From the NCBI GenBank assembly GCA_021160245.1, contig JAGHCW010000034.1, positions 1-42,706 of the forward strand: DNA of 42,706 nt, written 5' to 3'. The position numbers and the translations under genes were made by a program. Below, one piece after another: positions 1 to 42,706 of this stretch (position 1 is the stretch's first letter; each line of letters starts with the position of its first letter). The notes under the pieces were generated by a model. That model ran no database searches. It was not told the DNA's origin and was given only the letters and a program-made list of their open reading frames with translations. This DNA comes from a bacterium (lineage in GTDB: Bacteria > B130-G9).

Positions 1-1228
1 ACGCGATGTACATAGCCCCCTCAACCTTCACGCCTCGGTTCTCATAGCCAACAGCGACCGTCATCTCGTCCCCAGCCGCGTAATCCTGCCGATCCGTCTC
101 AACCCAAATCGCCGGCGCAGGAGGCGGCACGCTGGGATAATGGTAGCCAATGTCGTAAGGCAGTTGGTCGGGCACGCCGTCTGTCCGAGTCGTGCTGCCC
201 TCTGGTGGCCAATCCCCACTCCCGATTGGGCCGATATCAATGCATGGGCTGGACACCCATTGGCCCGATTCCTCATTCGACAGGTAGCAATCCCCGAGCG
301 GCCCGCTGACCAGGAGTGGCCTTGCAGGAATACACCGGCTGACTGAAAGGGTTCCCCCGTCTTCTTCGGGCTCGAACGGCAAGCAGGAGTTAAGGACCCC
401 TGTCCAACCCCAGTAAGAGCGAATGCTAGAGAACTCGTCGAACACGCAAAACCATAACCTGCACTCATAGGCTCCCAAATGCAGATGCGTATTGTTGAAG
501 GTGCACCCAATCACTTCGCTTGGCATAGGATATCGTGACTTCGTATCAAGCGTAAGGCCAATGTGGTTGAAAGAGCAATTCTCTATCGACACCTCGGGGT
601 AATTGCTCCCGTCGACGTCAAATCGGATTGCAGCATCCGGACTGGCCCCGATGAATGTGCTGTCGGTCAAGAGCAGGTAGGCCATATAACCGAGGTCCAG
701 CTCCCAGGGCTCGATATTTACCAGAAAGAGGGAGCGATGGATCTGGAATGGAGGGGAGTAATCCAGGTCTAGAGCCACATCCCCTGTGGCCGGTGCAGCG
801 ATTGGGGTATCCCCCTCATCGGACGGGTCCGCGTCTGATGTGTAGAATGTGAGATCGGATATCGTGCAAACGCTCCATCTGCCCTCTTTGACGGCCATTA
901 TTCGGGGTGATTGGTCGGAATATATTACTGTGTTGTCCATTGAGCTGCCCAATAACGACGGAGGATGATTGAACGCTATCGGGAAAACTTCCCCGCTGGC
1001 TTCGGAATAGAGCCCCTCCGCTAGGTGGATGTTTGGGTAGTAATCCCAACCGACGTGTGCTGCTCTGGTAATCGTCTTCAGCGGGTGTCGCGGATTTACA
1101 CCACGGTTGCCGTCGTAGCCGTTTATGGGATCAACATAATAATCGCGCTCCGCAACTGCGAGGCAAATGCCCGTCGCCAAGAACACAAGGGCTATCAACG
1201 CAAAAACGATCATTCCTGTTCGCCTCAT
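1..1228 (-). CDS. Secreted right-handed beta-helix protein, 3' end missing
   Basis: The frame is open from an ATG at 1228 to the window edge, about 409 codons, with no stop. A textbook ribosome site (AAAGGAGGT) lies just upstream. Residues 1-24 form a signal peptide (MRRTG, then a hydrophobic stretch ending GICLAVA). The mature start, ERDYYVDPINGYDGNRG followed by HPLKTITRA, is the opening of DUF1565/pectate-lyase-like beta-helix proteins. The middle has loosely repeated strands ending in short polar turns, as expected for a parallel beta-helix. Near the edge, LPYDIGYHYPSVPPP matches the linker before the C-terminal beta-sandwich in the paralogue at 37036-38901, so most of that last domain is probably beyond the edge. 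The ATG overlaps the stop of the upstream gene (ATGA), implying translational coupling. Role inferred: extracellular or surface carbohydrate binding or cleavage; no catalytic residues can be named. Confidence 0.85.
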   Translation of the reverse strand, partial: MRRTGMIVFALIALVFLATGICLAVAERDYYVDPINGYDGNRGVNPRHPLKTITRAAHVGWDYYPNIHLAEGLYSEASGEVFPIAFNHPPSLLGSSMDNTVIYSDQSPRIMAVKEGRWSVCTISDLTFYTSDADPSDEGDTPIAAPATGDVALDLDYSPPFQIHRSLFLVNIEPWELDLGYMAYLLLTDSTFIGASPDAAIRFDVDGSNYPEVSIENCSFNHIGLTLDTKSRYPMPSEVIGCTFNNTHLHLGAYECRLWFCVFDEFSSIRSYWGWTGVLNSCLPFEPEEDGGTLSVSRCIPARPLLVSGPLGDCYLSNEESGQWVSSPCIDIGPIGSGDWPPEGSTTRTDGVPDQLPYDIGYHYPSVPPPAPAIWVETDRQDYAAGDEMTVAVGYENRGVKVEGAMYIA

Positions 1229-4200
1229 TTGGTGCACCTCCTTTGTGTGCAATTGACCCCCAGCGCCGCCGGTATCTTCTTTGGAAGCATGATTGCCACT
1301 CGCTCGGGCAAACCTCCAGCTTGAATCCCTACCGGCCTTCGAGTCAGCGCTGAAAAGCTCAGAGAGACCTTATTGAGGCTTGACTGAAGACTGACCCAAC
1401 TGGACGTCCCCCCCAGATCGCCTGATTCGAGGATGGTGCCGCCGGCGTGAATGACGGCATCTCCACTGTTAACATAATCGTCCACCACAAGGTTCAGAAT
1501 CATAAAAAGCCGGACATCGAATTCTGGAACCTCGAAAGGAAACAGATTCGGATATGAGTTCAGCATAACTGTGGTCCAGGGCCGACGCATGCGGTCATCG
1601 TACTGATACAGAGCATTCGGCCGTGGATCGTTCTCGGATGGGTCCTTTCTGTCTATTATGCACCCATAGTAGATTGGTATGCCGGAGGATTGATCCACTC
1701 GGTGAACCTCGACTAGCCTGCACCACGCTTCCAGGCCGCCTTCGTCCACATCGGGCACCCACCCAAATTCTGGATTCGTGAAGACGCGCCATTCATCTTT
1801 TGGATTTGCAGGATAGAACTTGAGCCATAGATACGCAGTTTTGTTGACAAGTGTCCCTGTTCCCATACATGAGATGTCTAGCGGCAAGAACCACTCCGCG
1901 TTCTCGGCACATTTTGGCCGAATCTGGTCAATAGCGGGCAACATATGCAGTATCCCCGAACCCGCTGCCAGGACTTGAGGAGGATGCCGGCTCGCGGCCT
2001 CGCGCAGGTTGATAACCTCCACAGCCACCTCGTGCCATTCACCTTGCCAGGAAGGCCTCCGTGAATTCTCTGTGCCTTTTGCCTTTTCGCCGATGCGAGT
2101 CGTCATGGGAAGCTTGCATCCGGTAAACGCAGTATATACAAGGGAGCGAATAGTATCCATGTGTGTGGGCACCTTCCACTTGTGCCATATATCGGAGAAG
2201 AGGCTAGTTATTCCGATGTACACATCATCCCATTCTCGACTTCTGCAGACGCCGGTGCCCTCGTACAGCTCATTCCAGGTCGTGATGAAAACGCGATAGA
2301 CCGGAATGGGCGGGTCCATGATCTCGGCTGCACGCAGGTCCGAATTAAAGGGGATTTGATGCGCCTTATGCATCAATCCAACCGCGACAAGGACACTGAG
2401 CCAGTTGTCGAAGTACAGCATCCCAGAGTTCCGTTGCGCGATGCAGTTCAGATACTTGCCGATATTCCCCTTATTGGTTCCCAACGTCCAGGTTTTGACC
2501 GTGGCGTCGTCCCCTGGGCCAAGGGAAAGCGCGGTTGCATGGGGTGCGCTAATGCCAGGTCCCTGCGGGCTGGAAGATGCCTCCGACCAGATGACAACGT
2601 CACCCACGCGCATATCCTCGCTATTGGCGTCGTATGGGTCTGCAGGCTCCCAATAGACGAAGTCATTGCCCTCCGGGGTACTTTGATGCGCATTCCAGCT
2701 AGGTTCCGCCATGGCCCAAGTATGAAATCCATAGAACTCCTGACTGAATAGGCGTGAGACGTTCTTGGCAGGCCAAGAGCTGAGCTCCTGAGCAGGCTGG
2801 ATGCCAGGGCTAGTCATCCAGATGTAGAAGACGGGGCGGCCCTCGATGAAGGCGAGGTGTTCGAGCGGGACGATTTGGAGCATCGTGCGCAGCATGGATG
2901 CAAGGTGTCTCTGGGCTTCTGTGAAGATTAGCGGCCAGCTAAAATTGTCAGACGCTGTCGGATCGGCGTCTGGGCCCCACTCTGCCGTGTAACCGCGCCT
3001 ACTCCAGTCCCAGACTGCGCACGATGCCCAGTGCAGGGGGTCCATTCTTGGATTCGTCCAATTGAGTCTGCCGTTGTCTTTTGAGAAGTAGGCGCAAAGC
3101 TGCGGTGTCTCAATACCGAGAGCGAGTTTTGGCGTTGGCTTGCCATCTTGTTTCATCTTGTTGAGCACCTGAACGGCAAGCCTCAGCCAGCGAAGCCCCA
3201 TATCATCTCCGCCCTTGCAGCTCCACCAATCGGTATTCTCGCAGCCTCCCTCGGTATGCCACGGATAAACAGTGGCCCCTGGGCGAATCCAAGTCATAAA
3301 CGTCAGAAAGTCAATCCCGGCTTCGACGGCGTCGGTGAAGTTCTGCTCAAGGAAATCCTCCGCATCCTTGCCCTGCAACTCCCATATTCCATGGAGGCTT
3401 CCGGAAATCTCTCCCCACGCATTGGCGCCGCTATATCTTTCCCAATCCACATGCGGCAGTTTCACGTGAGGGTGCGGTGCCCAAATGTCGAAAGGTCCTG
3501 GCCCAGGTATGGGCATGAACTCATACCATGAATACATAAAGGCGGACACCAACTTCGTGCTGCTGGTCCATTTTACCATTGGATCCAGGTCGAATTCCTG
3601 ACACAGCTCCGAATAGAGCTGTCTGCCAAACAAAGCGCGCTGATTCAGAGTTACAGTATCAGGATCCTGATAGGCCTCAAGTGGCAGCAGGTCGTGAATC
3701 ATGGCATCTCTGTATCTGGCAAGATAGCGCCGAATCAACTCATCCACCAGCTCCCAGCCCGACGCGCCTATTGCGTAGCCATCCATTATCGTCCTATTCA
3801 GAACGTTTATGATCATCCTCTTCAGGTTTGACTTCAAATACTCGTCGGTAAGCATTATCGAGCTTCTGAGCCGGTAGCGCTTCTGGCGATCAGGATCAGG
3901 AATCGCGTCGAGCTGTTTCTCACGAGCCTCAATCCTCTGACTCAGATGGCCAATGGATGTGCCCTTATTGCACAATGGCCGCTGGTTCCCCGCTACTACT
4001 TGCTCATCCGGCTTGACGGCAAGACCCGTGAAAGCCTCGACCATGGGCCATTCATCCAGACATCGTTGCATCTCGTCTCGGGTGCAGCGCCGGCCCAAGA
4101 GCTCGCAGTACGTCTCCATTATGAAGCCATTGACTGATCTCCTGACGCGCTTCTTAGTATCCTCCGTGGGCAAGGGACAGACGCCTTCCTCTTGATCCTC

Positions 4201-4233
4201 GAAATCCACGGTGTATTTTTTCACAAACTTCAC
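1225..4233 (-). CDS. Large GH99-like (WNExxEG) putative glycoside hydrolase
   Basis: 1002 aa. The GTG at 4233 is chosen because ACGGAGGTG sits five bases upstream; a TTG nine codons earlier lacks such a site. The central part (about residues 260-690) resembles GH99/WbsX-like (beta/alpha)8 domains: aromatic-rich strands and, at residues 653-659, WNELYEG. Its two glutamates three apart (E655, E658) match the catalytic pair of endo-mannosidase-type GH99 enzymes. The first 250 residues are helical, charged and unrecognised. The last 270 look like beta-sandwich, possibly carbohydrate-binding. No signal peptide or membrane segment is visible, although the next gene, coupled by ATGA, is clearly secreted. 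Either this protein is cytoplasmic or the annotated N-terminus is not the native one. Substrate unknown; the GH99-like assignment is motif-level. Confidence 0.72.
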   Translation of the reverse strand: MKFVKKYTVDFEDQEEGVCPLPTEDTKKRVRRSVNGFIMETYCELLGRRCTRDEMQRCLDEWPMVEAFTGLAVKPDEQVVAGNQRPLCNKGTSIGHLSQRIEAREKQLDAIPDPDRQKRYRLRSSIMLTDEYLKSNLKRMIINVLNRTIMDGYAIGASGWELVDELIRRYLARYRDAMIHDLLPLEAYQDPDTVTLNQRALFGRQLYSELCQEFDLDPMVKWTSSTKLVSAFMYSWYEFMPIPGPGPFDIWAPHPHVKLPHVDWERYSGANAWGEISGSLHGIWELQGKDAEDFLEQNFTDAVEAGIDFLTFMTWIRPGATVYPWHTEGGCENTDWWSCKGGDDMGLRWLRLAVQVLNKMKQDGKPTPKLALGIETPQLCAYFSKDNGRLNWTNPRMDPLHWASCAVWDWSRRGYTAEWGPDADPTASDNFSWPLIFTEAQRHLASMLRTMLQIVPLEHLAFIEGRPVFYIWMTSPGIQPAQELSSWPAKNVSRLFSQEFYGFHTWAMAEPSWNAHQSTPEGNDFVYWEPADPYDANSEDMRVGDVVIWSEASSSPQGPGISAPHATALSLGPGDDATVKTWTLGTNKGNIGKYLNCIAQRNSGMLYFDNWLSVLVAVGLMHKAHQIPFNSDLRAAEIMDPPIPVYRVFITTWNELYEGTGVCRSREWDDVYIGITSLFSDIWHKWKVPTHMDTIRSLVYTAFTGCKLPMTTRIGEKAKGTENSRRPSWQGEWHEVAVEVINLREAASRHPPQVLAAGSGILHMLPAIDQIRPKCAENAEWFLPLDISCMGTGTLVNKTAYLWLKFYPANPKDEWRVFTNPEFGWVPDVDEGGLEAWCRLVEVHRVDQSSGIPIYYGCIIDRKDPSENDPRPNALYQYDDRMRRPWTTVMLNSYPNLFPFEVPEFDVRLFMILNLVVDDYVNSGDAVIHAGGTILESGDLGGTSSWVSLQSSLNKVSLSFSALTRRPVGIQAGGLPERVAIMLPKKIPAALGVNCTQRRCTK

Positions 4234-4347
4234 AAGAACACCTCCGTCAGTTGGGCACAATCTTAGGCTACACCTCGGCCTATAGTCAATGACCGAGCAT
4301 CCATCACATCAGGACGCGAACGCCGACATAAAACCGCGAGGGTCTGC

Positions 4348-4387
4348 GTGCGTGAGGCGGAGCGTTTGATTGCCCCGCGCCTCGCAC
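4348..4387 (-). terminator. GC-rich imperfect hairpin, possible terminator of the 178-aa gene
   Basis: The arms GTGCGTGAGGCG (4348-4359) and CGCCTCGCAC (4378-4387) pair with a two-base bulge around an 18-base loop. The hairpin lies just beyond the stop of the gene at 4405-4941. Read on the minus strand, a short TTTT follows only about 15 bases after the stem, so this is a weak terminator call. Confidence 0.35.
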
Positions 4388-4404
4388 AGCTAATCCCTAA
4401 ATGA

Positions 4405-4941
4405 TCATGCTGAGTACACGCCGTCGGTTACCTCCTCGTTGGCCGAGATGGCAACGATGCGAGGCGTTTGGCTTGAGCGAGTCCAGACTCCGGATGCGTT
4501 CTCTAGGTAATAGGCCCGCTCAATGTAGAGTTGCCGAATGTTCTCCAGCCGGGCGTCCTGAACTGTCTCAGTCGTGAACGGCACAACGCCGGAATCGCTC
4601 GCTCGGTCGCCAAACGTCGGCCCCATGCGCCCGCCTCGGAGTGCCGTGGTATAGACCGTGAGGTAGCTGCCCGCCGCCATCTCGATTATGGTCCCGAAGA
4701 TGTCAAAGAACGTGTCCGCGGCGTCGGAGCCGATGACCAAGTCTTTGGTTACGGTGTATTTCTTGTTGCCGTAGCCGCCGGCGGTGACGTATGTGCCCAC
4801 CGTCCCGTCGTTGTCCAGATCATCCATCGTGAACGGATCATCCTGCGAGCCGCCCGTCACTGTGATGGTGTCGTCCGCATAAAAGATACCCTTCTCACCC
4901 ACCTCCTGATGCTGTTGGTTAAGATTACCGGAAAAGATCAA
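4405..4941 (-). CDS. Unknown 178-aa beta-rich protein
   Basis: An open frame of up to 178 aa that I do not recognise. It begins with a short polar segment, then ADDTITVTGGSQDDPFTMDDL, which reads like a small beta-domain repeat unit, then alternating hydrophobic/polar strands and a C-terminal region with paired tyrosines (YIERAYYLEN). There is no signal peptide, cysteine pair or membrane segment. A strong sigma70-like promoter ends six bases upstream of the first possible start (TTG at 4941), so the transcript would be almost leaderless for that start. A good AGGAGGTG at 4892-4899 precedes no in-frame ATG or GTG at normal spacing. The true start is therefore unresolved. The look is of a structural or particle-like protein, but that is only an impression. 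Confidence 0.5.
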   Translation of the reverse strand: MIFSGNLNQQHQEVGEKGIFYADDTITVTGGSQDDPFTMDDLDNDGTVGTYVTAGGYGNKKYTVTKDLVIGSDAADTFFDIFGTIIEMAAGSYLTVYTTALRGGRMGPTFGDRASDSGVVPFTTETVQDARLENIRQLYIERAYYLENASGVWTRSSQTPRIVAISANEEVTDGVYSA

Positions 4942-4953
4942 ACTCCATATAAG

Positions 4954-4982
4954 AACATAAGCTCCCGGACGACATTTGTCAA
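4954..4982 (-). promoter_or_regulatory. Sigma70-type promoter TTGACA-N17-TATGTT
   Basis: On the minus strand a perfect -35 hexamer TTGACA (4977-4982) is followed after exactly 17 bases by TATGTT (4954-4959; 4 of 6 to consensus). Initiation is expected near 4947, directly before the 178-aa gene. The spacing and perfect -35 make this one of the better promoter matches in the window. Confidence 0.55.
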
Positions 4983-5202
4983 CAACGTTTTTGGAAAAGG
5001 TTCTAGAGGGTGTTATCGGCTGAGGAGGTGGCCGCGAGTTTCTTGATCGCGTCGAGGGCGATTCTCATGTGGCTCTACGCCGTTTATTCTTGTCAATGCA
5101 GGCTCCGGCATCTCAAAGATCGCCTTCTTGACCTTTCAGACAATAAATAGGAGACATGAACGCCAGTTGATGTGATGTCGATGCAGCGCCTGGTTGAAAC
5201 GC

Positions 5203-6168
5203 CTACAAGCGCTTCTTAGCGTATAGGATAATGCCGCTGCCCTGCTTGAGTCTGGGCGCCATCCATCGCAGCGCGCGACGGAGACCGAGCCGATAGTAAA
5301 TCGTCTTCAGCACGCGGCCGAGTAGGTACCGGCTATCGACCGACGGCGGGAAGACTCGCTCCCGGATGCGACCGTAGTTTCCGCTGCCTCGCTTGAAGAC
5401 ATCGAGTCCATGTTTCTCGAGCATGAGGCGGAGTGTCCGAGGCGTGAAGAAGAGGAGGTGCGCGGGCACGGCGTCGGGCTCGATGGTTCCGGGCTTCTTA
5501 CCGCTCGCTATGGCCAGAAGCGCCTTCTCCCAATGAGATAGCTCCCAGGGCACTTGGGCAACCAAGATGCCGTCATCCTTCATAACCCGGCGGACCGCGT
5601 CGAAGACTATCTTGTGGTCCGGCAGGTGCTCAATAACGTCGAGCATCAGAATCACGTCGAAGAACTTCTCGGGGAGATCAGCGTCTTGCAGCGGCATGTT
5701 CTGCACATTTAGGCCCAATTCCTCCTGAGCATAGGTCGCCGAGGATTTAGATATCTCGACGCCATAAGTCTCCCAGCCGTTCTTGCGAAAGAAGTCGAGT
5801 AACAGCCCGTAAGCGCAGCCGACTTCCAGGATGCGGCCGGTTTTCTTGAGCTGACTCACCGCCTGAAGCCGCTCTTTGAAAATCTCGGCAATCACGTCAC
5901 GATATCTATCGTGCGTCTTCAAGTAGTCGGGATAACCCACCTTCGGGTCCTTGTAGTACGCTTCATCGTAAAGCGCCGCGATGGCCTGCTGAGTGGGGCG
6001 GGGGTTCAGGTAGATGAGGCGGCATAATCGGCATTTGACGATGCGATAGATTCCCTTCTGGATGGAGAGCAGTCTGGCATCATCGGCGCCACAAAGCGGG
6101 CAACGGACGTATTCAAGATCAGTCATCAGTTGGTGCCTCTTGACGTTGTGCATTGAAAGGTCGGTCAT
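5203..6168 (-). CDS. Class I SAM-dependent methyltransferase with N-terminal zinc ribbon
   Basis: 321 aa. An N-terminal treble of cysteines, CPLCGADD followed by CRLCRLIYLNPRP (residues about 22-55), is the zinc-ribbon lead-in common in methyltransferases of surface-glycan clusters. The Rossmann core follows: motif I ILEVGCAYG, an acidic residue after strand 2 (YGVEIS), and motif IV/post-IV DVILMLDVIEHLPD, typical of the Methyltransf_11/23 group. The C-terminal third (FFTPRTLRLMLEKHG) is the usual lid segment. Its ATG overlaps the stop of the upstream GT39-type gene (ATGA at 6165-6168), so the two are translationally coupled. It most likely methylates a sugar or lipid-linked glycan; the acceptor cannot be read from sequence. 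Confidence 0.85.
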   Translation of the reverse strand: MTDLSMHNVKRHQLMTDLEYVRCPLCGADDARLLSIQKGIYRIVKCRLCRLIYLNPRPTQQAIAALYDEAYYKDPKVGYPDYLKTHDRYRDVIAEIFKERLQAVSQLKKTGRILEVGCAYGLLLDFFRKNGWETYGVEISKSSATYAQEELGLNVQNMPLQDADLPEKFFDVILMLDVIEHLPDHKIVFDAVRRVMKDDGILVAQVPWELSHWEKALLAIASGKKPGTIEPDAVPAHLLFFTPRTLRLMLEKHGLDVFKRGSGNYGRIRERVFPPSVDSRYLLGRVLKTIYYRLGLRRALRWMAPRLKQGSGIILYAKKRL

Positions 6169-7655
6169 TCATCAGGGCGCTCGTCATCCAGAGGGCTTTT
6201 CGCTTTTCCGTGGCTTCCCCAGGCCCAATTTCCCTTCCGCTTGAATATGGCGACGAGCGTAAACGATGCGAAAGCGGCCATATAAGGCTCGATTGGGAGC
6301 CTGTATCGCGGTTCGGCAGTCGTGAGAATATGCACTGAGATGAAAACGAGCAAGGCCGCTATGAGTACTATCTTCTGGCGGGAGACCTTTCCAGTGCTTG
6401 CGATTGACCAGAAGAATCCGATGACAAACAGCGGAAGGATGATTCCGTACGGGAAGATACGGGCAGCATTGATGATTAAGGAGCGCTGTGCGCGTCCGAG
6501 GACTCTGAAGAATTCAAAAAAGCGGATGACGCAGAGTCGGATGTAGAGTCGCGGATTGGCGAGAATAAACTCCCTGGCTGCCTCTATATACTTCTGGTTG
6601 CGCCTCACCTCGTCGTCGCTGGGCGCAAAGGCGGGGAACTCAACTGTCTTGGGCTTATTGACTTTGAATGGCGGGCGGCCGAGTATCCACTCATACTCTT
6701 TTGCCTCGGTGTCCCCATCCTGCCAGAATTGGTCGTTGAATCGATAATTATTTCGCTCCCAGATGTTAAAGCTCTTCGTCGGCAGAATGACAATCTTATC
6801 AAAAATATAGTAGTTCCTGATGACCCAGGGCACGAGGCATACCGCGGCTGAGAGCAAGAATATGACCGGACCTCTGAATCTCCTGCTGGGCGAATTTCTG
6901 GGGAATAGCATGAGCAGAATGGCTACTGGAAACATACTCACCATGATGGATTTGGTAAGGAGCCCGAGCGACCAGAAGAAACCGATAAGAAGCGCGAATG
7001 CGCTCTGTTGATGCTCTCGAAACCTGACTAGGGCCCATACGAATGCGGTAAAGAAGAAAATGAATACAGTCTCGGTTAAGACGACGCTTGTATAATAGAT
7101 GAGCGCCGGATGGATTGCGATGCACAAAAGCGTCAGGAGGGCCGTCCAATGGCCGAATATCCTCTTTGTAGTGTCGAAGACGAACCAGCAACTGATGGTC
7201 CCCAGGAGGGCCATGATGACGCGATAGGGCATTAGGTTGCCTGTGCCCGCGATGTAATATGAGAACGCGAGTATCAACGGGTTGACTGGCGGTATGGTGA
7301 TTTGAGGTATCCCAGGACGTATCTGCCCCCAAAGGCCGCCAAGCTCACGATAGAGTTTGAACTTCTGCTTCACCCAGTCCGGCTGGCCATCGGGTGGATA
7401 GAGAATGCTCTCCGAAATCGAGAGCCCCTTGCCCTCTATGAGATTCGTTGCGAGCGAGTCGTGAAGAAGCTGGTCCGGCCCTTGCGCGAATTTGTGGGAA
7501 TCAAGCGATAGAACGAAGCCGAGCCGCAGAATTAGCGCGAACATAATCAGCAGAAACTCGGCCCGAAGAAACCTGCTTCTCGTAGTTGATTCCCTCGTCT
7601 CCGGCTGCCGTTTAGGGCTTGTGACGCCCGGCATCGACCGAATGCCCCCTAGCAT
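6165..7655 (-). CDS. GT39-type (ArnT/PMT-like) membrane glycosyltransferase
   Basis: About 496 aa with roughly ten to twelve membrane segments. After a basic N-terminus, the first segment (FLLIMFALILRLGFVLSL) leads into a periplasmic loop carrying DQLLHDSLATNLIEGKG, the acidic first loop expected of polyprenyl-phosphate-dependent GT-C enzymes. Further landmarks are TETVFIFFFTAF and LGLLTKSIMVSM, typical of the dolichyl-phosphate-mannose/ArnT superfamily. The start could be 7655, or an internal ATG at 7634 that has a GGGGG site upstream. The 3' end overlaps the methyltransferase by four bases, and the radical SAM gene ends 19 bases upstream. Inferred role: transfer of a sugar from a polyprenyl carrier to a lipid, glycan or protein outside the cytoplasmic membrane. 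Confidence 0.85.
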   Translation of the reverse strand: MLGGIRSMPGVTSPKRQPETRESTTRSRFLRAEFLLIMFALILRLGFVLSLDSHKFAQGPDQLLHDSLATNLIEGKGLSISESILYPPDGQPDWVKQKFKLYRELGGLWGQIRPGIPQITIPPVNPLILAFSYYIAGTGNLMPYRVIMALLGTISCWFVFDTTKRIFGHWTALLTLLCIAIHPALIYYTSVVLTETVFIFFFTAFVWALVRFREHQQSAFALLIGFFWSLGLLTKSIMVSMFPVAILLMLFPRNSPSRRFRGPVIFLLSAAVCLVPWVIRNYYIFDKIVILPTKSFNIWERNNYRFNDQFWQDGDTEAKEYEWILGRPPFKVNKPKTVEFPAFAPSDDEVRRNQKYIEAAREFILANPRLYIRLCVIRFFEFFRVLGRAQRSLIINAARIFPYGIILPLFVIGFFWSIASTGKVSRQKIVLIAALLVFISVHILTTAEPRYRLPIEPYMAAFASFTLVAIFKRKGNWAWGSHGKAKSPLDDERPDE

Positions 7656-7674
7656 GGCGTCATCAGCTCGAGAC

Positions 7675-8718
7675 TCATCTTATGAACGACCTTATTCGCT
7701 CGAGGAGGACCCGAGTGTCGCCCACAAGATATGAGGTCTCCCGCCAGCAGCCGTAAATGCAGCCGGCGCAACGTCTTATCATCTTCTCGGTCTTCTCGTT
7801 GTACTCCTTCGAGCCGAAGTAGGACATAAAGCCGTCGTCCAGCACGTTGCAGAAAGGATCAAGCTCATCACAAGGCGATAGAGAGCCGTCCGGAAACACG
7901 ACGAAATAGAGCCAGCCGGCATCACATGCGAAGCTGTAATCCCCTGTCTTGAGGGCCACGCGGGAATCCTCTAAGAATTTCAGCGATGACCCGATCCTCT
8001 TGCCCCCTCGTTTCATCTTGATCACCTCATCAAACGCTTCATCGATGAGATGCGCATCTTCCGACCTGAAGGCCATATCGTCCGCTGAATTACGGATGAG
8101 ATTCTCGTCATTGCTCGAGGGCAAAAGATGCACGGGAACGAGGCTGGAATATGCGCCTAAGCCGTCCACAAACTCGACAATCTCCGGTAACTCCTCGATA
8201 TTTGCCCTTGAGACGACGGTGTTGACGACATTGACAGATTTTGGAAGACGGCTAACAATATGCTTAATCGTGGCGACCGCCGAGGCCCAAAGACCTTCTG
8301 AGCCGCATATCTCGTCCTGCTTACCAGGATCGAGAGTGTCGAGTGAAACTGTGAAGTACTCAGCGCCTCCTTTTATCACGGCGTCTATTCTGTCCGGCGT
8401 TACTATCTGAGCGCCGGTGGTCTGAACACGAACGGACATGCCGGTGCTCTTGAAAGCAGCAGCAATCTCCGGAAGATCGCCCCGAATGAAAGGTTCCCCT
8501 CCGGTGAACACGACATTTGCAGCGCCGAGTTTCCTGAGTCGCCTCGCCAGGACCTCGATCTTATCCAGGGGCAGCTCTTCTTTCTTTGTGCCGTACTTCC
8601 AGATAGAACACATTTTACACTTGAATACGCAGCGCCTCGTAACGTAGAAGTGGACATAGAATGGCTTGTGAAGGAACTTTGACCTCAGAACGTCCGAGAA
8701 TATCTTCAGCTTTCGCAT
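7675..8718 (-). CDS. Radical SAM/SPASM-type enzyme
   Basis: 347 aa. The [4Fe-4S]-SAM motif CxxxCxxC is intact at C30, C34 and C37 (CVFKCKMC). VVFTGGEPFIRGDL gives the GGEP SAM-contact motif. A cysteine-rich C-terminus (CDAGWLYFVVFPDG, SPCDEL, then CAGCIYGCWRE) indicates auxiliary cluster binding as in SPASM or twitch domains. First gene of a three-gene cassette with a membrane glycosyltransferase and a methyltransferase, so a role in making or modifying a glycan or its precursor is likely. Substrate unknown. The ATG at 8718 begins MRKLKIFSDVLRSKFLHKPFY, the usual lead before the cluster motif. Confidence 0.88.
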   Translation of the reverse strand: MRKLKIFSDVLRSKFLHKPFYVHFYVTRRCVFKCKMCSIWKYGTKKEELPLDKIEVLARRLRKLGAANVVFTGGEPFIRGDLPEIAAAFKSTGMSVRVQTTGAQIVTPDRIDAVIKGGAEYFTVSLDTLDPGKQDEICGSEGLWASAVATIKHIVSRLPKSVNVVNTVVSRANIEELPEIVEFVDGLGAYSSLVPVHLLPSSNDENLIRNSADDMAFRSEDAHLIDEAFDEVIKMKRGGKRIGSSLKFLEDSRVALKTGDYSFACDAGWLYFVVFPDGSLSPCDELDPFCNVLDDGFMSYFGSKEYNEKTEKMIRRCAGCIYGCWRETSYLVGDTRVLLERIRSFIR

Positions 8719-8851
8719 GTCTGTCTTTCGGATTTTAAAAATCGAATCTGACGATATGATGACTTGGATAATCTATAGTCTCCGCAGACGTCGGTCAAGG
8801 TATGAGAAAGATGAGTTTCCGTAAGAAGAAAGCTCATGATAGGAGTTGAAC

Positions 8852-8907
8852 TTGACAATGGCACTTCAATAAGTATCTAGTAATTAGCAATTGAATTGGC
8901 CAATTGC
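8852..8907 (+). promoter_or_regulatory. Putative promoter and palindrome upstream of the hybrid kinase
   Basis: TTGACA (8852-8857) is followed after 16 bases by TATCTA (8874-8879; 3 of 6). A perfect inverted repeat, GCAATTG-N7-CAATTGC (8887-8907), begins where transcription would start. It could be an operator or a small 5' hairpin. The ribosome site and ATG of the kinase follow about 40 bases later. Confidence 0.42.
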
Positions 8908-8946
8908 TTAGCGGCGCGGTCATGTAGGGGAAGTAGGGGCCAGGAC

Positions 8947-11238
8947 ATGAAAGTAGCAGACGTCGATCTGCGCGAGTTGGTGCATCATCAGCCGATCGCG
9001 GTGGCAATCGTGGATGGAGACATGACGATCTCCCTGGCGAATGCTGAATTCGAGTCCATCAGCGGGTATTCCAGTCTTGAGATAGAGGGCAAGCTTCGCT
9101 GGATGCAGTTCATAGCGCCCGAACATCAAGATATGATAATGGAGAATCTCACCGCCGGAAATGGGGACGGAGGCGAGCCCCCCTCTGAATGCGAGTTCAA
9201 GTTTCTGGATAGGCATGGGAACGTCAAGGACGTGCTCCTGAGGATAGTATCGCTCACGGGAACTGGAAAGAGCATCTGCTCATTGCTTGATATCACGGAG
9301 CGAACGCTCATTGAGGAGTCTCTGCGCGAGGAGGCCAACCAATACCGCGATTTGTATGAAACCTCCGTTGTTGGTCTATTCAGAACTCGGGTCGAGGACG
9401 GAAGGTTTCTGGGCGCAAACCCCCCAATTGCGAAGATATTCGGCTGCTCAACGCCGGACGAGCTGGTTAGGAATCATACAATGAATGAGTTCCTGTCGAG
9501 TCTTCGCAGAGATGAATTCATCAAGGAACTAGAGGACAACGGTGAGATCGCCGGATTCGAGGCGCACCTTACGCTGGCCGATGGGACGGAAAAAGACATA
9601 GCCATTTCTGCGAGGATATATCCAGAGAAGGGATCCGTGGAGGGCGCCGTGTTCGACATAACGGACCGCATACTCGCCGAAAAAGCCCTGCGACGGAGCG
9701 AGTTGCAGTACCGTCTGTTGGCCCAGAACGTGTCGGACGTGATCTGGGTGAGCGCGATTGGCACTTGGGAGCGGCTCTATATAAGCCCTTCTATTGAGCG
9801 GCTCTTGGGCTATTCGGCTGAGGAAATGACCGCTTTGCCGGCGGAGGACTTCTTGACGCCGGACTCTCTTTTGTGCGTAGAGAAGATGGCAAGTGAGCAG
9901 AGTCTGCCGGTCGTTCCTGCCGATGCGGCCACCTGGTCGCGGACAGCTGAGCTGGAGCTCATAAGAAAGGATGGCTCGCGAGTCTGGACTGAAACAAGAG
10001 TATCATTTCTTCCGGGAGACGAAAATCACGTAACGTCTCTTCTGGGCGTCATGCGTGATATATCCCAGCGAAGAAAGGCCGAGCAACGCTTCCTCCAGTC
10101 GCAAAAAATGGAAGTAATCGGACGCTTGGCCGGGGGCATTGCCCATGACTTCAACAATATCCTGACGACGATAATCGGCAATGCTGAGCTTGCATTGAAG
10201 AACCTGCCGGTTTCTGAACCGGCTTTTGCCAACATTGAGGAGGTTCATGCCGCATCCGTCAGCGCCAGCAATCTCACCAGGCAGCTGCTCGCGTTTGGCC
10301 GCAAGGAGATGGCCACAGCACAGCCAATCGACCTTAATGCGATCATAGAAGGCATGCGCAACTTGCTGAGGCGTTTGATCCGGGAGGATATCGAGATATA
10401 CACAGTCCTTTCAAAGAACCTGCCCTCTGTCCGGGTTGACAGATCACAGCTTGAGCAGGTGATACTGAACTTGGCGGTCAATGCAAAGGATGCGATGCCT
10501 CATGGTGGCAAGCTAACAGTTGAGACAAAATATGCGAAGCTTGATGAGTCGCATCTTCAGAATCGGCCCTATATGGAACCCGGGCACTATGTGATGCTGG
10601 ACGTTGCCGATACCGGACATGGAATGGACGAGGAGACCCGACAACACGTTTTTGAGCCGTTCTATACAACAAAGAGAAAGGGAATGGGCACCGGACTTGG
10701 GCTACTAACGGTATATGCCATCGTGGAGCAATCGCACGGCTATATTAACGTATTCAGCGAGCAAGGCGTCGGGAGCCGTTTCACGATTTATTTCCCAGCA
10801 TTCCATGAAAAGCCCATCGAAATAGAATCCCAAATGCGACCGGAAAAGGCGCCGGATGCGATTGAGGGCAAGGGAGAGGCTATCCTGATTGTCGAAGATG
10901 AAAAAAATGTCCGTTCTCTCATCGAAGGAGTCCTCAGCAGTGCAGGATACAACGTCAAAGCCGCCTTTGACAGCGGCGAGGCGGTATCGATTGGTCGCAA
11001 TCTGGGCGAGTCGCTTGACCTATTGCTAACGGACGTGATCTTGCCTGACGTTCAGGGAAATGAGCTTGCCGAGATGATAAACGCTGCGCGTCCGAGCCTC
11101 AAGACTCTGTTCATGTCCGGGTACACGGAGAATGTGATCATAGGGATGGGGGTCATGGACAAAGGCCAGCATTTCATCAGCAAGCCATTTAGCCCCAATG
11201 AGCTCCTAAGGAAGGTGAGGGGCGTGCTGGATAACTGA
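8947..11238 (+). CDS. Hybrid sensor histidine kinase, three PAS domains plus receiver
   Basis: 763 aa from the ATG at 8947, placed eight bases after GGGG. Three PAS domains in tandem (about residues 8-125, 133-245, 255-380) each end in a DITER/DITDR/DISQR-type PAC signature. The phospho-acceptor box is GRLAGGIAHDFNN with H400. The ATPase lobe shows the N box (LNLAVNAKDAMP), G1 (DVADTGHGM) and a glycine lid (GMGTGLGL). The C-terminal receiver has VEDE, phospho-acceptor D696 in LLLTDVILPD and the lysine in FISKPF. No membrane segment is visible, so it is a cytoplasmic sensor. The HDFNN box plus terminal receiver is the CckA-like family. No response regulator or phosphotransferase gene is adjacent, so its partner lies elsewhere. 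Confidence 0.93.
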   Translation: MKVADVDLRELVHHQPIAVAIVDGDMTISLANAEFESISGYSSLEIEGKLRWMQFIAPEHQDMIMENLTAGNGDGGEPPSECEFKFLDRHGNVKDVLLRIVSLTGTGKSICSLLDITERTLIEESLREEANQYRDLYETSVVGLFRTRVEDGRFLGANPPIAKIFGCSTPDELVRNHTMNEFLSSLRRDEFIKELEDNGEIAGFEAHLTLADGTEKDIAISARIYPEKGSVEGAVFDITDRILAEKALRRSELQYRLLAQNVSDVIWVSAIGTWERLYISPSIERLLGYSAEEMTALPAEDFLTPDSLLCVEKMASEQSLPVVPADAATWSRTAELELIRKDGSRVWTETRVSFLPGDENHVTSLLGVMRDISQRRKAEQRFLQSQKMEVIGRLAGGIAHDFNNILTTIIGNAELALKNLPVSEPAFANIEEVHAASVSASNLTRQLLAFGRKEMATAQPIDLNAIIEGMRNLLRRLIREDIEIYTVLSKNLPSVRVDRSQLEQVILNLAVNAKDAMPHGGKLTVETKYAKLDESHLQNRPYMEPGHYVMLDVADTGHGMDEETRQHVFEPFYTTKRKGMGTGLGLLTVYAIVEQSHGYINVFSEQGVGSRFTIYFPAFHEKPIEIESQMRPEKAPDAIEGKGEAILIVEDEKNVRSLIEGVLSSAGYNVKAAFDSGEAVSIGRNLGESLDLLLTDVILPDVQGNELAEMINAARPSLKTLFMSGYTENVIIGMGVMDKGQHFISKPFSPNELLRKVRGVLDN

Positions 11239-11269
11239 GCGTCCCGGATTAGTCCGACCGGAATCCGGA

Positions 11270-11491
11270 ATGGGTATGGCCCTGGATTGTAGGTAGTTGA
11301 TTCGCTGTCAGCTCGACCGCGTTTCAACGCAGTCATATAGATGGCTCTCATCATATTAACTCCCGATCGAAATCGGGAGTTAACATAATTAGAGCCAAGC
11401 TGCCGCCGCTTTCGCCGGGCGATCTAGCCGTGTCACAACGGGACGTAGAATGACTCAGCCACGTTACCTACAATCCAGGGTCACACCCCAT
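11270..11491. repeat. 222-bp nested inverted repeat (MITE-like or long RNA hairpin)
   Basis: Outer arms contain a perfect 16-bp match, CCCTGGATTGTAGGTA at 11280-11295 and its complement at 11465-11480. They extend with only transitions and one gap to 11270 and 11491. Inner arms 11343-11367 and 11372-11396 pair over 25 bp with three mismatches (innermost 12 bp, TTAACTCCCGAT, perfect) around a 4-base CGAA loop. The sequences between outer and inner arms do not match well. The 354-bp gap between the kinase and the next gene holds only this structure; no transposase is present. Confidence 0.75.
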
Positions 11492-11592
11492 CCCGCGGAC
11501 GGATTTTGACGCTATCGAATTAGATGTTACTCTTACTTGGTGAGCGAGGCGCTCGCTTCCGTTCCAGAGGCTTTTTGAGTGACGAGGGTTCG

Positions 11593-14508
11593 ATGATACG
11601 GGAATTACTCCGCGAAAAGAGAGCAGTTCTGCTTCAGATGGGGCTGCTACTGCTCCTCGTGGTTCTCTTCTTCCACCGTGCGGCTTTCTCATTCGATCTC
11701 CTCTTTTACTACGACACGATAATGCAGAATTTCCCATTCGGGCTTCATTTTGCAGAGGGTTTTGCTGACTTCACCTTGAGGCTTTGGTGTCCGGGGATGT
11801 TCTCCGGCTTCCCGCTCTTTGCGGAGGGGCAGGCAGGGCCTTTGTATCCGCTGTTTGCGCCTCTTCTACTGCTCGCCCCATTCTGGGTGGTCTTCAAGTT
11901 CTCCGTCCTTCTGCACTCATTTCTGGCCGGCGTTTTCATGCTGCTCTTCCTTAGGCAGATGAAGCTTAAGCCACAAAGCTACCTATTCGGGGCCGTGGTC
12001 TTCGCGTTCAGTGGATTCTTTGTGGCGCAAGTTACGCACCTTAACATCATTCGGGGCTACTGCTACTTGCCGGGGGTGCTATATGCCTGCCAGTACGTCC
12101 GGGACAGAGACCTTCGCAGATGGTGGCTCATCCCGGCGCTTGTGGGCGCTTTCTTGCTTGGAACGCACCCCTACATCGCGATTTACCTGTTTCTTGCCGT
12201 CGGTCTTTGGCTCATCTTCTCACTGCTCAGAAAGCCCGCTCGGAAAGGGCAACGCCGCCGATTGATAGCCGTTGTTCTCGGACTGATGCTCGGAATCGGC
12301 GTCGCGGCTTGCCAGCTTTTGCCAAGCGCCGAACTCCTTTCGCATTCGACGAGAGAGGACACCGGCGTTGATTTCTTTACTGCAGGCTCGCTGCCGGTTC
12401 GCAACCTGATCACCTTTCTGCTTCCGAGTTTCTTCGGCACGCCGGGAAACAGCAGCTATTGGGGACTGGGGGAGATTGGTCTCTATGCCGAGTTCTGTGG
12501 TTATGTCGGCCTGCTCACTCTCCTTCTGGCCGCGATCGCCGTCGTCTTTGTTAGGGACCGTCGGTTGATGTACTTCTGGGTGCTACTGATCGGGGCTCTG
12601 TTGCTTGCGCTGGGCAGACATACGCCGCTTCATCAGTTGGTGGCCGGGATACCGATCATGTCCGCAACCCGGACTCCAGCTAGATTCTTATACCTCGTCA
12701 CATTCGCGCTTGCAGGCCTTTCCGCCTTTGGGATTGAGCACCTATTGAGCGTCATCTCGGACAAAAGGCGTGCGCGATCGGCCGCCATATTCATCATGAT
12801 TATGGTCGCGCTCCCCATCACGCTGGGACTCGCATTCGCGCTGCCGAATCTGAAGGCCATCTCGCTATACAATTCCCAATCACCCGTCCTCAAGACAATA
12901 ATCGGCGAACGAAGCGCCTCGACCTTCAGCCACTACGGAGATGCGCTGCGCAAAGACCTCCTGCAATTCTCGGTCATCATTGTGGCATCGGCTGTTCTAT
13001 TGCTGATGATGCTTCATTCCTCAACTCCGAGGCGCGCGGGATATATCGGGTACGCCCTGATCGCGCTCATCTTTGTCGATCTTTTTTGGTTCGGTTCCGA
13101 TTTCAATCCCGTCGCATCGACCAAAATCTTCTCAAAACCGCCAAAGGCGGTCAGGTTCTTGAGAATGGACGGAGACATTTTCCGGACAATTAGGTGGCAT
13201 GTGAACGAGATCTGGTTCCCCGATGAACACCCCGGCAAAGACGCGAGGCGCGCCGACCCATTCACTCCCGGCTGGGAGGATAATCTCGAGAAATACAAGG
13301 ACTGCACGGATTCGCTTGTGCCAAATACGAACCTCCTATACGGAGTCGATTCGGCGGATGGATACACATCATTTCTGCTGTCGCGATACAACGAGGCTCT
13401 GGGGGCGCCTGGCAAATGCGCGATGCCCAGATCCAAGCCGACGGCCGGCCTTATGTCCCTTCTGAACGTGAAATATGGCATATCCACGCAGCTCATAGAG
13501 AGCGATCAGCTCTGTCCGGTCTTTGCGGACAAGGACCTTTATATCTACCGCTACAGAGATTTTCTGCCTCGTTTCTTTCTCGTTGACAAGACAAGGGTTC
13601 TACCAACGGACGAGGAGGTGCTTCGCGATGTAACTTCGCCCGATTTTCACCCACTTGCAGGTCTAGTATTGGACCGCCCTCAACTGCAGCAAGCGTCCGG
13701 TTGGGACCTGGAGTCGCTATCGTTTATGTGGGCGATTCCGGGCACTGAGGGTCCGTCGGACCTCAGGAAAGCGGAAAGTGGAGGCCCCCCTGGCGAGGTC
13801 GCGGTGCTCGAATATAGTGCTAACGAGGCAGTTGTCCGGACGAACGCAAATCGCCCGTGTTGGCTCATTTTCTCCGACAACTACTATCCCGGCTGGAGCG
13901 CCTCGGTCAACGGCAGTCCCGTGCCTGTTATGCGGGCATACGGACTTGTGAAAGCGGCGCCTGTGCCGAGGGGAACGAGCGAGGTGCGGTTCTCATTTGA
14001 GCCTGAGAGTTTTCGGCTTGGCCTGTTTATCTCGCTTCTCTCGCTGCTGATTGGATGCTGCGCCGCGCTATGCACAAGACACGTTCGGCAATCCGAGCAA
14101 ATGCCGCCGTTGTCTGCTTCTGAAGATGTAAGGGGGCTGGCTCTGCGCTGGCTCATATTACTCGTCGCCGCCGGTCTTGTGCTTGTTCCGATTGCCTTCA
14201 CAAAGGGGAACGCGGACGCATTCGCATCGAACGGGCTGAGGTTTGAAAAGGTTATTGCGAGAGCTTACGTCAATTCCGCCTCGAAGGCTATCGAACGAGG
14301 CGAGAATGAGTTGGCCAGGGATGCGACGCTATTTGCGCTCGAGGTGAGTCCGGAAGGCTTTAGAGCGCACTATTTGCTGGGCGTTTCACTATTTAAGCTG
14401 GGTGATCGGAATGGCGCTCGAGCCGCATGGCAGAAGTGCTTGCAGCTGAAGCCCGACTACTCCCCAGCCATCAGGTCGCTTGGCGTTTTGGGCCGGGGCT
14501 ACAGATAG
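11593..14508 (+). CDS. YfhO-family multi-spanning membrane protein with C-terminal TPR
   Basis: 971 aa from the ATG at 11593, four bases after GAGGG. An upstream in-frame ATG at 11524 would add 23 poorly hydrophobic residues and has no ribosome site. The N-terminal 500 residues are about eleven membrane helices with periplasmic loops of YfhO type (YYDTIMQNFPFG, CPGMFSGFPLFAEGQ, LPGVLYA), a GT-C-like fold. A soluble region (about 530-830) ends in NYYPGWSASVNGSPVPV, the conserved YfhO periplasmic tail, then two more membrane segments. The final 70 residues form a TPR pair (ALEVSPEGFRAHYLLGVSLF, then KCLQLKPDY). Known YfhO proteins are linked to glycosylation of cell-envelope polymers. The TPR end is an addition and may dock the lipoprotein encoded immediately downstream. 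Confidence 0.88.
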   Translation: MIRELLREKRAVLLQMGLLLLLVVLFFHRAAFSFDLLFYYDTIMQNFPFGLHFAEGFADFTLRLWCPGMFSGFPLFAEGQAGPLYPLFAPLLLLAPFWVVFKFSVLLHSFLAGVFMLLFLRQMKLKPQSYLFGAVVFAFSGFFVAQVTHLNIIRGYCYLPGVLYACQYVRDRDLRRWWLIPALVGAFLLGTHPYIAIYLFLAVGLWLIFSLLRKPARKGQRRRLIAVVLGLMLGIGVAACQLLPSAELLSHSTREDTGVDFFTAGSLPVRNLITFLLPSFFGTPGNSSYWGLGEIGLYAEFCGYVGLLTLLLAAIAVVFVRDRRLMYFWVLLIGALLLALGRHTPLHQLVAGIPIMSATRTPARFLYLVTFALAGLSAFGIEHLLSVISDKRRARSAAIFIMIMVALPITLGLAFALPNLKAISLYNSQSPVLKTIIGERSASTFSHYGDALRKDLLQFSVIIVASAVLLLMMLHSSTPRRAGYIGYALIALIFVDLFWFGSDFNPVASTKIFSKPPKAVRFLRMDGDIFRTIRWHVNEIWFPDEHPGKDARRADPFTPGWEDNLEKYKDCTDSLVPNTNLLYGVDSADGYTSFLLSRYNEALGAPGKCAMPRSKPTAGLMSLLNVKYGISTQLIESDQLCPVFADKDLYIYRYRDFLPRFFLVDKTRVLPTDEEVLRDVTSPDFHPLAGLVLDRPQLQQASGWDLESLSFMWAIPGTEGPSDLRKAESGGPPGEVAVLEYSANEAVVRTNANRPCWLIFSDNYYPGWSASVNGSPVPVMRAYGLVKAAPVPRGTSEVRFSFEPESFRLGLFISLLSLLIGCCAALCTRHVRQSEQMPPLSASEDVRGLALRWLILLVAAGLVLVPIAFTKGNADAFASNGLRFEKVIARAYVNSASKAIERGENELARDATLFALEVSPEGFRAHYLLGVSLFKLGDRNGARAAWQKCLQLKPDYSPAIRSLGVLGRGYR

Positions 14509-14597
14509 TCTGATTGCCGTTCAAAGCGAATGCGGAAAACCTCTCTTACTATTCCCTGTTGGCAGGGGGCTTTGTACCATGTTATTATCCGCTCGAA

Positions 14598-16727
14598 ATG
14601 GAGCTGCTAACTCATCGCCACAATATTCTATTTGCTCTTGCCTTAGCATCATGTTTGCTGATGTCGCAGTTTTTCCTGGGATGCAAGAGGTCCGAGACGC
14701 CCGAGGTTCACCCCCTCGATAGGGCGATCAAACTCTATAGCGCCGGTGCCCTGCCGGACGCGAGTCGCGAGATAACGAGACGACTCGGCCAAGAGCTGGA
14801 TGCTGCCACGCGCCGAGATGCGCTGCTCCTTGCCGCGAGGATTGAGCTCGCAATGGGGGATTTTGAGGGCGCAATCTCGCGCCTTGATGAATTGGGCGAA
14901 CCACCCCCGGAGCTAGAATTCGACACCCACTACCTTCTTGCAAAATCGCTAGTGCTGGCCGGCGAACTTGACCGGGCCAGTGAGCGGATTGCGTCGCTTG
15001 AAACCTCCTCGGAATTGCCGGATAGCTTCTCCTGGCGTGATCTGCTCTCGGCGCTTTATTTCTATCAATCTGGGGATTGCACCGAGGCAACCCTTAAGGC
15101 CTCGTCCTTGGCATTGGTTTCGGTGGGGCTTCTGCGTTCTGAATCGCTATATATTGTAGGTCTATGCGCGATGCGCACGGGGAATTGGGACGAGGCGGTG
15201 TCGAGCTTCGCTCTCGCGCTGGAAGAGCTCCCCACTGGCCATGAGCGCTATGAATCTCTGCTCTCTGCCGGCCGCGCCTCGGAGATGCTCAATACTCCAC
15301 TTGCTGCCATCGATTTCTATATTGGCGCTATAAGGGAGGTCTCAAACGTCTTCATGCCACAAATGGACGAGGCGGCGATCCGCGATCTAGTGGAGGCGCT
15401 GCTTCTTAAGGAGCAGTCGGCAGATGTGCTCCGCAGCGTGCTGGAGCGCTACGGGAACTCCTTTCCGGCCGACGTGGCAGTCTTCTCGCTCTGTCGCCTG
15501 CTCGTGCTTGCGGGAGATAGCGACGAGGCGACTGAGACGATTCGAGGCTTTGCGGAGCGTTTTCCGGAGAGTTACTTGGTCAAGGCCGTGGCGGACCTTG
15601 AGGAGAGCCTAAACCTAGGACTTGTTGGCAACGCCTCAAGAATCGGGCTGATTGCCCCTCTCACGGGCGATTTAGCGTTCTTCGGCGAGCATGTTCTTTG
15701 GGGTGTGGAGGCCGCGCTCCGTGACCATTATGCCGCATCTGGCGCCAGCATTTCGCTGATTGTCAAAGACAGCGAGGGCGAGCCAGATAAGGCTTTTCAG
15801 AGCTTTGTGAGCCTCGCCATGGACAGCAATGTCATCGCAATAGTCGGGCCTGTGTCCAGCAAATCCCTAGATGCCGTCTCTGAGCTCGCGGACGAGTACC
15901 GTATGCCTGTATTCTCGCCCTCGGCTTGCGGTCCGGGCATTTTGGGCAGAAGCGATTTCGTATTTCGCAATTGCGTGCCGCTTTGGACGCAAGCTGCCAC
16001 AATCGCCGAGTTTGCGGTCAGGCGGCTCAAACTCCGTCGGATTGCCGTGCTGATGCCGGAGAAGCAATACGGCCTACTGCTCGCAGATTCGTTCATAACC
16101 GCAGCGACCTCCGCCGGTGCTGAGATAGTTTTTGTGAAGAGCTACGCCGCCGAGGGCATGGACTTTGGGGAAGTCCTCTCTGGCCTTTGCCTACTTGAGC
16201 CCGATGGCGTCTTTATCGCGGACAACGCTGCAAAAGTGGCGGTTATAGCGCCTCAAATACTCTGTAGCAACATCCACGACGCAGTTTTATTGGGCTGGGA
16301 TGGTTGGAATTCGCCCGAGACCCTTGCTTCGGCCCTGGGCGAGCTAGAGGGGGCATTTTTCGTTACGACCAAATTGCCGGATGATGATTCGGAGGAAGCC
16401 AGCAGCCTCCGGTCGGCGATAATGGCCGAACACGGCGCGGATGTATCGCCGCTTCTTAAGCAAAGCTACGACGCGACAACGCAGGTCTGCCGAGCGCTGT
16501 TTGAAGGAGCGTTTTACCGACAGATTCTGCGAGACCGAATGCTCACAACAACGCATCCCGGCAATCTGGGGGAATACGATTTTACGGACTCGGGGCAGGC
16601 CACACGGTCAATGCAGATTCTAACCATCGCAAACGGCCGCATTATCAATGTTTGCAGGATAGTCCCTATGAGACCAGTTCCTCCGCCGGCCGAGATACTT
16701 ACGGAGAAATCCGAGCCATTAAGGTAG
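14598..16727 (+). CDS. LpoA-like lipoprotein: TPR domain plus type I periplasmic-binding domain
   Basis: 709 aa from the ATG at 14598, which gives a clean lipoprotein signal: HRHNILFALALASCLLMSQ then FFLGC with C29 (an earlier LASC at C19 is also possible). Residues 40-350 are TPR-like helical pairs. From about 355 onward the fold is Peripla_BP_6 (IGLIAPLTGDLAFFGEH, IAIVGPVSSKS, PVFSPSACGPG, LRRIAVLMPEKQYG). TPR followed by this fold is the architecture of LpoA, the outer-membrane activator of penicillin-binding protein 1A. Branched-amino-acid binding proteins share the second fold but lack the TPR part and are not usually this long. An earlier in-frame TTG at 14514 would bury the signal. Inferred role: envelope lipoprotein in peptidoglycan synthesis or ligand sensing. 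Confidence 0.85.
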   Translation: MELLTHRHNILFALALASCLLMSQFFLGCKRSETPEVHPLDRAIKLYSAGALPDASREITRRLGQELDAATRRDALLLAARIELAMGDFEGAISRLDELGEPPPELEFDTHYLLAKSLVLAGELDRASERIASLETSSELPDSFSWRDLLSALYFYQSGDCTEATLKASSLALVSVGLLRSESLYIVGLCAMRTGNWDEAVSSFALALEELPTGHERYESLLSAGRASEMLNTPLAAIDFYIGAIREVSNVFMPQMDEAAIRDLVEALLLKEQSADVLRSVLERYGNSFPADVAVFSLCRLLVLAGDSDEATETIRGFAERFPESYLVKAVADLEESLNLGLVGNASRIGLIAPLTGDLAFFGEHVLWGVEAALRDHYAASGASISLIVKDSEGEPDKAFQSFVSLAMDSNVIAIVGPVSSKSLDAVSELADEYRMPVFSPSACGPGILGRSDFVFRNCVPLWTQAATIAEFAVRRLKLRRIAVLMPEKQYGLLLADSFITAATSAGAEIVFVKSYAAEGMDFGEVLSGLCLLEPDGVFIADNAAKVAVIAPQILCSNIHDAVLLGWDGWNSPETLASALGELEGAFFVTTKLPDDDSEEASSLRSAIMAEHGADVSPLLKQSYDATTQVCRALFEGAFYRQILRDRMLTTTHPGNLGEYDFTDSGQATRSMQILTIANGRIINVCRIVPMRPVPPPAEILTEKSEPLR

Positions 16728-16766
16728 CAACGCGCAAAAGCCGGCGTATGGGCTACCCCTTAGCAA

Positions 16767-16807
16767 TTGACGATTGCCTTCCGGCAAGATAGTATTCGCC
16801 CGAATAC
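16767..16807 (+). promoter_or_regulatory. Promoter TTGACG-N17-TAGTAT overlapped by a palindrome
   Basis: TTGACG (16767-16772) and TAGTAT (16790-16795) are exactly 17 bases apart. The perfect palindrome GTATTCG-CC-CGAATAC (16792-16807) covers the -10 end and the expected start site, where a repressor could block initiation. A small hairpin, TTGCC-TTCC-GGCAA (16775-16787), lies in the spacer. The first gene after it encodes DUF3467. Confidence 0.5.
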
Positions 16808-16855
16808 AAGAAAGGCCATTTTGAATCACATTCTATTGTCAAATGGGAGGTTGCC

Positions 16856-17158
16856 ATGGATCCAAAGCCCAAGCAAGTTCAGTTCAAGGTGAATATCGAT
16901 GAGAAGGCCGCAAAAGGCAAATACGCCAACTTCATGAACATCTGGCACAGCTATTACGAGTTCATACTCGATATTGGACAGGTGATGCCCGGCCGCAACG
17001 AGATAAACGTGTTTGAGAGGATTGTGACGAATCCGCTGCGCGCAAAGCTCCTTTTGAAAGCGCTTGAGATCAATATCTCGAAATATGAGAAGACATTTGG
17101 CAAGATAGAAGTAGAGAGACATGACTTCCCGGAGATCGAGCCTACGAAGCTGCATTGA
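16856..17158 (+). CDS. DUF3467 family protein
   Basis: 100 aa, preceded by GGGAGG seven bases before the ATG. The family signature is clear: NIWHSYYEFILDIGQVMPG, then an RIVTNP segment followed by AKLLLKALEINISKYEKTFG. DUF3467 proteins are small, single-domain and of unknown function. The length is normal and there is no signal peptide or membrane segment, so it is cytoplasmic. It has its own promoter with an overlapping palindrome and is followed 36-51 bases later by cutA, with which it may be co-transcribed. Confidence 0.88.
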   Translation: MDPKPKQVQFKVNIDEKAAKGKYANFMNIWHSYYEFILDIGQVMPGRNEINVFERIVTNPLRAKLLLKALEINISKYEKTFGKIEVERHDFPEIEPTKLH

Positions 17159-17209
17159 TCGGAGCCGGGACAGCATCCGCAACAGGTTAGCGATTTGGAT
17201 ACGAATGAT

Positions 17210-17545
17210 ATGAGCGGCTCGAATGAGCATCCCGAGTTTGTTGTTGTTTTTGTGACTGCGTCGGGTCTTGATGAGGCGAAGCTGATTGCCCAATCGTTAT
17301 TGAAAGAGAAGTTGGCGCCTTGTGTGAGCATTATGCCGCAGGTGCTCTCGACTTTTTGGTGGGATGGCGCTGTGCAGAATGAGGAGGAGTCGCTTTGCAT
17401 AATCAAGACTCGTTTTATTGACTTTGATCGTCTTAAACGGCGTGTTCTCGAGCTTCATAGCTACGATGTTCCTGAGATTATTTGTATGCCCATTCTTGAT
17501 GGGTCGGAGAGTTATTTTTGTTGGATGAGGGATTTCTTCAGATGA
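17210..17545 (+). CDS. cutA: CutA1 divalent-cation tolerance family protein
   Basis: About 111 aa. The CutA pattern is complete: VVFVTASGLDEAKLIAQSLL, then LAPCVSIMPQVLSTFWWDG, then EEESLCIIKTR, and HSYDVPEIICMPILDGSESY near the end. CutA proteins are trimeric ferredoxin-like folds, long associated with copper tolerance, whose molecular role remains uncertain. The start may be the ATG at 17210 or an in-frame TTG at 17195, which has AGGTTAG upstream; both leave the domain whole. It follows the DUF3467 gene on the same strand. Confidence 0.92.
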   Translation: MSGSNEHPEFVVVFVTASGLDEAKLIAQSLLKEKLAPCVSIMPQVLSTFWWDGAVQNEEESLCIIKTRFIDFDRLKRRVLELHSYDVPEIICMPILDGSESYFCWMRDFFR

Positions 17546-17609
17546 GATTCAGTGAGCCGCTTCGCATGGGCAATCGCAGTGTCCGTGCGTGCGACATGGG
17601 TAAATTGTT

Positions 17610-18818
17610 ATGCGAATAGCGTTCATAGTTCAGAGATACGGCCTTGATGTGAATGGAGGCGCTGAATTGCACTGCCGCTTAGTGGCCGAGCATCTGGCTT
17701 CTGACCACCAGGTGGAGGTTCTCTCGTCACGGGCGTTGGATTACATCTCATGGCGAGACCACTATCCCGCGGGGCAAGAGGAGATTGGCGGCGTTCTGGT
17801 GAGGCGCTTTGGGGTGAGGAGGCCTCGTGACGAGCGGCGGTTCGGGCTAATCTCGGAGGAGGTTTTTGCGGGTCCCACGCCAACTGAGAAGCAGCAAGTC
17901 TGGCTTAGGGAACAGGGGCCATACGTTCCCAGCATGATCGATTTCCTCAAGCACAACGCCGATAACTACGATTTGCTTATCCCATATAGCTTCCGCTACT
18001 ATCATTCATACGAAGCGGTGAGGCTGTTTCCCCACAAAACGATACTCGTGCCCACAGCAGAGCCGGACCCAGCTGTCGAGCTGAGTGTTTTTCATCAAAC
18101 GTTCAACAATTGCAGGGCTATACTCTATAACACCCCGGAGAGCATGGACCTCATCCAAAAAGCGCAACGGAACCAGAGCGTGCCCGGCCTGATTGTCGGC
18201 GTCGGCATAGAGGATAGAAGCCCCGGAGAACTCAAAGAGGTCCTTAAGCGCCATTCGCTGGAAGACAAGCCCTATATCATCTATGTGGGGCGAATCGACA
18301 AGAATAAGGGTTGCGACAGGATGTTCGACTACTTCACGAGCTTCATATCGCAAACGGACGGCCCCAAGCCCTATCTTATCCTTGTGGGCAACAGCATTAT
18401 TGACGTTCCCGACCATCCAATGATCAGACATCTCGGCTTCGTCTCCGCCGAGGATAAGTTGGCCCTAATTAAGGGCGCGCGTGTCCTCGTGATGCCCTCT
18501 CACCTCGAGAGTCTCTCAATTGTTTTGCTTGAGGCGTGGTCCTGCAGGACGGCGGTTCTTGCCAACGGCCTCTCTGACGTTCTGAGAGGTCAATGCTTGC
18601 GCAGCAATGGAGGGCTTTTCTATAGATCGGAGGGCGAGTTCATCGTGTGTTTGCAGGAGATACTCTCAAACGAGTTTCTGCGAAACCGCCTCGGCAGCCT
18701 CGGGAACAGATATTTCCGCATGAACTATAACTGGAAATTGATCCGGCAGAAATACGAGCGAGCATTTGAATTGGTCACCGGCCGGACTACTCAAGCAGGG
18801 ACGCCGATACCGGCATAA
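17610..18818 (+). CDS. GT4-type glycosyltransferase
   Basis: 402 aa with a GT-B fold. The N-terminus MRIAFIVQRYGLDVNGGAELHCR is the GT4 acceptor-side opening, with the glycine-rich NGGAE loop. The nucleotide-sugar half starts with YIIYVGRIDKNKGCDRM. The retaining-GT signature EX7E is at E300 and E308 (ESLSIVLLE). The stop codon is immediately followed by the ATG of the next gene. It probably adds a sugar to a surface polysaccharide or lipid precursor; donor and acceptor are unknown. Confidence 0.9.
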   Translation: MRIAFIVQRYGLDVNGGAELHCRLVAEHLASDHQVEVLSSRALDYISWRDHYPAGQEEIGGVLVRRFGVRRPRDERRFGLISEEVFAGPTPTEKQQVWLREQGPYVPSMIDFLKHNADNYDLLIPYSFRYYHSYEAVRLFPHKTILVPTAEPDPAVELSVFHQTFNNCRAILYNTPESMDLIQKAQRNQSVPGLIVGVGIEDRSPGELKEVLKRHSLEDKPYIIYVGRIDKNKGCDRMFDYFTSFISQTDGPKPYLILVGNSIIDVPDHPMIRHLGFVSAEDKLALIKGARVLVMPSHLESLSIVLLEAWSCRTAVLANGLSDVLRGQCLRSNGGLFYRSEGEFIVCLQEILSNEFLRNRLGSLGNRYFRMNYNWKLIRQKYERAFELVTGRTTQAGTPIPA

Positions 18819-20645
18819 ATGGCCATGAACAAGACCAAGGGCTTATGCGCGCATTCTACGAGCGACACCACTGACGTAGAGCTGTTCGCTGGCGACCGTT
18901 TGCTGAACGATCTCTTTGTCATTCTATCGACGGTCGATTCAGAGGGATTGCATGCTCTGAAGCGAGGCGGAATAGCGAAATCGGAGATTCGACGCATGTC
19001 AGCGTTGATGGCCGGCTCACCGTTTTTGGAATCGTCATTTCCGCCGCTCAAGAGGGACCGGATGATCCGGTTCATTCTCAACTTGGCCCTTCAGATGAAA
19101 CTGCTTGTTCTGGACCCACAAGAATCCGTCGCAAGCGTCTCTCCGACAGCGGAGAAATGGCTCTCCAATCCGTTGAGGACACAGCTTCTTGAGCTTGGCG
19201 CCGCGTGGTTCGCCTCGTCGTGGGATGAGCTTTACCAGATACCTAATCTGAGAATAGACGTGTCCGGCAGGCGCAACGCCCCGAAGGAGGCCCGGGCAAC
19301 GATAGTAAGTGAGATGGCGGCGCTTGCTGAAGAGACATGGTATTCTCTCGATTCGACCATCGACAGCATATACAAACGGCGCCCAAACTTCCTGCGACCG
19401 GCCTCAGACCCATATAACTTTAGCATAACCATCATCTCCCCTGGAGAGGGTCATCAGCTTCGCAGCGAGGAATCGGAGGAGAACTTCTGGCATAACCTCG
19501 AGGGCAGCTTGATAAGAAACTACATCTACGACCCTCTATATTGGCTTGGTCTCGTGAGGCTTGGCTTATCTGATCAGGGCCGACTGACGCATTTCTCGAT
19601 TGCCAAGGGCGGGATGAGCATCTTGATGCAGAAGGCCACTCGAAAGCCAAAGAGCCCAAAGAGGACATTCGTGCTCCAACCCGACTTTGAGATAACTGCT
19701 GACAAAGAGTTTGACCGAGGCGCGCTCTTTTTTCTGGCTAAGTTCTCAAAGCGTATCCAAACTGACGCCGTCCTCAAGTTTCATCTGACGAAACAATCGA
19801 TTGCACATGCCCTGCAGAGGGGCATCGACACGAATACAATTCTCTCATTTCTGAAACGCCACGCGATGGGGCGCGTTCCGCAGAATGTGGAGTTTTCGAT
19901 AAAGGAGTGGGCTGCTAAGTTTGGCAATATAAGGATTAGAGAGGCGGTCATACTTGAGACGGCGGACGAGTTTCTAATGAGCGAGCTCTTCGCCTCAAGA
20001 AAGGTCGCTCCTCAATTGCTGGAGAGAGTTGGGGATAGGACGGCGCTCATCGAGCCGGAGCAGATCAGCAGCTTGCAGTCAATTCTAAAAAAAGAGGGCT
20101 ATCTCCCCGAACTTCAGAATGCACTCGGGAAGAATGGTCCGGATGTTCAATCCTACTCATTGACGCAGCAACAGAGCCTAGCGCTCTTCGCCGGCGCCCT
20201 CGCGGCCTCAAAGATCCTGAGCTCTCTAGATGTGCAAGCTGCATCGCTCAAACGATTCCTGCTTGACGAGGAATTGCTGCTACAAAAGACCACATTCAAG
20301 CTCGCGCTCCGAGCTCTATTTTTGGCCGGCGAAATGCGCGATGTTGCTCTTGAGCCGGAGATGCTGGCGCGACGGTCGGCCTCGAAAAAGAAACCGGCGC
20401 AGCTCCTCATCAACAGGCCTCTAAAGGGCATCAAAGACAAGCTTGCGAGCGCACACGCCCTTAAATCGCCGGTGGTAATCGAATACCTTTCACCCATCAC
20501 AGAGACATTTCGCTTCTTGAAGATGACGGTATCGGAGATAATCAGGACGGCTAACGGTGGTTTCATACGAGGCAAAGACCACCATAGCGACGAGTCGAGG
20601 GTGATTCCAATCGCCGCGATCAAGAGCGTGTCGGCCCTGGACTAA
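18819..20645 (+). CDS. Helicase-associated (Helicase_C_3) domain protein with WYL-like C-terminus
   Basis: 608 aa. The central part (about residues 280-440) begins TFVLQPDFEITADKEFDRGAL. The QPDFEI strand followed by HLTKQSIAHALQRG and IREAVILETAD is the pattern of Helicase_C_3, a domain seen in XPB/Ssl2-like proteins, here without any ATPase motifs. The last 75 residues (KSPVVIEYLSPITETFRF, then RVIPIAAIKSVSALD) resemble a WYL module, a ligand-sensing domain in transcription and nucleic-acid-repair proteins. The N-terminal 280 residues look like stacked winged helices. Cytoplasmic. It sits without gaps between two glycosyltransferase genes, an unexpected context. Probably a DNA-binding regulatory protein; not a functional helicase. 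Confidence 0.75.
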   Translation: MAMNKTKGLCAHSTSDTTDVELFAGDRLLNDLFVILSTVDSEGLHALKRGGIAKSEIRRMSALMAGSPFLESSFPPLKRDRMIRFILNLALQMKLLVLDPQESVASVSPTAEKWLSNPLRTQLLELGAAWFASSWDELYQIPNLRIDVSGRRNAPKEARATIVSEMAALAEETWYSLDSTIDSIYKRRPNFLRPASDPYNFSITIISPGEGHQLRSEESEENFWHNLEGSLIRNYIYDPLYWLGLVRLGLSDQGRLTHFSIAKGGMSILMQKATRKPKSPKRTFVLQPDFEITADKEFDRGALFFLAKFSKRIQTDAVLKFHLTKQSIAHALQRGIDTNTILSFLKRHAMGRVPQNVEFSIKEWAAKFGNIRIREAVILETADEFLMSELFASRKVAPQLLERVGDRTALIEPEQISSLQSILKKEGYLPELQNALGKNGPDVQSYSLTQQQSLALFAGALAASKILSSLDVQAASLKRFLLDEELLLQKTTFKLALRALFLAGEMRDVALEPEMLARRSASKKKPAQLLINRPLKGIKDKLASAHALKSPVVIEYLSPITETFRFLKMTVSEIIRTANGGFIRGKDHHSDESRVIPIAAIKSVSALD

Positions 20646-21662
20646 GTGTCAAATAAGAAGGGGAACCACTTGTCCGAAGGCGCCATAGGCCCTGCCCTAC
20701 TCCGAATATCCATAATCATCCCGACATTTAATCGCCTCGACAAGCTCAAGTCCGTGATCGCCTCGTTGAGGCGCCAGAGCTATCCGGCAGACCGCTTCGA
20801 GATCATCGTTGTCGATGATGGCTCAACTGACGGAACAGCAGCCTGGCTGGCTGATGCGGCCGGAGGAGCTCCGAATCTTAGATTCGAGATCGCAGAACAT
20901 GCTGGGCCAGCAGTTGCCCGAAACGTCGGCGTCAAAATGGCGGAGGGCGAGATACTGCTGTTTCTGGGTGACGACACAATCGCATCAGAAGACCTCCTTT
21001 CAAAGCACGCTTGCGAACATGAGCGGCTGGGCTGCGACATCGCCATCCAGGGGGGCGTTCAGCCAGCAGAAAACGTCCGGCCAACCCGATTCGTGCGATA
21101 CTTAAATGAAAGAAGCCACGCGCAATTTCACCTCCGACCATGCCAGCCCGGCGATAGCTTGCCCTTCGATGTATTCTACACCTGCAACTGTTCCTTGCCC
21201 AAGAGGCTGCTTGATGAGTTGGGGGGATTTCCCGAGGATGTTGTCTATTATGACGACACATTCGTCGGCTACATGCTTTCGCGGCGAGGCGTGCCGATTA
21301 TCTACGAGCCGACTGCTCTTGTGCGTCACAACCACACCCAAGAGCTCAATGGCTTTTTGATAAGACAGGTTCAGGCCGGCGCGGATGCCGCAGTCCTCTC
21401 AAGGAGATGTCCCGCATTACGGCAGCTGCTGAGAGTTGATCAGGCGGTGGTTCTTGAGGGGTCATTTGTCGAGATGGCAAAAAAAGGCATCAAGAGGCTT
21501 CTTTTCAACCGTGCCACAGCGCCGCTTCTCAAAATGCTCGCAGCAAACAGCCTCGTGCCCTTTCCACTGGCCTGCTTCATATACTCCGGCCTAATCGGGT
21601 GGCAACACAGAGTTTCCGCGCAGGCGGCACTCAAAGGTGGCGCCAGAGTCGCGGGCAAGTGA
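20646..21662 (+). CDS. GT2-type glycosyltransferase
   Basis: 338 aa with a GT-A fold. RISIIIPTFNRLDKLKSVIASL is followed by IIVVDDGSTDGT for nucleotide binding, then AVARNVGVKMAEGEILLFLGDD, whose GDD replaces the usual DXD metal site. A later YYDDTFVGYMLSRRG corresponds to the acceptor/base region (ED-like). The GTG at 20646 abuts the previous stop. A TTG at 20670 has the better ribosome site (AAGGGG, seven bases) and would drop eight residues. The C-terminal 60 residues contain an amphipathic or membrane-attached stretch (LVPFPLACFIYSGLIGW). Inferred role: glycan assembly with the GT4 encoded two genes earlier. Confidence 0.9.
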   Translation: MSNKKGNHLSEGAIGPALLRISIIIPTFNRLDKLKSVIASLRRQSYPADRFEIIVVDDGSTDGTAAWLADAAGGAPNLRFEIAEHAGPAVARNVGVKMAEGEILLFLGDDTIASEDLLSKHACEHERLGCDIAIQGGVQPAENVRPTRFVRYLNERSHAQFHLRPCQPGDSLPFDVFYTCNCSLPKRLLDELGGFPEDVVYYDDTFVGYMLSRRGVPIIYEPTALVRHNHTQELNGFLIRQVQAGADAAVLSRRCPALRQLLRVDQAVVLEGSFVEMAKKGIKRLLFNRATAPLLKMLAANSLVPFPLACFIYSGLIGWQHRVSAQAALKGGARVAGK

Positions 21663-21873
21663 TACTCATTCTATGAATCATACCGGCGCTTGATTGGCCA
21701 TTTGACGCTGAAGCGGTCTGCATCGGAAATCGCAGCTCGCTCTGCGGAGATGGTGGCCTAAATTCCTCCTTATCCGGGACTATCTGTGACAGCAACAGCG
21801 TCAACAGGAATGATAGAATGAACATAATCGCGATAAGGATCATAACCGTGGTGGCTGCTCGAGATAACTTCAT
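21631..21873 (-). CDS. Possible small single-span membrane protein
   Basis: 80 aa. MKLSRAATTVMILIAIMFI followed by LSFLLTLLLSQIVPDKEE is a good single membrane anchor with a basic N-terminus and a polar, proline-rich tail. It is downstream of recA on the same strand. The only ribosome-like site (GAGGA) is about 12 bases from the ATG, and the 3' end overlaps the opposing GT2 gene by 32 bases. The rest of the 340-bp space between GT2 and recA (21874-22002) holds nothing I can identify. Not recognised as a family. Confidence 0.4.
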   Translation of the reverse strand: MKLSRAATTVMILIAIMFILSFLLTLLLSQIVPDKEEFRPPSPQSELRFPMQTASASNGQSSAGMIHRMSITCPRLWRHL

Positions 21874-22002
21874 GCTGCTACAAAATCCTCGTAATCAAAT
21901 GTTCGAGAGCGATTCAAGCCTGCTCAAAGAAAGGCCTATGATGGAATCTGCTCTGGCCGAATTAGGGCCTGATCAGCTTCAACTGGCCGCGAGACTATTC
22001 CG

Positions 22003-23052
22003 CTAATCCTCTTTAGCCACCTGCTTCTCTTGCTCGGGAGAGTAATTTATCGGCGGCAGTTCTAGCTGCTCCCGGAGCGTGTTCTCTATCTCTCTCGCAA
22101 TTTCTTCGTGCTCTCTTAAGAAGTTACGGGCATTCTCTCGGCCCTGCCCGATTCGTTGCTCGTTGTATGAGAACCATGTGCCGCTCTTCTGGATGAGACC
22201 GTTGTCGAGGCCCATATCGATCAGTGTGCCCTCGCGGGAGATTCCCTGACCGAAGATGATGTCAAATTCAACTTGCCTGAAAGGCGGCGCGAGTTTGTTT
22301 TTCACGATCTTGACGCGAGTTCTGTTGCCGACTATGTCACCTCCGGCCTTCAGAGCCGCGATGCGCCTTATATCGATGCGAATGGTCGAGTAAAACTTGA
22401 GTGCGTTGCCGCCGGAAGTAGTCTCTGGACTGCCGAACATGACGCCAATCTTGTGGCGAATTTGGTTGACGAAGAGGACACACGTTCTCGACTTGCTGAT
22501 AGCTCCCGTGAGCTTCCTCATCGCCTGAGACATCAACCTTGCCTGCAGGCCCATCTGCGCCTCGCCCATATCACCCTCTATCTCCGCCCTGGGCACAAGC
22601 GCAGCGACGGAGTCAACTACGATCAGATCGACCGCCGCAGAGCGCACCAGCTCGTCAACTATCTCAAGAGCCTGCTCGCCTGTGTCCGGCTGCGAGACGT
22701 AGAGCGAATCCATATCCACACCCAGTGCCGCCGCATAGATGGGATCGAGAGCGTGTTCGACATCAACGAACATCACTATCCCAGATTGCTTTTGTGCTTG
22801 TGCCGCAACTGAGAGCGCAAGAGTCGTCTTGCCAGAGGCCTCCGGACCATAGACCTCCACTATTCGCCCACGGGGCACACCGCCAATACCAAGAGCCACA
22901 TCCAGCGCCAAAGAACCGGTTGGAATCACATCCACTTGCTGCAACGCTCCCTTATCACCAAGCCTGATTATCGACCCCTTCCCATAAGAACGCTCTATCT
23001 GCGTAATCGCGGTCCGCAGCCTGTCTTCGCGGTCATCCTTCTTTACAGCCAT
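22003..23052 (-). CDS. recA: RecA recombinase
   Basis: 349 aa, the usual length. It promotes homologous strand exchange and LexA-type self-cleavage in the cytoplasm. Walker A is GPEASGKTT; the signature [14 protein letters not shown] (normally ALKFYASVRLDIRR) and loop 2 region [16 protein letters not shown] are present. [11 protein letters not shown] replaces the common FIDAEHALDP, a mild lineage-specific change. AAGGAGAGG lies seven bases before the ATG. The thymidylyltransferase gene ends 17 bases upstream, so recA is probably transcribed with it; no LexA-like box was seen in the short gap. Confidence 0.98.
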
Positions 23053-23069
23053 CCAGTCCTCTCCTTATT

Positions 23070-24134
23070 TCAGACTAGCCCAACTTCGGAATTGTCGCCC
23101 AGAACAAAACGCAGCGCTTTGGGCTTTCTGTCGCCTCTTTGGATATTCACGTTCTTGCCTATCAAGCTGTCCTCTATTCTAACTCCAATGTTCTCAATAA
23201 GGCAGCTCTCGAGAACCACGCTGTGCTCTATCTCGCTGCCGATAATCGTCGTGTCGTTATAGATCGAGCTGAAAGAGCCAACATACGAATCGATTATCTT
23301 CGTGTTCCGGCCGATGATCGATGGCCCTCGAACGACACTATTCCTTATCTCGCTCCCCTTATCTAGGACCACATTACCGACGATCTCGGACGAGGCGTCA
23401 ACCTTCCCCTGGGACTCAGGCTCCAGCCTCTCAAGGACAAGCCTATTCGCCTCAAGCAAATCCTCTACGCTGCCGGTGTCCTTCCACCAACCCCGAATCG
23501 TATGAGGCACGACCTCCAAGCCCTGATCAATCAGATACTGAATCGCGTCGGTTATCTCAAGCTCGTTGCGAAACGACGGCTTTATCGCTCGTGCCGCATC
23601 GAAGATATTTTGATCAAACAGATAGACACCGACTAGTGCCAGGTCGCTCTTCGGCTCCTTCGGTTTCTCGACCAGTTTCATGACCCTATCGCCATCCAAC
23701 TCCGCAACCCCATAGTCCGATGGATTCCTGACATGCTCTAGCAGTATCTGCGCGTTCGGAGCGTTTTTTTCAAACTGCTTCACGAATCTGGTTACGCCCT
23801 CAACGACGAGATTGTCCCCGAGATACATAATGAACCTGTCGCCGTTAATATACTCCTCGGCAGTCAGCACCGCATGGGCGAGCCCGAGTGGATTCGGCTG
23901 ATCAATATACGTGAATTTGCACCCGAACTGTGAGCCATCGCCGCAGGCTGCCACTATCTCACGCTTCGTCTCGCCGACGATTATTCCAATGTCGTCTATC
24001 CCGGCCTGCACAAGCGCCTCGATGCCGTAAAAGAGTATCGGCTTGTTCGCGACCGGGACCAATTGCTTGGCCTGTGTGTGAGTTATAGGCCGAAGCCGCG
24101 TCCCTTTACCTCCACTTAATATCAGACCTTTCAT
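23070..24134 (-). CDS. rfbA: Glucose-1-phosphate thymidylyltransferase, long form
   Basis: 354 aa. GGKGTRLRPITHTQAKQLVPV is the nucleotidyltransferase signature. LGLAHAVLTAEEYINGD and MYLGDNLV contact the sugar phosphate. VEKPKEPKSDLALVGVYLF is the usual second signature. From about residue 250 a hexapeptide left-handed beta-helix follows (VGNVVLDKGSEIRNSVVRG and onward), which defines the long RmlA/StrD-type subgroup. It makes dTDP-glucose, the precursor of dTDP-rhamnose and other deoxysugars. GAAGAGGG is nine bases before the ATG. Being next to recA is unusual and suggests co-transcription. Symbol is by family; the natural product was not established. Confidence 0.92.
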   Translation of the reverse strand: MKGLILSGGKGTRLRPITHTQAKQLVPVANKPILFYGIEALVQAGIDDIGIIVGETKREIVAACGDGSQFGCKFTYIDQPNPLGLAHAVLTAEEYINGDRFIMYLGDNLVVEGVTRFVKQFEKNAPNAQILLEHVRNPSDYGVAELDGDRVMKLVEKPKEPKSDLALVGVYLFDQNIFDAARAIKPSFRNELEITDAIQYLIDQGLEVVPHTIRGWWKDTGSVEDLLEANRLVLERLEPESQGKVDASSEIVGNVVLDKGSEIRNSVVRGPSIIGRNTKIIDSYVGSFSSIYNDTTIIGSEIEHSVVLESCLIENIGVRIEDSLIGKNVNIQRGDRKPKALRFVLGDNSEVGLV

Positions 24135-24309
24135 GCACAGACCCTCTTCTCATCTATCTATTATCAAAAACGCCCCCATAATCCAGCTAAGGTGAGAACG
24201 CCTTTACGTTTCCAGATTCTAGCCAGTTTTACAAAGGAGGACGATAACAGAGGAGACAATGGACGGCAAGCCCGCATTGGCTTCCCGCAGATTCAGGTGA
24301 TTGTGAAGA

Positions 24310-24457
24310 GCAAGCCTTTTGTCTGCCCGAATAGTGAGTGGGCGGAATGTAGGGGCAGGCCTTGCGTCTGCCCAAATATATAGGTGGGCGGAGACAAGCT
24401 CCGCCCCTACAAAACAGTAAATGCAACCTATAGGGGCCGGCTGAAAGCCCGCCCTAC
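24310..24457. repeat. Cluster of short GGGGC/GCCCC palindromic repeats
   Basis: At least three related hairpin units lie in the 332-bp gap between the thymidylyltransferase and the oxidoreductase operon. GGGCGGAG-ACAAG-CTCCGCCC is at 24386-24406, GGGCAG-N9-CTGCCC at 24353-24373 and GGGCCGGCT-GAA-AGCCCGCCC (one mismatch) at 24434-24454. A partial unit, CAAGCC....GTCTGCCC, is at 24311-24328. Units are bordered by GTAGGGGC or CCCCTAC. This resembles dispersed REP-like elements in other genomes. The rest of the gap holds nothing recognisable. Confidence 0.75.
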
Positions 24458-24466
24458 ACGGCAGAA

Positions 24467-25000
24467 CTAGCTAGCAAGCTCGTAACCTCTCTTGGCGGCG
24501 GCGAGGTTCAGGTCGATGAACTCTTTTTTCTTGGCAAAGCTCTCCCGAATTACGTCCAGAACTGTGTCGAACTTGACGGCCTTTGTCAGGGCAATATAGG
24601 CGCCAAGCGCGACCATGTTTGCGGCCCTACCATTCCCAAGCTCGAGCGCGATCTCGTTCGCTGGGACGGTTTCAATCTTGATGTCAGTTCTGTCCGAAGT
24701 CGTATCGATCAACGAGCTGTTGATAAGCAATAGGCCGTCACTACTGACCCTCGGCCCGAACTTGGTCAACGAAGGCTTATTCATCACAACGACCGTGTTG
24801 GGCGCATCGATGATCGGGGAACCGATAGGGTCATCAGATACCACGACTGTGCAGTTGCATGTGCCGCCTCGCATCTCAGGCCCATAAGACGGAATCCAGA
24901 CGACTTCTTTTTCCTCTTTCAGTCCTGAAAGCGCCAGAAATTTACCGAATAGGAGGACGCCCTGCCCTCCAAAACCTGCTACAATTAATTCCGTAGTCAA
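24467..25000 (-). CDS. 2-oxoacid:ferredoxin oxidoreductase, gamma subunit
   Basis: 177 aa. The N-terminal AGFGGQGVLLFGKFLA is the diagnostic glycine motif of the POR gamma family; SYGPEMRGGTCNCTVVVSD follows. It completes a delta-alpha-beta-gamma set encoded in order 26953-27174, 25809-26888, 25054-25812 and here. The complex oxidatively decarboxylates a 2-oxoacid to acyl-CoA and CO2 with ferredoxin, or runs in reverse. Subunit layout fits the KOR/VOR branch (2-oxoglutarate or branched-chain 2-oxoacids). The gap to the beta gene is 53 bases. Confidence 0.93.
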   Translation of the reverse strand: MTTELIVAGFGGQGVLLFGKFLALSGLKEEKEVVWIPSYGPEMRGGTCNCTVVVSDDPIGSPIIDAPNTVVVMNKPSLTKFGPRVSSDGLLLINSSLIDTTSDRTDIKIETVPANEIALELGNGRAANMVALGAYIALTKAVKFDTVLDVIRESFAKKKEFIDLNLAAAKRGYELAS

Positions 25001-25053
25001 TTTATCTCACCAGACTTTCTCAAAATGAGGTTCGATTATCTCTGTAAGGGACA

Positions 25054-25812
25054 TTAGCTCTTCGATGCGTCACCGTTTGGGCTCTTGAAGACGCCCAGCG
25101 GATAATAGGGGAGCAATTCCTCTTCTATCCTTTTTTGTGCCTGAATGGGCATCATGCCCCAGTTTGTTGGACACGTTGAGAGAACCTCAACAAACGTGAA
25201 GCACCTGTTGGCCACCTGAAGCTCAAAGGCCTTCTTGATTGCCTTCTTCGTCTTGATGATCTCGGCGGGTGAATGTGCGGAGGTTCTGGCGATGAAGCCA
25301 TCGGTCTTGAGGCTCGAAAGGAGCTCGCACATCCTAATCGGCCAGCCAATCTGGTTCACATCCCTGCCATAGGGCGAAGTCGTCGTGACCTGACCTGGCA
25401 TCGTTGTCGGCGCCATCTGGCCGCCCGTCATCCCATAGACTGTGTTATTGATGAAGATGACCGTGAACTTCTCGCCGCGATTGCAGGCGTGGACTATCTC
25501 GGCCATCCCGATCGAGGCGAGGTCGCCGTCGCCCTGATAGGCAAAGACGATAAGGTCGGGCCTCGCTCGCTTTGCGCCAGTTGCGACCGCTGGCGCACGG
25601 CCGTGGGACGCTTCAAAGAAATCGACATTGAAGTAGTTGTAGGCGAGCACAGAGCAACCGACAGGAGCAACACCAACGGTCCGCTCCTGAATCCCCAGCT
25701 CGTCGATGCACTCAGCAACGATCCTGTGGACGATGCCGTGAGAACAGCCGGGACAATAATGCGTAACAACATCCGCCAATGCTTTGGGTCTCTTAAAAAC
25801 CACCTTACTCAT
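25054..25812 (-). CDS. 2-oxoacid:ferredoxin oxidoreductase, beta (TPP) subunit
   Basis: 252 aa. HYCPGCSHGIVHR opens the TPP-binding half. The TPP diphosphate/metal signature is YQGDGDLASIGMAEIVHACNRG with INNTVYGMTGGQMAPTT downstream, both intact. There is one CPGC pair but no full ferredoxin-type cluster motif, as usual when the cluster sits in a separate small subunit. The ATG overlaps the alpha stop by four bases (ATGA), giving equimolar coupling. GQMAPTTMPGQVTTTSPYGRD is typical of KorB/VorA-type rather than pyruvate-specific fused enzymes. Confidence 0.94.
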   Translation of the reverse strand: MSKVVFKRPKALADVVTHYCPGCSHGIVHRIVAECIDELGIQERTVGVAPVGCSVLAYNYFNVDFFEASHGRAPAVATGAKRARPDLIVFAYQGDGDLASIGMAEIVHACNRGEKFTVIFINNTVYGMTGGQMAPTTMPGQVTTTSPYGRDVNQIGWPIRMCELLSSLKTDGFIARTSAHSPAEIIKTKKAIKKAFELQVANRCFTFVEVLSTCPTNWGMMPIQAQKRIEEELLPYYPLGVFKSPNGDASKS

Positions 25813-26888
25813 CTCTTGTCCACCTCCTCGCCCTTCAGAATCTTCTCAATCTGTCCGATGATCTCGTCAGGCGTTGGAATTATCCCACCGGTCCGGCCAT
25901 AGAATTGGGTCGGCCTCGACCCTTCGAGTGCTAGTTTAACATCGTCAAGCATCTGTCCCGTTGACATCTCCACACAGAAGACTGTCTTGGCCTTCTGAGC
26001 AGCGTCGCGCAGCTGTTTGTAGGGATACGGGAAGAGAGTTATGGGCCTGAACAGGCCGACCGAAATCCCCTGCTTCTTCAGCGTCTCAATCACCGTCTTG
26101 CATATTCTGGCCGTTGACCCGTATGCGGTTATCAGAACGTCGTAGTCCCCTTCGCAGTTGGTCAGCTCCCATCTGAGCTCATCCCGGCCCATCGCATCAT
26201 ACCTCGCCTTGAGGCGCCAGCTGTTCTCCTCTAGCTCCAGGGGATCAAGATAGAGTGAGTTGATGATGCTTCGCTCTCTGTCGCCCTTGTAGCCCGTGGC
26301 TGCCCAAGTCTTTGGCGGCAGTTCAACCTTCTCTTTCTTCTTGAACTCAACAGGCTCCATCATCTGACCTATTAATCCGTCGCCCAGAACCATGACCGGA
26401 CTCCGATACTTGTCCGCGAGGTCGAAGGCATCCATGACAAGGTCTGCCGCCTCCTGAACCGTCGAGGGCGCAAGGACCAGCACTCTGAAATCGCCGTGGC
26501 CCAAACCCCTAGTCGCCTGATAATAGTCCGACTGTGCAGGTAGTATGCCGCCAAGCCCAGGCCCACCTCGCACCATGTTCACAACCACAACCGGAAGCTG
26601 GGCTCCAGCTATGTAGGACAAGCCCTCGGACATCAGGCTGATACCAGGCCCGGACGAGGAGGTCAAGACCCTCTCGCCAACGCCAGCCGCGCCGTAAAGC
26701 ATGTTGGCCGCCGCGACCTCGCTCTCGGCCTGAAGGTAGCAACCTCCATCCACCTGAGGAAGACGCCGCGATAGATACTCGGGTATCTCGTTCTGCGGTG
26801 TGATCGGATACCCAAAGAAGAGCTTGCAGCCGGCCATTATTGCCGCCTCCGCAAGCGCCTCATTGCCTTTCATCAGTACTTTAGCCAT
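25809..26888 (-). CDS. 2-oxoacid:ferredoxin oxidoreductase, alpha subunit
   Basis: 359 aa. KVLMKGNEALAEAAIMAGC and FFGYPITPQNEIPEYLS are the POR_N pyrimidine-domain signature. SSSGPGISLMSEGLSYIAG and VRGGPGLGGILPAQSDY are the conserved core. A C-terminal transketolase-like domain follows (YDVLITAYGSTARICK, then FCVEMSTGQM). AGAAGGG is nine bases before the ATG. This form is often annotated VorB (3-methyl-2-oxobutanoate) or KorA (2-oxoglutarate); substrate cannot be fixed from sequence. Confidence 0.95.
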   Translation of the reverse strand: MAKVLMKGNEALAEAAIMAGCKLFFGYPITPQNEIPEYLSRRLPQVDGGCYLQAESEVAAANMLYGAAGVGERVLTSSSGPGISLMSEGLSYIAGAQLPVVVVNMVRGGPGLGGILPAQSDYYQATRGLGHGDFRVLVLAPSTVQEAADLVMDAFDLADKYRSPVMVLGDGLIGQMMEPVEFKKKEKVELPPKTWAATGYKGDRERSIINSLYLDPLELEENSWRLKARYDAMGRDELRWELTNCEGDYDVLITAYGSTARICKTVIETLKKQGISVGLFRPITLFPYPYKQLRDAAQKAKTVFCVEMSTGQMLDDVKLALEGSRPTQFYGRTGGIIPTPDEIIGQIEKILKGEEVDKR

Positions 26889-26952
26889 ATAGCCAATCCC
26901 TTCTACATTTAGTAGGGTTTATTATGAAACAAAGAAACATCAACTACCGAGG

Positions 26953-27174
26953 CTACCTATAGACCTCAATGGCAACATCCGGGCAGGAGATTGCACACAA
27001 ACCGCATTTTATGCAGTTCTCCGGATGAACCGCCTCCGCATAAAAGTAGCCCTTTGAGTTTATCTTGGTGGACATCGCCAAAACTCCTTTTGGGCAAGCT
27101 CCTATGCACAATTCGCAGCCCTTGCAGCGCTCCTTGTCAATCCTTACTCCTGTAACCGTCTCAACCTCTACCAT
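26953..27174 (-). CDS. 2[4Fe-4S] ferredoxin-like delta subunit of the oxidoreductase
   Basis: 73 aa with two complete CxxCxxCxxxCP clusters, CKGCELCIGACPKG and CIKCGLCAISCPD. It carries electrons from the TPP subunit to external ferredoxin. It is shorter than the pyruvate-type delta subunit and matches KorD/VorD. Its start lies inside the end of the P-loop ATPase gene (14-base overlap), so the ATPase leads this operon. No ribosome site other than GAGGGAGCG just before the ATG is needed. Confidence 0.93.
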   Translation of the reverse strand: MVEVETVTGVRIDKERCKGCELCIGACPKGVLAMSTKINSKGYFYAEAVHPENCIKCGLCAISCPDVAIEVYR

Positions 27175-27901
27175 CGCTCCCTCTCTTCAATGTAGCCGCG
27201 CCTGTTGAATCATCTTCCCAGGGCAGCAAAACGTATCTCGTCATGGAGAAGACCGGCGTAGAGAATGATGAGGCGCAAAGCCTCGGCGCCACCGATCTCT
27301 CAACAGAAACAAACCTTACATCAACATCAAACCGCTTAGCAAGCGAGCAGGCCATTTCAACGCCTTTCAGCACCATCTCCGGCGTCGTTTTACTCAACAA
27401 ATGAGTATTCGACACAATGCCAGTAACCCGCAGCTTCGAGGCAGTCTCAATCTTGCGCAGAACGCTCTCGCTGCTAGCCACATCGCCAGTAAAGGGGCGA
27501 TTCGCATTGACTACAGCTAGCAGGTCATAGTCGATCTCGCTCACCCTGTCAAATAAGGACGAGAGAACACGGCTTCCGGCCGCATCGCCTCCCACATCAA
27601 GAATGGTCTTTACGGATTCATCGTGAATTGCTCCGGCGATTGCGGGGAGGATAATCGGGAGATCAGCCCAAGCCTGTTCGCCCGCGGGCGCTATGAGCTC
27701 AACTCCGGCTCTATCAAAAACATCCGCGGCTTCCCTGCTTCTAAAATACGGGTTTACAATATCAAGGTCCGCGATCTTCACCCACTTCTCTGTCTCTCTT
27801 AGAGCCAACGCGAAGTTAATGGAGACCTCAGTCTTGCCGCTACCATAATCGCCTACAAAAATGGTAACTCGCCTCGTCTTGAACGGAATCTTACTCATCA
27901 T
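27161..27901 (-). CDS. P-loop (CobQ/MinD-superfamily) ATPase upstream of the ferredoxin oxidoreductase
   Basis: About 246 aa from the tandem ATGs at 27901/27898; a TTG at 27937 would add 12 residues. TIFVGDYGSGKTEVSINFALAL is a Walker A loop preceded by a strand, and VKIADLDIVNPYFRSRE supplies the second acidic strand. ILDVGGDAAGSRVLSS is the Walker B-like region. This is the SIMIBI class of CobB/CobQ/MinD relatives. It overlaps the ferredoxin subunit gene by 14 bases and is the first gene of the oxidoreductase operon. It is soluble, with no cysteines arranged for cluster binding. A maturation or insertion role for the complex is an inference from position only. Confidence 0.82.
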   Translation of the reverse strand: MMSKIPFKTRRVTIFVGDYGSGKTEVSINFALALRETEKWVKIADLDIVNPYFRSREAADVFDRAGVELIAPAGEQAWADLPIILPAIAGAIHDESVKTILDVGGDAAGSRVLSSLFDRVSEIDYDLLAVVNANRPFTGDVASSESVLRKIETASKLRVTGIVSNTHLLSKTTPEMVLKGVEMACSLAKRFDVDVRFVSVERSVAPRLCASSFSTPVFSMTRYVLLPWEDDSTGAATLKRGSDGRG

Positions 27902-28030
27902 TAATCTCGACCATACATAATTCAGAAAATAAGGCAAATAGTTTTGTGCTGCAAAGGTAATATGTCAGTATCCCCGAAGAAATCCTTGCCATAGGAGAAT
28001 AATACCAACAAACATTCGGCGGACAAGAGG

Positions 28031-28552
28031 CTATTGCTTGCGAGAGGTTCTGCGCCGCCCTTCTCGCCAGACTATGAAAGAGACAATCGTGTCGGCCGCG
28101 CGGCGGATAAGCAGCGCTAGGAGGGCGTCAAGTATGATCAAAGGTCGCCTTATGAGATATGATGGCCTCATTGAGGCGAGCGAGGCGCGGAAAAGGGAGA
28201 TGAACCCCTCGCCCTTAACGTGAGCTGTTCGTCTTCTTGCCCTCAGGCACAGAGCAAGGAAGATCGCCCGAATTCCCACGCGCGATGCCCGGTCCTTCAG
28301 AAGAATCACGCAACGCTCAAACCTGCGTTGCCGAAGCGTCGAGATAAACTTCGATCCGAATGAGAAGCTCACTTCGCCGGCCCTCGGCGCGGTTATGATA
28401 GTCTGGATATGGGGGATTCCCTCGAGTCCTTTTGCAATGTCTTGTTGGGCCAGCAGCGAAATGGAGGCGTTCGGTATGCGGTCCAATGTCGCTTGGATAG
28501 CCTCGTACAGATGATCCACGCTTGAGGTAAGTAGAATCAGAACATCATGCAA
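28031..28552 (-). CDS. Unknown 173-aa protein, Rossmann-like N-terminus
   Basis: The frame is open further upstream, but the first 83 codons lack any coding character. I place the start at the TTG 28552, seven bases after GGGAG, which gives MHDVLILLTSSVDHLYEAIQ, an alternating hydrophobic strand then helix like the first unit of a nucleotide-binding or GT-B fold. RRFERCVILLKDRASRVGIRA and LALCLRARRRTAHVKGEG follow, reminiscent of the first half of heptosyl/GT9-type proteins. The C-terminus (LIRRPLIILDALLALLI) is hydrophobic and basic, perhaps membrane-peripheral. Possibly a truncated or half-length glycosyltransferase relative; no motif is decisive. Confidence 0.5.
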   Translation of the reverse strand: MHDVLILLTSSVDHLYEAIQATLDRIPNASISLLAQQDIAKGLEGIPHIQTIITAPRAGEVSFSFGSKFISTLRQRRFERCVILLKDRASRVGIRAIFLALCLRARRRTAHVKGEGFISLFRASLASMRPSYLIRRPLIILDALLALLIRRAADTIVSFIVWREGRRRTSRKQ

Positions 28553-28779
28553 TATAGAACTCCCATCCAGCAATTCATCGCCATTGTGGCTCGACCCCTG
28601 GTCAGCCCATTTTCCATATAATATAACGCAGAAGCGCGGGCATAGCGATTGATCATTCTGACCGACAGGAGCTGCTCCTCTTTCCTGCTCCTCCGGAATC
28701 GGTTGCCGTTTGCCTGGGCATTGGTTAGCATCAGCCGGTTGATGCACGCGATGACCTAGATAACGAAGCCGAGTCGAAA
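28553..28779. promoter_or_regulatory. Divergent intergenic region with an AT-rich TATAAT box
   Basis: A perfect TATAAT (28617-28622) faces the rsmI operon but has no convincing -35 at 16-18 bases. On the opposite strand the same box reads TATATT and could serve the 173-aa gene. No other structure was seen here. Confidence 0.3.
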
Positions 28780-29505
28780 ATGCCAGAGAATGACGGGACA
28801 TTATATATTGTTGCCACGCCGATCGGTAACCTAGGCGACATAAGTCACCGGGCTCTCGATGTGCTTTCGAAAGTGGGGGCGCTTGCCTGCGAGGACACTC
28901 GCATAACGTTGCGGATATTCCAGCGCTATGAGATCAAGAGGCCAAAGACGGTCTTCTCATGCCACGAGCATAACGAGAATCGCGTAGTCAATCGCATTAT
29001 GGGACTCTTAGAGTCCGGCGTCTCTGTTGCGCTCTGCACGGACGCCGGCGTCCCCGGAGTAAGCGATCCGGGCTATCTTGTGATGTCCACTGTCATTGCA
29101 AATGGCGGCGATGTCTTCGTGATTCCAGGTCCAAGCGCCGTCTCAACCGCGCTCCTGCTCTCTGGTCTGCCGATGAACACATATACATTCAAGGGATTTT
29201 CTCCACCCAAGCAGGGGAAAAGGGCCAAGTTCATCAACATGGAAGCGGAGTCTTCACATACACTTGTCTTTTTCGAATCGCCTCGGCGCGTCGGGCGCTT
29301 TTTGTCCGAGTCGCTTGAGATTCTTGGCAACCGGAGAGCCGCGGTCTGCATCGAGCTAACCAAGATGTTTGAGCAGATTCACCGGGGGACTCTGGAGGAA
29401 TTGGCGGCGCAATTTGCCGATAAGACCATCAAGGGCGAGGTGACAGTTGTCATTGAGGGTCTTGGTCGAAAGGCAAGGCGAGAGGCCAGCCATGCGGGCG
29501 AATAG
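28780..29505 (+). CDS. rsmI: 16S rRNA (cytidine-1402-2'-O)-methyltransferase RsmI
   Basis: 241 aa. TLYIVATPIGNLGDISHRALDVL is the RsmI N-terminal signature; ACEDTRITLRIFQRY, CTDAGVPGVSDPGY and VIPGPSAVSTALLLSG complete the tetrapyrrole-methylase-type fold. FESPRRVGRFL and CIELTKMFEQIHRGTL are also family landmarks. It methylates the ribose of C1402 in the decoding region of 16S rRNA. The protein ends near the point where longer homologues carry an extra C-terminal helix pair, so it is somewhat short. It is the first gene of a five-gene overlapping operon; tgt starts inside its last codons. Confidence 0.95.
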   Translation: MPENDGTLYIVATPIGNLGDISHRALDVLSKVGALACEDTRITLRIFQRYEIKRPKTVFSCHEHNENRVVNRIMGLLESGVSVALCTDAGVPGVSDPGYLVMSTVIANGGDVFVIPGPSAVSTALLLSGLPMNTYTFKGFSPPKQGKRAKFINMEAESSHTLVFFESPRRVGRFLSESLEILGNRRAAVCIELTKMFEQIHRGTLEELAAQFADKTIKGEVTVVIEGLGRKARREASHAGE

Positions 29506-30589
29506 CCTCGAGACTGCGCATGGAATCTTGCATTACCCGTGCTTTTTGCCGGACGCAACTCGTGGCGTTGTGAGGTCGGTGGGCTCGGGCGATATAGCCT
29601 CGATCGGCGTGTCGGGCCTCATGGTCAACGCGCTTCATCTCTCAAGAAGGCCCGGGACGTCCGTCTTGGCCCGCTCGGGTGGAGTTCATGGATTCATGGG
29701 GTGGGATCGTCCTATCTCATCGGATTCTGGCGGATACCAAATCCATTCACTGATCTCCGAGGACGCCAAGCTCGGCTCAGTCTCCGATAAGGGCTTTGTT
29801 TACAGATTCAGCAGAAGTGAAGAGAAGCGAATTGTAACACCAGAGAAATCCATCAAATATCAGTTCGAGATCGGCTCTGACATCATGTTCTGCCTCGATG
29901 TCTGCACGCATCCCGATGATGGCGACGAGGCGCAGCTTTTGGGCTGCAAACGGACGGTTGAATGGGCCAAAAGATGCAAGATAGAGTTTGCATCGCGAGT
30001 CTCTCGGCTTGCTGAGGGCACGGCCCGACCGCTGCTCTTCGCCGTAGTTCAGGGCGGCGCCTCATCCGAGCTGAGAAGAATGTGTGTTAGCGAGCTGATG
30101 AACATTGGCTTTGACGGCTACGGGTTTGGTGGATGGCCGATTGATGAGGATGGCGGCCTGGTCGATGCGGTTGGAGAAGTTGCAGGTCTTCTACCGAATG
30201 GCACACCAAAATTCGCGCTCGGTATCGGGAAACCTGAGAGTCTCGTGAGTGCCTATCTAGCTGGCTATGGCATGTTGGATTGCTCCATTCCAACGCGCGA
30301 CGCCCGCAGGAAGCGGATTTTCGTTTTCTCGGATAGACCTAAGCGGATTTCGTTCGACGATTCGACATTCTATCACTATATATACCTTCAGGATAAGAAG
30401 CACTTGGCAGATGCTGGGCCCCTAGATGAAACCTGCGATTGTCCGTGCTGCAGACGATTCTCAAAGGCCTATTTATATCACCTCTTCAAGCTGGAAGACC
30501 CGCTTGCCTATCGCCTCGCCACAATTCACAACCTGCGATTCATGGTTCGCCTGACAGATGAGCTCCGCCGACGGAGTATCGCGCCTTGA
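29492..30589 (+). CDS. tgt: Queuine tRNA-ribosyltransferase family protein
   Basis: About 365 aa from the ATG at 29492, preceded by GAGAGG at seven bases and overlapping rsmI by 14; a TTG/GTG-type start at 29447 would extend into rsmI. It exchanges guanine for a 7-deazaguanine at the tRNA wobble position. SDSGGYQ gives general-acid D78, VVQGG is the substrate loop and LDCSIPTRDAR the nucleophile D263. The zinc site is CDCPCC with a later histidine in AYLYHLF. It is divergent: the usual TRNAR is TRDAR, and the N-terminus lacks the conserved bacterial GT-x-PVFMPVGT form. Placed by context in the ribosome/tRNA-modification operon. Confidence 0.88.
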   Translation: MRANSLETAHGILHYPCFLPDATRGVVRSVGSGDIASIGVSGLMVNALHLSRRPGTSVLARSGGVHGFMGWDRPISSDSGGYQIHSLISEDAKLGSVSDKGFVYRFSRSEEKRIVTPEKSIKYQFEIGSDIMFCLDVCTHPDDGDEAQLLGCKRTVEWAKRCKIEFASRVSRLAEGTARPLLFAVVQGGASSELRRMCVSELMNIGFDGYGFGGWPIDEDGGLVDAVGEVAGLLPNGTPKFALGIGKPESLVSAYLAGYGMLDCSIPTRDARRKRIFVFSDRPKRISFDDSTFYHYIYLQDKKHLADAGPLDETCDCPCCRRFSKAYLYHLFKLEDPLAYRLATIHNLRFMVRLTDELRRRSIAP

Positions 30590-31404
30590 GTGACCACGAG
30601 GCGGATGTTATCGGCCGGATTGTCGATAAGCTCCTTGAATCGAGAAAATACCGCAATATCTTCCGCCCGGCGCTTGAGAATGTCGCTAGATGGGCTTCGA
30701 AGCGATACCCGAGGCAAAGGGAAGCCGAAAAGGCCGCAAAGCGAAAGCTGCATCACGTCTATGGGGCCTATATGACGTCCGGGCAGCTGGCTAGAGTTGA
30801 AGAACTCGTCAAGGGCATTGAGGCCGCCGAATGCCCCGATGAAAAGGCTGTTTGCAGAGAAGTTCTCAAATGCCACGCCTCAACATGGGAGCGACTCGGC
30901 CACATCAAAGACATGTATCGAGACATAGCGGAGATTATCGGTCAACCGCGCAGCGTGCTCGAGCTTGCGTGCGGGTTGAATCCATTCGCGCGGCCTTTCA
31001 TGGGACTTGCGCCGGATGCATCGTACCTTTGCATTGACATAGACTGTCGCCTCATCTCGCAAGTTAAGCGTTTTCTGGCTCGATTGCCCGGCCGGAACGA
31101 GGCGCGATGTGGCGCTATCCTGTTGTCAGTTCCTGCCGACGAATGCGATGTAGTCTTTCTGCTCAAGACATTGCCCTGCCTCGAGCGGCAAGAGGCGGGC
31201 GCGTCGCTTCGGATTCTTAAGGCGTTGAACGCAACGAACGTCGTGGTCACTTTTCCAAGAAGGTCCCTTTCCGGGCGTTGCCGCGGCATGGACGGGCATT
31301 ATATGGGGATAATGGGGGACTTAATCAACGAGCTCGGATGGGAAATGAGCGAGTTGCGTTATCCACTTGAGACGGTCTATGTTTTGAAAACTCGCGCAAG
31401 ATGA
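30586..31404 (+). CDS. 16S rRNA (guanine-1405-N7)-methyltransferase family protein (FmrO/Sgm/Rmt type)
   Basis: 272 aa. The pattern of the FmrO family is followed from end to end: ESRKYRNIF near the N-terminus; AKRKLHHVYGAYMT; CHASTWERLGHIKDMY; the SAM loop LELACGLNPFARPFM (about residues 125-140); YLCIDIDCRLISQVKRF; VVFLLKTLPCLERQEAGAS (about 190-208); VVTFPRRSLSGRCRGMDGHY (about 222-241). Members methylate N7 of G1405 in 16S rRNA helix 44 and give high resistance to gentamicin/kanamycin-type aminoglycosides, in producers and in acquired form. Here it lies in a housekeeping operon, TTGA-coupled to tgt (4-base overlap), with GGAG nine bases before its TTG. Enzyme activity and target are inferred from family only. 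Confidence 0.9.
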   Translation: MSDHEADVIGRIVDKLLESRKYRNIFRPALENVARWASKRYPRQREAEKAAKRKLHHVYGAYMTSGQLARVEELVKGIEAAECPDEKAVCREVLKCHASTWERLGHIKDMYRDIAEIIGQPRSVLELACGLNPFARPFMGLAPDASYLCIDIDCRLISQVKRFLARLPGRNEARCGAILLSVPADECDVVFLLKTLPCLERQEAGASLRILKALNATNVVVTFPRRSLSGRCRGMDGHYMGIMGDLINELGWEMSELRYPLETVYVLKTRAR

Positions 31405-31447
31405 GAGCACGATTCAGCCGAATGTTTTGCAGGATGGACGCGTTGGG

Positions 31448-31999
31448 ATGAGAATCACAATCCTTGATGGCGACCCAGAGGCTCTTAAGAGCAAGCTCGG
31501 GCAATATGTCGAGCAGCTACAGGTCCAACTCGCAGCGCGGGGGCATGAGGTGAGCTGCATTCATCTAAGGGAGCTGAGCTTCGGGCATTGCACCGGCTGC
31601 TTCGGATGCTGGGTCAAGACCCCAGGTGAGTGCGTCATAGATGACGATTTCCGAAACGTCTGCCGGGCATTTGTCAATTCAGACCTGGTCATTGCCGCAT
31701 CGCCCATAACGATGGGCTTCGTAAGCTCCTTGCTCAGAAGAGCGAACGAGAGACTTCTTCCGATACTCCATCCATATATTGCGTTCAAGAACGGTGAATG
31801 CCACCATATCGGCCGCTATGAGAGATACCCCAAGATCGGGCTGATACTTGCCAGGGATGATCAGACGGACGAGGAGGATATTGAGATAATAGAGGCTATC
31901 TATCGACGCAACGCGATCAACGTCAACACAGACCTTGTATTCACCGCTCTGACTGACGATCCTGTCGAGGAGACCTGCCGTGCAATTGACGGTCATTAA
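31448..31999 (+). CDS. NADPH-dependent FMN reductase/iron-sulfur flavoprotein-like protein
   Basis: About 183 aa from the ATG at 31448 (MRITILDGDPEAL). It has a flavodoxin-like fold: after the first strand and helix comes CTGCFGCWVKTPGECVIDDDF, the cysteine pattern of the ISF/FMN-reductase branch, then DLVIAASPITMGFVSSLLRR for FMN phosphate and isoalloxazine contacts. The first-strand phosphate loop is less typical (DGDPEALKS instead of GSPR). It overlaps the next, related gene by 20 bases. Probably a flavin-dependent electron-transfer protein; partner unknown. Confidence 0.8.
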   Translation: MRITILDGDPEALKSKLGQYVEQLQVQLAARGHEVSCIHLRELSFGHCTGCFGCWVKTPGECVIDDDFRNVCRAFVNSDLVIAASPITMGFVSSLLRRANERLLPILHPYIAFKNGECHHIGRYERYPKIGLILARDDQTDEEDIEIIEAIYRRNAINVNTDLVFTALTDDPVEETCRAIDGH

Positions 32000-32636
32000 C
32001 GGCTCTCCGCGAGGCGAGAGAAGCAATACAAAGATGCTCCTTGACCCATTTATCAAGGGCTTCCTTGAGACTGACGGCAATCATGTAGAGCTGATGTATC
32101 TCAAACAGATTGGGCGCCAGGATGAGTTTGCCGGCCGGTTTATCGATGCCGATGCCGTTTTCTTGGCGTTTCCGCTCTATGGGGATGCGACGCCCTCAAT
32201 TGTGACGAGCTACATTGAGCGACTTGCGCCTCATTGCTCCCGTGATGGCAACCCGGCTATCGGCTTCTTGGTGCAGAGCGGCTTTCCCGAGGCGATTCAT
32301 TCGATTTTCGTGATGCGTTATCTTGAGAAGCTGGCGAGGCGGCTGAATTGCCAGTATCTCGGCACAATCATCAAGGGAGGCGTGGAGGGCATCAAGCTGA
32401 AACCTCGCTTTATGGTTAGCGGCCTGCTTAAGAAGATGTATCGACTGGGACAGGGCTTCGGCAAGACGGGCAAGCTCAATCCGCGCATATTGCGGAGGAT
32501 GGCTAGACCTATGACTTTCAATTGGATTCGCAGGCTCTTCGCGAGGCTGGTAGTGATGCCGCTGGCACGCTCCTACGCATGGGACAAGGAGTTGCGGAAA
32601 AACGGCGCCTATGAAAATCGCTTCGACGCCCCATAG
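31980..32636 (+). CDS. Flavodoxin-fold NAD(P)H oxidoreductase-like protein
   Basis: 218 aa from a GTG with GAGGAG seven bases upstream. MQLTVINGSPRGERSNTKMLL is the canonical FMN phosphate loop. VFLAFPLYGDATPSIVTSYIERL is the second flavin contact, and GFLVQSGFPEAIHS the third strand. The last 60 residues are basic and helical (RRMARPMTFNWIRRLFARLV), possibly a nucleic-acid or membrane contact. It overlaps the preceding flavoprotein gene by 20 bases, and the two may function as a pair. It ends the rsmI operon; 90 bases separate it from the convergent dnaA, with no clear terminator. Confidence 0.82.
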   Translation: MQLTVINGSPRGERSNTKMLLDPFIKGFLETDGNHVELMYLKQIGRQDEFAGRFIDADAVFLAFPLYGDATPSIVTSYIERLAPHCSRDGNPAIGFLVQSGFPEAIHSIFVMRYLEKLARRLNCQYLGTIIKGGVEGIKLKPRFMVSGLLKKMYRLGQGFGKTGKLNPRILRRMARPMTFNWIRRLFARLVVMPLARSYAWDKELRKNGAYENRFDAP

Positions 32637-32726
32637 GCTGAGTGATAGGAGAGCAACTCCCGCGTCACTTGAGGACATAAACATTGGCAAGACAAAAGCC
32701 AAGTCGGCGCTCAGCTTGCGCAGGCG

Positions 32727-34109
32727 CTACATATCAAGATGACGTTGAATTGCGCTTTGCTGCCTCAGGGCGCCCAGTTCCCGCTTGAGCGTCTCGATAA
32801 GACAATGAAATGCTGGGTCCGCGATCATCTTTGCTCTTATCAACTTGTATGAGTGAATTACGGCGGCATGGCACATTCCGGAGAACTTCTTCCCGATTGA
32901 CGGATAAGAATCCCCGAGCATATCTCGGCTGAGGAACATCGCCACTTGCCTCGCTCGGACGATGCTTCTCGTCCTGTCGCGCGACACGAGCTTGGAAACA
33001 CCGATGCCGAAATATGATGCGACCTTGTCTTGTATTGCCTCGACTGTCAGCTCTTTCTTCCCTGATCCATTTCTGCCAAGCACGGCTTCTGCGATTTCGA
33101 GAGAAATGGGCGCCGTCTTGAGTTCGGAATAGCCCTTCAATTTCGTCAACATGCTCTCAAGCTGGCGAACGCTTGGGCATGACATCTCTGCAATATAGGT
33201 GGCAACTTCGTCCAGAAGCTCCATGTCGAGAAGCTCAGCCTTCTTCCTTAATATCCGAATCTTCATCCGGAACTCAGGAGGCGCAACGTCAATTACAAGT
33301 CCCGAGCTGAATCGCTCGATTAGTTTCGGCTTAACCGAAAAAAGCTCCTCCGGCAGCCGGTCACTGCTGATAACCACCTGGCGGCCTCTCTCCTGAAGCG
33401 CATTTATCGTATGAAAGAGCGCCTCCTGTGTGCTGGCCTTGCTCTGAACAAACTGGACATCGTCGATAAGCAGGACATCTTGCGTCCGATATCTTGCTCT
33501 AAAGCCGGCGGTCTGTTTCGTTGCTATCGACTCGAAGAACTCATTGGTGAAGTCCTCGGCCGTTTGATACAGAACCGAGAGCTCGCTGTGAGTCTTCCTC
33601 AGTGAGTTAGTTGTGGCGCATAGAAGATGCGTCTTACCTACACCGTGCTGGCCGTAAATATATAGCGGATTGAACTCACTCGCCGGCTGGCGAGCCACGC
33701 TCTGGCACGCTGAATAGGCAAACTCATTGCACTCTCCGGGGACAAAGCCATCAAACGCAAGGGCGAGGTTGCCGTTCGTTGGGTGTTGAGCAACAATCGC
33801 ACTCGGATGCTCAACCGCCCTCGAATGCCGAGAGCTCTTCTTCACAGGGACAACCAGCCTGGGCTTGTTTGCGTCCTGGACCTTGATCTCAACAGTCACT
33901 TCTCGGTTGCACGCGGCAGACGCTGCGACACGTATATAAGAAAGATAGTTGGCCATTACCCAGTCTCTATGGGAATCTGAGCCTACCGAGAGATGCAAGA
34001 CGCCTTTTTTATATCCCTCGCAGTTCATGCTACTTATCCAAGTCTGAAAGCTCTGCTTGTTGATCATTCGCTTTGCGCGCCTAAGGGTGCGACTCCAGAC
34101 ATCATTCAT
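32727..34109 (-). CDS. dnaA: DnaA replication initiator with altered DNA-recognition motif
   Basis: 460 aa from the ATG at 34109 (GGGAG ten bases upstream; an in-frame TTG at 34136 is less likely). Domain I: VWSRTLRRAKRMINKQSFQTW. AAA+ core: FNPLYIYGQHGVGKTHLL with K159, Walker B VLLIDDVQFV, sensor region VVISSDRLPEEL and IERFSSGLVIDVAPPEFRMK. Domain IV: VRARQVAMFLSRDMLGDSYPSIG is normal, including the arginine of the first recognition helix, but the signature normally read GGRDHTTVLHA is SGMCHAAVIHS (residues 410-420). The aspartate and both threonines that contact the DnaA box are replaced by C413, A415 and A416; only H414 remains. It initiates replication or is a divergent paralogue. Confidence 0.9.
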   Translation of the reverse strand: MNDVWSRTLRRAKRMINKQSFQTWISSMNCEGYKKGVLHLSVGSDSHRDWVMANYLSYIRVAASAACNREVTVEIKVQDANKPRLVVPVKKSSRHSRAVEHPSAIVAQHPTNGNLALAFDGFVPGECNEFAYSACQSVARQPASEFNPLYIYGQHGVGKTHLLCATTNSLRKTHSELSVLYQTAEDFTNEFFESIATKQTAGFRARYRTQDVLLIDDVQFVQSKASTQEALFHTINALQERGRQVVISSDRLPEELFSVKPKLIERFSSGLVIDVAPPEFRMKIRILRKKAELLDMELLDEVATYIAEMSCPSVRQLESMLTKLKGYSELKTAPISLEIAEAVLGRNGSGKKELTVEAIQDKVASYFGIGVSKLVSRDRTRSIVRARQVAMFLSRDMLGDSYPSIGKKFSGMCHAAVIHSYKLIRAKMIADPAFHCLIETLKRELGALRQQSAIQRHLDM

Positions 34110-34488
34110 TCTGACATGCTCCCACCCTATGCCCAAAAGGCAACCTCTGCGTCAAAGAAACCATTTGAAAACCTAACTGCGAGAAGTTCATTACCAACAC
34201 GACTAAAGGGGACACAACCCGGGAGATTTAGAAACCAACCCGGAAGAATAGGCCAACAAAAAGCAAAGGAAAACACCCTATATTGCTGATATGGGGCGAA
34301 ACATGAGCATGTTCCGACCCGCTTTCTCGAGCACTTGTTCTCATCATAATCACGATAATAACTTATGAAACGAGTCGGGATTGGTCAAGGGAATCACTTG
34401 AGAAATTTTACTAGCTTCTCTATACGACAAGGATCGATTTGTGTCATTGCAACATATTTGGTATTAGTGATCTGCCCAACAAGACTTT
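34110..34488. other. 379-bp divergent region between dnaA and the next gene
   Basis: AT-rich in its centre (34230-34480). No cluster of TTATCCACA-type boxes was found on either strand. On the minus strand TTGACC is followed after 17 bases by the weak TAAGTT, a possible dnaA promoter. The region would be a natural place for an origin next to dnaA, but nothing in it proves that. Confidence 0.4.
34398..34426 (+). promoter_or_regulatory. Putative promoter TTGAGA-N17-TATACG
   Basis: TTGAGA (34398-34403, 5 of 6) and TATACG (34421-34426, 4 of 6) are exactly 17 bases apart. Initiation near 34433 would give a 56-base leader to the two-TM protein gene at 34489. Confidence 0.5.
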
Positions 34489-35886
34489 GTGATCATCTGC
34501 TTTATTTACAACGGGAAGCCCGCAATCGTCGTGAAACTAAGATCGTCTCTGACAATAATACTCCCTCTGCTTTTGGCCGCCTCGATTGGAACAGTGGTTC
34601 TATACTTCTCGATAGGTTTCTCGAAAGCAATCGTCATCAACGGCGCCCACTATCCACCCGAATCAAAGCATTTCCCCATTACGATCCCGAATGTCCGAGA
34701 CCTATCCCACCAAAAATCTCAAATTATCCAGTCGGAATTCTCACACCTATTTGAGATATTCTTCTCGGTTCCGCCCGATACACAGATTGCTCTGAGAGAG
34801 GGTCAGGAAATCGAGGCAATCTGCAAGCTCTATGAGCTTCGCGACAGGCCAAATCTCCTAAAGATGAGGACGACCCCCAAAATTAAGGACGCTTTCCCCG
34901 GAGCCGTAGTGGTCGCAAAGAAGTATGTTGAGATGAATGCGTCAACAAAAGTTAAGATGCTTGCAGGCGGCGCGCTTGTGGATTATGACACCCCTCTTGC
35001 ATACATTGCCGGCCAGACTTTCACCGCGCTGAATGACGAACTCTGCGCAATCGATGTTCTCTTTTCCAGCTATGCTCGAGAGTGTAGAGGAACGCTCATA
35101 TTTCATCTCGTGCGGAAGAAGGATACAGGCAAGGACATTCGCACGATTAGCGTTGACGCGAGCCAGGTCAGTGATATGGAACTGGTCAGCTTTGAGTTCG
35201 AGCCGCTTAAGAACTCGAGGTTTGCAAGCTACGGCTTCTTCCTGACGTCAGAGGACATGGAACCCGACAGCTCACCCACGGTGTTGATCACGCAGACGAA
35301 TCTTGAGGTGAATGGCAACGCCTGGATTAACTACAAGTGGAAACCTCTCGATCTCTGCTTCAGGGCAAGATACTGCTCCGCCACGCAAATGCCAATCCTG
35401 CCGCCAAAGAAGGGCGTAATATCCCAGCTTATCGACATAGACCTCAGCGAGTATGAGCCCATAAGAATGGGCCAACCTCACTATCTTGGTCTTGGTGAGG
35501 CCGGCCACATCGGACTCTTTCAATTCCCTGCGGTCGCGGGTTCCGCCGCCAAGTTCTATCTTTTCGTGGTCGAGCTGAATGGCACGGCCGTCTCCTGCAA
35601 CCAGTTCAGCTGCAAACACTCTGCCGGCTCGCTGCCAGCTACCGCGAATCACGTTGCAAAGACCCTGATGATCGATAAACCTCCCGGCGTCAAGATGAAA
35701 TACATTGTCTGGCTTGCATGCTTGCTCCTGTTCTTGCTCGTGATTTTCGTCAACTGGCTTGGGCTTCCGGATAAATCGGCAGAGACTGGCAGAGCGGAGC
35801 ATCGCGACAACCATCCTCCAAAAGGAGAGCCCAACGGTGAGCCCGAGTCTTCTACAATATATGACGACCAGAACAATCACAGTTAG
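34489..35886 (+). CDS. Two-TM protein with a large extracytoplasmic beta-sandwich domain
   Basis: Up to 465 aa; GTG at 34489, or GTG at 34528/34531, none with a strong ribosome site. One N-terminal segment (LTIILPLLLAASIGTVVLYF) and one near residue 405-425 (YIVWLACLLLFLLVIFVNWL) enclose about 360 extracytoplasmic residues. These include AGQTFTALNDELCAIDVLFSSYA, a beta-strand-rich passage of the galactose-binding-like type I have seen on surface-glycan membrane proteins, then GTLIFHLVRKKDTG. The tail is polar, acidic and cytoplasmic. I do not recognise a named family. It is followed 15 bases later by the YchF-type gene and may share its transcript. Confidence 0.72.
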   Translation: MIICFIYNGKPAIVVKLRSSLTIILPLLLAASIGTVVLYFSIGFSKAIVINGAHYPPESKHFPITIPNVRDLSHQKSQIIQSEFSHLFEIFFSVPPDTQIALREGQEIEAICKLYELRDRPNLLKMRTTPKIKDAFPGAVVVAKKYVEMNASTKVKMLAGGALVDYDTPLAYIAGQTFTALNDELCAIDVLFSSYARECRGTLIFHLVRKKDTGKDIRTISVDASQVSDMELVSFEFEPLKNSRFASYGFFLTSEDMEPDSSPTVLITQTNLEVNGNAWINYKWKPLDLCFRARYCSATQMPILPPKKGVISQLIDIDLSEYEPIRMGQPHYLGLGEAGHIGLFQFPAVAGSAAKFYLFVVELNGTAVSCNQFSCKHSAGSLPATANHVAKTLMIDKPPGVKMKYIVWLACLLLFLLVIFVNWLGLPDKSAETGRAEHRDNHPPKGEPNGEPESSTIYDDQNNHS

Positions 35887-35901
35887 ACTAAGGAGCTACG
35901 G

Positions 35902-36972
35902 ATGAGAATTGGATTTGCGGGCTTCCCGAAATCCGGCAAGACAACAGTGTTCGAGGTAGTTACGGGGCTCAGTGCGAAGGCCTCGGCCCGAGCCCCACAT
36001 CTTGCTGCCGTTGCGGTCCCCGAGAAACGCCTCGACAGACTAGAGTGTGATTTCAATAATCCAAAAAAGGTCTGTGCAAAAATAGAATATCTAGACCCGA
36101 ATATCCCTGAGGCGCAGCCTGATGAGCCGATGAAGCCCTCCCTCGACGGAGTGAAGGACGCATCGGTCATAGCCCTTGTCCTGCGAGCGTTTGACGACCC
36201 CAACGTCCCCCACGTGCTCGGCTCTCCTGATCCCCTCCGTGACGCCGCTCGACTGATCGACAAAATGTTTCAAATGGACATCGCGATTATCGAGAAACGA
36301 GTCCTGCGCATAGACCAGTCCATACAAAAGGCAAGAACCGAGGAATTGGAGAGAGAGCGGGAGGTCATCACGCATTGCCTCAAACATCTAGAAGAGAGAG
36401 AGCCAATCTCTGACATAGACCTTCGACCCGAGCAGAAAAGAGAGATATCTGGGATGCGATTCCTCACCGCAAAGCCCCTAATGGCCGTCCTAAACGTCGA
36501 TGAAAAAGACACCTCGTCACAGCGGCTGAGGGAACTATCCGAGCAATTCCGGACCGCTGAGCCGAGATTCCAAAGCGTAACTGCCCTATCCGCGCGCCTC
36601 GAGCGCGAGCTCTTCGATCTTGAGGATGAAGACCGCCGCCTCTTCATGGATGACGTGGGACTTGAGCGCCTCGCCGACGAGCGACTCATTCGCGCCTCAT
36701 ACGAGGCCACCAAGACTATATGCTTTTTCACAGTGGGCGACGATGAGGTCAGGGCGTGGCCGCTTGTGGCCGGCTCAACCGCCCTTCAGGCTGCCGGAAC
36801 CATCCATACTGACATGATGCGAGGCTTCATCAGAGCTGAGGTTGTCAACTATAATGACTACATAAAGGCCGGCTCAATGCGCGACGCGAAGGCTAAGCAC
36901 TTCGTTCGGCTCGAGGGCAAGGAATATGAAGTCGTGGATGGCGACATGATACTCTTTCGCTTCAACGTCTGA
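35902..36972 (+). CDS. Divergent YchF-type P-loop ATPase/GTPase
   Basis: 356 aa, AAGGAG seven bases before the ATG. Walker A is GFPKSGKTT instead of GLPNVGKST. A coiled coil (about residues 120-165) and LMAVLNVDEKD (the NxxE G4 motif) are present. The C-terminus is the YchF/TGS-like tail, with EVRAWPLVAGSTALQAAGTIHTD and RLEGKEYEVVDGDMILFRFNV. The G3 segment, DIAGLVKGAS...GLGN in YchF, is absent: IEYLDPNIPEAQPDEPMKPS runs straight into DGVKDASVIALVLRAF. Ordinary YchF binds ribosomes and hydrolyses ATP. Loss of G3 suggests altered or no hydrolysis, so I give no symbol. Confidence 0.88.
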   Translation: MRIGFAGFPKSGKTTVFEVVTGLSAKASARAPHLAAVAVPEKRLDRLECDFNNPKKVCAKIEYLDPNIPEAQPDEPMKPSLDGVKDASVIALVLRAFDDPNVPHVLGSPDPLRDAARLIDKMFQMDIAIIEKRVLRIDQSIQKARTEELEREREVITHCLKHLEEREPISDIDLRPEQKREISGMRFLTAKPLMAVLNVDEKDTSSQRLRELSEQFRTAEPRFQSVTALSARLERELFDLEDEDRRLFMDDVGLERLADERLIRASYEATKTICFFTVGDDEVRAWPLVAGSTALQAAGTIHTDMMRGFIRAEVVNYNDYIKAGSMRDAKAKHFVRLEGKEYEVVDGDMILFRFNV

Positions 36973-37035
36973 TGCAGTCCGCCTTTGGTATAGTCTATCC
37001 GCATCTATTCGACTTATTGGATTGCCTACTGCGCC

Positions 37036-38901
37036 TCATTCGATCTGGAACGTGGTAGTCGAAATGTCGCCGATGGGGCGGAAGCTAGCGGTCAGCGAGA
37101 GCGCGGCGGCGAATGTGTACGTGCCTGTCGGGACGAATTCGCTTATCTCGAATTGGAGGATGTCGATGGAGGTCGGATCGAGGGCTTGCGATAAGAGCAT
37201 GGAGGGGAGATAGGGCGCGAGGGAGGTTGTGAGGCCGTCGGGGGTGAGGCAGAGGAGCGTGCCGTCGGGCATTATGAAGCCGGCGTAGATATCAACCCAC
37301 TGGGGCGTGCCGCCGTTCTCGACCGTGATTGAGGCGCGGAGTGTGTCGCCGGGGCGGAAGGGCCGCGCGTCCTGCATCTCAGCTTGTGCGTCGCTTCCGT
37401 CCGATGCTTCGCAATCGATCGTCGGGGGCGTGGCGGAATAGTGGTAGCCGATGTCAACTGTGTCCGCATCGAACTCGTCGTCCGTCCGCGTCGTGAGGGT
37501 ATTCATGCCGATGATTGAGGCGCTCGTTGAGCCGGCGTCTATGCACGGGCTATCAGCCTCCTGACCCGCATCGATCGCCGATAGATAATAATCGCCCATC
37601 GGCCCCGAAACGAACAGAGGGTCGGCTATGAAATTGCCATCGCCCTCAAACTCATCCTGCAGGCAAGAGTGATCGATCTCATACGGCCAGTCATACCACT
37701 CTCCTTCCCAACTGCCATGCACTTCTTGGTGCCTATCGAGCCAGATCGCGTTTTCTCGGAAAATACTGTCTTGTAGTCGAACGCGGCACCACCCGCCCGT
37801 TTTAGAGGATACATCTTCATTGAGAGTGCTTCCCTCATATCCGGCTCGGCTGCCTCCACGATTATTGGTTATCGTGCATCTTCGAATGACGATGCGCTCG
37901 TCATCGCCCTCATCGGCTGCATCAAATTGCCTCAAAGAACTCCGACGCACATCGGACACTTCGGCCGTCTCAATGAGAATCCCATCTCCCATGACATTGC
38001 CCGCAATAAGGTTGTTCTCGAGGTGCAGAGTTGAAATCGAGGAGTGAATGAAGTAATAACTGCTGTATAGGCAGAAGACGCTCTTTCGGGCCGTATTATT
38101 CTCGATAACTGAATTGCGAATGACGTTGTATCTTGGCCTCAAAAAGAACGTGTACTGGCCCTCATTCCCACGCATAACGCACCTATCCATATTGCAGGCA
38201 GACGAGCAAACCTGAGTTCCCTGATTCCCTTCCAGGAGTGTGTCATTCAGAGATAGATAGTTCGCAGTCTCAAGGATGGCGGTAGCCGTGTTTCCGGTTA
38301 TTACAGAACGTCGTATGATCAATCCATCCACGGACAAGCAGTTCTTTTCGTTTACGTTGCTATCAATCGTGCAGTCTTCAATTACAAGATCACCGTATTT
38401 CGCACCATTATAATCCCCGCTGACCGTTGAACTGCCCCTGTTATCTACCAACACGCAATTCCTGATGGTAACATTGCCGCCACTGAAATGTATCGCTGGT
38501 TCTCTATGGGAGCGCCGAATACACATATTCTCAATGACGTTGATTGACATGGATGCACAATCGATGATCCCCCCCATCCACTCTCCGTCCAATACTGTGC
38601 ATTCCGGACCTTCACCTATAAGGTTATGATAGCTCCTTAAAACAATAGGATATATCTCACCATTTGTGCTTGGACCGTATATGCCATTTGCGAGATTTAT
38701 TGTAGCCGGAGTTGCTCTGCTTGGATTGGTCGCGCTTATCGCATGAGTGATTGTCTTCCAGGCATCCTCGGCTATCAGGCCCCCGTTGGCATTGTCGCCA
38801 TTCGTGCCGTCAACGTAGTAGTCGATGGCGAGGCTGGAAATTGGGGACAATGTCGCCCAGAGCAGGGCGAATAACAAAAGCAAGAATGGACTTCGAGTCA
38901 T
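37036..38901 (-). CDS. Secreted right-handed beta-helix protein with conserved C-terminal module
   Basis: 621 aa; GGAGGA lies eight bases before the ATG. The signal peptide MTRSPFLLLLFALLWATLSP ends at SLA. The mature chain starts IDYYVDGTNGDNANGG then AWKTITHAISA (DUF1565-like). Residues 90-400 are a ladder of NCxxxxN-type turns (IRNCVLVDNRG, IEDCTIDSN, IRRSVITGN), i.e. a parallel beta-helix of pectate-lyase/NosD type. The last 105 residues (PFRPGDTLRASITVENGG onward) form a separate beta-sandwich, of which the final 62 are repeated at 85 percent identity in the partial gene at 42518-42706. Inferred: a surface protein; polysaccharide lyase activity not shown. Confidence 0.9.
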   Translation of the reverse strand: MTRSPFLLLLFALLWATLSPISSLAIDYYVDGTNGDNANGGLIAEDAWKTITHAISATNPSRATPATINLANGIYGPSTNGEIYPIVLRSYHNLIGEGPECTVLDGEWMGGIIDCASMSINVIENMCIRRSHREPAIHFSGGNVTIRNCVLVDNRGSSTVSGDYNGAKYGDLVIEDCTIDSNVNEKNCLSVDGLIIRRSVITGNTATAILETANYLSLNDTLLEGNQGTQVCSSACNMDRCVMRGNEGQYTFFLRPRYNVIRNSVIENNTARKSVFCLYSSYYFIHSSISTLHLENNLIAGNVMGDGILIETAEVSDVRRSSLRQFDAADEGDDERIVIRRCTITNNRGGSRAGYEGSTLNEDVSSKTGGWCRVRLQDSIFRENAIWLDRHQEVHGSWEGEWYDWPYEIDHSCLQDEFEGDGNFIADPLFVSGPMGDYYLSAIDAGQEADSPCIDAGSTSASIIGMNTLTTRTDDEFDADTVDIGYHYSATPPTIDCEASDGSDAQAEMQDARPFRPGDTLRASITVENGGTPQWVDIYAGFIMPDGTLLCLTPDGLTTSLAPYLPSMLLSQALDPTSIDILQFEISEFVPTGTYTFAAALSLTASFRPIGDISTTTFQIE

Positions 38902-38920
38902 CTTCTTATCCTCCTCGATT

Positions 38921-38963
38921 CACTTGATCTTAAGTGAGGCGGCGAGGCATTCACCTCGCCGCC
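38921..38963 (-). terminator. Two hairpins between the C25-like and beta-helix genes
   Basis: GGCGGCGAGG (38938-38947) and CCTCGCCGCC (38954-38963) form a perfect 10-bp stem with a 6-base loop. A smaller CACTT-GATCTT-AAGTG hairpin (38921-38936) lies beside it. They fall in the 69-bp gap between co-directional genes. No T-run follows on the minus strand, so they may slow or process the transcript rather than end it. Confidence 0.4.
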
Positions 38964-38970
38964 TAGAGTT

Positions 38971-41900
38971 CTATTCACTCGGCGTTATAGGTATCTTGAA
39001 CAATGCTGGCCGGCAATTGTGCCTCGTGGCAACAATCCTTATATGGCCCGATTGAACATCATACAAACCCGGCATTTTCACTAGACCATTCTCGTCCGTC
39101 ATCCCGACCCAAGACCGATTCCATTGCCAATTCTTGCCATCATTTTTCCTGTACCCTTGAGAAAATGTAACAATAGCATAGGGAGCACCATCGTATTCAT
39201 TCTCATTGTATACTGCATTCTCGCCCATTGTGACATATATATCCTGTTCATAGGCAAGGTCTTCCGGATGATGGTAGTCGGTGGGAACCGGATCTATATG
39301 CAAATACAAGGGATATTTAGTCCTAATGTCCAAAGCCGAATCGCCAATCCACATCTGCTGGTTTGCCAATTGGCCTGTCCATTGATATCCCCATTCGTTC
39401 CAGGGCTTTTCGTTGCTCCCCGGTTGCATCGATTTGAATCTATAATCCATTACGTAATACCATGTGATGGCGCCAAGCCTTATCTGCCAATGATCACAGT
39501 CTGGGCCCGGCCAGATGGCCTCTATAAGGCGTCGATAGCAGCTCTGCCAGATGAACGCAGCCACGCCGCCGTGGCCATACCATGCTACGGCACCTCCCGA
39601 ATCGGGCTCTTCATAGCGCCGGCCGACCGTCATCTCACTGATCGGGCACCCGAATACTTCCGCGCGATCATTGAATGCGTTCACATCCCTAGGCAAATAA
39701 CACTCCTCCGCGCTGTAATGATCATAGCAATCGCAGGGGTCGCCGGAGGGATAATCCCAGACGCCGATGTCGCGCCAATGGCACACCCAATGACCCCACC
39801 AGACGCCATTCTTGTCCACCCAATCTCCGATTTCGTCACCGGTGCCGACCTGCTTCATTGCTCCCGTAAGGCAGAACATGCCGAATACAACGGGGGTTTT
39901 ATAACCATTGCGCAGAATCTCATCCTCCTCAGCGTCCTTTCCGAGTATATACTTGTCCGTGGTGAAATCCTCGCCACATATATAGTAGCACTCTCTATGT
40001 GTCCCATCGGCAATTGGATCACCACAGGGACAACCCAGATTCTCGCCATGCCTTTCAAAAGAAGATTTTAGACACCAAACACATCCAGGAGTCTTCGCAG
40101 CATTGATTCGATTCCAACATGGAAACATGCACTTCTGACCATGCGTCACCCAGAACATCACGCCAAGTCCGTCGGTCCAGCCGTTTACTCTATAGTCCAT
40201 TAATGTGCATGTAGTCGGGATTCCATCAGCGCTGTTAAATTCCTTCCAGAAGTAGGGGTATTGATAACTTGGACCCGGGTCCCGACCGTTGATGACAGCC
40301 GAATTGCCCATCGACGCATCTTCGGGGAAATCATCGCCGTCGTTCATCCCGTCGAACTCGTGTTCGCCATTGATGATCGTGGCGTCGGCAGGGGAACTGT
40401 CGAGGCCATCTATCATCTCCCACATCTTGTATGCGAGCGTTATGTATTTCCACCATTCCCACCTTTTCTTCTGCTCATATTCTGTGGTGGCAGTGCCGGG
40501 TATCATATCGCCGCCCTTGAAACCGACTATATTGACCTTCTCCAACCAGTGCCGGCCCTGCAGTGGTTTCGCATCGGTGGCATAGCGTATAGTGCCCCAA
40601 TTCTCATCGCTTGTGAAATCATTCTGTTGATAGACTGCATAACCCAACGAGCGCAGTGCGACCTGGGTCACCTCGTCGTTGCCTTCATCCGCATCCTCGC
40701 CACTTTGCCCGGTGATCCTCGACACCATGACATCCATGCCAGGGGCGCCGGACAATCCGAATGAATAACCGGAATCCCCCTGATACCAGGTATCAAGTCC
40801 ATCACCCCAGTAGTAGTAGCCAGCCCTCCCAGGCAGATCATCCCAATCATACCATGAGACAAATCGGGAAGAGACGCTTATGTTGCCATTGCAGTCCGGT
40901 CCGGAGACGATTGTGCTGCTGCTTCCGGGGCTGTCAACATCTCCAACGAGAAGCACAAAGAGAGTTGGTTCATTGGCATAGCAGGTTTGTATCTGATTGC
41001 GTATCCAGTCCCGCTGCGCGTGTCTGGCCGCCCTGTCGTTCTCATAGCCTGCCTGACTGAGCTTCGGGAGAGTTGACGGCGTTATCGTGAAATCTCTCTC
41101 AGCAATTATTCGCTTCGTTCGAAGGCCCTCGAAATCGTGCCAATCCAGCAGATTGTGGAGCGCCTCGTTGTTCCAATAATCCTCAGCGATTATGGCAAGG
41201 AGGCGCGTGCCCTCAGGAAGCGTGGATTCAAGGTCGAGTGATTCGTAATTCATTATCGCTTCTTCTAGGTAGCCGGCGAGCATTGCGTCAACTTCCTGCG
41301 GAGCGCTATCGAGTGTATTGATTGTGCTGATCGAGCCATAGGATAACGTGACAGTTATTGAATTATACGCCGTGACTGTCGCGTCTGTTGGGTTGAATTG
41401 AACCGGCAGAACATCGAGGTGAACGCATCGTATCCCCCCATGTATCACGGGCTTGGAAATCGCGGCGCAGACACCGGGGAAATCATCATCTACTGCATAT
41501 ATGACCTCGTCCTTCAGGAACTCCAGGGGCCGCAAGTGCATAAACGAGTCCGTCTGCTGAGCAGGCATGGCCATAACCTCACTCTCCGTCGTTGCGCCCG
41601 TCGCCTCAATAGTGATTATCACATCTCTCTCGTGATTCACAGCCAAAATAAGAGGGATGATCGGCAGACTGGGGCGCCCCGGATACATGGTCATTTCTGC
41701 GCCTTTTATCGCCACCCAATGAAATAGCTGGGAGCTTGCAGTTGCCGGAGATATTTGGACGGTGTTTATCGTGGCCTGTATCACAACGGACACAGTGCTG
41801 GAGGTAACCATGTTAATCTCAAACCATTGAGTTGACTCGGTTGCGCCGCCGCCACTGAACAGAATAGGCGCGTCGATGATCTGAGCCTTTGGCGTTGGCT

Positions 41901-42089
41901 GAGCGGGACGCTCCTTGTGCTTTCCTAGGAGGATCGTTCTGCTGCGATGTGCCTTGCCGGACCACACGCGATTATCGCCCCCCCCCCGCCAGAGTCGGCG
42001 TATGCGAGGGACGATGACCAGACTAGAAGACAGGCAAAGATAGTGATGCAGATAAGACAATTCAGTTTCCATAGATGCGCTCTTGACAT
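38971..42089 (-). CDS. C25 (gingipain)-like secreted peptidase, frame broken by a G10 tract
   Basis: The ATG at 42089 has TGGAGAG six bases upstream and encodes a signal peptide (MSRAHLWKLN, then LICITIFACLLVWSSSLAYA-DSGG). A run of ten G (41978-41987) then shifts the frame and the peptide stops at 41925. The remaining 1000 residues are open in the adjacent frame down to 38971. Eleven or eight G would join the two. The body has C25 landmarks: FVLLVGDVDSPGS, GMDVMVSRITG, the catalytic-His region FWVTHGQ, FGMFCLTG for the catalytic Cys, and GGAVAWYGHGG. His and Cys are 90 residues apart and separated by a cysteine-rich insert, further apart than in gingipains. The last 90 residues are a beta-sandwich (ENGLVKMPGLYDV). 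Most likely a phase-variable or frameshifted surface protease. Confidence 0.82.
41978..41987 (-). repeat. Homopolymeric G10 tract just after a signal peptide
   Basis: On the coding strand GGC is followed by ten G and then CGATAAT. The tract falls at codons about 35-38 of the C25-like gene, right behind the signal-peptidase site. With ten G the product ends after 54 residues; with eleven or eight it continues for more than 1000. Confidence 0.85.
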
Positions 42090-42257
42090 AATGTACTCTC
42101 CAGATTTGCTCAAGAATAACGAATGACAAGCAGGACAAATCGCCGCGAATGTAGTGGCGGGCAAAGCGGCGGCGTATTTGCTCGCCCGCGTCACAAAGGC
42201 CGGTTCAGTCGCATCCAGTTTCCCCCTGAAATTGCAGAGCTACGTTCTCAAGAAAGA

Positions 42258-42455
42258 CTATAGTGCTGAGACACGGTTCTTGTCAAGCGTTTCTTGAACC
42301 GCTTTCTCGGGCGGCCGGTGGGAATCAGGCAGAACCTCGCTCAGGCCCGAGTTTGTGCCGTCAACGTGGTAGTCAATGGCGAGGCAGGCGGTTGGCGAGT
42401 TCAATGCCACGCAAAGCAGGGCGAATAGTGAAAGCAGAAGTAAGCCTCGTGTCAT
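42258..42455 (-). pseudogene. Truncated beta-helix paralogue, signal-peptide remnant
   Basis: The start (TGGAGGATC nine bases before the ATG at 42455) and first 33 residues (MTRGLLLLSLFALLCVALN, CLAIDYHVDGTN) copy the beginning of the gene at 37036-38901; the DNA 42355-42395 is almost identical to that around 38801-38850. After VDGTN the similarity ends and the frame stops 32 codons later. The body of the gene is gone, so this looks like what remains after recombination between repeated genes. It could still make a short exported peptide. Confidence 0.7.
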
Positions 42456-42517
42456 TGTTTGATCCTCCACGATTTATCGGACGTTGGTTTCTTCGGGCAT
42501 TCCCCTATCTTTGCGCC

Positions 42518-42706
42518 TCATTCGACCTGAAAGATCGTGATAGCGATGTCGCCGATGGGGCGGAAGCTAGCGGTGAGGGAGAGCGCGGCGGCGAAAGTGT
42601 ACGTGCCAGTCGGGACGGACTCGTTGATGTCGAATTGGAGGACGTCGATGGAGGTCGGGTCGAGGCCTTGCGATAGGAGCATGGACGGGAGATAGGGCGC
42701 GAGGGA
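42518..42706 (-). CDS. C-terminal end of another beta-helix paralogue (5' part beyond the window)
   Basis: 62 residues and a stop, open to the right edge. They align without gaps with the last 62 residues of the gene at 37036-38901: 53 of 62 identical (SLAPYLPSMLLSQ, DPTSID, VPTGTYTFAAALSLTASFRP, IGDI, TxFQxE). This beta-sandwich end is evidently a conserved module of the local secreted-protein set. It is the most upstream member of the minus-strand array that continues through the remnant, the C25-like gene and the second beta-helix gene. Confidence 0.85.
   Translation of the reverse strand, partial: SLAPYLPSMLLSQGLDPTSIDVLQFDINESVPTGTYTFAAALSLTASFRPIGDIAITIFQVE

Follow-up and report, generated by a model that had tools for sequence, protein, structure and literature searches.

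A chromosomal rsmI-tgt2-fmrO operon that probably targets the ribosomal decoding centre, and its likely link to acquired RmtB, RmtD, RmtE and RmtG

Three overlapping genes, rsmI, tgt2 and fmrO (Table 1), located on a 42,706-nucleotide stretch of a bacterial genome (contig JAGHCW010000034.1 of assembly GCA_021160245.1; hereafter, the window), probably form a chromosomal operon for modification of the ribosomal decoding centre, of the type that most likely gave rise to the acquired methyltransferases RmtB, RmtD, RmtE and RmtG. As judged from sequence comparisons, the operon combines the housekeeping RsmI with a member of a second clade of bacterial tRNA-guanine transglycosylases (TGT), which hardly ever occurs without a ribosome methyltransferase of the FmrO/Rmt (G1405 methyltransferase) family, known for conferring resistance to gentamicin-type antibiotics from hospital plasmids.

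Table 1. Features of the rsmI-tgt2-fmrO locus (positions in the window)
Feature	Coordinates	Strand	Evidence
rsmI, 16S rRNA (cytidine(1402)-2'-O)-methyltransferase	28780..29505	+	TIGR00096, 185.7 bits
tgt2, divergent tRNA-guanine-transglycosylase paralog	29492..30589	+	PF01702, 6.2e-87; second Tgt of the genome
Tgt2 signature codons G-G-W-P	30128..30139	+	alignment; corresponds to Z. mobilis 229-232, canonical GGLA/GGLS
fmrO, Rmt-type 16S rRNA (guanine(1405)-N7)-methyltransferase homologue	30586..31404	+	PF07091, 1.3e-46

The tgt2 gene starts with the ATG at position 29492, with a 14-base overlap with rsmI, and fmrO starts with the TTG at position 30586 within a TTGA that makes a 4-base overlap with the tgt2 stop; both overlaps reported in the initial annotation agree with the open reading frame coordinates. 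The three genes would be transcribed together and probably translated together. The contig is chromosome-like, with recA, dnaA, a YchF-type gene and 2-oxoacid oxidoreductase genes also encoded in the window, and the operon has the same GC content (54%) as the remaining window. A Pfam scan of other open reading frames of the window detected no transposase or integrase, in agreement with the original remark that no mobile element is near.

The locus had been described as a housekeeping rsmI-tgt operon, which is correct for rsmI and incorrect for tgt. The RsmI protein scores above the TIGR00096 cut-off (167.9 bits) and is the sole RsmI match in the whole genome (G000); a single RsmI copy is likewise present in each of the three genomes tested (G000, G002 and G048). 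RsmI is the housekeeping copy, and the notion that rsmI, like tgt2, is a second copy was dropped, the exception being Anaerolineaceae UBA1415 with two. The canonical Tgt, in contrast, is encoded on another contig of the same genome (G000:C113:434-1492) and scores 498.7 bits with the TGT model, compared with 291.8 bits for the window Tgt; the tgt gene of the operon is a second, FmrO-specific paralog. Both canonical Tgt and Tgt2 are present in G002, G048, G080, G289, G351, G386 and G391, and canonical Tgt alone is found in G001 and G003, two genomes of the sister genus that lack FmrO; in G323 (97% complete, 170 contigs), Tgt2 alone was found and the canonical gene possibly falls into an assembly gap. 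In the phylogenetic tree, 14 Tgt2 proteins, chromosomal and plasmid-borne, are separated from 48 canonical Tgts by a single branch (SH-aLRT 100). The score of the window Tgt2 against the queuosine Tgt (tRNA guanosine(34) transglycosylase) model TIGR00430 (Q_tRNA_tgt) is 278.4 bits, under the cut-off of 306.75, and that of UBA1415 Tgt2 is just over it (308.3 bits).

Tgt2 resembles the bacterial Tgts of Z. mobilis and E. coli in fold, catalytic residues and zinc ligands: Asp102, Asp156, Asp280, Gln203 and the PTR..R loop are all retained, and the structure model (pLDDT 90) has Z. mobilis TGT as its best PDB match (TM about 0.87). It differs from them in forming a separate clade, in being a second genomic copy and in the replacement of Leu231-Ala232 by Trp/Tyr-Pro in 12 of the 12 aligned Tgt2 sequences, with the proline invariant (signature GFGG[W/Y]P). 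In Z. mobilis Tgt, the Leu231/Ala232 peptide flips, its NH serving guanine and its carbonyl serving preQ1, and the Ala232Ser substitution lowers turnover about 100-fold (PMC3660597). Given that proline offers no NH, Tgt2 should read its base differently from the Z. mobilis enzyme. An insertion before the zinc site in the C-terminal part was also considered as a sign of a new substrate and was discarded, since some canonical Tgts of candidate phyla have it as well. A precedent for a TGT paralog with a new nucleic acid substrate is DpdA, whose target is DNA. By comparison with DpdA, Tgt2 stands much nearer to bacterial Tgt: the DpdA model NF041059 (cut-off 200 bits) does not match the window Tgt2 at an E-value of 0.001 and reaches 29.7 bits with UBA1415 Tgt2.

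The association between tgt2 and fmrO extends well beyond the window. A Tgt2 profile search across 386 genomes scored 565-633 bits in seven of them and no more than 342 bits in the matches that follow, which are canonical Tgts; in all seven genomes, FmrO directly adjoins Tgt2. In the same 386 genomes, FmrO scores over its cut-off in nine, seven of which are those with Tgt2; the remaining two are G258, where FmrO is encoded alone, and G065, where both FmrO (55 bits) and the TGT-like gene next to it (140 bits) are very distant. Fisher's exact test on these counts (7/0/2/377) gives a probability of about 1e-13, a value that ignores relatedness, the seven genomes coming from four phyla. The named genomes with the pair, among the matches listed, are UBA1415 and Firmicutes ADurb.Bin153, and altogether the gene neighbourhood survey shows the same type of operon on the chromosomes of at least six phylum-level lineages. 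The pairwise distances between FmrO proteins correlate with those between Tgt2 proteins (Mantel r 0.89, with none of 10,000 permutations as high; 0.77 with one representative per lineage). In comparisons of congeners, dN/dS is 0.13-0.15 for fmrO, 0.07-0.09 for tgt2 and 0.08-0.11 for rsmI, and these low values, indicative of purifying selection, imply that all three genes are maintained; fmrO evolves faster than its neighbours (0.13-0.34 versus 0.06-0.17). The operon is patchily distributed, being present in two of the four genomes of the family to which the window belongs and in 3/3, 2/7 and 2/3 genomes in three other phyla. The initial annotation had suggested that G1405 methylation may be built in; the absence of FmrO from the two sister-genus genomes argues against an essential modification of this kind, and the patchiness is more in keeping with a trait that is intrinsic but accessory than with a universal one; the predicted m7G1405 could be selected either for normal decoding or for intrinsic aminoglycoside resistance.

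The rsmI gene adjoins the pair in the window and in G002, G048, G323, G386, G080, G351 and ADurb.Bin153, in two different orders (rsmI-tgt2-fmrO and tgt2-fmrO-rsmI), which means that the association with rsmI is not just a single inherited arrangement. In G289 and G391, the sequence seen contains tgt2-fmrO only, with no adjoining rsmI. The most elaborate cluster is found in UBA1415, where the order is rsmI'-tgt2-fmrO-second fmrO-rsmF-like, with a convergent rsmE and a second rsmI nearby; the RsmF and RsmE of this genome score under the strict equivalog cut-offs and yet have these families as their best matches. The partners with a known target are all modifiers of the 16S decoding centre, at C1402, G1405, C1407 and U1498, and this guilt by association is the main argument for Tgt2 acting there too.

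The assignment of the fmrO product to its family is certain, with 159.6 bits against a PF07091 cut-off of 27 and with all three of the family motifs quoted in the initial annotation, including LACGLNP and LLKTLPCLERQ, found in the protein; the equivalog name does not follow automatically because the score with NCBIfam NF000466 (Rmt_gen), 220.3 bits, is under the curated cut-off of 250. The best match among solved structures by sequence is Sgm (3lcu, 6.7e-41), and RmtF, RmtC, RmtB and ArmA are also matched. The same proteins are recovered by Foldseek (Sgm 3lcu at E 2.6e-16, then RmtC, RmtF, RmtB and ArmA) with a structure model of low confidence (mean pLDDT 65), and we therefore rely on the alignment of residues. 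At the 20 positions that are common to RmtB, RmtC, RmtD, RmtE, RmtF, RmtG, ArmA and Sgm, all with established resistance activity, the window FmrO has 19 of the 20 residues, the exception being a conservative replacement of aspartate by glutamate at position 126; although this is a test of invariance and not a map of contacts, it gives no sign of the loss of SAM- or rRNA-contacting residues. Some other members drift, with 15/20 in the second FmrO of UBA1415 and 10/20 in G065. The window protein is similar to Sgm, RmtB-G and ArmA in family and in these residues and, to judge from the weak model, may share their fold; it is distinguished by being encoded together with Tgt2 and RsmI, whereas those are stand-alone resistance or producer genes. 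A search for 16S rRNA in 15 genomes found it in three, the G000 assembly not being among them; in G001, from the same family, the decoding site has the usual sequence, with G1405 present.

In the FmrO tree, the window protein and that of G002 form a clade of their own (100/99), apart from a clade of RmtB, RmtD, RmtF and RmtG (99/99), with weakly supported deeper branches. This topology excludes that the gene came recently from a resistance plasmid; it gives no direction for earlier transfers, and the tgt2-fmrO cassette as a whole may have moved horizontally long ago. All 1592 plasmid matches to the window FmrO are under 60% identity, and the identity to the plasmid Rmt types compared is at most about 37%. 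Lacking both mobile genes in its vicinity and near identity to known alleles, fmrO is not a mobile acquired determinant.

Remnants of operons of this type are detectable next to several resistance genes. Among the plasmid types inspected (rmtB2, rmtD1, rmtD2, rmtE2, rmtG, rmtC, rmtF and armA), tgt2 is located upstream of rmtD1 and rmtD2, at 18 bases, with rsmH fragments retained at both (37.8 and 224 bits, respectively), and a truncated tgt2 is found upstream of rmtE2. Upstream of rmtB2 there is also a tgt2, with a metallophosphoesterase gene in between and with no rsmI beside the pair. Near rmtC, rmtF and armA, no tgt2 was found on the plasmids. The rmtG plasmids, e.g., pKP13f, carry a full rsmH, tgt2 and rmtG, followed by an N-terminal fragment of RsmI (PF00590, 5.1e-9). 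The rmtG operon shares with that of the window the gene families, the tgt2-rmt order and the short overlaps, and the two Tgt2 proteins are 45% identical; unlike the chromosomal operon of the window, with no mobile element, it is mobile, with IS91-type elements on either side of the resistance region that contains it, and rsmI, whole and upstream in the window, is a fragment after rmtG on the plasmid. A review places rmtG in an operon with 'rsmH, tgt, and rsmL' (PMC9311965), and this remark is the only one on a tgt-rmt association found in our literature search. The distinct Tgt paralog and the chromosomal operon did not come up in that search, which covered few subscription journals, and earlier notes on tgt and rmtD may exist. 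Because the flanking genes are truncated on plasmids and the operons are whole on chromosomes, the direction of the movement appears to be from operon to plasmid, and most likely the plasmid rmtB2, rmtD, rmtE2 and rmtG were mobilised from such chromosomal operons. The earlier suggestion of a native origin for such resistance enzymes is well supported by the chromosomal operons in multiple lineages, the separate clade and the remnants with four plasmid Rmt types.

Within the proposed operon, RsmI would add the 2'-O-methyl group at C1402, and FmrO is predicted, from its sequence, to methylate N7 of G1405, which would confer intrinsic resistance to 4,6-disubstituted deoxystreptamines (gentamicin- and kanamycin-type). 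In one report (PMC12406665), C1402 methylation by RsmI is blocked by ArmA, and that of C1407 by RsmF is blocked by Sgm and RmtC; in light of these effects, the coupling to RsmI, and in UBA1415 also to RsmF, may keep C1402 and C1407 methylation in step. The acquired RmtB, RmtD, RmtE and RmtG would have left such operons together with remnants of tgt2 and of rsmH or rsmI. Counted against this explanation are the Rmt_gen score below the cut-off, the replacement at position 126, the patchiness, the solitary FmrO in G258, the faster evolution of fmrO, and the lack of an rsmI beside the pair in G289, G391 and the rmtB2 plasmid.

Two different accounts of FmrO were weighed and found unlikely. That its target has shifted to another guanine or another RNA would fit the sequence divergence, the subthreshold NCBIfam score, the glutamate at position 126 and the drift of members such as the second UBA1415 copy and G065; nevertheless, it appears unlikely given the near-complete set of invariant residues and the partnership with RsmI, which acts on C1402. 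A recently acquired aminoglycoside resistance gene that came to lie by chance behind a tgt is a highly improbable explanation: the family resemblance to acquired resistance genes and the patchy distribution would be expected, but the distance from plasmid Rmts in identity and in the tree, the native GC content with no mobile element, the recurrence of the pair across phylum-level lineages and the identity of tgt as a specific partner of FmrO rather than a random neighbour all speak against it.

The role of Tgt2 can be proposed with less assurance. Our leading guess, weaker than the predictions for its partners, is that the base replaced by Tgt2 is a guanine of 16S rRNA, in the same region. Alternatively, and this we regard as possible though doubtful, Tgt2 might work on tRNA, as a second queuosine-type transglycosylase for the wobble G34 or another guanine, and be co-expressed with FmrO because both tune decoding or aminoglycoside tolerance, with FmrO still producing m7G1405. 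The retained catalytic residues and zinc site and the superposition of the model on Z. mobilis TGT are compatible with this possibility, and a study on Vibrio cholerae (PMC11703503) reports an influence of Tgt and queuosine on tolerance to aminoglycosides. However, the same genomes already possess a canonical Tgt, the partners with known targets act on 16S rRNA, and the peptide switch of the tRNA enzyme needs an NH (PMC3660597) that the proline of the Trp/Tyr-Pro pair cannot provide. It can also be imagined that FmrO and Tgt2 act sequentially on one nucleotide, with m7G1405 as a good leaving group and Tgt2 exchanging or removing the methylated base, as an eraser or as the second of two steps. 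The nearly obligate pairing of Tgt2, and the proline at position 232, which removes the NH that reads N7 and so is compatible with an N7-blocked base, are in line with such a scheme; nonetheless, it is pure conjecture and very improbable, given that plasmid Rmts work without needing Tgt2, none having been found near rmtC, rmtF and armA, and that, to our knowledge, no TGT acts on m7G.

Discussions of where Gram-negative pathogens acquired their 16S rRNA methyltransferases usually centre on actinomycete antibiotic producers. The remnants found on plasmids, together with the intact chromosomal operons of unrelated bacteria, point to an alternative source that can be tested by gene neighbourhood. 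In its more specific form, our reading of Tgt2 as an rRNA-directed transglycosylase that provides the 16S decoding centre with a 7-deazaguanine-type base, alongside RsmI, RsmH, RsmF and FmrO, is tentative. If it is true, G1405 methylation would represent half of a native modification made by two enzymes, and this half would later have broken away as a resistance gene; moreover, if Tgt2 indeed acts on rRNA, transglycosylation would reach a new class of RNA.

Several genes in the window and, around relatives of fmrO, at the loci (L-handles) of the genomes compared (G-handles), are listed in the table. A replication origin may be located near the dnaA/fmrO region of the window. Flavodoxin/FMN-reductase-like genes were not found next to fmrO at any of the remaining loci compared.

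Genes in the window and in the neighborhoods of fmrO relatives
Feature	Location	Strand	Source
Two mutually overlapping flavodoxin/FMN-reductase-like genes, immediately 3' of fmrO	31427-32636		window
dnaA, ~1.3 kb 3' of fmrO	32727-34136	minus	window
1055 aa protein matching C25 (gingipain-type) peptidase propeptide	38971-42138		window
Calcineurin-like metallophosphoesterase gene between tgt2 and rmtB2	L129:5146-5955		Providencia rettgeri plasmid
Very distant FmrO-like gene (55 bits) adjoining very distant TGT-like gene (140 bits)	L119:5320-7303		G065
FmrO-family gene	L114:6210-7013		G258
rsmI'-tgt2-fmrO-second fmrO-rsmF-like, with convergent rsmE-like gene	L026:7168-12897		Anaerolineaceae UBA1415

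Tgt2 is the sole Tgt detected in G323 (locus L116), a genome listed as 97% complete in which canonical Tgt was not found; its congeners encode both proteins. The complete genome of G065 also encodes canonical Tgt, and the FmrO-like and TGT-like genes of this organism may constitute a separate, related two-gene system. Neither tgt2 nor rsmI is present in the L114 neighborhood of the FmrO-family gene of G258, the product of which retains, in the residue alignment, 16 of the 20 residues invariant among RmtB-G, ArmA and Sgm. In the same alignment, 15 of these 20 residues are retained in the second FmrO of UBA1415, which may have a target other than the usual one.

Follow-up and report, generated by a model that had tools for sequence, protein, structure and literature searches.

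An apparently remodelled recognition helix in the only DnaA found in Coatesbacteria genomes

The DnaA protein encoded in the window, i.e. the whole analysed stretch of 42,706 nucleotides from the bacterial assembly GCA_021160245.1 (contig JAGHCW010000034.1), combines an ordinary ATPase part with a DNA-recognition helix in which several residues that read the DnaA box are replaced. Since it is the only DnaA found in its genome, it is most likely the chromosomal replication initiator of a lineage of Candidatus Coatesbacteria, a poorly known group of bacteria. We lean towards the view that this sole DnaA still reads the TTA half of its box, while its reading of the TnCACA half is changed or relaxed.

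The dnaA gene occupies positions 32727..34109 on the minus strand (34109..32727) and encodes, from ATG to stop, a protein of 460 amino acids. This protein passes the NCBIfam profile TIGR00362 over its full length (419.7 bits, with the cut-off at 343.9; residues 5-445), and all three Pfam domains of DnaA are matched in the usual succession DnaA_N, Bac_DnaA and Bac_DnaA_C. Domain I (DnaA_N, PF11638, E=1.3e-11) comprises residues 2-64 (33918..34106, minus), the AAA+ ATPase domain III (Bac_DnaA, PF00308, E=1.9e-55) residues 117-274 (33288..33761, minus) and domain IV (Bac_DnaA_C, PF08299, E=4.6e-22) residues 356-423 (32841..33044, minus). The initial annotation had described the ATPase motifs as intact, and the translation indeed contains Walker A (GQHGVGKTH), Walker B (LLIDD), the box VII arginine (ERF) and the sensor II arginine (SVRQLE), all of which line up with the motifs of solved DnaAs. 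An AlphaFold2 model built from ten sequences is confident across domains I, III and IV, with a pLDDT of about 85-90 around the recognition helix, and it predicts a normal fold for domain IV. The modelled AAA+ part superimposes on domain III of B. subtilis DnaA (8bv3_A) with a Z score of 30.9 and an rmsd of 1.7 over 235 aligned residues. The ATPase and oligomerisation machinery of the protein is ordinary.

The gene that adjoins dnaA in divergent orientation (34489-35886, plus strand) is without a Pfam match. A similar sequence adjoins dnaA in two of the relatives (G001 and G002), and a well-conserved non-coding block at about 34420-34535 precedes the gene start. At 30586-31404 (plus strand), next to the gene for TGT (queuine tRNA-ribosyltransferase), the window encodes a full-length match to the FmrO rRNA methyltransferase family (PF07091, E=1.3e-46), a family that includes aminoglycoside-resistance methyltransferases. 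At 38971-42138 (minus strand) lies the gene for a large protein that matches Propeptide_C25 and, weakly, peptidase C25 (a gingipain-like family); a beta-helix protein is encoded beside it (37036-38901).

The unusual part of this DnaA is the recognition helix of domain IV, for which we use the numbering of E. coli DnaA (PDB 1J1V). The alignment on this structure confirms what the initial annotation had noticed, namely that SGMCHAAVIHS takes the place of GGRDHTTVLHA, with the aspartate changed to cysteine, both threonines changed to alanine, and the histidine and the equivalent of R399 kept. The complete set of changes relative to E. coli is G430S, R432M, D433C, T435A, T436A and L438I, and H434, V437 and H439 are retained, as are R399, R407 and P423. 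R399 corresponds to Arg379, whose codon lies at 32973..32975 (minus strand). In the AlphaFold2 model, the predicted recognition helix comprises residues 414-430 (32820..32870, minus) and starts at the kept histidine that equals H434. The altered stretch Met412-Cys413-(His414)-Ala415-Ala416, equivalent to R432-D433-(H434)-T435-T436, is encoded at 32862..32876 (minus), and the same change is found in the three relatives.

The base-specific positions of DnaA are 399, 423, 432-435 and 438-439 (PMC5043019). Among these eight, the residues at 432, 433 and 435 clearly differ, and L438I is a conservative substitution. The claim that most of the contact residues are replaced is therefore too broad with three of the eight listed positions clearly changed, but the core of the recognition helix is altered. 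In E. coli, residues 434-451 read TnCACA, whereas in the minor groove R399 recognises the TTA half, and the exchange T435M renders the protein defective in box binding (PMC5742627). The changes in the window DnaA cluster in the helix responsible for reading the 3' part TnCACA, with the reader of TTA retained.

The relatives available for comparison are three genomes of one GTDB family (G001-G003), two of which are represented by records named Candidatus Coatesbacteria (L041, L042). The alignment of domain IV in relatives, which the initial annotation had proposed as a check, revealed the same substituted helix in all three, so that the signature SG[ML][CS]HAA..HS is common to the four genomes of the phylum examined. 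The identity of the relatives' DnaAs to that of the window over the whole protein is only 51-53%. The standard residues D433-H434-[TS]435-[TS]436 are absent throughout, with C-H-A-A in the window and C/S-H-A-A in the relatives. In 29 DnaAs from 29 other bacterial families, Asp433 is present in 28, and Thr or Ser occupies both position 435 and position 436 in all 29; none of these 29 proteins has the Coatesbacteria signature. Since the signature is present in 4/4 genomes of the phylum and in 0/29 outside families, its occurrence is, on the alignments, beyond chance, and the recognition helix has evidently been remodelled and then retained across three genera. Another surveyed family (L072) has a single DnaA with Ala433 in which both threonines are kept (GGKAHTTVMRS).

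Compared with canonical DnaA (E. coli, 1J1V; B. subtilis, 8btg), the Coatesbacteria proteins share domains I, III and IV, the ATPase motifs, the position of the recognition helix and the residues R399, R407, P423, H434 and H439, but differ by R432M, D433C/S, T435A and T436A, which are fixed in the clade. The exact combination of residues is new to our survey. However, the type of change is not unique, since the helices of several Desulfobacterota depart from the standard at the same sites. A scan of related loci yielded six such DnaAs (L043, L044, L046-L049) with YHAT or RSHA[AS] helices, in which Asp433 is lost and position 435 is alanine, as in Coatesbacteria. Unlike the Coatesbacteria proteins, they have one residue fewer ahead of the helix and a changed P423, and the identity is only about 28-30%; several also have a Walker B glutamate in place of the first aspartate. 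Four of these genomes have no other DnaA, and in a fifth the variant is the sole strong match (the cultured Desulfobacter vibrioformis, L047, is among these five), whereas in the sixth (L049) another match exceeds the cut-off. No convincing box clusters were found in the Ala435 Desulfobacterota genomes. Close canonical pairs in two of them resembled each other and were considered as origins, but were rejected because they apparently lie within coding DNA.

Two further groups are informative about what such substitutions might mean for the box. Ala435 occurs occasionally in epsilon- and deltaproteobacteria, and in Epsilonproteobacteria variation at 435 and 438-439 is linked to a shifted box preference with T at position 5; unlike the Coatesbacteria proteins, these DnaAs keep D433-H434 and use near-canonical boxes (PMC5043019). 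A precedent is Thermotoga maritima, in whose DnaA only the arginine is conserved among these reading residues (PMC7561715) and whose box is ACCTACCAC (PMC10316083). Like the Coatesbacteria protein, it is a sole DnaA with non-standard reading residues and the arginine kept, but its residues are RSHPVVVDS, it is only distantly related to the Coatesbacteria protein, and the box is known for T. maritima only. Since T. maritima pairs such a DnaA with a non-standard box, a changed box in Coatesbacteria is credible. The recognition of a different origin sequence, as suggested by the initial annotation, is therefore plausible by analogy and is compatible with everything that we found. Under this model, ATP-DnaA would still dock via domain IV, and R399, R407 and P423 would read the 5' TTA part and grip the backbone. 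In the major groove, the 3' half (TnCACA in E. coli) would be read differently or less strictly, since the protein lacks R432, D433, T435 and T436. With the 5' readers kept and the 3' reading altered, the cognate boxes would be expected to have a TTA-like 5' half, as canonical boxes do, but another 3' half.

The search for oriC covered selected stretches of this genome (about 307 kb) and of the relatives (220 kb), namely contigs with dnaA, dnaN, rsmG-parA-parB, rpmH-rnpA, gyrB or relatively close canonical boxes. Within these about 525 kb of Coatesbacteria sequence, we detected no oriC, no origin-like intergenic 9-mer cluster and no alternative box. Applied to other phyla (L060, L063, L065, L066, L073), the same 9-mer cluster scan does detect clusters of the TTATCCACA type and therefore works when an origin is present. 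As all four genomes are drafts, the Coatesbacteria origin could lie in an assembly gap. On one of the contigs with rpmH (L115, 17449-18084; G002 contig 164), a single frame apparently joins rnpA and a yidD-like segment right after rpmH, as judged by eye; this may reflect either a gene fusion or an artefact of the assembly. The GC-skew analysis that the initial annotation had recommended for finding the origin was run, but the skew runs irregularly along most of this genome's long contigs and placed no origin. In one relative, the 40 kb around dnaA have a consistent skew, and a skew V near purS/rsmG on contig 23 of G002 may only mirror gene strand. Origin-proximal segregation looks ordinary, since a parS-like TGTTTCACGTGAAACA precedes parA in the relatives.

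In this genome, TTATNCACA occurs 68 times compared to 62 times for the reversed control (p=0.66), and these sites form no tight cluster. Two TTWTNCACA sites within 30 bases of each other occur in 22 of 37 other genomes and are missing from 15, but occur in none of the four Coatesbacteria genomes (Fisher p=0.04), although the control pattern for this test also yields pairs in some genomes. If dense clusters alone are considered (8/37 other genomes), the contrast vanishes (p=0.57), and the missing pairs speak weakly for a different box. In the about 525 kb of Coatesbacteria sequence, in which the origin was not located, the T. maritima box has one site compared to four for the reversed word. All variants of the 3' half anchored on TTA were scored and gave nothing convincing in this sequence with regard to excess over the reversed word and close pairs. 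Repeated words common to the upstream regions of dnaA were absent at a length of 9 bases and hardly above shuffles at 8 bases. A candidate box, TTATTTACA, lies about 400 bases upstream of dnaA (34502..34510, plus strand), with one mismatch to TTATNCACA, and is found at the same place in three genomes. Since the word class TTATNTACA is not enriched in the about 525 kb, we regard this site as a lead only.

The initial annotation had considered a second DnaA with another job and had suggested looking for another dnaA in the same genome. A search of the whole draft genome (94.8% complete) found exactly one Bac_DnaA_C domain and one TIGR00362 match above the cut-off, and each of the three relatives also has one Bac_DnaA_C domain, within the limits of four drafts, two of the relatives being only 83-86% complete. 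Weak second TIGR00362 matches in the Coatesbacteria genomes are under the cut-off and lack domain IV. Two DnaA genes do occur in one genome, as in the surveyed genome G026 with two strong matches, but given the single Bac_DnaA_C domain here and in each relative, a specialised paralogue next to a canonical DnaA elsewhere is very improbable. That an assembly or frame error has garbled domain IV is hardly credible, even for a draft genome, since the same substitutions are present in three independent assemblies of other genera.

The remaining alternatives concern the function of this DnaA. The sole initiator might still recognise near-canonical TTATNCACA boxes with lower affinity or selectivity, supported by R399, H434, P423, phosphate contacts and a cooperative assembly of ATP-DnaA on degenerate boxes. 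Canonical binding may survive because H434, R399 and P423 are kept, together with R407 and H439, and the one-mismatch box at the same upstream place in three genomes fits this idea. Nevertheless, we consider it rather unlikely, as R432, D433, T435 and T436 are replaced together and fixed in the clade, already T435M is defective in E. coli (PMC5742627), and canonical box clusters were not found in the searched sequence. It is less likely still, and in our opinion improbable, that DnaA is no longer the essential initiator, so that the helix has drifted or been redirected to regulation and replication starts otherwise, as in some cyanobacteria. DnaA-independent cyanobacteria possess a DnaA but can replicate without it, and their GC skew is irregular (PMC7198777). 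The irregular skew observed here resembles this situation, and in addition dnaA is not located beside dnaN and an origin-like box cluster was not found at dnaA. However, cyanobacterial DnaAs without an initiator role still bind a normal oriC (PMC7198777). Moreover, the Coatesbacteria helix is conserved across genera and not drifting, the AAA+ motifs are intact, one relative has the consistent skew around dnaA mentioned above, and a Rep_3-type replacement initiator was found in none of the four genomes. We therefore prefer the reading of an initiator with a retained TTA half and a changed or relaxed 3' half.

Few protein-DNA codes in bacteria are as conserved as that between DnaA and the DnaA box, to which T. 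maritima is the standard exception. We tentatively propose that the Coatesbacteria lineage has swapped the near-universal TTATNCACA origin code via its fixed M/L-C/S-H-A-A helix, and that an independent swap may have occurred in the Desulfobacterota with Ala435. If true, a change of reading residues that is fixed across a whole lineage would represent a natural experiment on the joint change of an essential initiator and the numerous sites that it has in the genome, and origin finders that assume TTATNCACA may fail in such lineages.
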